Assembly: GCA_002189035.1 (NCBI GenBank)
Contig: CM007989.1
Location: 2,976,001-3,040,000 of the forward strand
Reading direction: 5' to 3'
Origin: Utricularia gibba
Taxonomy: Eukaryota > Streptophyta > Magnoliopsida > Lamiales > Lentibulariaceae
Length of the DNA stretch: 64,000 nt
Shown here: one piece after another, positions 1-64,000 of the stretch
Layout of the letters: each line of letters starts with the position of its first letter
How positions within the stretch are numbered: the first letter of the stretch is position 1
Made by a program: the position numbers and the translations under genes
The notes under the pieces: generated by a model
Told to the model about the DNA's origin: nothing
What the model saw: only the letters and a program-made list of their open reading frames with translations
The model's database searches: none

Positions 1-1079
1 TAATCAACAAAGAGGAAGCAATATTTGCCTTCTAAAAGAGATGCATTGGAGTTGTGCCTGACTTAAGCAGTGGAGCTTCAAATAAACGCTGCGATGGACA
101 TTTACCTTGAAAGGGAGTACCTATTGTAATCCACTTATTCACGTACTTGGAGAAAAGCTGCAGTTCCAAAGTTAACATGAATCAGCATATACATCCTCCT
201 GCTAACTAAAAAGAACGATCAAGAATACATACATCACTGTACAGTGAAATGAAGCATGAGACTAGCAATCCACCCATTGAATGAGAGATTATGTTCACTT
301 TCCTCCCCCTGAAGATTTAAATGCAGTCTCTAACTTGTTCTTCAGGCCATTAAGCGATCTATCACATCTGAAAAAATGCAGGAATGGTCCATGAACATAT
401 TATTAGCCCCTACTAGAAGCATAAAATCACTTGGCATCTAGCCAGCCATCCATATCCTTGAAGGTAAGTACCTAATACTCTGGCGGAAGTCATATCCATA
501 ACCAAATAATGTGGTTCCTTTCTCATAGCCACATCCAACAAGCATGTCAATCATATCATGAAAATGGTAAAGACTAGTCAGATGCAGAAGCTTTACCCAC
601 TGGGACATCATGAGAAACAACATTAGTATCAGTAGCATGTACAGTTTAGATAGCTGATTAGGAAAAAACAGGGTAATCGCATATCTAACCAAAGAAGGGT
701 CCAAAATATCAATTGCATACAACCCATAATCATCATCAGGCACTACAATCTCAGTGCTATCGTCCAATGGTTCAGTGTAACCTGCATAACCCACAATGCC
801 AAGAACACGGGTTCACATTGATCATGAAAAGATAAGAGGAAAAATGCTCATACCCGTTTCAGGATTGTAGATTGACCATAGCTTCTTCCTGAACTCGCGA
901 TCAGCAAGCAGAATCCGGACCCAAACCCGCGTCAGGGATCCAGACTTCTTCTTCTTGGAATTAAGAATGGACCCACAAGCACCAGAGATCAATAGAACCG
1001 GGTCCCTGTCTGCGGTGGGTTCGTCTTGCTCGTACGAGCAGCGCGAGTTGTAGAAGCAGCAGCAGTAGTCCTTGAGCAT
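1..1079 (-). CDS. LCAT3: Phospholipase A1, LCAT3-like (5' part, runs off the left edge)
   Basis: Lecithin:cholesterol acyltransferase-family lipase; the plant LCAT3 branch is a cytosolic/microsomal phospholipase A1 rather than a sterol acyltransferase (family knowledge). I join exons 1079-854, 781-690, 599-472, 367-233 and 157-106. They give, in order, DRDPVLLISGACGSILN near residue 25, RVWVRILLADREFRKKLWS, GYTEPLDD, YHFHDMIDMLVGCGYEKG, FGYGYDFRQS, the lipase elbow SHSMGG with its nucleophile Ser, and KYVNKWITIGTPFQG. The order and spacing match LCAT3. The start Met at 1079 is the first in frame and is followed by a short Cys-rich N-terminus. Exon 4 is one base short: after the Lys/Ser/Gly stretch the frame only continues if a base is restored in the five-C run at 305-309. 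The Asp/His half of the catalytic triad lies outside the window. Confidence 0.85.
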
Positions 1080-1752
1080 GGCCGCCGCGTGGGAAAGAGC
1101 TCTTGTTTTTCCTTCTTTCGAGGGTTCAATTCAATTGGTGAATAAAAGTATAGCTGCAAGCCTGCAACTGCACGTGTAAGATTACAGATATAGTGTGGCG
1201 TTCATTCAGCATCAAAAACTGATTTTTTTTTCGAGGAATAAAAAAAACTGAAGCTTGAGCTCCACTCCCGTAAAGGAAGACAAGGTGATGATTTTCTGCT
1301 CTGTGAAATCTGAACGGGGTTTCATGGAATGAAAGCATATTCTTATTATGCGGATACGAGATTCCAAGAAACTTTTATATAAACAGACTTTTGGGCTTCG
1401 TCCCCAGTACCCACCCCACAGGAACGAAGAGACGTTTCAGACCGTTACCTTGAAAAAGGTGAAAGCTTTTTGATTGCTAGTAGACAGTTGATGGTAAAGC
1501 AATAGAGCTACAGTTGCCATGAAAACACACACATACACACTAAAAATGCATTCTTTCGCTGCTCAATGATCTGATGAACTGTACAAAATACATACAAGAT
1601 CACGTCTCCAAATCACCCCAACATACGGAGTACGATGGGATGCCCATCGGAGGGTGGGTTGGTTCCAGATTCATCTCCGAAAAATCTAATATGCCTTCTG
1701 AGACTGGCAACGAAAGCAAGAACCAAGTATCTAAATGGATACATCTTGATCC
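1080..1752. other. Intergenic, LCAT3 promoter and PP2C 3' flank
   Basis: About 670 bp upstream of the LCAT3 start and downstream of the PP2C stop, both genes on the minus strand. I find no convincing coding exon. The short ORFs here have no recognisable motif. Confidence 0.5.
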
Positions 1753-3369
1753 CTACTTGGCATTGCCGCAACGCTGCAGCCGAGACCATGATGGAAGATG
1801 ATCCTTTGTTTGTGCAGCAGCGTCATGTTTAGATTCCGAGATACAATGTGGTTGCCCCTTTGAGTCGAGGAACAGGCACACAACTGCACAATCATCAATC
1901 TTTGCATTTGGATACTTGTATCTCCAAACCCTGATGGCTGAAGCGACAACCTTTCGAGCTGCAAGTGATCTTTTGGGGCAAGACTCCACAATCTTCACCA
2001 CTTGCTCATTCGAGAGGACATCCCAGATCTGAGAAATGGAGTGCAAAAAGAGTTGGGATGTTTTTCTCACTTTACCTTAGACATAACAGGGAATGAAGCA
2101 GAAGTCATGCATACCCCATCCGTTGCTAGGACCACGAATTTATCCCTGTTGCAAATATGCTTGCACAATATATCAGGCACAGAAATAACACCATAATCCT
2201 TGAGACAGAAATCTCCAAATGCACGGGTCATTGATAAGCCTGGAGACTCAGTTGTTGGCAACCACACCCGTTCAACTTCCGGCTCATTCTTGAGTGCAAA
2301 AACATGCCCATTGCATTTCATGATCCTCTCTTTCTCCACTGTCAGGCAACAGATAATCGAAGATGCTTCACATTTCTAGAAATCATCTAAAGATTTGGAA
2401 GCATATCAGGTTGAGATCCCTAGTCTTAAGATTATGGTTGGGGAGAAGAGTACCTGGAAGATTAGGTTTGAGATCCACTGTCAACTGGATTGCAGTAAGT
2501 GAACCATTTTCATTTCTGGTACCCAATACAGCCCTGGAGTCTCCAAGGTTTCCAATGATAAGGTTTTGACCCTACAAGAGATGGTAGTTAGAAATACATA
2601 GTTCTGTAAAATGAAGCACGACTGTGAGCCTCATGGTACCTGCTTCACGAGAACCACTGCTGTTGTTCCACTGCAGAAACAGTCGATGTTCGTGTACATT
2701 CTCAATTCCTTATCCATAGCTTTAAAAGCATTTACGAAAGACTCCCTCAATGTTAGAAACCACTCAGAAGGCTTTATACCTTCTCCGGCATCAACAAAAG
2801 GCCTGGCTTCAACATCAGATGAAGAAGTACCTTTGGTTGGATTTATCCGAATCTTAGAATGCATGGAATTAGCTTTTTCCCAGTGTTCATTCAGTTTATG
2901 AGGAAGAGAATCCCTGACGCATTTTGCAACTATATGACCATACGGCCCATGCCCATCAAAAACAGAACAGAGAACAGTTCCAGCTCTTGAACCAAAGTTC
3001 TGAACATTTCAAATGACAGAGAACAAGTCAAAAGGAGTAACTTGAATGCCATATACAAAGAAAGGCCCAAGCTTACAACCGCACTACCATGAACCTCTAG
3101 CAACTACAACAACCCTGTCGATTGCAAAGTCAAGTACAAGGGAGAGAGCTAACCTCCCAAACAATCATTGCATCTTGATTGATTCCTTTCTTGCCTTTCT
3201 GAGTATAGAGCGAGGCAATGTCATTGGAACCATTGAACATCATCCGCCCTGGAATCCTGTGTAACAATTCCTCCCTCCTGAAGTCATAGACTGAAGTCAG
3301 GGGATCCACTTTCCTTCTGCTGTCCCCCCTATTACTATATGTTTTTGGAGAATCTGGAATGGGATGCAT
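1753..3369 (-). CDS. Protein phosphatase 2C (PPM family)
   Basis: Mn/Mg-dependent Ser/Thr phosphatase. Exons 3369-3154, 2999-2640, 2571-2454, 2338-2115 and 2028-1753 join in frame to 397 aa. Visible motifs in order: REELLHRIPGRM, KKGINQDAMIVWE, the metal-binding FDGHGPYGH, CSGTTAVVLVKQ, GNLGDSRAVLGTRN, LTVDLKPNLP, SPGLSMTRAFGDFCLKDYG, VLATDGIWDVLSN, and the C-terminal metal-site DDCAVVCLFLD. This is the large plant PP2C group whose members usually start with a Met-Gly-Cys-rich, probably acylated N-terminus. That N-terminus is not visible here. I start at the Met at 3369, but an extra 5' exon upstream is possible, and an in-frame Met also exists at 3489. The C-terminus is shorter than in relatives I recall (about 450-490 aa). 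Family assignment is firm; the exact subfamily member is not. Confidence 0.88.
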
Positions 3370-4273
3370 CCCTTCAATGGACCAGCACAACTCTATCTTC
3401 AAGGCCCTGGCGATATTCAGGAGGCACTCCAGCACAGGAAGCCATTTATACCACCTATTTTCCGAGTTGGAATCCATCATACAAGGCACAGTAACAAACG
3501 TGGAAAATTACTTGGAATGAAAGCATCAAAATGCCATTCAGCGTCACAAATGAAATTATGGCATAACTGATGAACACTTCAGAATCATCGTTGATGAACA
3601 CACAACGATGGATCACATCATTTCTCCTAAACAGGCTTCTGTCCAACCTCCACAGCTCACCCCCAAAACTAAAAGCAAGTGAAAGAAAATACTTCTCATC
3701 CTTTTTAAGCAGGTGTTAAATACGCCACCCGTTGCTCAATCCATCAACAAAGACAAGACCCACAATATGGAATCAGAAAAAAATATCAACTCTAGAAACC
3801 CACTTCGCACTGCCCTCCTTGGCGGGGCTACTGATCATGCCTAATTATCGGCACCCAGAAGGTTAAGGCGCAAAAGAAGGGATCTTCCCAACTTCTTATC
3901 AAAACGCTCACGCTAATCATCGGGAAGGAGGACGATTAACTCAATCAGCACGGCTTCCTTGCATTTCTTTACTTTTTATTCATTCCCCGATATATTTCCA
4001 TCCACACCAAAATCTTCATCTTTTCCCTTTTTTTTTTTTTGAGTCCACTAGTATATAAATCTCAAATAGCATCTTCAACATCAGTCATCAGAAATGATTA
4101 CAGGCTTGCATGATTATGAAGTTTCGGGGGTGTACACCTCACAACTACGTGGAGATAATACTGATCTTCCCTCAACCGCATAAAAGTTCTTCTGGTAAAC
4201 GTCGTTCCAAAATTTCTCGAGCATTGAAGCCGCTGTTTCATAAAATCTTTGGCTGTCGGTTGATGGCTTAAGC
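3370..4273. other. Intergenic between PP2C and the IDI remnant
   Basis: About 900 bp. It would hold any missing 5' exon of the PP2C gene, but I found no Met-Gly-Cys-type start. It contains a T run near 4028-4040 and otherwise nothing I can assign. Confidence 0.4.
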
Positions 4274-5407
4274 CTACTGATGGATGTTGCTCATGTCGGC
4301 AGCTTCCTTGAGAGTGTCCTCGTCCACATGATCCCACCACTTGAAGAAAACGTCATCAACCACTAGCTGACAAGTTAAGCCCATGTTTCCTTCTTAAGGC
4401 CAAACAAGAAAATAAACTGGAACCCAATCCAAATAATATCTACGAACACATTGATACTCATGCAGACATGGACCAAGATTTAGGACCAAAGATGAGTTCA
4501 GCAATCGGAGCAAAAATTTGTGTGGTAGCCAACATATATGTGCAGCAGTACTAAAGTACATGCATGGAAATTCTATGTTCTACTTTTAATCTTTCCAAAA
4601 AAAGCATCCATGAAGAGAAAATGAAGCGCTCAAGCTCATATACCTGCAGTGACAACTCATGTTCGGAGTTGAACACAAAGATATTAAAAGCTTTGCGAAA
4701 TAGTTTCTCCGAGTCAATCTTCTCCATTAAATGTCCTAGCAGTAGAGAGGCCATCAGCAAACACGTAACTAACAATATGGTGTCTATCTAAAACACCATC
4801 GTGTAGTTATGCTTGCTCAGTTGAAAGCCTCATCAAAGATCACAAATTTCATTATAATCAAAGATAAAAAATTACATCTCTACAACAAATTTCCAATTTC
4901 TAAAAACTTAAAATTGTACTTGGTATCATGCCCAACCACCCTATTGTTCTCATAAACCAGAATGCATCTGTGGAGAGATGGAGAACAGAAAGGTCAGCTA
5001 AAGATCTCAACTTCAATCACATATGCTCAATCAGAACCCAATTAGGGCTAAAAAACATGAAAGGGGTAGCATCCAGTGCTCTAGACAAAGAGTTCTCTAG
5101 AATGATCTTCCACCCAGCTTTAAAAAAAACATCGATTTCCATCACATGTCCTCAGCACGAGTAACACACCAATCAAAGAAACAAACCGAAACATAATGAG
5201 GTATCTGAGAAATGGGAGAAGCACGACCTCGTCCTCGAACATCAGTCGCCACCGAACGGAGTCCATATCGGTATCACGGATACCATTAGCCATTGCTGAG
5301 AAGCCTGTGACGCGCCGGTGGAATAAGCTTCCGCAGTGTAACGGAAAGATTTCTGAGAGGGTTTTTGAAGAGTTCACCGAACAAGCAGAAGCAATGGAGC
5401 AGTGCAA
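4274..5407 (-). pseudogene. IDI1: Isopentenyl-diphosphate delta-isomerase remnant
   Basis: Type I IDI interconverts IPP and DMAPP. Four pieces align in order with a plant IDI. Piece 1 (5407-5228) has a transit-peptide-like N-terminus and then MDSVRWRLMFEDE. Piece 2 (about 4967-4913) reads CILVYENNRVVGHDTKYN. Piece 3 (4735-4644) reads HLMEKIDSEKLFRKAFN and FNSEHELSLQ. Piece 4 (about 4384-4274) reads LVVDDVFFKWWDHVDEDTL and ends EAADMSNIHQ-stop. The whole Nudix core that should lie between pieces 3 and 4 is absent: the TNTCCSHPL catalytic Cys region and the Glu-containing segment, roughly 130 residues. Only about 260 bp separate the two pieces. Piece 2 begins out of phase with piece 1 at the obvious acceptor, and piece 4 has lost about ten bases just before LVVDD. 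These lesions make a working enzyme very unlikely. The first exon and upstream region look intact, so it may still be transcribed. Confidence 0.85.
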
Positions 5408-6012
5408 GTAGTACCAGAAGGATCTTAATCAAAATCGAAGTACCCAACGGAATGGTAAGAGATGATGAGTTGGAAGTTGGACGAGGCCGTGAAGTCCGAT
5501 TACTCTTTCATCATCAGGGAAGGAGATGACGGTCTAACCCCCACCTGATAGGCAACTTTCGGCGTCAACCGGGGACAATAATGTCATTTCACCGTACCAA
5601 CTAATCAGCATCAACTTCCAAATATCTCATCACCCATCTGCTGAGTCCCAGCTCCCCTGCGTCCGATTTGCAGCTGAATTGTTTGACGAATACTTCATGC
5701 TCTCTTTTTCTATGTAAGTTTTTTCATTTCAACCACTTTCCTCAAATTTCCTGAAATCACGAGCGTCTTGCTTTGATCATGATTTTTTTTCCCCAGCGTT
5801 TTATTACATGTGGGTGTTTGATCTGTTACTTTCCTTTTCATGGTGTCAATGTGTTCTTGAGAATTGAATATTGTACTTTGATTTTCCTTCTGAGTCTGAC
5901 ATTGATTGCGTTAGTTTCAGATTGTAGATCGCCGTAGTTTTCATTGCCACTGATTGCACCAGTGTTTTTTTTTTCTTTTAAGTTTTGTATAGGATTTTGT
6001 GTGGCAAGCTTC
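5408..6012. other. Divergent upstream region, IDI remnant / PH gene
   Basis: About 600 bp between the start of the IDI remnant (-) and the PH-domain gene (+). It probably holds both promoters and the 5' UTR, possibly with a UTR intron, of the PH gene. It has T-rich tracts and no supported ORF. Confidence 0.4.
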
Positions 6013-7169
6013 ATGGGTGATGGTCCTAGAGGAATACATATCATTCCTGACCATTTTTCTGAACCAGCTGAGGATTTGGCTACTTCAACTTCTGCTGCTG
6101 ATCCAATTCCAAGGCAACTATCTTTGGTTACAGTTTCGAGGGGCTCTTTGTTCGGATAATTTGACTTGGAAATATACTACATTTCCCGATAATGATTTTT
6201 GTTTATATTGTGATTTAGCTTAGGTCCAACAGCCATGGTTTGGCTAGAAAAAAGTTGAAAAATGCTGCTTATTCCTTGTTGGACATGCTTAGTTTAAGGG
6301 CGAGAACATTAAATGAACATTCTGAAGATAAGGTTCTATTAAGTGCTGAGGAACTGGAGTATCTGCGTTCAGAATTATCTGATCTTGATGCAAGAGTGAG
6401 TCACTGCAAAGCGCAGTAAGCCAAAAACCATTCTTCAGTTTGAAAATCTCGAGTCTTCCTGAGTGATCCTGTTGACCTTCTAGTTTGTTGAGCTCTGAAA
6501 TCTTCGCTTTTACAGGATAGAACAAGTTAATGAGTTACTGAGATCGGCTCGTTTAACAGGATATCTGTTTTTACGGATGGTAAGTACATTTTCCTTCTCA
6601 ATCTTCATGATCACCTTAGGTGGTTTTCTTCAGTATATACATGTGCTATTTACAGCGATGGGAAGCATTCCCAGGTGAACCCCCTGCCATTGATGATAAT
6701 GATGTCGATGACTGGCTTCTGCGCTTTGTCGTCCTTCATGGATCTTGCATATATCTATATACTAGTGCAACAGGTGAAAGGCTCAAACCTGATAGACGAC
6801 TATTAGTATTGTAATACTGCAGTCACTTGACCATGATTAGCTAACATGTTGATGCTTTGATTAGCTCATTCTTTTGTTAAGCAAGCTTCACTTTCCCATT
6901 GCAATCTGCATTGCTACTTGAAGGTTTAACCATTTTATGTGGATTTTTTTGTGGGAATGCACCATGTAGACTTGAGTCCACAGGATGCAACTCTGCTGTC
7001 TGACATTGTTGAAGTTGGGCATCTCCCTTCTCTAACGGTGAAAGATGAGGAGACTCAACATTGCTTCTACATCTCTACTCAATATGGCCTGCGATATGAG
7101 TGCTCAACCACGTCCAAGATACAGGTGGATTCTTGGATGGCAGCACTGAAGCAAGACTGCAAGCAGTAG
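6013..7169 (+). CDS. Small PH-domain protein
   Basis: Exons 6013-6149, 6224-6415, 6516-6579, 6656-6773 and 6970-7169 join to 236 aa with every phase consistent. The N-terminal third carries a polar stretch and then a probable coiled coil (ARKKLKNAAYSLLDMLSLR to LRSELSDLDARVSHCKAQ). The C-terminal half is a pleckstrin-homology-like fold: GYLFLRMRWEAFPG, WLLRFVVLHGSCIYLY, a middle segment with LPSLTVKDEETQHCFYIST, and the terminal helix with the conserved Trp in KIQVDSWMAALKQDC. PH domains commonly bind phosphoinositides or proteins at membranes; the ligand cannot be told from sequence. The donor of exon 1 (TTT|GTTCGG) is weak and is the least certain border. I do not recognise a named orthologue. 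Confidence 0.75.
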
Positions 7170-7487
7170 TTTGGTAAATAAGTCGATTGCTTTGTCAACA
7201 TTTGAGCTATTTTTTCTTTCTGAAGATTGTGGCATTCAAGCAAGAGTGGCATACTTACTGTAAGCACCAGTCTGGTTTCTCAAAAACTGATAACTGATGT
7301 GTAACTCTCAGAACCTTGTTTCATTGAAATGATAAGACTCTCCACTTGGTATGGATATAAATCAATCCAAGATCATTGAGAGCTGTGCATATACGACATT
7401 TTCTGTCATCAATACATGAGATGATATTGAATGAAATGTGTCACTATATACAGCTAGTAGTCTAGCTGAAAAAATACCACTCTGCCT

Positions 7488-8982
7488 CTATTTTTTGTTG
7501 AACCCGAAGATGGACTTGATAGCATTGATGGCGTTTTCATTGATAAAAGATTCATCAAACTTCTTCAATAGAGGTTCGAATTCCTCGCTTTTCCTGATGT
7601 TCTCAAGGTCTGGATCAGTTCGAATTCTCTGTTAGATACAGACAACAGCAGTGGGAAGAGTTAGTTCATAAAATGATAGATCTGAGTAGGGAATCATCAT
7701 ATGGCTAACCTTAAAATCTTCAAAACCAGCCTTCATGGCATCCTCGAGGGCCGACAATCCGGCTTGCACCTGACCAAGCTTTGAATAGCAGCAAGCCACA
7801 TTGTAAGTTGCTATTGCAGCTTCATTCGCATCAGGTCTTGATCCTAAAACGGATTCAAACTTCTCCAGTGCTGCATCATACTTACCATTGCTTTAGCATT
7901 TGGAGAAGATGAAGAAAAATAGCTTAGTCAGTCACTGTATGAGAGTATGATCAAGTTTCAAATATGAGGCATCCATCGTACTTATAGAGCTTCAGTCCTT
8001 CCCTAAGTTCTTTTTCCCTCTGGATTTTCTGCTCCTTCTTTCGCTCTGCATTCTTCAACTGCATGAAACGAGACTTGTGAGGTTCATGAAACGTTAACAG
8101 ACACAAAAATTGGAGTGAAAAGTGTACTAACCTGAATTTCCCTCACTGTGTTACTGATAAACCCGGAGTTCCTCTCATTTCGAATGATTTCTTTCTCCGT
8201 CAGCTCGCCCGTCATGTCCACCGTTTTCCCTGATCGACAGTAGAATCACACAGTTCTTCGTAGTTCTGGAAATAACCTTCAGGGAACATAACTCATGCCT
8301 TAACTCACCATATCTCTTCTGCATTTTCATTAGCAATGGGCCAACTCTCTGCCGTATGGTGTACATGGTTCTTCCGTATTCAGCTGCAGGCCATATTTCC
8401 TCCCCAAAAACTGCACTGCAGTAAGCTAAGCTTTAATCACTCCTATCTAAACACAAAGCCAACACCATAACTGATTATCTGAGGCTCGAACTCATTCGAC
8501 AGTACCTGGTAGCAAGCACTTTATCCCCAACTGTGAACTTGCCACTCTTGTCAGCCGAGAAGCCCGGTGCAATTGCATCAATGTAAATTCCCCCATCTCT
8601 TCCCTTCGCGAACTTCAGACCGTACGGCTGAACCAGCTCCACCTCATACTCCTCATATGCTTCCTCTGAGGCCGGGGCCTGTGCCTCAGTCACAGAGGAC
8701 CTCGTGGTGAAAATGGATGGTCTCAGCAACTGGGCACTGCTGGGAGCTTTAGCAAGAAACAGTGTAGTTCTGGTATTGGAGCAACTGATCTTCCAACAGG
8801 GAGATGGGGTTTTGGCGCTAGTGTGAAGAACAGGATTCCCTCCAGCAGCTACAAGCTAACTCCACAGGAACAGAAATACATTGAGGTGACATGAAGTTGC
8901 CTGAAGCATAACAAACTAAAGAAACAACCTTGAAGTCCTCAGCAGCTAAACCTGGTGCTAGAACGGCAGAAGTTAACGCCAT
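7488..8982 (-). CDS. MET1: MET1 (ZKT-type PDZ-TPR protein), photosystem II assembly
   Basis: Thylakoid-associated protein of the Arabidopsis MET1/ZKT type, which helps assemble and repair photosystem II supercomplexes (family knowledge). Seven exons, 8982-8929, 8855-8506, 8415-8309, 8229-8132, 8058-7982, 7890-7710 and 7628-7488, total 335 aa, the length I recall for the Arabidopsis protein. A Ser/Thr/Ala-rich chloroplast transit peptide fills about the first 65 residues. Next comes an acidic linker, then a PDZ domain (VELVQPYGLKFAKGRDGG, IYIDAIAPGFSADKSGKFTVG), AAEYGRTMYTIRQRVGPLL, a charged helical segment, and TPR units (NNGKYDAALEKFES, TYNVACCYSKLGQVQAGLS). The C-terminus is FDESFINENAINAIKSIFG. 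It is the first gene of a minus-strand run and converges on the PH gene, with 318 bp between the stops. Confidence 0.95.
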
Positions 8983-9869
8983 TATTCAATCCGCAACCCT
9001 GACACACGCAGACACACAAAAGGGAAAATCAGAAATAGAAAACAGAAGCCTCAAATCAATTTCAAGCGATTGAATATCTTCAGCTTACCTGGTTAACACA
9101 GATGCAGTCACCTTAGGTATCTACGACAACATCGTATACTCATTTAGTTCATTCTGAATACGAATCATGCCAAAACTAAAAAAAGTGCTTAACGAGTAAA
9201 TTTTTCGGAGCTCTGAAGAAACCCAGAACGGGTATGACCACAAGAACCAATTCGACAATCACAAGATTGCGACTTGATGGAAAATGTTCATTCCACAGAG
9301 CTACTCACCTGAAGAACCAACGGAAAGAGGCGAGGCACCGTACGGCTTGCTATCCAACGCCTGCAACTCCTTCGGTCGTTCGTTTATTGCAGGGGATAGC
9401 TTTATAGCGTTAAAAATCAATGGCCCATAAGCTTCCGCCTTCCAGAATCATATATTCCTGTGACTCTCAGCTGCCTCAAGTTTGTAATAAAATATTTCAG
9501 ACGATGTTTGACACTTTTGTCGTCATGTTTCATAGTAGTGTTTTCGTTTTTGCCTCATAATTCCTTACATGTTCCCAAACAACATAAATTTGCCGATGTT
9601 CAGGGCTTTATTTCCAAACTCTGTTTGTTTACAGACACAATGGTAAGGTCCCTTGATCGGGCGAAAAAAAAGGATCAAACTCAGCAGTTGGGATAAAAGA
9701 AGATGCTGCATAATTCCCATACAAGAAAACATATCTACATCAAAAGTACACTCAATATTCGACATCCGACTGAATCTTTACTCTCAGGATCAGGGTGGTG
9801 TTACCACTGGATGGAATGAGAATCCATACCTTGTTTCATCAAATTGAACATGTGGTCACTGTTAGCTAA
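8983..9869. other. MET1 promoter and 3' flank of PRA1-H
   Basis: About 890 bp. The MET1 5' UTR and promoter lie near 9000-9400. The rest is the 3' flank of the next minus-strand gene. Small ORFs at 9460-9850 show no family signature. Confidence 0.4.
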
Positions 9870-11097
9870 TTACCTTCTGCGAGGGTCTCGCGGAGCAGGT
9901 TGTCTTCCAGAGTTCAACTTTCGGAAAGAGGCATGTAGAACTGTCACTGCGGAATGAGGAGAACATGAATTATATGTGCAGTGAAATGACAACCCAAGCG
10001 GGTGAGGATGACACTACAAGAGAATATTCACCTGCATAGCTCAGGCAAAGAGCACAGAACACAGCAAATTGAAGATTGGACATAAAAAGAACAACAGCAG
10101 TAACTGCAAGCAGAGAGTTGTAAGAATATTGCAGAGTGCATAGAAGCGATAATTGACGTAGTCTACCAGAGAACAAACAGGAAATATTTAATGAGAACTT
10201 AAGCCTATGGAGGGAAATGAATATTATAGAGAACGGAGACAGAATGCAAACTTCAAAATAAGTTGAATTATCTTCAAGGGCAGGGTGCTTCTCTCTTGAT
10301 ATGAAAAACAGGACGATGCGTGAACATTGTAACTCAATGTAGAAAGTAGCTCACCACATTGAGCAATTAGCATCAGGGTTTGTTTTATCACAGGATGTTT
10401 GTCCAGACCCCATTGATCGCTCCCGAATCTAAATGCATCCCAAATAGCCAAGCAAGAAACAAGGCCAAGCAGGGCAATTGGCATCTTGTACCTGGTATCC
10501 TAACAAATAAAGTTTAGACGCACCACAGCAGAAGCATAAGATAAAATGATTTATCAGAATAAAGCACAACCTAAGAAACAAGACACCTAAAGCTAATATC
10601 TTTATTAACGAATGAATGCCAAACCACCATTTACTCCACAAAAATGATAAAAAGCAATCCACTTACAAAGAACAGGCACAGAAGATCGCGAAGAGGGTGG
10701 CGTAATTGCGACAATAACACTTTACGTTCTCCTGAACACGCAAGCGAGCCTGAGAAGTTGACGCAGGAAACGAATACGATTCCAATGAACCCCAGAAGGC
10801 TCGAGTCCAAGGAGGAGCATCTACGGAGAAGTCCTGGGCACTGAGCTTCGACAATGGGTTGAAAGTGAAAAGCGAGAGGAGAATCCAAACGCTTGAGACG
10901 AGACGCGATATAATTTTTAACCCATTCAGGAGCAAAGAAGGGTTTCTGGGATCCCCGGTGGCTGTTGAGGATTTGTCGAGACGATGAAGGTCCGAGGTAC
11001 GCTGGTCTAGGATTTCGAGGTAGCCTGAATCTCGAATCCAAGACTCGAAAGCTGGTTCAGTTACGCTGAGGGACAACGGATTCGAGACGAAGACCAT
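9870..11097 (-). CDS. PRA1H: PRA1 family protein H
   Basis: Prenylated Rab acceptor family, polytopic proteins of the secretory pathway that interact with Rab GTPases. Exons 11097-10667, 10491-10355, 10103-10032 and 9946-9870 give 238 aa, close to the Arabidopsis H member as I recall it. The N-terminus MVFVSNPLSLSVTEPAFES and the segment GYLEILDQRT are typical of the H branch. Then come NPLSKLSAQDFS, WTRAFWGSLESYSFPAS, ARLRVQENVKCYCRNYATLF, and four hydrophobic stretches in two pairs (FAIFCACSLYKMPIALLGLV, TAVVLFMSNLQFAVFCALCL among them), ending VLHASFRKLNSG. An in-frame Met at 11163 would add 22 residues; I prefer 11097 because it matches the family start. It is divergent from the small ORF at 11299, with about 200 bp between the two starts. 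Confidence 0.93.
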
Positions 11098-11298
11098 CTG
11101 CTTCCGGTTGATTCGGCGGGGTTCTGCAGGGGAACCTGAAACCCCGAATTTTACTCCGGCCATCGCATTACTTCTTGATTTCCAGACTTCCAGTGAATCC
11201 CTAAATGCGATAGATCCTCAATATAATTTTCTCAAAATTCGTATAAATAGGCGACAGGAAATAATACGACAATTCCGCAAAAACAAAACAAAACCAAA
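11098..11298. promoter_or_regulatory. Putative bidirectional promoter, PRA1-H / small ORF
   Basis: Only about 200 bp separate the start codons of the minus-strand PRA1-H gene and the plus-strand 110-aa ORF. If the ORF is real, both must share regulatory DNA here. A TATAAA-like stretch lies near 11243 (GTATAAATAGG), suitably placed for plus-strand transcription. This is inference from spacing and motif. Confidence 0.45.
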
Positions 11299-11631
11299 AT
11301 GCCTTTTAACAGCGGACTAGTGGCGGCAACGGCGATTGTTTCGGCGGACATATGGCAGCGGTTGGCGTGTCAGCCGGAGCGATTCTCCGGCCACCAGCTT
11401 CTCGATCTGCTCATCTGCATCCCTCTTAGGCAGCTACGCCGCTTTCTCAACTATCTATGGATCTACCTCTGCGTTACTCCCTCTCGGCCCTATTACACCA
11501 CCAGCGACATCGACGATTCCGATGATGAAGATTCCATCGATACCGTTGTCAGATGCGGCGGCGCCTCCTCATCCTCTTCCAACGCGTATCACCGCAGCCG
11601 CGAAATCGCCTATTCTTCCCAATCGGATTAG
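11299..11631 (+). CDS. Small hypothetical protein (110 aa)
   Basis: Single uninterrupted ORF. A TATA-like box lies about 55 bp upstream, and the start codon follows an A-rich leader. The first 60 residues are hydrophobic and ordered-looking (GLVAATAIVSADIWQRLACQ, FSGHQLLDLLICIPLRQLRR, FLNYLWIYLCV), consistent with a membrane-associated or signal-anchor segment. The remainder is acidic and then Ser-rich (DIDDSDDEDS, ASSSSSNAY). I do not recognise the family. It is more protein-like than the surrounding chance ORFs because of the asymmetric domain layout and the promoter-like context, but it could be non-coding. Confidence 0.5.
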   Translation: MPFNSGLVAATAIVSADIWQRLACQPERFSGHQLLDLLICIPLRQLRRFLNYLWIYLCVTPSRPYYTTSDIDDSDDEDSIDTVVRCGGASSSSSNAYHRSREIAYSSQSD

Positions 11632-13415
11632 GTATCTTTTTAGCCACAAAAACTGCGATGTCTGTGTAACTGTTACTGTTGATTAGTCTTTTGGATGCAA
11701 TTTTGGAAAGGATTCCACGAATCGTTTGGGTTGATTCCTGCCTTACCTTTCAGATTCCTTGAAACTAAAACTGAGACCGGAAGTGAAGTTCGTAGTGAAG
11801 CATCCAGCCATTTCTGAGCCCTGACTCGTCTCTGGGTTCGTAAAGTGATCATGTTCAGTTTCGTTTTGCCCTCAGGAGTGAGAGTTTCATCTTTCCTTCC
11901 AGCTTTCAGTTAGTCATGAGTGCGGAAGATTACTACGGGCACATGATCGCCCCTGCGCTTTCGACGGCGGAAGGTGCCGCGGAGCAGGCTCCGGATGACT
12001 GATGAATCGATCACGTGTGCTTTTTACCCTTCATGCTTCTCTTAGTTGCATGCCACGTTATTGATCAATCGCCTCTTTGGTCCTGATCATGCCCGCTCAA
12101 CTTAATTGCAATGGTTGCGATGTATTTCGAATTGGAATGTAATCATGATTATGTTACGATTAAGTGCTGTTTGGTGGTGCTAATTGCATTTGAGTTTCAA
12201 TGAACTCCAAAGCATTTGCAGGTTCCGGCGGTAAGTTGCTTAAATTTAGGGACGGTGCCCCTGCGGAGTGTTCGAGTGGTGGAAAGCGCTACACGTGGCA
12301 GCCAGTCATGAAGTTTCCTGACAAATAAAGGGTCATGATCAGGCCCAGGCCCAGGCCCAGGGACAGGCCCGGCCCAAGTTATTTTGGAAATTCCAGTATA
12401 TTGTAGTAAAAAGAAAAAAAGATGATCACATAGAGGCCAGGGGAAGTGGGCCGACATCATTTCTCACGGTGTGAACTGAAGAGAAGGATCCAAAGGAAAG
12501 CTCAACTCTCCAACTGCTCCAATTGGAAGTCAACAAACGACAAAAGCCATTTGACTTCATTTTTAGAAAAACAAAAGAGGTAAAGGATTGTGGGGCCCAT
12601 GTCAGATCACCAACACCCTCGGTTGTAGGTAGGGTTAACTTGCTTCTACTGCTATTTGTCTTTGTAGTAACTTCTGTGAACTCACGTCATCAGAGCCATC
12701 TTGATGTGTTGATCTCGCTTTCTACTACAGAAGAAAAGAAAACTTTCTGCTATATTTGGGTTGTGATGTCCAGTTTGTTACGTGGTTTCACTACTAGAGG
12801 AAACTCATTTTCATCTAGATTAACGTGTGCAATAACACCGGTGAAAATATGGGAGACATTTGTCTGTGCTCAATTTTTATGGCGGTTGCCTTCTCCAGGG
12901 TCTAGACTCTAGCTCGGGCAGCCTCATCGAGGAAAGATGGAGATGTGCATTGTTAGAATATATATTTTATTGTTAAGAAGCCGCAATCAAACAGGAAGCC
13001 GAATTTAAAATTCCTGAAAGTATACTTGGTAAAATGATGCTGAAGGCGTCTATCCAGTACGATTGACTTCTCCACTTTGAAGATTTCGACAGTTCTGGAT
13101 TGAGAAGTGAGAAGGGAATCTGCGGGAACTTCTGAGCTGATTTGTGGAGTTGTAAAGGTGAAATCTTGGTTGTTTGAAAAACCAGACAGTTTTTCATGGG
13201 ATGAGCTGTTGAGTCTTTTTTCTTTATCTTACGTTGTACTACTCAACTGCTGGTTGGGAAAGCGTCTATTCTTTGGGTGGAGTTAGTTGGGTGGCAAAAC
13301 TTTGACATTTCTTGTGCTCTGTTCTGGGTCATTAATGGCGTACTTTTATCTTGTTTTTTTTTCCTCTCTCGTAAATTATTGGTTTGCTTGACGCAGGAAT
13401 CGGGTGTCGTTAGAG
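11632..13415. other. Long intergenic region upstream of the receptor kinase
   Basis: About 1.8 kb. It holds a 28-codon ORF at 11916-12002, a tandem GGCCCA block at 12341-12376, and a 129-codon ORF at 12523-12912 that lacks any motif. The 5' UTR of the receptor kinase probably begins near 13200-13400. Nothing else is assignable. Confidence 0.4.
12341..12376. repeat. Tandem GGCCCA hexamers
   Basis: Three perfect AGGCCC/CAGGCCC steps followed by GGACAGGCCCGGCCCA. GGCCCA/TGGGCC is the core of plant site II (TCP-binding) elements, but tandem copies this far from any start codon may be a simple repeat only. Confidence 0.6.
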
Positions 13416-18602
<5,187 letters not shown>

Positions 18603-18902
18603 AGAACAGCAGGTGAGGACTGAGGGAGGGAGTTTTCCCAACAGTTAAGGATGGAGATCTTGTACAGGTTAGGCCTCACATGAGCTTCATGTATGAGTCG
18701 CTTATAGTGCTAGTTCTAAGAGGAAAATCGGGTTTACAAATAGCTTTACTGTGTAAGATTATATCAACTTTTGACTATAACCCATTGCATACAAAAGGAA
18801 CTGCAAAGTTCAGTTCATTCCCAAATGAAGAATGGTTACATGCTCAAGATCATATACTTGAAAATAGGAAATAACTGCTGATAACCAAATGACTGCATTC
18901 AT

Positions 18903-20565
18903 TTATTCATTCTTTGGGGTGTAGCCTGATCTTCTCAAGGTTTTCACAATTCCTCTAGCGATCTTCCAAAACCAGAAAATATTCATCATAAAAAGCAGTG
19001 ATGGCACAGTTATCAAGCTATAGAACCCCAGTGGAAACACTTTTCTGGCCTGAAATGAGTGGCATCTGTGCTTTTAGTTCCTTAGCTTATACTGCTACTA
19101 CTGAAAGAAGATGAGAACTCGCAAACCTCATTGAAGTGGATATACAAATGGTAGAAAAAGTAGACCATCATGATGATCCTTGCCCCCTGCGTGTGAATGC
19201 ACACCAGATCTTAAACTTATGAGAGCAAAACAGTTGAAGAAACACAACTTCTCTGAGAGAAGATTGAATGAGTATACCAGCCATCCGAAGAACAATGCCA
19301 CCCCATTTATTATGTAGAGTTTTGAGTTTTTCAGTCCACATACATCTAGATACCTGAATGTCTCGAGGACAAGAAGATGGGAAATGGTACTGATAAATGA
19401 AACTTGAATCTTGTGTAAATATAACTTCTAGTTGAGATTCATGAGCTTACCATCGAAGGTTAACAAACGGAGTCGTGAATTCGGTTAGCAGAACCATCAA
19501 TATGTAGAACTGAGCTTCACCACTCACTAAGGTCATCAAGAGTGAATACAGGGACAAGCCATGATGAAATAACTAGTGGCATACATAAGCTGATATTGGT
19601 TTGATGTTTTATGCAGAGATATGCATATCATAAATGAAGCAATCAACCACAGAACTTACATACTCCACCCCACCCAAAGCTGGATATTGATACAAAATCA
19701 TTGCCAGGTCAGTTAGAAAGTAACCAACAGAAACCTGCATCATATATATAAGGAAAAGGGGATTAAATGAAAAGTATGTCAAAGAAGAACAATGTGTTGC
19801 ATCTCGGCAGTAGAATGAGCTGATCCTGTTTCATGATGGAGTGCAAAGTATGCTGACATACCCCCAAAACAGCATCGGATAAAACTGAGGATCTATAAAT
19901 AAGCAATATGTAGTGATCATCCGCAAAAACATCTGATACAAGAAACAGATACAAAACAGAGGCAGACACTGCTATGGCATGGAAAGTAGAGAAACCCCTG
20001 CAAAAATCAAGATACAAAAACTGCTATAGCATGGAAATTTAGAAAACCAGAGAATTCGAAATTGACAGGATAAAAAAAAAGGTCACCTGTTGTTCCATTC
20101 AAGTTTCTCTTTGTCGTTAAGCTTGTTGTACCGCTTAACAAATGAAGTACTAATAGCTCGAGTAAGGTCAAAAACCTAAGATACAAGGGAGTAATCCTAT
20201 TCTATTAACAAGGATACAAAGAGCCAAGTGGTAAATCTAAATGATATTGAGCTACATGAATAGGACAAAGCCAATGAAGGTATCATGAACTATTTACTTT
20301 TCTTGTCATCAAAGCATCTATCTATGATATTATGTCATATAGTGAAATCTTGCTTTCAAGATCAAAAAAACACATGATCTGTCTAAGCTATGCGCCAAGG
20401 AGTAAAATTTTGAACTTCCAGGGCAAATAAACCAAGCAGAAAAACATAGTTGGCCATCAGAAAGAGGACAACACATACAATTTTGCACATCAACACGCCA
20501 GCAAAAACAGAAGAGAGCCAACGCAGTTCCTTCTTAGATGTAGCACGGCCCATAACCCCATTCAT
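18903..20565 (-). CDS. TLC-domain (TRAM/LAG1/CLN8) membrane protein
   Basis: Eight exons (20565-20479, 20175-20087, 19997-19862, 19734-19660, 19572-19451, 19353-19278, 19186-19127, 19049-18903) give 263 aa with all phases closing. The protein resembles the plant TLCD4/TMEM56-like proteins (At1g31300 type): YNKLNDKEKLEWNNRGFSTF, then FHAIAVSASVLYLFLVSD, VGYFLTDLAMILYQYP, HHGLSLYSLLMTLVSG, the conserved LLTEFTTPFVNLRWYL, NGVALFFGWL, and a final hydrophobic helix (LLFMMNIFWFWKIARG) before a basic tail. About six membrane segments are evident. TLC domains occur in ceramide synthases and lipid-sensing or lipid-transport proteins. The ceramide-synthase His-His signature HHxxxD is not seen, so I do not call it a ceramide synthase. 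It converges on the receptor kinase, with 300 bp between the stops. Confidence 0.88.
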
Positions 20566-21419
20566 CTTTTCACCCCTGTAAACAGACAAGCAATACAAAA
20601 AGAATCAAGCGAATGAACAATCGTTCTGGGCCATTCACAAAACACCAGTTGTGAATGAAACACGCAAAACAAGCAACTTTCAGAATTATAAAAAAAAAAA
20701 AAACCAGAATAAAAGCTCACTTGCAGAAATTTAGCCCAATGTTGGTAGCTGTGGAAATAGAATCAAAGCAAGCACAGCACCATTAGTTCAGCACAGTGCT
20801 CAGAAGATTCTAGAATTCAGAAGGGGGCAGGTGAAACAGCATCCCTTTGGGGCCCAAAGGAAGAAGAAAGTTGGGTTTTGGTTCGTTGTTCACAACCCAC
20901 ATTTCCATAACTTCTTTCATTTAATCTGACAAACGCTTTCATTGGAAATGACGAACTCTAACCTAAAGAACAAGGCAACCGTCGTCACTTTTACCATTAT
21001 TTTATTCCAAACCAAGTACAGTCCAAGCAGTCCTATTCTTATCTTGGTCAAAGATGCTATGAAAGCCTTTCAGGCCTCTCATTTTCCATTATCTTGTTCC
21101 AAGCCATAACAATCACAACGTGAGTTTTTAAATCGAGCATTTGCCATCTCATTTTCCATTCTGATCAGAAGAAGTTCACCAATCTAGTGTTTTAGCTTAT
21201 TTGCAATAACCACTCATTACAACTGAATGTTAAGAGGTTAAAAATTCCACTGATCCTACTAAGTTGCCACCGGGTAGTGAGAAGATCAGCCATGTGCAAT
21301 AACTGCGTAGGATGCTTCTTTTTTTGTTTTTCACTTTGCTTCCTGTGGGTTATATAGTCAACTAGATCTCATATTTCACAATGATACAAAGCTTCTGGCA
21401 TCAAAAGTGGGAGCAATGC
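20566..21419. other. TLC gene promoter and UBP5 3' flank
   Basis: About 850 bp including an A12 tract near 20691-20703. There is no supported ORF. The TLC 5' UTR may contain an intron. Confidence 0.4.
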
Positions 21420-26173
<4,754 letters not shown>

Positions 26174-27768
26174 TTTCTTACCCCACTTCCTTCAACCAAA
26201 TTTCAGGAGAATCGAACGGGAAAAACACGAAGACCCAACAAACAAATCTCGCTAGTGAATCGACCAGGGACTTGGATGAGTGACTTTCCTAGGATGTTGA
26301 CGACAGAAGGGGTTTTCTTGGTGGCAACTCTGTAGTCTGTACTCATTTCTCTGGAAATGGCTTCAAAAATGTCTTTTTGAATTTATTTTGATTTCGTAAT
26401 TAAAAAATGATTAAAATAACTATTTTCCCCTAAATCCAAAATTATAATATTTATACAAAAATAAGAAGCTTCACCAATGAAAGCCCACTTCATGTACTTT
26501 AAGGTGACGCAGGCCCATGGAATTCTCAGCCCAAACGAGCCCTTCTTTTCGTTTATGGGTAGGCCCACTACCCTATTGAAGTCCAAGCCTAAGGCACACG
26601 AGCCGCCCAGCTGGCATCGTGCGTTCGTTTTCCGTGCCCTAAAAAAATGTCACTCGGAGATATTTTTCCTCGTCGGAAGGAGAGATTTTTCCCCACGTGC
26701 AAGGATCCATGACATGTTTCTGTGTGCCTATCCCCTGTCACGTGCAGAACCGTGAATATCTGTTTGTTCCAGGTATACTTACCAAAGTATGTCAACATTA
26801 ATTTTTTTATCTATTCTATGATTAATTTATCCTACGTGTTGCATGCTTTTGGTTTAACTTTCAAATTTTTGAATTACCAAAAGTTTATATCTTTTGTCTT
26901 TGCGTGTTTTAATTATACTTATCAAATAGACACGCGCATCAATCTAACACATGCATTACAATTTACAATCAATCAAGAATAACAACACGTGATGATATAT
27001 TATGGTGCGATCATCCTCCCATAGGTGGGTGTTGAGTCACGTCTACAAGAACTATAAACCATCACCGACACGTGCTGCCCGACAGGGTAAACTTCCTTAA
27101 TACTTTCTACCTAATTCTAATTATCTATCAAAAAGTAACAGAAAATGTCCAATTTTTTTCATCATAAACTTTAAATTCTCTCTAAACCTTAAAAGCCGAT
27201 TGGGAATCCATTTTAATTGTAAGAACTACAAGCAAAAATGCAACCATTTTATAACTGAATTATGTGCAAGAACAGTGTCCTTTTTTTTGTTTTTGTTCTG
27301 AGTTCGGAGATGTGGCGTGCCACCCACTGCCCATGGCTCTGTACCAACTCAACCGACCGTCAGTTCCGGGTATGGGCCCCCCCCCCCCCCCCACATGATA
27401 GAATAGAGGAAGAGAAAATAGGCCATCTTGCTTTGTGTGGAATATTCAAGTTTTAATGCCGAGACACGTCATTAAACTTAATATTTTAATAATATTCATT
27501 AGATGATCAAGGAAACATGTATTAATGTGCGGCATCGGTGCTTAGGAGCGGAGGGAGTCGTCTCTCTCACAAGTGATAGGTGGCGGTGCTTGGCTCCGTC
27601 GAAGCAAACGCTGCTAAGAGTGCCACCGGAGTTCTCTTTTTCCGGGGGTGGTTCTTCCTCCCGTTTCTGATTGGAGAAATGGTTGCCAGTTTTCAGTGAT
27701 TGTTTTATAGAGGTTTCCCTTGTCCCTGCTGCGTTTTCGCGTCAGATTCTGTTTCTTCATCTGTAAAG
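26174..27768. other. Divergent intergenic region, UBP5 / TPR protein
   Basis: About 1.6 kb between two divergent starts. Several GGCCCA/AGCCCA site-II-like motifs lie at 26483-26600, and a 16-base C run is at 27377-27392. The stretch 26750-27250 is AT-rich. No supported gene. Confidence 0.45.
27377..27392. repeat. Homopolymer C(16)
   Basis: Sixteen consecutive C on the plus strand preceded by GGG. It can form G-quadruplex/i-motif structures, and its length is unreliable in most sequencing. Confidence 0.9.
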
Positions 27769-29134
27769 ATGGGATTTCAAGCGGCTGCAACAACTTCACT
27801 GCACTTCTCTAGTCCAGCGTGGTTTCCCAACTTACCCGCCTACTCTTCTCGAACATTCGCAACAGCCGTCTACTCGCCGTCGGCACGGCGGCGCCTCACT
27901 CATCGGTATCAATTTTGGGCAGAGTGGACACCGAAATCCCGATCCCGACCCATCAGAAGGGCATTGCGTGCAAGCTTTGATCCATTTTCTGATGAGCTGG
28001 GGGATGAATTGCCAGATGGCATTGTAGCGACATCTATTGTTTCATGTCAGAAGAAGTGGCATCCAGGTTTTATGCAAGCAGGGGAGACGGCCTACTGTTC
28101 AGTGAAGGAGGCGTTTACATCAACTGTTTTCATAATCCTTGAGCTCCACTCCTTCGCTCTGCAGATGAGGGAGTTTCTGTACTATGAAGATTTGCAAGGG
28201 ATTTTAGCAGTAGTTCAGAAGGAGATCCATGCCTCATTTGTTTGGCTGTTTCAGAAAGTGTTCTCTTGCACTCCAACTCTGATGGTGTATGTCATGATCT
28301 TCCTTGCAAATTACAGTGTTTACTCCATGTCCACTGGTGTTGCGGTAGCTGGGGCGTCACCGGCCCAAGCACAGCAAGCATCCACCATAGAAGATCAGAA
28401 GAAATCAATCCCGAGAACGGAATCATCAAGTGTTGGCAAGTCTACACTGTCATCATCAAATGGTAAGACCATTTCCATAGGAGGAAGCGGTGGTAGTAAA
28501 TACAGGGCGGTGGGTAGTGATCCTGATGAGGGTGATGATAGATTTAACAAATCGAATCGCCGGCGAACAGTTTTTCCGAATGAGAACTCGTCAGGTACTG
28601 GTAAGGCAGAGTCTGTTTCATTCTCTGAAGAAGAGGAGTCAAGAGGTTTTGTGTCTTCTGCAAACAACGAAATCAAAGCGACGGGTTTTTCAGGGGATCA
28701 TTTCAGGACTGAGATGCAATACCACATGGAAATGGCTCAAGAGCCTAATAATTCACTTCTCCTGGCGAACTTTGCTCAGTTTCTGTACCTAGTTGCCAAG
28801 GATCTCGACAGGTACCAACCATCTCCTATTCTGTGCATTCAGAGGAGATTGCCCTGCCCTGTATTGGGAATGAAGTGATCCTGATGCTTCTCCTTGCTAT
28901 TGTCACAGAGCAGAAGAGTATTTCAAGAGAGCCACAAAGATTGAACCCAAGGACGCAGAAGCATTGAACAAGTACGCCCACTTCTTATGGGAAGCGAAGA
29001 ATGATCTCTGGGCGGCTGAGGAGACATTCTTGGAAGCCATCGAGACGGAACCAGAGAACCCGTTTTATCCGGCAGAGTACGCCCATTTTCTGTGGACTAC
29101 TGGCGGAGAAGACACTTGCTTCCCCCTGAGTTGA
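27769..29134 (+). CDS. Chloroplast-targeted TPR-like protein
   Basis: Two exons (27769-28811, 28909-29134) give 422 aa. The first 70 residues are rich in Ser, Ala and Arg with almost no acidic residues (MGFQAAATTSLHFSSPAW onward), a good plastid transit peptide. A hydrophobic segment (CTPTLMVYVMIFLANYSVYS) follows near residue 170, then a long acidic and Ser-rich linker. The C-terminal part has TPR-like helices: YHMEMAQEPNNSLLLANFAQ, AEEYFKRATKIEPKDAEALN, KYAHFLWEAKNDLWAAEETF and YAHFLWTTGGEDTCFPLS. I associate this layout with plant TPR proteins of the At1g07280/At2g29670 type, whose role I do not know. An in-frame Met at 27700 would add 23 residues; the Met at 27769 fits a transit peptide better. 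Confidence 0.82.
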
Positions 29135-30739
29135 ACAGCAGATGTACAAACAACAAACCTGCCAAGTAGCTATCACAGACGAGTGATTCCATAGGAGGGA
29201 AGCAACTACTTCTTCTTCCTGCTGACATTTCCTGATTGAGCTTGGAGCTTTCTTCCCCTGGATGCTCTGGTTCTGCAGGCCATCAGCGGCGAGGCTAGTT
29301 CACCAAGGTTCATGTTAGCACCTGCTGTCTACGTATTCCTACTACTGAGTTATGCAGATGTACAGCAAACGCAAGCGTTCAATATTACAGAACAAACGTG
29401 CTACTCTACACCAAGAGCAAAATCAGCGGTTTTATCAAGCGGCAGTAGTAATAGGGATAAAAGCACCACCTGAAGCCGAAGCCTCGTTTCTTATAATATA
29501 ACTTATTATAACTTAAAAAAATCGAATGATTTATCCCAAATCTATATTTTTAGACAAAATTAACTGTTAACTTTGTAATAAAGGGACTTTGAATCGAATT
29601 TATTGAAGGAATTTTGTTCAATGCTTATAGATTCAAATCTTTGTTCATTTAGGACTTGTTTTATTTTTATAATTTTTGGAGTATTTTTTTTTGAAATTCT
29701 AATTTTTAAAATCTCTAGTAAAAATATATTCATATTATAATATTAGATTATACAATAACTTAACATATTAAACTTTATAATATATATATATTATTTTAAC
29801 ATATTGAATTTTATATTATCTCATAAAACCGTTTTATAATTTAATATAATATAATTTCAAAGATAATTTTATTTTGTATAATTTAATATACAATTTCAAA
29901 TTATAGATCAAATTTTTAACATACCATTAGAAATTTCAAATTCTGATTCAAAATTAATTTTAAAAATATCAAATTTATTGAATTTTAATCTTACTGATTA
30001 AATAAAAGAATAATTAATAAATATCCTTATTTATTTTATATGCATCTTTAAAATAAATTTATAAATTCACATTAAAATTTATATTAATTTAATCTATGAA
30101 ATTCTATAATATATAATTGAATTTATTAAATTTTATAATATAATAATATTTTATTTTTCAAAATAGTTGATTTTATGTATCAAATATTAAAAATAATTAT
30201 ATTTTACATAATATAAAATACATATTAAAAATACACGGTTAACTAGCCCCAAGGATATAGGTAATCCCACTAACCCGCTCACGAGTCCATGACGGCTTCG
30301 TGTAAGAACTGAAAACTACGATCGTCGTTTTAGGGTTGAGGAATCGCATCCATAGTATCCAACGGTCCAAAATCAAACCTCTGAGCTTCCTCTGCACCGC
30401 ATCTTTGAAATTCGGGGTTTCGTGGCTCGCTTAACGACACCTACAATTATTGTTCCATCACCAACTTTCCCGTTGCGGGTTTTGATTATCGAAGGCCCTT
30501 TTCGATTTTCGTATCTCGGCTGGGTCAATTGGGTTTCGTTCTGTTTCTGCTTCCCGTTCTGGGTTTATGATTTCGCCTCGTTCCCTGATTGTTTCAACAT
30601 ATTTACATGATCGTGGCAGCATATCGAGGAAGGTGTTGTCTGGTAGAAAAAAAAGGAAGAAACTTTGGTTGCTTTGATCTCTAGAAGCTGTGTTGTATAC
30701 AATCACTTAAGCTGATTATTAACCTGTTTTATTAGGAAG
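29135..30739. other. AT-rich intergenic block
   Basis: About 1.6 kb. From roughly 29490 to 30235 the sequence is almost entirely A and T with many short TATAAT/TTTAAA words and no ORF. From 30300 it returns to normal composition, probably the promoter and 5' UTR of the next gene; a possible UTR intron ends just before the start at 30740. Confidence 0.55.
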
Positions 30740-33587
30740 ATGAAGCAATCCAATAAGAGGAAGAGATTGAGGGGCTCTAAGAAGGGGGTTGCTTCTAAAT
30801 GTATAGCCCCAGTGGAACAAAAGGTTCCAAGCAATTTTTTAGAGGCGTTTGGCTCAGTTTCCCTGGATGAGGTTGTTTTGAATAGTGGTGATACATGTAG
30901 GAATCCGTATAAGTCTGCGGAAGAACGTAGTACAGTTTCGTTTCTGGAGGATCAGAGTACTACATGCTCGAGTTCTAGTGGCAATTTTGATTTCAGTTCG
31001 AGTTCTAGTCGGAAGTCAGGTTCTAATGCAACTGAGGCTGCAATTGACACGAGTGATTTCCTTCACGATGAAATTTCGAAGAAAAGTAAGCCGAAAATGA
31101 AGAAAATTGTAGCATCTGCTGGGACGGTGTCATGTATTCTGGGTAAAGATTACGTGAGATCTGTCCCTAAGAAGTGTCCATTGAAGATGAAGAATGAAGA
31201 TAATTTCACCAGGCAGGAAGCAGAGGAGTTCTTGTATTCAGTGCTTGGAGATGATACTCTCTTAAGCTTTGCGTTAGTTAGTGATGTATTCTGTAAGTTT
31301 CTGCCTTCCTCTGCAATTTTTGTGGGAGGTCATTTTGTCATCCTCTTATACATTACTCTCTACACCATTTATGTTGATCTGGTCATTTTCAAAACTGATT
31401 TGCAGCATTAAACTATGATTGGCATTTTCATTTTCATTTTCATCATCATAACATTGACACGCTTATTCTGATATTGCGCATGTTGATGTGTATATGGAAG
31501 CTGGATTATTTTTGACTTCAAATCTATTTCACGTCTACAGGTCAATGTGGGTATAATCTAGATAAGGTGAGGGCGGATAATTTCTGTTTATCACTTTCGT
31601 TAAGGACTAAAGTTAGAGGAGGAAAGTGACCTGCAAATGTACTGTTGATTTGCAGAGACTGGAGTTTTGAGTGAACAGTAGTGAAGAAACTTACGCTTAA
31701 TTTTTTTTTTTTCTGAAATGAGCATTTGAAATTTGATGTTGCTACCTTATGGATCTTGAGGTTTGATATTTCAGGCATTAGATGTATTACTTGAACTATC
31801 ATCCTCCTCCAAAAGCGGCCCTGATACTTGCAAGGACTCAACCGGAGCAGAGCTTGCTGACAACTCAAATCTCAATGTATGTTGTAAACTTTTTTTTTCA
31901 CTGATTTAATATAAATAAATTTGTGGCCCAGGATCATTATGTTAAATCTGGTAGCTGAAAACCGGAGGAAAGCACCAAATTGCAGTTATCCATGATTGGA
32001 AATGTACTGTTGGCGTTTTAATGCATCCTAACTTGATTTTTTGACACCATGCGTGTTTTAGTCGTATTGACTTAGTCCTGTATTGTAGTGTGTGTATCAT
32101 TTATGTATACTTTTCATGATGATACCTCGCAGCCTGTCGATAAAACATCTGGTTCAAGTTACTATTCATCTGTTGTAGATTTTCAAGGGAATGCTTCGTT
32201 AGTTGGAAACATTTTCAGGTTATACTCATTTTTTTCGTGCTTTGTTCAGGTTGAAGGACGTTAATTCACTTGTTATCTTGCCTTTTCAGCAACTCAACAT
32301 GGCCTGCGTCTGGTGGCAGCCAAACTTCAACCAGTACGGAAAATTCGGAAGAACTCCCCCATAAGCTACTAGAGTCCTTGTTTCATATGCCAACACCCAA
32401 GACTTCTGGACAAGATCCAGATACCATGAACTGGAGAAGTGTGGTGAAGAAAATTAGGTCACTCAGTAAAGGGTTCGAGCCTGTTGACTATGATTCAGAG
32501 AAGCTGAGTCATGGTATAAAAATGTTGTTTTTACAATTTTGTTGCTTATCAGCATGCTATTTCTAACCCAATTCTCATTTAAATTATCAACTTAGCGAAA
32601 GGCAATGAATATCAAATGCTTAGAGATTCTGCAAACCATCACTATGATTCAATGAAATCTTACTATAGGAAGGTATATCTTCTCGGTTGTCTGCTCACTT
32701 GCATAGCCTTCTTAGTGCATACTGTCCTATCATTCAAGATTTATTAATTCTTTGAAGTATGCCTACATGTAGGCAACATCCGCTTTCAGTAATGGGGATA
32801 AGGCTTATGCTGCTTATCTTTCTGAGCAGGTAAACTCAGATGATCTCTGTGCTTCCTTTCATGTGTTGATATACTGGTCGAATTCCTGGACCACTGGTCC
32901 TGTTTCCCATATGTCAAGATTTACACATAATTGCGATACTAACATTGGTTTAATTTCCAAAAGGGGAGAATACAAAAGAAGATGGCCAGGGAGGCTGATG
33001 AAAAGGGTAGCCAGGATATCTTTGCTATTAGGTGTGCTGTTGCGTGTTAGCCTTTCCCGGACTGCAGTGATGTACACAGTTGCATGACCATCCTTTTTCT
33101 CAAAATACAGGAACAAGAGCATAAGGAATATGATTACAATCGACTTGCACGGGCAGCATGTCAAACAAGCAATGAACCTTCTGAAACTTCACCTCCTCTT
33201 TGGAGCATGTGTGCGATGTAAGACACCCTTTTGACTGATGTAATACTTTTGTGCAGTTTTCTTGGTCTGATGAGTTGAAGCTCTTACATCTGCTTTCTCC
33301 CATGCTCCTCCATCTTTAGCTGTCCGCTCCTTTCGAGTGATCACCGGATGCGGTCCCGGGAAATCAAACCTGAAGAGTTCGGTAAGATCCTTGTTCCCTC
33401 CGGCTGCCATGAACACATAAGAAGTCAGTTGAAGCAAGGTGTTGGTTATCTTTGGCGAGTGCAGGTTATTGATCTACTCAAGAAAGAAGGCATTTCCTGG
33501 TCTGAAGAGAACCCAGGAAGTCTGCTCATACAGCTAGGAAATCAGACGGCCTTCGGCTTCTTAGACTCCGGCAGTGACAGCGAATGA
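30740..33587 (+). CDS. DUF1771 and Smr domain protein (SDE5 / At5g58720-like)
   Basis: Eleven exons (30740-31292, 31541-31566, 31775-31876, 32133-32218, 32290-32513, 32596-32672, 32773-32829, 32964-33031, 33111-33217, 33320-33381, 33465-33587) sum to 494 aa. The N-terminus is Lys/Arg-rich (MKQSNKRKRLRGSKKG), nuclear-localisation-like. A UBA/CUE-like helix (CQCGYNLDKALDVLLELS) sits around residue 190. The DUF1771 helix pair (YQMLRDSANHHYDSMKSYYR, AFSNGDKAYAAYLSEQG) is next, then the Smr domain with IDLHGQHVKQAMNLL and the FRVITGCGPGKSNLK loop, ending WSEENPGSLLIQLG. Smr domains are often RNA or DNA endonucleases. The plant relative SDE5 acts in trans-acting siRNA production. Which of the two plant branches this belongs to I cannot decide. 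The usual TGxGxH motif reads TGCGPGK here, lacking the His. Confidence 0.82.
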
Positions 33588-34093
33588 CGATCGAATTCGT
33601 CCTAATGTAGCTGATTGTGCTTGTTGCGATCATCAGTCCGGCTTCTTCCTTGGCAAAAAAGGAGCTTACCCCCGTGTAACCTGTACTTCATAGCCTGAGA
33701 TACTGTGTTCCCCGTTACCACCATTGTTTTAAACTCCGGCGGGATTCTGCCTGAATCTCATGTTTTATCTCGGCTGTATCAGTGACCGGAGAAAAAGATA
33801 CTTCTATCAAAATTCAGCTTTAAATCGGGTTTCCAGACAGATTGTATGTCATTGGGTTTGTAATAAAAAAGAATGCTTGAAATTGACTATTGTCCAGAAA
33901 TTTCGTATTTTTCTCAAATCCAGAATTCGAAATTTTTTTTACATTTAAATAAAATCTAAGAGCAGTTGGGCCCGGGTGTGATTGAGCCTTCTTTTAAATC
34001 TGGCTTGCCGCCCGGTTTGGGCCTTATTATTGACCCATTGTTTTTTAAAATAACAGCGTTTTTCGGTGGAGATTTTCATCGGTTTCTGCGTAA
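33588..34093. other. Intergenic with TTGGGCC motifs, TRAPPC1 promoter
   Basis: About 500 bp. Two TTGGGCC (site-II-type) words lie near 33966 and 34016, just upstream of the TRAPPC1 start, typical of housekeeping plant promoters. No ORF. Confidence 0.5.
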
Positions 34094-35270
34094 ATGCAGT
34101 TTTTCGGAGTCTCGGAGATCAGCCCGTCGCCGCCGGTGGCGACGGCGTCCGGAAATAATGCTCACATGCTCTATATATTCAATAGAAGTGGAGTGTGTTT
34201 GCTCTACAGAGAGTGGAATCGACCTCTGAAAACCCTAAGTCCTCAGCAAGATTACAAGCTTATGTTCGGCCTTCTCTTTTCTCTCAGATCCTTGACTGCG
34301 AAGATGGATCCTACAAGGTGTTTGCTGCGACTGCTGATTGCTCCTGCATCGGCGTCGTTTTTGGCTTTTTATTTGCTTACTGGATGCTGCTGTTTGAACA
34401 CCCTGAAATTTTGTTTCATTTGTTTTTTTTGTTACGTTTGTGCCCAGTGTTGATAAGGGGAATCTTGGTGTGCCACTGCTTCCTGGTCAAGGTTGCTCTT
34501 TCCATAGCTTTAAAACGAATACGTATAAATTAAGCTTCATGGAAAGCCCATCTGGTGTCAAGGTTAGTTTGGATTGTCTTAATTTCTGAAAATTTTTTAG
34601 TACACTGTTGGAAATGTGAATGCGTGATGGGGATTCTGTTTTCATGGATCGAGCGAGCTTTCATCTTGTAGAAGTCCTAGCTTCCACGTGCTGCAATAAA
34701 AATGAAGAGTCCTTCTAGTTGCCTGTGTATATTAGCAAGCCCGTGTTTCTTGATTTAACATAAAGCGTGTTTCAGGTTGTTCTCTACGTGCATTCCTTGA
34801 TCGAAAGGAACGATGTCTTATCACGTTTTTTTGCCAAGCTGCTTCTCCTCTTAGCATGCATACTGTTCTGTTAAAAGAATATGTGATTTTCTGTAGATCA
34901 TTCTAGTCACCCATCCGAGGACTGGGGATCTTAGGGATTCTTTGAAGTTCATATATAACTTATACGTGGAGTATGTAGTGAAGAACCCTCTGTATTCTCC
35001 TGGAAGTCTCATCAAGTAAGTGCATTATTTTTCTTGCCGGTGGTCGAAAGGGTACTTATTTCTTTGATATTTCCTTCGCCTTTTTTTTTTGTACCTAAAT
35101 GCGATGAACATATATAAAGATGACATCAAAGAGTGAAGAAATGAGCTCTAGCTAGCTTTTACTACTTTCACCATGCATGAAAACCAGTTCCATTCATCTA
35201 AGCAACATATTTTTGCAGGTGCGAGCTTTTTAATAAATCCGTAGATCAGTATGTAAGAGGACTAGGTTAA
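34094..35270 (+). CDS. TRAPPC1: TRAPP complex subunit 1 (Bet5-like)
   Basis: Core subunit of the TRAPP tethering complex acting in ER-Golgi and intra-Golgi traffic. Four exons (34094-34317, 34448-34562, 34897-35015, 35219-35270) give 169 aa, matching the length I recall for the plant protein. Longin-like fold signatures in order: MQFFGVSEISPSPP, the conserved MLYIFNRSGVCLLYREWNRP, KLMFGLLFSLRSLTAKMDP, LLPGQGCSFHSFKTNTYKLS, FMESPSGVKIILVTHPRTGD, KFIYNLYVEYVVKNPLYSPG, FNKSVDQYVRGLG. No residue appears missing. It converges on the NDUFA5-like gene, with 390 bp between the stops. Confidence 0.96.
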
Positions 35271-35660
35271 ATCGGCATGAGAACTTGTGAAGATTGCATC
35301 ATCATCTCTGTGAAGGTGGAGATGAGATCTGGACAATATGTGCACTCTGCTTATGATCATTTCGCTGCTGTTGCTTGAATCCACATCTCAATGAAATGCA
35401 ATTCTTTGTATTTGGCCAAAGCTACTAGTCTGTGATGAATACAACATTTCATATTCGAGCAGAAACATGATAGTGATGCGATAACATTCAGTCAAAGAAA
35501 AACTTAAACTCATAGACCAGGTTCAAAGTGCCATTCTGCTCCATAGTAGTAGAAACTTGAAGATTCGTACATGAAGCAACAAGCAGGTTCCTTATTTAAC
35601 CAGACATCCATACCCAAAGGTATAAAGCAAGAATAGAGTACCAGAGGGGATGAAGAGAAA
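35271..35660. other. Convergent 3' region
   Basis: About 390 bp between two convergent stops (TRAPPC1 and the complex I subunit). It should hold both 3' UTRs and polyadenylation signals. No ORF. Confidence 0.4.
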
Positions 35661-36756
35661 CTAGATTAACTTAGGGAATGGCAGTATCCCCTTGGGAGAG
35701 CTTGAGATTACATCTTTCAGTGTGTCTGTGTCAACGGCCTTTAGGGTCTGGTAAAACTCTTCGGGTAGTGGCCCTGGTCGATGCAGAGGAACATGCTTTG
35801 GCACAGGAGCATTATTCTCTATGACTTCACATTCATAGTCATCAGGAATGTCCCATGGCTTCCATTCTGTAACATGATCCAAGGAGCTGCTTAGTGAGAA
35901 CTCATAAGCAATGCAACAACAGGGTGTTTCGGTTTCAAAACTCACAAGCTAAAGCTAAACTATGCAAAATCAGGCTGCCCTTGAAACTGCTCATAACAAC
36001 TTAAAATGCACTCTAAAGTTGGATGAATTGGGAAATGTGAACTTGATCAAGTATGCTACCGCGCACAAGACTGATCTTCCAACTACAGCAACCCCCCTAT
36101 CCCGGAACACGAGCAAAACTCCAAGGTAAAAGGGAACATTGCTCGTGTATAAGATAAAGGGGATAACTTTTTCACTATCCAATCCAATAATTGGTCATTT
36201 CAAGTCTCAAGTCTCTCTTTTCTCAAGATGAGTAACCCCATTCTTCAGAAAGCCCTCACAGCTATGAGTATCAGAGCTCAGGCATCATCTCAAACGACAG
36301 TGGAATTGCACAGAGAAAATGAAAAAGAAGACAACTTGAAAACCCACATGCGGATGGACTAGGAATGTGGACGAACGTCGAACAATCTACACCCAGGACA
36401 TAAAAATTAGAAATGTAAAGACACGCCATTCACTCACCGTTTAAATGGCCGATGAGCTTGAGCTCATCTTGAGCTTCCTCAATCAACTCTTCAACCTGCC
36501 CACACCCCAGCTTCTTCTCGATCGCTTCCCAATCCTGTTCTTCCTGGCAAACCTGGAGACGGTGGGTGGTGAAGCTCTCCACAGCCTTCCGGTAGCCTTC
36601 GTCCTCCGGCACCGACTTGATCTCGTCTAGGGTTTTCGTGTAGAGCCCAATCAACACCTCTCGCGCATTGGGCACCACTTCCAAACCCACGATCCCCGTT
36701 GTCTCCTTCACCCTCGCCATCATCATCAGTGGCCGCGCAATCCGCCGGAGAAACAT
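35661..36756 (-). CDS. Mitochondrial complex I subunit, NDUFA5-like
   Basis: Accessory subunit of NADH:ubiquinone oxidoreductase (1 alpha subcomplex subunit 5, B13 type) at the peripheral arm. Two exons, 36756-36438 and 35866-35661, give 174 aa. The first residues MFLRRIARPLMMMARVKETT are a good mitochondrial targeting sequence. Then come the conserved TTGIVGLEVVPNAREVLIGL, YTKTLDEIKSVPEDEGYRKA, and the coiled helix QVCQEEQDWEAIEKKLGCGQ. The plant-specific C-terminal extension has EWKPWDIPDDYECEVIENNA and VPLHRPGPLPEEFYQTLKAV. The single intron is long (571 bp). The start codon is the first Met in frame. Confidence 0.94.
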
Positions 36757-37572
36757 CTTGATAATCTAATAATTTCAGTTTCAACTCCAGCAAATCGCTC
36801 AAAAAACAATGCTACTCGTTCCCATCCGCATCCCAGGGCAAGGATTAAATCGCAGTTGATGCCAAATGTAGGGGTCAGAACGAAATAAAAAAGAATTCCG
36901 GGGTCTATTTTCAACAAAACTTCATATATATATATATATCCAAATGTCAATAACCATACTAAATATTGTACCTTTAGATCATCTAAATTTCACAGTTTTA
37001 CTTTCTTAACTTTCGAAAAAAATGTCTTATTTAAAATTACGAGAATCCCTCTATTTAAATGTATCCCTTATTTCATCCATAATCAATATTATATATCATC
37101 ACTAAACCCGTTTATATATATTTCTACTTTTTTCTTATAAAAAATAGATGCAAACCAAATTATTTTTATTTTGGCACATGCAAATTATACAACTTTTCAT
37201 TATATTTTTCTCCACATTCAATTTTAAAGTTGTATTGCGGGCTATGTGAACTTCCATCCCAATGTGATATTTGATAATATAGATCTAATTCAAACTCGTA
37301 TAAGATAAGTTTGAGTAGAGATAATCTAAAAATGTGAGGAAATACTCCCTTTGAAGCCATGGATCATTACATAGTTATAATGAATAGGAAATGGGAGGTG
37401 AGGATTCACTATTTTCGTGGCAAAAGGCATTTTTATGTGTAAAATGTTATAAGCAGAAGCAAAGAACGAAGGAAGCCCTACAAATAAAATAATGAAAATC
37501 ACACAAATTATTCCCCCCATCACTTTTATCCAAATATGGAATTGGGACCCACCTGCACCGGCAAGCCTCCGA
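36757..37572. other. Intergenic, AT-rich
   Basis: About 820 bp, containing a (TA)n tract near 36928-36940 and AT-rich DNA at 36950-37500. It lies between the 5' end of the complex I gene and the 3' end of the methyltransferase gene. No supported ORF. Confidence 0.45.
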
Positions 37573-40157
37573 TTACTGGCGGTCCGCGGCGGCCGGCGCC
37601 GTCCAATACGTCTTCACTGCAAACAGAAGCTTCTCTCTCTTCAACGGCCCATCTTCGTGATCAATTATCTGGCTGTCCCAGTTCAGCCCGTCGGCGATTT
37701 TCTTCACCTTCACAAGGACATCCACATCGTCTCTGATGATCAAACTTCCCTCCGGCCGGAGAATCCGGTCCATTTCCAGCATTACATCATCCATTTCGCA
37801 CCTGTGACGTATGCCGACAACTTCTTACTTCTCGATGTACTATTCACTGGTTCAGTTCTTCGGGTTTCGTGGATTTACCTGTCCTTGTAGAGGGTGAAAA
37901 CTGAATCGGCATGGATTAGGTCGTAGGATCTCGGGTACGTTGACATTGCTTCGCACCTGCAGGGAGTACCCGATAGTGTTTGATCAGTTGATTGAAAGAA
38001 GATGTAATTTCGATGCTTCCTGGCTGCTATACTAACTGCTACTTACCAGCTGTGATAAGTTCCGATCAACCCTCGTTCATAAACGGCGCCTAGTGTGTTG
38101 ATCTTGGCTTCCACAGGGACGACATTCATGACCCAGAGTGGATCCCCAGCCAAATTTGCAGCAAATCCACCCAAGAAGGCGTTCATGTCCAGGATGTTTC
38201 GGTATCTCCCTGCATGTCCGAGCTGATTGTTGACTGTCTTATAGTATGACACTCTCCTTCCCCATAGCTTCATGTCTTCTGCAAATGCATCTGATGTCAA
38301 CCCGGTTACAGCTCCCCTGGCGACCCGAGGCGGCACTGCAGTCAGCCGTTTCGGCCATTTTTCCAGCTCCCCACCGGCCACCTCCTGCTCAGCAGCCACT
38401 CTTGGTAAGGGTGTTATGCATGGTTCCAAGTTGGTGTACCTGTAAAAGAGCATCATAGGTACGAACAAACTAAAGAAGAAGGAAGAGACATTGGATGCCG
38501 ATTGTACTTACCATGCTTTATCAGGGTCCTGTCTGGTGCTACAAATGGGAGGAAGGGTCTTCGTCACTCTCTTGTGCCTGTTGCAATGTAAGTGATTACG
38601 TGGTTTCTGCCATATTGCGATGTCATCTTTCTCAGCCAATTTTTTCCAGCACAGACTCCTGGTGACATTCTCAATTTGCATCTGCTCAGCGTTGAGGTCC
38701 TCTCTGGTTCGCTCCCAACCTTTCCAGTATTTCCTCCACCGGATGGGTGGACCGGAGAGGATCCAATACCCACCGGGTCGCAGAATCCGATCAACCTCGA
38801 TCAAATAGACTCCACCTGGACATTGGATAGAGAATCTCATTCATTTCTGCAGATGAGTAATGCAGCCAACCAACTGTGGTGATATCTACCGTATTCGCCC
38901 CAGGGAATCAGGCAGCGGGAGCAATGTGCCATGTCGAAAGCACGAGATGGGTACGGTAGCCTCTTCGATGCGATTACTCCGATCAACGCCGGCACCCCTC
39001 GCTCCAACGCGAACTGAACTTGCGCCTCGTGCGTGTCCCGCGGCGCAAATGACATCGTAAGAACGTTCCTGGGTAGAAGGTAAGCACCCCAGCTTGCCAC
39101 CTGCAAAATTCAGCTTCATTCAGTTGTCTGATCTGGGTTTACATGTTCAAGCCCATGACAGATTCTATCCCAGAGACAGTCCAAAGTACATGGGACAGGA
39201 ATGGGGCCTAGACCAATATGCTTTCCTAGATTTGCGAGGAAAAGCATCTTGATTTGCTGATAGCAGAAGCATAGTATAGTGAAAAAGATGCAGATGAAGG
39301 ACAGAGAAAACTTAGATTAATGTATACTAATCCTTCTAGGATGCTGGCAATGTAGTTTAAAGTATAATAATGCAGTCTTATCGGCCATGGATCTAGGAGG
39401 TAGGAAGAGAATGAAGCAAGCATACCCCACAGCCGGTGTCAATGGCGGTTCTGATGGACCCATCTTTCAAATTGATCAATTTTCCAATGTCATCAATGTA
39501 AGAATCCGCCCCATTAGGAAACATGGTCCCGCCGCCGGGGAACCTGAGCCGGTCACCTTCGAAACGGACCCAATTCTGTACAGCTTTCTCGACGGTGAGA
39601 TCTTTGTGGGGTACATTCGCGAACCACACCAGATCCCGGCTCGCCGGCCACCGGAACGGGGTTCGGTACCCATACGGCGCCGGGATTCGGCACTTGAGGT
39701 TCTCCGCCTTGGCAGGGCAATGCCGCTCCCTGTAAATCAAGCGCTCTCTGGGGAATTTCAGCGAACGGATGGGGTCCTCACACGGAGTGTATTCAGAGTA
39801 CTTGATATCACAGGGAGGGTACGATTTGGTTACTGCGGCGCCGGAGGAGAGCGTGAGTGAGCCGTCTTCAGAGGCGGAATGGTGGCTGGAGAAGTCCAGA
39901 TTGGAGGTGCTCCAAGACCGAGCCAATGAGGAAACGTTTCCGTGAAACTGCAAACAGGGTACGGCAGCAGTGGAGACGACAGTGACCCCGGCGCCTCCAT
40001 GGTGCCAAACTCCGATGAGGTAGCATAGGGAGCAGACAACGGCGCCGATGGCGAAAGAGTACAGCCGTCTGGGCATCTTGAGGAAGGGTGCAAGAGACGC
40101 GTTCGGCGGCTGATACTTGGCGATGGGAGCGAAATACGGCGGAAAAGGGCCCCCCAT
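37573..40157 (-). CDS. Putative methyltransferase, PMT family (DUF248)
   Basis: Golgi type II membrane protein of the QUASIMODO-like PMT family, proposed pectin methyltransferases. Six exons (40157-39426, 39100-38890, 38815-38512, 38439-38047, 37956-37879, 37801-37573) give 648 aa. A short cytosolic tail ([18 protein letters not shown]) precedes one TM helix ([20 protein letters not shown]). A Ser-rich stem follows, and then two Rossmann-like halves. The first has [56 protein letters not shown] (SAM loop), [19 protein letters not shown], and [13 protein letters not shown]. The second has [50 protein letters not shown], and [20 protein letters not shown]. The C-terminus resembles the PMT2/PMT14 branch. 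The region 39900-39980 is GC-rich, unlike the flanks. Confidence 0.93.
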
Positions 40158-42923
40158 TTTCCGAGCCCCGATCACAGGAATTCAAAAGGGAGAAGAAGGG
40201 CGTTTTCTGTAAGGCGGAGGTGGGATATGAGGAGGGCGTGCTTCACAGGCCCGGTTGCTTGCGCTGGGGACTGGGACGGGGACGATGTGGGGAAGGCGAA
40301 GGCGAAATCCAATCAACCCAAACGGCGTCTAAATGCTATAAAATATATAGCTTTTTTTCCTTGAATAAAAACACAATATATTTTAACATTCAATAAAATG
40401 GAATAAATAAGAAATTACATATTTAATAATATTGGCTATACATTATGCCAATAAAATATGAAATTATGATGTAAATTTTATACACCAGTAAATTGTACCA
40501 AAAAACTCCAATAATTAACATTTTAATAAATAAATTACGTATTTTGTTTCCATTGGCAAAATTTGATATATAGAACATAATTAGTATTCGTATATTTAAA
40601 CACCGGAAATAATTAATCTCCCATTATTTAAAAATTCCATACAGTGACTTGGAGCTTACTTTTTTAAAAAAATCAAATAATTGAAAACTATTTATCTACA
40701 CCGTAGATATTAAATTCATTTTTTTAAAATTGTCCGTACTGAGAAAAAAAATTACACGAGTCGGGTCGGGACACGTGTGTGTGGAGATGGTAATTAAGGT
40801 GGGACCACATTTAATGTAATAATTTGTAGGGTTTGAAAACATAGTACTGGGGTGGAGTGCTTCAATGCAGCCTGCTGGAAATAGAATGCGTACTTTATTT
40901 TATTAATTAATTAATTACATAATTAGCAAAAGAGTGTTGACTGAGGCAATTAAATGCGAGCCAATCCGGAGCCAGCGGCATTGAATTAGTCACCTCTCTT
41001 TTCCTCAACCCGTGGTCCCACGCGCCATCAATGGAATCTTTCTTCTTCTCCAACAACAATCAACCAAACCAAACCAATCCTCCCCCAACGTATTTGTAAA
41101 ATTAATTAGGGTACATCCAAATTCTAATAAATTAACTTTTGGACCTCTTTTTTATTCATATTATTAATGAACCCCGAAAAGTAATGCTTTTTTTTCAATG
41201 TAATAAATGTATTTTATTTTTGAAAATAATACAAAAAAAGAGATAGACATATATGATGGTCATTAGAATAAGCAACACATGGACTCATAATTAGGGAATG
41301 AATGCATTGCTGTATGAAAATAAAAGGACACCACCCCCCTCCCCCACACACATGGACTCATAATATGTTCTAGATTTTATATGATTTACATTAGGCGTTT
41401 TCGTTCCGATCTATCGTATCCTGAATTTTAATGACAAACTATTATGAAATAAAAAACAATTATTTATGGTTTTCTTTGTCATTCGTATGATTTAAAATAG
41501 AGATGATCCATTCTCCAAAATGGATCCGTTAGAAGGTGAAGAGGAGGGGGAGGAGGCATGTTGTGGGATGGAAAATGGGATGGTCCAGAGTAAAGGGGAA
41601 GGGGAAGGTAGGGTGTGGACCAGGGACAACTTCTTATGCCCAGTCCGAGTCGGAGTCCTTGCAGACTCATCCCATCCACTCTTTCTCTTTCTCTTCCCAA
41701 CCTAACTCCCAGATTCCTTAACTAGATAACAATCGCAAGTCATTTTAAAAAGATTATATGTATAGTGGCATAGTGGCATCATTCTGGATCTAAAAGTACA
41801 TTCAAGTGCAGCGTCTTTAAGTAATTCTGAAAGTTTATGGAATGTGAATTTATGGTTCGGAGGAATGTAAGCAAAATGGGTTTTTTTTTTCTCCCAACAG
41901 GATGCATATGGGTGTGATGCAGGCAGAATCTGTCATCGAGGACTGCGAACAGGAAGGAAGCAGTGGGTCTGCTGGAAGCGTTCGCTATTGTATTCTTATC
42001 ATGCCGTGGGGTTTGTGTTTCCCCAGTGCTTGGAGGTGGTACGTTGGCTCCTTCATTGATGCGGTTAGTGGCATGAACTGGGTCGTCTCTGTGCTGGAAA
42101 TTCTTGACTCAAGTTGTGCGAAACAGACAAGGGGAATTCGACCTTTGTGATGAATGCTTTGGTGATTCACCTGAACATGAGAAGTTTGTGTTTCTTGTAG
42201 CAGGATCCACTTCTCAAGGACTGCTGCTCTGGGTAGCCGCCAGCCACATGATCATGATCCTCTTCTTGTGTGTAGTGCCATGAGCTTGAACTCGTCCGCT
42301 GGCAGCAGGATACAATCTCATGATTGCCAGGCTTCAAGTACAAACGAGGCGCAACAAACCACTTCTCCAAGAAACAGTATGGATCCATGACCTGATAGTA
42401 CATCCCACTAACATGGAACTAGGCAATGCATGCGAATCAGAAGGCTGCATGTTCATCAGATGTACAGTATGCAGAGATATAAAGCTTGAGAGATGTGATA
42501 CAAAATGCACATCAATGGATATTGACCTTGGCTCAAGAAACCCCACACGATGGTTCTTCACTGAAAGCACATCAATGGATTAAACATATCTCAATACTTC
42601 AACTGTATTAACAACACTCACATACTGTATGAGCTCTCTCATCTGCAAGGACAGGGCTCGGTAGAATAGACAGATCATTGAAAGGCCGAGTACAGCCTCA
42701 GGAACCAATTCATACGGTCACAGAATAAATATGTCATACAGATGTAAGATCAGGAATCTACTCATTCAGTGCATGCTCAAATTATTACATTTGGAAGTGT
42801 TTCCACTTGCAACTAAATAAAAAGGAAAACAGAACGTTAAGCTTGAATTAGTCTTCAGTTATTGATCCCTCATAAACAAACACAGTGTACATGTTAGAGC
42901 AGCAAATGTTGTTTGCCTTGGAG
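40158..42923. other. Largest intergenic gap (2.8 kb)
   Basis: 40320-41480 is strongly AT-rich with scattered poly-A/T. 41520-41700 is purine-rich on the plus strand (GAGG/GGAAGG words). 41880-42920 has near-genic composition and probably includes the 3' UTR of the SEUSS-like gene. The small ORFs show no family features. GCACATCAATGGAT occurs twice, at about 42506 and 42567. Confidence 0.45.
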
Positions 42924-45900
42924 TCAATCCTTCCAGCTGAAGCTCATATTGTCATCAAGGTCGCTGTTAAAGAACATATTTTCATTGAAGTCATCAGAAA
43001 TGTCAGGAATGAACTCACTCATCGAATGAAGACTTTGTGACAAATCTGGTGCTTTTTGTCCCAAACCCGCGTGATCCGCAGGAGGTGCAGGCGACTGACT
43101 GTTGGAAGAATTGGGTTTACAACTGTAGCTTTCGTTGGATGGCTGGCCTCCTCCGGCAGTGGCAGTCACCGAAGAACCCACAAAACCACAGCCACCAGAA
43201 GATTCATCCCCAGTAGGATTCTGTATGGAAATGTTCTCCTGTGGAATTGTTCCCGTTCCCACTTTGCTCTTTTTGGTCATATTTTGCAGCATTTGTTCAA
43301 TCATATGCTGCTCTAATGCTTGGCTGCTTTGTGAAGACATAGATGCGTTTTGCTGTTGCAAGTTGCTGACGCTAGGTGAATGCATTTGCTGAAACTGCGG
43401 CTGATTCTGAGGCTGACAAGCAGAAAAGCCAGCGATTTGTGATTTCTGTAACAGAACACTCGTAGGCCCCGTATTTGTACCAAAAGGGGAAAACAATTCT
43501 CGCTGAGTTGAGTTGTTAGCCAAGTTCATAGAGTTCTGTCTGATCAGCATATTCTGGTAGTTTAAGGCAAACGCAGCTTGTGCTGTGCCACTCAAAGCAC
43601 CACGGACACCTGCATGTTGACTAATATTCATACGGCTACAGAGATCAGGATTCAATGCCATGTGTTCCCTGACTTGGTTTGGATCAGTTGGCAGACCTTG
43701 AAGACCAACCATTTGGTCAGTTTCCTGCGACTTTTGTAACTGGGCAGCAGGTCCACTGAAGCATCGAGGAAAGATTTTCAAACCCTCTGCAAAATAAATA
43801 GCAGAAAACCTCAATATTCACAACCCTCTTCAACTAATTCATACAGTTACTCACTCATATGCTTGTAAAAACACAAACGAGGAAAAAAACAACTTTCGAA
43901 ACATCACTTATTTGTATAATCATGGTACTTATCCTTCGAAGGTAAGTTGGAAACTATAGCATGGGCATCATAATGAAAGCTAAATACCACTCATGAACAA
44001 CGTGATTAAAACTAACAATCATGAACAACATAATAAAAATTAAGTACTACCAATCATGAACAATGCGATAAAAACTATGTAATACAAATCATCAACCACA
44101 TGATGAAAACTAAGTACCAATCATGAAACACATGATGAAAACTAAATACCCATAGGGCCCTTCTTCTGTTCTTTACAGAAATCCATCAAACTCTTCATGC
44201 TGTTCACAACATCAGCAATCTGCAGGAGGAGCCACATATGAAAGACATAGAGAAACTGAAAGATCAAATAAATATAAATAGATTTTGAAATGGATAAAGC
44301 TTGCCTGCAGGCACCGCACGTATCGTTTAGAAAATCCAAGGTCATTTAGTGACTGTAACTCCAAACTCCGAGAAAGCTGGCGACCAGCAGAAATTACTCT
44401 GCAGAAAGATGCACCATAACTACATATGGGATTTTATATTATGACTCAAATTTAGGCTATGAAGGAAACAGCGTTTGACAGCAAAATCGTCTGTAAGAAA
44501 ATAAATGAAGATCAGGAGTTGAAAATCTGGAACTAACAGAGCACTGTTTCCCTGTAAGTTTTGCTGAGAAGTATTGTCAGCTCCACACTCAGATATTGAA
44601 CTTTGACACTTCTGGGCGACCTGTAATAGTTGATTCACCTGCAGAAATGATCGAACCCAGAGCTTCAACACATTCGACTCAAATAAAAGTACTATGCATC
44701 AAGGAAAATTGAAGCTTCAGTCTGTATCAACAAATGGCACAACACGTGTACCTGAGGTGCAACCAACCTACGAGGAAGAAGTTCCTCATGAAATCGTGCA
44801 CAGAACTCCCATGACAATATCTAGAGAAGTCATAAAGAGTAAGAAAGAAGCAGTACAGGCAACCATGAGCGCTTATAATCAAACAAACCATCTCCAACTC
44901 ACCTTCAAATCAGGGGTGAAAATAATGCGAAGATGACCCTCATGAACAACCCGAAGTTGTTCATATACACTTTCTTGTCTAGCTTTTGCATATTCAAGCA
45001 TCATCACCCCAGACGGAAATCTAGACTCACGAGGCAAGTCCAGAAAGAGAAACTCATCAAGAATCCCGCTAGCAAATTTGATCTCATTAAGTCTAGGAAG
45101 GACTTCAAATGTTGCCTCTGCGAATATCATAAAAGTAACAAATTTCAGAGAACCATCAAAGGAAAGCAAATAATCAATGAAAAATTTTACATAATAAAAA
45201 TTAGTAGCTAAAATGTTCTTCAATAGGAAAACATGCCTAAAATCAGCTACTTATATGGGCTATCTCTTCAGAATGTGTCAAAACGTTATTGAATAATAAA
45301 AAAAAATTGTCGCACATGCACCATAAATTTAAAGCAATTTTCTAAGGAGCTGTTATAACGAGAGTCTCTCAGAGAATGTTGGGAGGGGGCAGAAAGAGTA
45401 TAGTGAAGGGAAACATACCAAATCCTCTTCCTGATTTGGAGCCACAGATGTCACATTGCCATGCATCCTGTGCAATGAACCACAGTTGATTGCAAGTTTT
45501 AAAAAGAGGGTAAAAGCAGAAGAGAAAAAAAAAAGGCCAATCAATTCCCAAGAAGCAAGTCACCATTGATGCCTGCGGAAAGGCCCCAAGAGAATGATGT
45601 CCAACACTATTATACAGAGATAGACACCACCTCTTCTTTGCACGTGGAGAGTAATATTCGGACACAAATTTCCTCCAATACTCGATAGAGTTTTCCTAAA
45701 AGGACACACAAATTTTGACGTTAAAACTTAACTGTAAGATTGTGAAAAAAATGTGGATGAGAAGGTGAAAGGTGAAAATAACTACTCACCGCAGGTCTTT
45801 GTCCCTCGTGATACAAATACTGCATTAGTCTACGTGAGCATACACCACCTTCATATGGATATGGGCGTTTAACAGCAGCTGCAGATGGCTGGGGCATCCC

Positions 45901-46679
45901 ATGCAACTGAAGCAGCTGCCTTAACTGCAGTTGTTGCTGCTGCTGCAATAGTTGAGCACGCTGCACTGGTGTCATAGCCTGAAAAATCTGTTGTTCTTGC
46001 TGCCTTAGCCGATGCTGCTGAATCAATGCTTGAAACTGAGGATTGGTGCCCTGAAGATTTGAAGGATCCTGTCGGTTAGACAACTGCTGCAGAATCTGCT
46101 GTTGCAGAATATCTTCATGCTTGATCTCCAAATGTGGCTTCCTTTGTAGTTGAGAGAAGGTTGTTGCTTCTTGGAGGTAAGAATTAGGCAACCTTCGACC
46201 AGCTGGGAGCTGACCTTGCCCCATGTTCATCAATGATGTAGCACAAGAGTTCCCAAAAGGCTGCTGATTTTGATGAGGTTGACCAACAGGGTCTTGATAG
46301 GAGGCTTGTTGTACGACAGAGGAAACATCCATGACAGAAGAACTGGACATGCTAATGTTGTTAGATGAGAATGATAAGGGTGAGGCTGGCAAACGCATGT
46401 ATGACTCTGTATTATTGCTAGCACTTCTCTGAAGATGAGGACCCCTGAGAGTCCGGAGTTGGCATCGGTTACCAATGAACTTGCTCCAACACTGGGTCCA
46501 GAGCTCGCCATACTATTTAAAACTCTGTCTTGGCATATGTTTCCCTGAGCATGTCCAGGTAATGCATTTGGAGAATTACCAAAATTAGAACTCAATTGCG
46601 AATTTCCATCTCCTTGAAAAGAGATACCAGAACTCGATGACGATTGCGGGATCCCTCCAGCAACACGTGAAGGCAACAT
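42924..46679 (-). CDS. SLK2: SEUSS-like transcriptional co-regulator (SLK), with a one-base frameshift
   Basis: Adaptor of the SEUSS/SLK family, which pairs with LEUNIG-type co-repressors in development. Nine exons: 46679-45790, 45695-45564, 45467-45419, 45117-44903, 44820-44752, 44638-44538, 44398-44305, 44219-44150, 43786-42924. The order matches SLK proteins: GASSLVTDANSGLSG, YMRLPASPLSFSSNNIS, a Gln-rich block (45930-46110), ENSIEYWRKFVSEYYSPRAK, AWQCDICGSKSGRGFEATFE, LPRLNEIKFASGILDEFLFL, EGHLRIIFTPDLKILSWEFC, LPRRLVAPQVNQLLQVAQK, GFSKRYVRCLQIADVVNSMK, and the tail ending NMSFSWKD. Exon 1 is 890 nt and lacks one base in the C run 46441-46444: SGLSG and the expected next residues (GPHLQRSASNN) are in different frames. 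With one base added the total is 827 aa. The intron starting at 44304 begins with GC. Closest subtype (SLK1, 2 or 3) uncertain. Confidence 0.88.
43987..44149. repeat. Five degenerate tandem copies of a ~33-nt unit inside an SLK intron
   Basis: Copies start near 43988, 44016, 44051, 44086 and 44118, each resembling AATCATGAACAACATGAT followed by AAAACTAAGTAC. They fill the start of the last intron, right up to its donor at 44149. Confidence 0.75.
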
Positions 46680-48354
46680 GAGGTGCTACTGGTTTTAGCC
46701 TGGTCCTATTGTAAGCCAGGTTTGTGTTCACAACTGACACTCGCGACATTGAAAATCTGCTCCCATGACACTGCAAAAATGAATAAAACGTCAGAGGAAC
46801 ATTAAAGGCAACCTGCAACAATGAACATAAAAACCTAAAAAACCTAATCTGGACAGCACAACACAACCTAGATCAGCAAAGAAAACTATTGGAGAATAAA
46901 AAATCCGCTGCAGACGAATTCAGAACGAACAGAGCGACATTAACGCAACCCCCTCTTCGAATCAAAAAAAGCACCCAAATCACACACTATCAAAAACCCT
47001 AAGTTACTCTCATCTGACAATCATCCAGCTTCCCAGAGAAGCGGTCAAACCTAAAACCAAAATCTAAACAGAAAAATCAAAGCTTAACAAGCAATCGTGA
47101 TTCCCAAATCTCACAAATCACCAGGAATCGAAGTGACTTACAAAGATGAAGCGATCCAACTAAAAAGTGAGCATCAATTGCCGAATTCAACATGAAACGA
47201 CTCCAAAATGAGGCGCGGAAAAAACAGAGACTCTCACAGAAGTCCAGGTTTGGGAGAAATTGGAAAGTAAGAAGGAAACCGTCGTAGGAGAAACTGAGAA
47301 CGGAAATTTTGGGATCCGGGCGTTAGAGCACTCCCTGGGCTCTACGCATATATTATATATTTTAATAAATCACAAAAAAAGATTCCTGTTTATCTATTTC
47401 TCATATTAAAGAAAAATAATTATTTAATTTGATTTTATTGGCCAATAGAATAATTTTACTGCTACCCCAATTTCATTTCTAAATTTACTCCCTTAAAAAA
47501 TTTATTAAAAATGATGCTGCTTTGTTGCAAAATATGGATGCATTCACTCTCTCTCTCTATATATTATATTATATATATTTTTATATTTTTTAATTATAAA
47601 TATAATGGGTCAACCTGGCCCAAGAGAATAATTAATGTAATTGAGCCGGACTGGCCCGCTTCCGCCCCGCCGTTGGGCCCGGATTCAGCCAACACGTGCT
47701 CTGTTTATCATTAAAAAAACAGAGCACGTGTTGGCACGCTGGGGTGGGGACTTCGAGCGAAGGTATAACAAATGTTATTTCATAAGTCACGTGGATATTA
47801 AATTTAAAAATGTTACAGATATTTTTATTTATTTTATTGATTTTCAATAAAATCAATAAAATAAACCGGATAACCATGTCCACGTCACCATCAGCATGGA
47901 GATGGAGACGTCAGGGCATTTCGGTAATATAATTGATATTTGCCGTTAATATCAAAGCACTGACGGCAGTTAGATCCTTTTCTACTTCCTACCCCATGAG
48001 GTGAAAACCGGAAAGGTCTTTCCGACGTGGAGTGGTAGCGGTTGTTGCAGGCGGATCTGGTCTCTGCTGCTGCTTGAAAAGCTTTCTCATGCATTAGCGT
48101 TATCGGAGGGAGGACTAGACGAAGATGGCGACGTTTTTAGAGAACAATAGCTGGCTTCGCAGTAGTTTGTTGTCTTATTTATTGTTTGTGTTGGATTCTT
48201 GTTTGTCCTTGTTCGACAGCGATTTCAGTAGTTACTATTACGACGGGAAAGTTTCAATTTATCATGATTGTTCCTTCACCCTTCTGGTAAGGATCTCCGG
48301 TTGCGCCGAAGATTGTTATAGAAATCAATGGTTGTATGAGGTTTTCTCCAGTCG
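46680..48354. other. Divergent intergenic region, SLK / BAG
   Basis: About 1.7 kb. The SLK 5' UTR, probably with an intron, lies at 46700-47330. The stretch 47340-47640 is AT-rich with a CT/TA dinucleotide patch near 47540-47575. A perfect inverted repeat lies at 47688-47735. The BAG 5' UTR lies within 48110-48354. No supported ORF. Confidence 0.5.
47688..47735. repeat. Perfect 19-bp inverted repeat with a G-box in each arm
   Basis: Arms 47688-47706 (GCCAACACGTGCTCTGTTT) and 47717-47735 are exact reverse complements separated by a 10-nt AT-rich loop. Each arm contains CACGTG, the bZIP/bHLH G-box. It could act as a paired binding site, fold into a hairpin, or be the remains of a small inverted-repeat element. 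Confidence 0.9.
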
Positions 48355-49357
48355 ATGGAGGCAAATACGCCCACCGGGAGCTACTGCTGCGCCGGAGTGC
48401 AGAATTGGGAGCTTCGGCCCGGAGGAATGTTGGTCCAAAAACGCTCCGACGAAGCAGAATCATCGCCGCCGATGATTAGGGTTCGCGTCAAGTACGGAGC
48501 AATTTACATTGATGTTCACATAAGCTCACAATCAACTTTTGGTAACGGTACTCTGCAAATCTAAATAGCCAAGACTCTGCAGCATTAGGAATGTAATTGG
48601 GGGTTTCTGATTCTCAGGGGAGTTGAAAAAGCTGTTGTTTGAGCAAACGGGGCTGCACCATCAGGATCAGAAGCTGTTTTACAAGAACAAAGAGAGGGAT
48701 TCGAAGGCGTTTCTGGACACTGCAGGGGTTAAGAACAAGTCGAAGCTGATACTCATGGAGGATCCAATCAGCTTAGAAAAACGACGCATATACATGAAGA
48801 AGATAACCCATGTGAGAATGCAAGTAGACAAGCTTGCGCAACAGGTGATACATGGATTCTACACTGATCCCCATTCATCTATCAAATGCGAGCTTTCATC
48901 GCATTTTCTGATTATTTATTTGATCAGGTTTCAGAACTAGAAACTGTGATCTCCAAAGGGGGTAATGTGGCTGAAGACGATGTTGAGGAACTTACAGACT
49001 TGCTCATGATCCAGCTTCTTAATCTGGAGAATGTGTCCGCTAGTGGAGACACAGAGGTACAGAGGATAATGCAGGTGAGGTTTGAAGAGTTCGTTGAGGA
49101 TTTAGGTTTCTGCAGTATCCTGATTTCCATCCTTGCAGGTGAAGAGAGTACAGACGTGCGTTGAGGCACTAGATATGTTGAAGAACAAGATTTCTTCAGC
49201 AGCCAAAGATGCCAACGAGACTCACAGTCAAAATTTGTGCTCATATGAGATTGTGATAACCACAAAATGGGAAACTTTTGATTCTGCACCTGTTTCATTG
49301 ATGGATGCACCCTCAACTTCAACATCAGTTCCTAGTTTTACATGGGATTTGCTTTGA
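48355..49357 (+). CDS. BAG family molecular chaperone regulator (ubiquitin-like + BAG)
   Basis: Hsp70 co-chaperone of the plant BAG1-4 group. Four exons (48355-48541, 48618-48844, 48928-49074, 49139-49357) give 259 aa. The group-typical ELRPGGMLVQKRSDEAE lies near residue 22. The ubiquitin-like domain follows (IRVRVKYGAIYIDVHISSQS, ELKKLLFEQTGLHHQDQKLF, KAFLDTAGVKNKSKLILMED). Then comes the BAG domain, three helices (RRIYMKKITHVRMQVDKLAQ, ELTDLLMIQLLNLENVSA, VKRVQTCVEALDMLKNKISS). BAG domains bind the Hsp70 ATPase domain and promote nucleotide exchange. The start at 48355 is chosen because it leads directly into the conserved RPGGM motif; the ORF from 48125 in another frame is a shadow. It lies tail to tail with RAR1, 331 bp apart. 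Confidence 0.93.
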
Positions 49358-49688
49358 GTTGCTCCCCTGCACCATCATATTCTTTCCTGTATCTAAATTT
49401 ACCTTGCAGCTGTCCTTCAAATGTTGTACTTGTTCCACAGATCTCTCCTGGTTGTTGAATATCTGAATAACAGCATTGAGAACGCAGTGGCAACTTGCAT
49501 TTACTCTCACCTTTTCTTACAGTTCTTTGGGATTAAACTGGGTTTCATTTATTGGGGCGCCAGATGTTAAGACCGAACGAGGGAGAGGACAACTCAAGTA
49601 CACACATGTTCATAGTACAGGAAGAGGGAAGAAAAGTAGGGTACCACAGAAATATGGCTTCTACTTAACATGGCACTCATGAATTTCA

Positions 49689-51227
49689 TTAAGAATCCAC
49701 GTCCGGATTATGCCATCCCTTCGCACACGGTGGTATGCTCATGAACTCCTCAAATTCCTTCACATGAACATCACAGCATTTCCACTGAAGCAATAGAATG
49801 GATGACATCAGTTACAAACAATGGTGGTATACTATTTTATGAAGGAACGCATGTAGTCTCATGATCATGCATGATTTGCATAAGAGCGAACTTGTGATAA
49901 CGGAGAAGCCAGAGGATGTCTCAGGTACATACCCCTCTGATCCTGTCATGGAAAATAGGAGGGCCAGGATGATAACTGCATGCTGTCTCATGATTGTCCT
50001 TCTCCTTGAATGTTTTCCCACACCCTCGATTTCCACATTTCTGGGGTTGGTTTATGTCGACTATCTTCTTTGCTTGGTGTGGTTGAGCTTCATTGGCTGC
50101 TGGTTTAATAGGTTCATCAAATGAAGCAACGGTTGCTTTTGGGTTCAAATTATTGACTTGTGAACCTGGAAAACGAGAAGATGAGAAGTTCGGACAAACT
50201 GAAGCATAATGGATGTATTGACCACTGTCTACACGAACATACCATGGTCTGAGCAGAAAAATCCTTGCCGGCACCTTGCACAGCTATCTTTCGAAGAAGA
50301 AGAAGGAGATGGTTTTGAAGATGTGGAAGAAACTGGTAATATTGGAGCAGCCACTTTCTTAATGATCACCGGTTTCTCTGTAGTGTGTTTTCCTGATTTG
50401 CAGCTTTGAAGATCAATAATAATCAGTATATGCAACAGATAGATCCACAATTCCAAACAGTCATAGATTGTGTTGTTCAAACACATTGACCACAAAGCAG
50501 ACAGTGCATAAACTCGCTATCACCAGTTCTAGGTGATATAAATCTCCTTAGGAAGTGGAAACTGCACCTGGCGTTTTTAACTAGAAGCAGAGAAATGGTG
50601 GTATTCACTTAAAAATGCAGACAAAGCACAAAATCTGCAGATAATGTGGTCAGTACCCAGGAATCTCCAAAAACAAACTGAAATCGTGACTCCTTTTCTT
50701 GCAGCAGCTCCATTCTTTGATTCCATCGTGGAAAATTGGCTGAAGAATTAAGAAATCAACCGTTGATTATTGTAAGACGAAACCGGTTGTATAACTAGCA
50801 GATAATTCCTTCAAGAAAAGAGAATTAGTCTGTGAACTTACACCCTGATCAAATCCAGTAGGCGTGAGCCGGACACCAGAAAATCGGAATTGTCAGCCAG
50901 TGATCATCACAAAACGAATCAAAAGAAATTAGAAGCATATAAAACGCAGGAAGCTTAGAGAATTGCTCTATTCGAAGACAACAAATTCATTCGGTCGGTA
51001 AAACACTAAAACTCCAGAAAACCGCAACATTCTACAGACCTTCGACCAAATGGACGAAACCTAGCCGAAAGAAAACTAAACACACAATTCGGAACAGCAT
51101 AAAAACTAACAACTTAAGTCGTGCATACCGAATCATGATAGGTACAAGACCCCTCAGTATTGTCCTCATCGGAGAACATCGCTTTGCATCCGATTCTCTG
51201 GCATTGGAACTTCCCCGTTTCGCTCAT
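49689..51227 (-). CDS. RAR1: RAR1, CHORD-domain immune co-chaperone
   Basis: Zinc-binding protein that works with SGT1 and HSP90 to stabilise NLR immune receptors. Exons 51227-51129, 50739-50657, 50403-50243, 50165-49933 and 49784-49689 give 223 aa, near the usual 220-226. CHORD-I reads [38 protein letters not shown], and [19 protein letters not shown]. The plant-specific CCCH linker motif is [23 protein letters not shown] reads [40 protein letters not shown], and [19 protein letters not shown]. All the Cys/His ligands I can count are present. The Gly usually before PIFHD in CHORD-I is absent. Head to head with the RH7 helicase. Confidence 0.95.
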
Positions 51228-51523
51228 CTCCGGCGACGGTGAGAAGAGGAGTCATTAATCAGAGAAATCGTGACTATTTAAACGGGCCATAAGGACGTGG
51301 GCTTAACAAAGATTGTTTACAAGCTCAAGTCAAGTCATTATCTATTGGGCCTAGACCCAATTGAGTAGCAAACGACAGCTCAGCAGTCCAAAGTTAACAA
51401 AAATCTCCTTCGGAAGGCCTATAAACTTGGAAACCCTACGACTTCTCCCTTGCTGTTCGGTGCGTGTAACTGCCGTTTCTCATCTTATAGCAGCCGTCGT
51501 GGTTGTCGCCGCCATTACTCAAG
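51228..51523. promoter_or_regulatory. Bidirectional promoter RAR1 / RH7 with site II and telo-box motifs
   Basis: Only 296 bp separate the two start codons. On the RH7 side lie TTGGGCCT at 51345-51352 (site II, TCP-type) and a telo box AAACCCTA at 51431-51438, a pairing typical of plant ribosome-biogenesis genes. A second GGGCC word lies near 51284, closer to RAR1. Confidence 0.7.
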
Positions 51524-54500
51524 ATGCCATCGTTAGTCGCGGCGGAAACCCAGTTATCGGGTAAGAAAAAGAGCCTGAAGAACGACGAGTTTGCGAAAAT
51601 AGAGGCAAATTCTGTCGAGTTAGAAGGGAGGATCAAGAAGGAGAAAAAGTCAAAGAAAAAGGTTAAGGTGGGTTCAGAGACAGATCCAGAGGATTCTAGT
51701 TCAAAGAATAAGAAGGAAAAGAAGCGAAAGATCGTTGACATCGGGAGCGATGATTTAGAGGAAAGGAGCGAAACCAGCTCTGAAAGGGGAGAGCCGGTGA
51801 ATGATATTGGCAAGAGGATCAAAAAGATGAAGTTTGAGGAAGAAATTGAGGAGAAAGAGGAGGATCCGAATGCGGTCGTCAATTTTCGCGTATCGAAGCC
51901 TTTGAGAGAGGCGTTGAAGACGAAGGGGATTGAATCTCTTTTTCCTATTCAAGCAATGACTTTTAATAGGATTTTCGATGGCTCTGATTTGGTCGGAAGA
52001 GCACGCACTGGACAGGTTAGGGCTCCCGTTTTTTATCGAATAAAAAATCATCGTTTTTTTAAAGGCTGCATTTTTTTAATCGGCGTATCATGTTTACTGG
52101 GCATAGGGTAAAACTTTGGCTTTTGTGTTACCAATTTTGGAATCGTTGACAAATGGACCTGCAAAATCATCGAGGAAGACTGGATATGGAAGGACTCCAA
52201 GTGTTATTGTACTTTTACCCACCAGAGAACTTGCAACACAGGTGAACTTTGCTTGTTGATAGCATGCGTACAACGTTGGATGTGTTTCGTGTTTTTATGA
52301 CAATCTTCTCTTGCTATCATTATAGGTGTTCGCAGATTTTGAGGGCTATGGGGCGGCAGTGGGGTTGAACGCCTGTTGCCTATATGGAGGTGCTCCATAT
52401 CAGCCTCAACAAAACCAATTAAAAAGAGGTGTTGACATAGTAGTTGGAACACCAGGTCGCATTAAGGTGGTGTTCATGGTGCTTTTTCTTTGTCCTATTT
52501 TATGAAGGGTTTTAGCTGTGGTTATTTGAATGTGTAATTGATTTGCAGGATCACATTGAGAGAGGTAATATTGACTTGAGAACACTAAAGTTCCGTGTAC
52601 TAGATGAGGCAGATGAAATGCTGAGGATGGGGTTTGTGGAAGACGTTGAATTTATTCTAGGTACTTTTCTTCTAGAACATAATCTGTTATTTACCATCTG
52701 GATCTGAAAGATTTTTTTTTGTTGCATACGTTAATATTTCTTTTCTTATGTAGGCAAAGTGGAGGATGCTAACAATGTCCAGACACTTCTTTTCAGTGCT
52801 ACTTTGCCAGACTGGGTTAAGCATGTATGGCCTTCACCACAATTTTTAAAAGTTCTTCATGCTGTTTCCTGCTGCATGCCCTGATTAAAATATGCATGTA
52901 TGTTAGATTTCTTCCAAGTTTCTGAAATCAAATAAACAAACTGTTGACCTCGTGGGGAATGAGAAAATGAAGGCCAGTACCAGTGTACGGCACATTGTAA
53001 TCCCGTGCTCAGCTAATGCGAGACCCCAGCTGATACCTGATATTATCCGCTGCTATAGTAGGTTTGTTCTGAAATCCTTATCTGTATCACAATAGCGCCC
53101 GTCATATGATTTGATTCAATTGTTGACATGGTAATTACTATAACTGATCACCAGTGGAGGGCGAACTATCATTTTCACTGAAACTAAGGATTCTGCATCT
53201 ACCCTTGCTGGATTACTTCCTGGAGCTCGTGCCTTGCATGGAGACATACAACAGACAACACGTGAGGTGAGGGTTTTGTAACCTGAAATCATGTTATTTA
53301 TTGAATAACTTATTGCCATGATTCTTTAATATGATTGGCTTGATTCATCCTTAAGATGCAATTTTAACGTTCTAATTATGTTGCACCCAATCATATCCTT
53401 GATGCCTTAGGTCACAATATCTGGATTTAGATCTGGTAAATTTTCAACTCTGGTGGCTACAAACGTTGCTGCTCGGGGTTTAGATATTGATGACGTCCAG
53501 CTAATCATCCAGGTTTGTGCAGATGACTTATTATCAACTTGTCCTTGTTTCCATTCCACATTAATTCTTATTTCTAAATATGTACTATTCTATAGTGTGA
53601 GCCTCCTCGTGATGTGGAAGCATACATTCATAGATCTGGAAGAACCGGAAGAGCTGGTATGTGGCTGCTGTTTTTTATGTTCTGTTTGCTGAAAACATGA
53701 TATATCTGCTCACACCACGTGTCTGCTTTTCTTTTATTATTTAGGGAAAACTGGTGTTGCTGTGATGCTTTATGATCCAAGAAGGTCAAATTTCTCTAGG
53801 ATTGAACGAGAATCAGGTGTGAAGTTTGAGCACGTATCAGCTCCGCAGCCTGCTGATATAGCTAAAGCCGCTGGTGCTGAAGCCTCTGAAAAAATCAGCG
53901 AGATATCTGACAGGTACTTAATTTGATTTTGTTTGATTTTGAATATTACTTGATAAACTGAAATCAAAATAATTTTGATAACTTGTAGTGTCATTCCAAT
54001 ATTCAAATCTGCTGCCGAGGAGCTTCTGAAATCATCTGGCTTGTCTGCCACGGATCTCCTTGCCAAGGCCCTGGCAAAGGCTGCTGTGAGTTTGCATTCT
54101 AAGTTTTATATAAATGTTGATGATGCCTCGCACTAAGATATCTTGCCATGTGATCATTTGCTGCAGGATTACACCGACATCAAGTCTAGATCACTTCTGA
54201 GTTCTATGGAGAACTATGTTACAGTTCTACTTAAATGTGGAAGGCCCATCTACTCACCATCGTAAGCCCAATGTTCATACATTTTTTTGGCTTTGATAAA
54301 GACAAGTTTTTCTGTGTAGCTTCATTTGCTAGGAAACTGTATTTCTCCATATTTATACTGCTGTGTTCGGTTTATCAGCTTCGCTTATGGTGTCCTCCGG
54401 AGGTTCCTCCCCGAGAATAAAGTAGAGTCGATAAAGGGTTTCGCCCTGACTGCTGATGGAAATGGTGCTGTCTTTGATGTGGCTTCTGAAGATCTAGACG

Positions 54501-54845
54501 ATTTCCTTGCAGGTTTGCTATGTGTTCATCATCATCATATATGTATTTACATATACGCCTCTCTCCAAGGATCTATATCTTGCAACTTGTCACTGAGACA
54601 CATAATCTAATGGTAACTGATCCATTTGTACTCCAGGCCAGGAAAGTGCTGCCTCTGTGCAGCTAGAGGTGCTCAAGTCATTGCCACCACTGCAAGAAAA
54701 AGAGCAGTCACGAGGAAGATTTGGCTACAATGGTGGAGGTGGCCGTGGTGGCTTCTCAGACCGTAGGGACGGTGGCCGGAGGTTCTCCGGTGGCAGGGGC
54801 GGCAGAGGCGGAGGTGGCCGGGGCGGAAACAACCGCAGATGGTGA
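51524..54845 (+). CDS. RH7: DEAD-box RNA helicase 7 (nucleolar, GUCT domain)
   Basis: ATP-dependent RNA helicase of the RH7/PRH75 type, acting in rRNA processing. Fourteen exons from 51524-52015 to 54637-54845 join to 694 aa with every phase closing. A Lys-rich N-terminus ([21 protein letters not shown]) suggests nucleolar targeting. Helicase motifs in order: Q motif region [10 protein letters not shown], motif I ARTGQGKT, Ia PTRELA, GG, Ib [48 protein letters not shown] domain follows ([38 protein letters not shown]). The C-terminal RGG tail is Gly/Arg-rich (54720-54842). Motif I is split across the first intron, as in relatives. Its promoter carries site II and telo-box motifs. Confidence 0.95.
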
Positions 54846-55975
54846 ATGGCCCCGTCCCCCCTGCGCTACAATTTTGGCTTCTTCTAATGGCGCCTGAATT
54901 TGGCAGACTCTACCCTCTTTGTGCTCGTTTATTTATTTATTGTAGCAGTTCGATTTATGAAACAAGACAGATTCCTATCCATTGAAGTCCTCGTCCTTGA
55001 ATCAACTACCATTCTTGCTCTTTCTCGTACCGGAACAACCGCCCGTCCGCCACGTGTATCCTCCTTTTCCAGCAACCCGAGTGCGGTGCAGCCAGTTCGT
55101 GATGCACCCGCCCACACGTGATTCCTGCTCCACTCCCGGGGCCCCATCGTCGTGGTCACGTTCTCCCCCGGACCAGGAGCTTCCACGAAAAGCAAAATTG
55201 TCTCTTTTTATTTGTTTTTTAAAGTAGATGTTCGTTATTCCCGAACCTGGCATTCGAAATTTTCGACCGTTGGAGGTTCGTTCGGTTTGGCGAAGCCAAA
55301 TTACGAAAACACCCATGGCATGAATCCGTCAGTTGGGTGTGGGTGTGGGTGGTGTGCCGATCTCAATAAATAGGTCCCCGATAACTGGTTGGGTTGGTTT
55401 CCAATTTAATTTAATTCCCGCAGGCGAAAATATTATTCCTTGGTGGAGACAAATATTTATTACATATTGGAGAGCAGCCACCCCATTTATGATGAGCATT
55501 TCAAAATTCAAATCCATTTAATTTCTGTATCATTTCATTTACCCCTAAACCCTTATCTTACTTAGTGTTTACAAAATTATTTTATTTATGATAGTGATTG
55601 AATTAAATTTAATGGAATTACGGTTGAATCGTGAATGATTCACAGGTTTTTTTTGGTATTTTGAAACATTTGAATGAAAAAGAAGATGTTTTTTTTGAAA
55701 GATGATATGGGAGGCAGAGGACAAATAAGGGAAAGTAGCAACGAGTGAGGACCTGGGAAGAGGGTAAGCTGAGGTTCGGAGTGAGGTTCGTAATCAGGTT
55801 TGTTCTGGGATATATTAATATTGCTCCTTAAGAGATAACGGCAACATCACTCAAGTTCACGCCTTTTCTGGGAACAAATCAAAAGCATTGGCTGGTTGAA
55901 CAACGACTCCTCGGCATGATCTTCACCAACTGAGAACCCTGTTTTTGTTCAAGCATTTGGGGGCTACTTAATATA
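54846..55975. other. Intergenic region upstream of the kinesin
   Basis: About 1.1 kb. RH7 3' UTR to about 55000, then a GC-richer patch with CACGTG words (55052, 55113), then AT-rich DNA and a purine-rich stretch at 55675-55790. No supported ORF. Confidence 0.4.
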
Positions 55976-58900
55976 ATGGCTGAGAGTAAAGGCGATCTGT
56001 GGAGGCTATCAGAGAGAGTTGTGGAGGGTGTTCTTCGAGAGCATGGAGATCGGGGTCGTGAGTTTTTTGATTCTGGGAGAGTTAAAGGTAAGGGATATGT
56101 TTCCTTTTCTGTGATCTTGATCGTGAGTTTTTCGAGTGCGTTTTCACGAGTTGGGTAGGTGAGGTTTGATGGCTTTTTCTAGCTTGGGGTGAAGATGAAC
56201 AATGCTTGTATTTTCTCTGATCCCTGTGTACTGAAACAGAGGTGCCCTGTTCAATGGCTGATCTTCTGTGTGTGTGCAAGTCATTTGCTTTTCTATTAGT
56301 GAAGATCCAATCTAATGAAGCTTGGTTTTTTGTTCAGTATCAACAGCAGTTTTTTTTTTCAATTTCAGAGACAAGGAGGCATGAGGCTGCAGCTTGGCTG
56401 AGAGACATTGTTGGAGTAATTGGGGCGAAAGATCTACCGCCTGAGCCTTCTGAGGAAGAATTTAAATATGGTTTGAAGAATGGGATAATACTGTGCAAAG
56501 CACTCAATAAAATCCAGCCTGGTGCTGTTCCGAAGGTCAGTGATAGGTCCTTTTTGTGGTGTTTTCTATAGACTTCTTCATTTCTTGATGCAATTGTTTC
56601 AGGTAGTCGAAAATCCATGTGATTCCGGTCCCATTCCAGATGGAGCTGCTTTGATAGCCTATCAGCAGTTCGAGAATCTAAGAAATTTCCTTGAATCCAG
56701 TCAAGAGATTGGACTGCCTACTTTTGATGCTCCTGATCTACAGCAGGTGGGAAAGATGATCATAATTGAGTAGCAATATATATCTAAACCCATCTCTGGG
56801 TCTACGCTAACTACTGTTCTATAGGGGGAAATACGTCAAGGGTTGTCAATACAGTGTTGGCCATGAAGTCCTACCACGAATGGAAAAGGGGAGGAGCTCA
56901 AGGGGTATGGAAGGTGGGAGGAAATGTGAAGACGGATGCACCCACAAAATCTTTTGTTCGAAAGAATTCAGAGCCATTCACAAGTTTTTTATCAAGGAGT
57001 AGGCAAGAACTATCAACGAGCAATGTGAATACAAATGAGAATTCGAAGGAAATGGTATGTCATTCTTGGTGTGGTATCAACTTCTCTGTCAAGTATTCAC
57101 GTCTTGTTTATTCCTTGGTATTTCTTCCTCTTACAGACTGGTTCTTCCTTGAGTATGCTCCTTCGAGCAGTTCTCTCAGACAAGAATTCTGAAGAAATTC
57201 CGAATGTATGCTTTAAGCGTTCAATATCAGATGCATTCCATTGACCAGCCTCTGCAATGGTCATCACGACTTGATATATTTCTCTGTGTTACAGCTTGTT
57301 GAATCTTTACTACGCAAGGTCATGGAACAGCTTGAAAATCATATTGCTAATCAAACTGAAATGGTGAGTTAGTCATCAGTCTATGTGAGACTTGTTGGCA
57401 CAACTCATAGCTTTTACCTCTGCACAAAGTTTTAGATGTGGCAATTGCAACCAATATTCTGTAGAAATATGAAGTTTAACTGAGGGCTGCTTTAAATCCT
57501 GCAGAAAAAGGCCGAAAATCGCAGTCCCAGGTCTTCATCATCCTGCACACAGGTGCTTTTTTTTTTTTTTTTTTTTGCAGATACATGAAAGTTTATGCTA
57601 GGCTTTATATAACTTGTCTGACAGATGGTTAATCTTGGCAGAATAAGATCGATAGAAATGATGATGAAATTTCAAACGGAAGTTCAGGAAGTAGATTTTT
57701 GAAGCAAAAAATGCTGAAACAGCATAAAGATATCAAGGTAAAATCAAGTGAAGTGCCTTGTTTCCTTCTCATGTACTCTAGCTGATAATGGTTCGCATTA
57801 CAAGGCACTTAAGCAAACTCTGTGTAGTACGAGATCCGGCATGCAACTCATGCAAATGAAATTCCATGATGAATTTAACAAACTTGGTAAGTAGATTTAC
57901 AGTTTTCCTCATATTTTTTTTTCTTAAGTTGTTTTCACTTCTAGAAGAATTTGACGAACCCTATTCTCATGTAGGCTCCTGTCTACATGGACTAGCTCAT
58001 GCTGCATCCAATTATCATAGGGTTCTTGAAGAAAATAGGAAGTTGTATAATGAAGTTCAAGACTTGAAGGGTAATTCCTACCCTTCTTATCAGCTTGATT
58101 GTCTCTGTAAATTTCTGATGGTAATTTTAACTTTGAACCAGGAAGCATTCGAGTTTACTGTCGTGTAAGGCCATTCCTTCCAGGGCAATGCGATTATGTT
58201 ACTACAGTGGATCATATCAATGAAGGGACTATAACAATAAACACATTGGCCAAAAATGGGAAAGGGCTAAGATCCTTCAGTTTCAACAAAGTGTTTGGAG
58301 CTTCAGCAACCCAAGGCTAGGCCGTAACCACTAGGCCCTTTTCTTTTCGAATCACTTCAAGGTCTAATCCTGTTTCTATTTTCTTACAGAGGAGATATAT
58401 GCGGACACACAGCCACTAGTAAGATCCGTCCTTGATGGCTACAATGTCTGCATTTTCGCCTATGGTCAAACGGGGTCCGGTAAAACATATACAATGGTAA
58501 GAAAGTGTGTCCTGAAACATTCTGTGCCTGTCATGAAACATGTATAATATCTGTTCTTCCATCATTCAGACTGGACCAACAGACATCAAGCAGAGTAGTG
58601 AAGGGGTGAACTATAGAGCCTTAAGTGACTTGTTCCTTCTTGCTGAGCAAAGGAAGGACACATACTGTTACCAGATATCTGTTCAGATGATTGAGATATA
58701 CAACGAACAAGTCAGAGATCTTCTGCTAACTGATGGATTGAGCAAAAGATATCCTTTTCAATATGATTCATGACCAAAGTTATTTCTTTTCAGTTTCTTG
58801 TTAGTTCATTGATTGTGAGATCCTTGACTACAACACGTTAGAAATTCGAAATAGTTCTCAAACAGGATTGAATGTACCAGATGCAAGTTTGGTGCGTGTC

Positions 58901-60402
58901 TCCTCATCATCCGACGTTATTGAGCTCATGAACATCGGACTAAATAATCGTGCAGTGGGTGCAACAGCACTCAATGACCGCAGTAGCCGGTCTCACAGGT
59001 GAGTGAAGAAAGTGAAACTTCAACTTCTGAAAACAACTCCTGTGCTAATATTCTCTGTTTTTTTTTTTTTTTTGTATCCTTCCTTGTTTATACTTGCAGT
59101 TGCTTAACTGTTCATGTCCAAGGAAAAGATTTGGCTTCAGGAGGTGTTCTTCGGGGATGTATGCATTTAGTTGATTTAGCTGGAAGCGAGAGAGTTGACA
59201 AATCTGAAGTGATGGGAGACAGATTAAAAGAAGCTCAGCACATCAATAAATCTTTGTCTGCTTTGGGTGACGTGATATCCTCTCTAGCTCAAAAGAACTC
59301 ACATGTTCCCTACAGGAATAGCAAATTGACACAATTGCTGCAAGATTCACTTGGTGAGTAGTTGTGATTCTACTTCAATGCTAATCTTCCCGAATGCTGG
59401 TTTTCAATGCATGTTTCTGGTTACTGTGATCAGGAGGCCAAGCAAAAACACTGATGTTCGTTCACATAAGTCCGGAGCCGGATGCCATCGGGGAAACAAT
59501 CAGCACACTTAAATTTGCTGAGCGTGTTGCAAGTGTTGAACTTGGTGCCGCACGGGTAAACAAGGATTCGGCTGATGTTAAGGCACTCAAGGAGCAGGTT
59601 CCTTAACTCCTGCTCTTTTCACCTTTTTATTATAGTACAACATGCAAACCTCGTTCACTGAACTAGCCAAGTGTTGTTTTTGCTAGATTGCTACTCTTAA
59701 AGCTGCCTTAGCAAGGAAAGATGGAGAGCGAAGCCCTGTTCATTGTAAAGCACAAACTTCCCCTTTAAGTGGATTAAGAAAGCCTATGGAAGAACTGAGC
59801 AACATAGAGGTAAAGTACCGAACTTTTTCTTTCTGCTTGACGAAAGCTGAAGCCAATGATTTGTGAACTCAGCAAGCACTTAGTCCTATCCACGGGAGCT
59901 CCCCCATGTGGTCATCTCGTCCCAGAAGCCCCTGCCAAGTTGAAAATGCCGGATGGATAGACAAGCTGATGGTCAATAAACTGGACCCCATGATTTCCTG
60001 GAGTTCAAACAATGACCACAGCATCATCTTCAAGCCAATGTACTCTTCAGACAACACTGATGATACAGTTGCTGATGCTGGAAGCAGTGATTCCTCCGTG
60101 GCAGAGTCCATGTGCCAACTCCAGTACCCAAAACTAGAGAAAGCCGCAGGCGGCCGGAAGGCGACAGACCGGCATCATGCTGCTACAGTACATGGCAATG
60201 GCTCATTCAGGTGAAACACTGGTTTCCAACAATGGCCTTAGTCAACCCTAGAATTATCTTATCTTGACAAGAGGTTTCATTGCTGATCAGGAGCATGATA
60301 CCGAGACCAGTGCAGTCGCCACCTCCTCCTCCTAAAGGCGTCGCAAGCCAAGCTTACAGTCGCCGTTCCGAGACGAAACGGATGCCCAACATTCGAAACT
60401 AG
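55976..60402 (+). CDS. Kinesin-14 with calponin-homology domain (one-base frameshift; one AT-AC intron)
   Basis: Minus-end-directed motor of the plant KIN-14 CH-domain class, which links microtubules to actin. Nineteen exons from 55976-56087 to 60291-60402. CH domain: [60 protein letters not shown], and [19 protein letters not shown] coiled coil leads to the neck [19 protein letters not shown]. The motor has [11 protein letters not shown] (P-loop), [21 protein letters not shown] (switch I), LVDLAGSE (switch II), [18 protein letters not shown] and [15 protein letters not shown] Ser/Pro-rich tail follows. Exon 4 (56825-57054) is one base short at its G run, so CH and motor are out of frame as written; restored length is 908 aa. 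Intron 58749-58836 is AT-AC. Intron 58316-58389 starts with GC. Confidence 0.88.
58749..58836 (+). other. U12-type AT-AC intron in the kinesin gene
   Basis: The intron begins ATATCCTTTT, the U12 donor consensus, and ends CAAC-AC, with the branch-site-like TCCTTGAC at 58821-58828 about ten bases before the end. Splicing here joins AAAAG to GTTAGAAATTCG, giving [11 protein letters not shown] in frame as in other kinesin-14s. No GT donor is available in the exon end. Confidence 0.88.
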
Positions 60403-60903
60403 ACATACACGACAGCGGGAAAGGAGATGGTTTTTGAGTCATCTCCTGAACTGAGCATTTAAGGTGTGCGTGTGGGCTTGTTGTGTACAGAGCATGGGTT
60501 TTTTACCAACATCTTACAGGGTGCGAGTGCACTGCAATCATCCATGTGATGTCTGCTCATTTGTAGTTTGATGCAATTTTTTTAGGGTCGTGTTTTGTAA
60601 ATTAGACAAAGACCAGGGACCTCATGCAATTTCTACGACAAAATTGGAAGAAGTTTCTGCTTTTGTCATTTATGAGTGCAACATAAAACTCGCGGTTCAC
60701 GTGGCCAATATTCCATCGGTTGGTTTGCGGCTTCTGCTCTTCACAACAAAATATATTAACTTTGATCGTTCCTGTGAACCAGTCGCCTCTGCGCGAGTCA
60801 GCCTCCGATTCTCCAGCCAGCATTACGGCAGAGTACTACTGAATGGACTGACGCAAGCATCTTTCGCTTCTCAAATCAGTGACCCATTTTCGAGAATAAC
60901 GTG
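60403..60903. other. Intergenic, kinesin 3' UTR / promoter
   Basis: About 500 bp between the kinesin stop and the next start on the same strand. A 104-codon ORF at 60590-60904 has no motif and overlaps the next start by one base; I treat it as chance. Confidence 0.4.
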
Positions 60904-62947
60904 ATGGAGCTCAACAGCAGCAGCAATGATCACCTTTCAAGGAGTGTTACTGAAAGGAAGAAGAATCCGCTTGTAAATGTGAAGATTGGCGGCGGTTTAG
61001 GAGCTGTTGTTTTGGTAGGTGGTGTTTTGGCGACCACCGCCTTGGCGTCGGCGCTTTTTTCGAGGCGTCGTCGGGGAAAGAAAAGCGATCAGGTTGAGAA
61101 TGAGGCGGTCTTTAGCGTCGTTCAGCCTTCTTTTAACACGACGAGGTATGCAAGTTGTTGTTTTCTTTTATTTTGAGTTTATGGGTTTCTGACTATGGAT
61201 TTAAATTTGTATTTTACAGGGAAGCAAACCCTGTAGATACCATCAATCAGATTAGTAGCTCACCAACGGTGATTTTGCATCGGAATTTCGTTTTTCTGTT
61301 GTTGACTTTTCTGAAAACATAGCGATGTTGATGTGTTGAGGGTATGGATCAGGGAAATGAGATCAGTGACGGAAAACTGGAGGGTGTTTCTCCTCAACCA
61401 AATGTCGAGTCTATCTGTGCCGTTGAAGGTGGTGATGTTGCAAACTCTTGTACTGGAAATACTGAGTCACATGAAGATTCCATGGAGGTAACCCCTGTAG
61501 TTCTACAGATTCCGTTGCAAATGTCTCTTATTAACTCTGCAAAACTGGGAGATGAACTTTTTTGCAGCAGGCGAGGGAAGTTTGTGCGTGTTTATGCAAA
61601 TGTGTGATTTGTTGAAAAGCTTAGTCCGGTCAAGGATTTTTTGCTTGTCCATTCTCTGGTGGTCTGTCTAATCATCAGTTTCGAAGATGCAACTAGTTGC
61701 TAACGTAAATTTAAATTCTTCAGGATGGAGCTCAGAGAACTGAAACTGGTGGAGATAACCGGAGCTATGCTTCCTCTCAGCCAAACGGTCAGGTCATCCA
61801 TGTTGCTGAAATGGCAGAGAATGCTTCTGGTGACAAAGATTACAAGCTGGTATAGTATTATGTTAACTAATACTCTCTTCCTGAGCAAAAATAAAAATAT
61901 AAACCGGTAATCTCTTTGCATTTTGAAATCATTTGCATAGGATCAGATAGATGGAATCGAAAGTAATGGAGGTGATACACTTGACGATGTTTCTGCTCAG
62001 CTGAATAAACAGTTGCTTTGTGATAAGATCAATGCTGCAAATGATGATTCTATCTGCTCCACTGAAACGACTGTCTCTCTTGAAGATCACATTTTGGTAG
62101 TTGTGGTTTTTTTTTTTTATCATGTTTAATTTAAGGCCTAGATCATGAGAATCTATATTTTCCCTTCAGAGTGAGGTACCACAAAATGAAAGAACCGCAG
62201 TTTTTACACCAGATCTCTCAGCTGAGCCAAAGGATATAATTTGCTACACTGAAAAGATACAGCCGCATGAAAATTCCATTCAGGTACTCCTATTGCTGTA
62301 TTGACCCTTCATGTTGTCTCTTCCATTACTGGCGCTGAAAGTGTGTCTCTTTAGGATGAGATCCCGGGGACTGAGGTCGAGTCAATTAGGCTAAAGCTCT
62401 CGCACCCATCACTCAATGTGGTCGAAAGCATTGGCGATGAATGCCACCTAGAGAACTTCCAGACATCCATACAGGTTCTTGAAAATAGCCACTGCTGTTG
62501 ATCAGGACACTCTGAAACCATGATGCTGTCGTTTCATAAGCAAATCCTCTTTCACTTTTGGTGTTGCTATCGAAAATCGGGTCGTCGAGAATCGCCTGTT
62601 TCTCTTTGCAGGATGAGATGCCATTGAGGGATGAAACGGGTCACAGTGTGGAAACCATTGATGATGCATCCGAAGAACGGAAGCAGGTTCTGCTAGAACT
62701 AGTAGGGAAATTGCGACAGGATAGGCTACTGAAGGATGATGGCGGTAAGCCAGGACCGGAGGACAAGGATGCAGCAATGAACAAGTATGCGATCATGGCG
62801 AATCAGGCGACGAGACGGAGGATGTTGATCGGAGCTGTGTCTGTTGCAACATCTCTGGCGATGTCCAACCTCACGGGATTGTCATTCGTCAAGCTTTGCC
62901 TCATCATGCTTCTCACCGGAGTTCTTTCAGAGATCCATGGGAGATGA
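60904..62947 (+). CDS. Unknown plant protein with N- and C-terminal hydrophobic segments
   Basis: Eight exons (60904-61145, 61220-61268, 61341-61487, 61724-61849, 61941-62096, 62170-62283, 62355-62474, 62612-62947) join to 429 aa. I do not recognise the family. A hydrophobic segment (GAVVLVGGVLATTALASALF) near residue 38 is followed by the basic stop-transfer SRRRRGKK. A long acidic, Ser/Thr-rich middle follows. The last exon carries a helical LLELVGKLRQD segment and then RRRMLIGAVSVATSLAMSNL plus SFVKLCLIMLLTGVL, a likely membrane hairpin at the C-terminus. Exons 3 to 8 are all phase 0 at both borders, and several share border words (ENSIQ|DEIPGTE, TSIQ|DEMPLRDE, EDSME|), suggesting tandem exon duplication. 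Function unknown. An organelle or ER membrane location is possible. Confidence 0.72.
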
Positions 62948-63603
62948 TGATGCTGAATAACTAGTAGGTATGGACCGGACCAGTGATCACCTTATGATAG
63001 AACCGAGTGTTTTGACCGGGGCAGGGATTTTCCGGTTCGGTTTGTCTGAAAATTAGGAATAAAACTAATTCAATTATAGAATAAGGAGGGTTTAAATAAT
63101 TTTGGAATTGTTTTTTTTATTGTCATGGATAAGAGTTTATGTAATATTATTAATCAAAGCATCATATAAAAAACGATATTTTGTATTAATATAATTTAAA
63201 TTCAAATGAATTGAATAATTTTTATTTCAATAAACACATATCAAATTGGTCCCAAATTAAATAAAAAGAATTTTTAATCTTCTATAATTAAAACACTTGC
63301 AACCTGAGCACAAAATACAGTAAAGAAATAATTATATGTTTTATGTATTATATGGTCTTTATTTACGAGAATTTATTATTCCTTTTTTTACTGCATTGAT
63401 AATTTAAAATATTGAATTTCTACAGCATGGGACTCCATGCAAAACGGCAGGGAGCCATTTGTCACCGAATCGGCGCAAAGTTTCGATTTTATACTAATCA
63501 ACCGCCATCTTTGATCTTTGCTTTTTCCTCCGCTGCATTGGATTCTCGTGAACGCATTTCAGTGTGCGAGTGTCTTTCAGTTTCCGACAGCAAGTACCTG
63601 AGA
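62948..63603. other. Intergenic, sucrose synthase promoter
   Basis: About 660 bp. AT-rich at 63050-63420, then the leader of the sucrose synthase gene. No supported ORF. Confidence 0.4.
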
Positions 63604-64000
63604 ATGGCTTCGCCGAAATTGATGAAGATTCCGAGTATGAGAGAAAGGGTAGAAGATACTCTTTCTGCTCATCGCAACGAACTCGTTTCCCTGCTTTCGA
63701 GGTACAACTCTAATGGGGTTTAAGATTTGGGCATCATTTCTCACCGGGTCTTGTGGATCAGCGGTTGTTCCTTTTTTTGAAGATATGTTGCTCAGGGGAA
63801 GAGCATTCTGCAACCCCATCACTTGATTGATGAATTGGATAACGTCGTCGGAGACAGCCCTTCTCCCATGCCGCTATGTGAAGGCCCTTTCAGTGAAGTT
63901 TTGAAGTCAGCACAGGTACGGACTGTTGCAGTAATTTATTCTTTCACAAACTGATCGGGCATCCAATCTCGTTTCTTGTACTGGGCGGCAGGAAGCGATT
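63604..64000 (+). CDS. Sucrose synthase (5' part, runs off the right edge)
   Basis: Sucrose synthase reversibly cleaves sucrose with UDP to UDP-glucose and fructose. Exons 63604-63701, 63783-63915 and the start of a third from 63992 are visible. They give SMRERVEDTLSAHRNELVSL, LSRYVAQGKSILQPHHLIDE, LDNVVGDSPSPMPLCEGPF and EVLKSAQEAI, the characteristic N-terminal regulatory domain. The conserved Ser phosphorylated by CDPK-type kinases (in the IPSMRERVED context, residue 10-11) is present. The catalytic GT-B domain lies beyond the window. The isoform cannot be fixed from this piece. Confidence 0.94.

Follow-up and report, generated by a model that had tools for sequence, protein, structure and literature searches.

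The window, a stretch of 64,000 nucleotides of the Utricularia gibba genome, harbors a predicted kinesin-14 gene with an N-terminal calponin homology (CH) domain (Table 1). The CH domain (PF00307, 44.3 bits) is encoded by exons 1-3, and the spliced motor scores 361.9-364.5 bits against the Pfam Kinesin family. The nearest solved relatives of the motor are KIFC3 and the plant KCBP, both kinesin-14 structures, and the spliced motor can be aligned to them across the junction studied here with a gap of no more than one residue. Judged from its sequence, the predicted product is a kinesin-14, in agreement with the first-pass annotation, which had named a kinesin-14 motor domain. The P-loop and the switches are present and the motor is intact; all junctions except that between exons 3 and 4 are in register up to the stop codon. 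The same gene also contains a GC-AG intron at 58316-58389 (CAAG/GCTAGG...ACAG), where the paralogues have CAAG/GT.

Table 1. Features of the kinesin-14 gene in the window and the U12-type introns at the homologous codon of five paralogues
Feature	Position	Strand	Remarks
Predicted CH-domain kinesin-14 gene, 19 exons	55976..60402	+	one register break, exons 3/4
Upstream motor exon	58570..58748	+	last bases AG
Predicted AT-AC U12-type intron, 88 nt, phase 2	58749..58836	+	from signals, frame and paralogue comparison
U12-type 5' splice site ATATCCTTT	58749..58757	+	complementary to U6atac AAAGGAGA and U11 AAAAGG
U12-type branch site TCCTTGAC	58821..58828	+	branch A 58827; pairs with U12 snRNA GAGUAAGGA
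AC 3' terminus	58835..58836	+	sole in-frame AC retaining LEIRNSSQT
Downstream motor exon	58837..58998	+	first base G; contains switch I SSRSH (NDRSSRSH)
Intron of paralogue C98			donor ATATCCTTC; branch TCCCTTAAC; end AC
Intron of paralogue C317			donor ATATCCTGC; branch TTCCTTGAT; end AC
Intron of paralogue C412			donor ATATCCTTT; branch TTTCCTAAC; end AC
Intron of paralogue on C3	C3 at 2.52 Mb		donor ATATCCTTA; branch TTCCTTGAC; end AC
Intron of paralogue L029	C3:740571-743840		donor ATATCCTTT; branch TCTCTTGAC; end AA

The intron interrupts the motor domain 5' of switch I. The bases at 58749 read ATATCCTTTT, and direct reading of 58749-58836 gives ATATCCTTTTCAATATG...GTGAGATCCTTGACTACAACAC. 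The donor matches the U12 5' splice site exactly. A sequence was taken as a U12-type branch site if it was close to TTCCTTRAC and placed its branch A roughly 10-15 nt before the end of the intron; the candidate ATCCTTGAC has one mismatch to this consensus, and its branch A lies 10 nt from the intron end. The AT-AC signals proposed in the first-pass annotation, namely the donor at 58749, the branch site at 58821-58828 and the AC at 58835-58836, are therefore all present. Excision of the interval joins AAA-AG to G-TTA-GAA-ATT-CGA at a phase-2 junction, yielding SKRLEIRN in frame, and the junction of 58748 with 58837 (KRLEIRN) is thus as previously proposed. If the intron is kept in, the reading continues as R-YPFQYDS-stop and ends seven codons on; as this stop precedes switch I, no motor would be made, and an intron-retaining transcript is a likely target of nonsense-mediated decay.

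All nearby GT-AG, GC-AG and AT-AC pairs spanning 40 nt or more were enumerated if their removal preserved the frame and introduced no stop codon. This exhaustive listing around 58749-58836 holds no GT-AG pair, bearing out the earlier claim that no such alternative keeps the frame, and includes GC-AG pairs as well as other AT-AC pairs whose donor is not of U12 type. From the donor at 58749, an in-frame AC is found only at 58836 or 58863, the latter of which deletes LEIRNSSQT, whereas the ACs at 58831 and 58834 bring a TAG codon into the frame. A loose signature of donor, branch site and AC occurs once in the window, where a shuffled 64 kb yields about 0.38, so that the signature by itself is unremarkable. 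Genome-wide, the exact pattern has 11 matches against three in the reversed control, a weak excess. What is noteworthy is the exact placement at the frame-restoring junction, together with the recurrence in five paralogues. Further exact pairs of ATATCCTTT...TCCTTRAC in the genome (L009, L011, L014, L015 and L016-L019) are candidate AT-AC introns, among which L016 and L017 are identical sequences on two contigs.

The genome encodes minor-spliceosomal snRNAs above the Rfam cut-off, with scores of 86.9 bits for U6atac, 86.2 bits for U12 and 74.2 bits for U11. Their pairing stretches, AAAGGAGA in U6atac, GAGTAAGGAA in U12 and AAAAGG in U11, are intact. The U6atac and U11 stretches pair with the donor of the intron, and that of U12 pairs with the branch site, leaving the branch A bulged. 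Searches of the genome assembly for U4atac and the zf-U11-48K domain gave no match; neither the assembly nor the search is complete, and such components can be missed.

The genome of Utricularia gibba was searched with the motor, the best paralogues were cut out and the homologous junction was read in each. In five paralogues the identical codon is interrupted, in the identical phase, by an intron whose donor is of U12 type and always reads ATATCCT, accompanied by a U12-type branch site (Table 1); four of these introns end in AC and one in AA. In all six U12-type introns the branch A is located 10-12 nt from the intron end. Donor positions 1-8 share 96% identity among the six, compared to 26-31% at positions 9-40, which is about the chance level, and the intron bodies no longer align. 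Conserved donors within diverged bodies indicate that the duplicates are old and that the splice signals alone have been retained. At the level of sequence, this conservation of signals across six diverged introns is the strongest evidence that the sites are used. The paralogue L029, which carries the apparent AT-AA intron, is a divergent kinesin-14 with an altered P-loop (QTRSGKT) and SSHSH in place of SSRSH, and it may not be a functional motor.

Beyond the first-pass annotation, the comparison revealed not only this family of paralogous U12 introns but also U2-type introns at the identical position in sister genes. Four more distant kinesin-14s, L046, L047, L048 and L008, carry GT-AG introns at the identical codon and phase, with the ordinary U2 donors GTAGGC, GTAGTT, GTAAGC and GTAAGT, respectively. 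By contrast, the homologous codon is uninterrupted in a kinesin-5 as well as in the KCBP-like and ATK-like kinesin-14s. In a tree of motor fragments, the nine genes tested that bear the intron group together in one clade, apart from the intron-less kinesins, with a support of 99/96; once the divergent L029 is added, the support is 93/89. The U2 group falls on one side of a branch with a support of 94/91, and the U12 group likewise, weakly, with 75/67. U12 and U2 introns thus share codon and phase among genes of one clade, the pattern by which class conversion is recognized. In L046 (C1:7186000-7189000), a perfect U12-type donor, GTATCCTTT, is found near position 1395, about 28 nt inside the U2-type intron, and is either a relic or a chance occurrence.

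A single clade sharing codon and phase is most simply accounted for by one intron origin and one class change; as far as these sequences tell, an ancestral intron has probably diverged into two classes, U12 and U2. We infer that the change ran from U12 to U2; the tree alone is silent on the direction, which is taken from published work, where such changes are held to run almost exclusively from minor to major (PMC10639083, PMC7367187). Alternatively, the U12 and U2 introns might have arisen independently at the shared codon, with no class conversion. The existence of intron-less paralogues is in line with such independent origins, and AT-AC introns are said to convert rarely, probably via a GT-AG U12 stage (PMC2831892), which leaves room for a separate origin of the U2 introns. 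Nevertheless, the same codon, the same phase and a single clade supported at 99/96 speak against it, and we consider independent origins unlikely.

It is also conceivable that this gene copy is a pseudogene and that the intron is a relic no longer spliced. The register slips by one base between exon 3, in phase 0, and exon 4, which is open in frame 2 only (window 56746/56825). The break is located at CTATAG/GGGGAAATACG, where the paralogues have GGNGGNAAR, and there is one G fewer in a run; it possibly represents either an assembly error or a real frameshift in a decaying gene copy. Together with the change of one donor from GT to GC, this break relative to the paralogues would fit a pseudogene. 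However, a run of G is a typical site of assembly error, the break lies in the CH domain and leaves the motor exons unaffected, the register holds at every other junction down to the stop codon, and the motor is intact in its P-loop and switches, all of which make a pseudogene improbable.

Two further readings of the junction have very little to commend them. The best of the GC-AG alternatives, a major-class intron at 58742-58841 giving DGLKIRN, would keep the frame without stops and has a precedent in the GC-AG intron at 58316-58389, but it has a poor donor (GCAAAAGAT), loses four residues around SKRL, lowers the motor score against Pfam Kinesin from 364.5 to 360.6 bits and leaves the ATATCCT donor common to six paralogues unexplained; the GC-AG alternatives were rejected for their worse donor and lower motor score, although they are in frame. 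Removal of the AT-AC intron by the major spliceosome, as known for a few U2-type introns such as SCN4A intron 21 (PMC2831892), is just as implausible, given a donor that fits the U12 consensus from +1 to +9 and a branch site that fits TCCTTRAC at the proper distance.

The reading of 58749-58836 as a U12-type intron, which the first-pass annotation had put forward, is well supported by the five paralogues, the snRNA genes and their pairing, and the alignment to kinesin-14 structures. In the proposed mechanism, U11 and U12 would recognize the donor and the branch site, U11 would give way to U6atac at the donor, and 58748 would then be joined to 58837 by the minor spliceosome. The intron would be old within the family, going back to one that the ancestor of the two kinesin-14 clades had in this codon and phase; one clade would have retained it as a U12 intron (AT-AC, once AT-AA), whereas that of the other clade would now be of the U2-type GT-AG class. 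Altogether, we hold with high confidence that the motor of this CH-domain kinesin-14 contains a genuine U12-dependent AT-AC intron; it probably descends from one ancestral intron that is now of U12 class in one clade and U2 class in the other.

Both AT-AC introns in plants and switches of intron class have been described before. The intron itself is no different from known plant U12-type AT-AC introns, sharing their terminal dinucleotides, donor and branch consensus and branch distance. Similarly, in known U12/U2 switches (the model of Burge et al.; Lin et al. 2010, PMC2831892; PMC7367187) the intron at a given codon and phase is U12 in some genes and U2 GT-AG in others, whereas the present case concerns paralogue clades within one plant genome and the AT-AC subtype, the reportedly rarer converter. 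AT-AA is the commonest non-canonical minor subtype in plants (PMC10639083); the L029 intron, which occupies the same codon, apparently shares the AA end, but its host is the divergent copy and perhaps a non-functional motor. The rarity of AT-AC introns asserted in the first-pass annotation agrees with Arabidopsis, where they account for 81 of 119,097 introns in Araport11 (PMC5716242) and for 26% of the U12-type introns (PMC7367187). Its warning that gene finders would fail here agrees with a re-annotation in which non-canonical introns were wholly missed by ab initio gene prediction (PMC5716242). Our literature search, with the main Arabidopsis U12 list outside its coverage, found no paper on the kinesin-14 intron, and the papers covered did not discuss its host gene family. 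That list, by Zhu and Brendel in 2003, probably includes the Arabidopsis kinesin-14 orthologues.

The intron call fixes the gene models of this motor and its five paralogues, which gene finders restricted to GT/GC-AG introns would misjoin just before switch I. Moreover, ten paralogous introns at one codon in one genome, six U12-type and four U2-type, provide a useful set for intron class change. A more speculative idea, to which we give little credence, is that a slow minor AT-AC/AT-AA intron before switch I gates the six CH-domain kinesin-14 paralogues, with selection tying their output to minor-spliceosome activity, and that the sister clade was released by changing its intron class. As DROL1 and CENATAC are specifically required for AT-AC/AT-AN introns (PMC11039992), it is a sharp prediction that mutants lacking them would retain the intron. 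Defects of the minor spliceosome in plants would be predicted to cause the simultaneous loss of several kinesin-14 motors.
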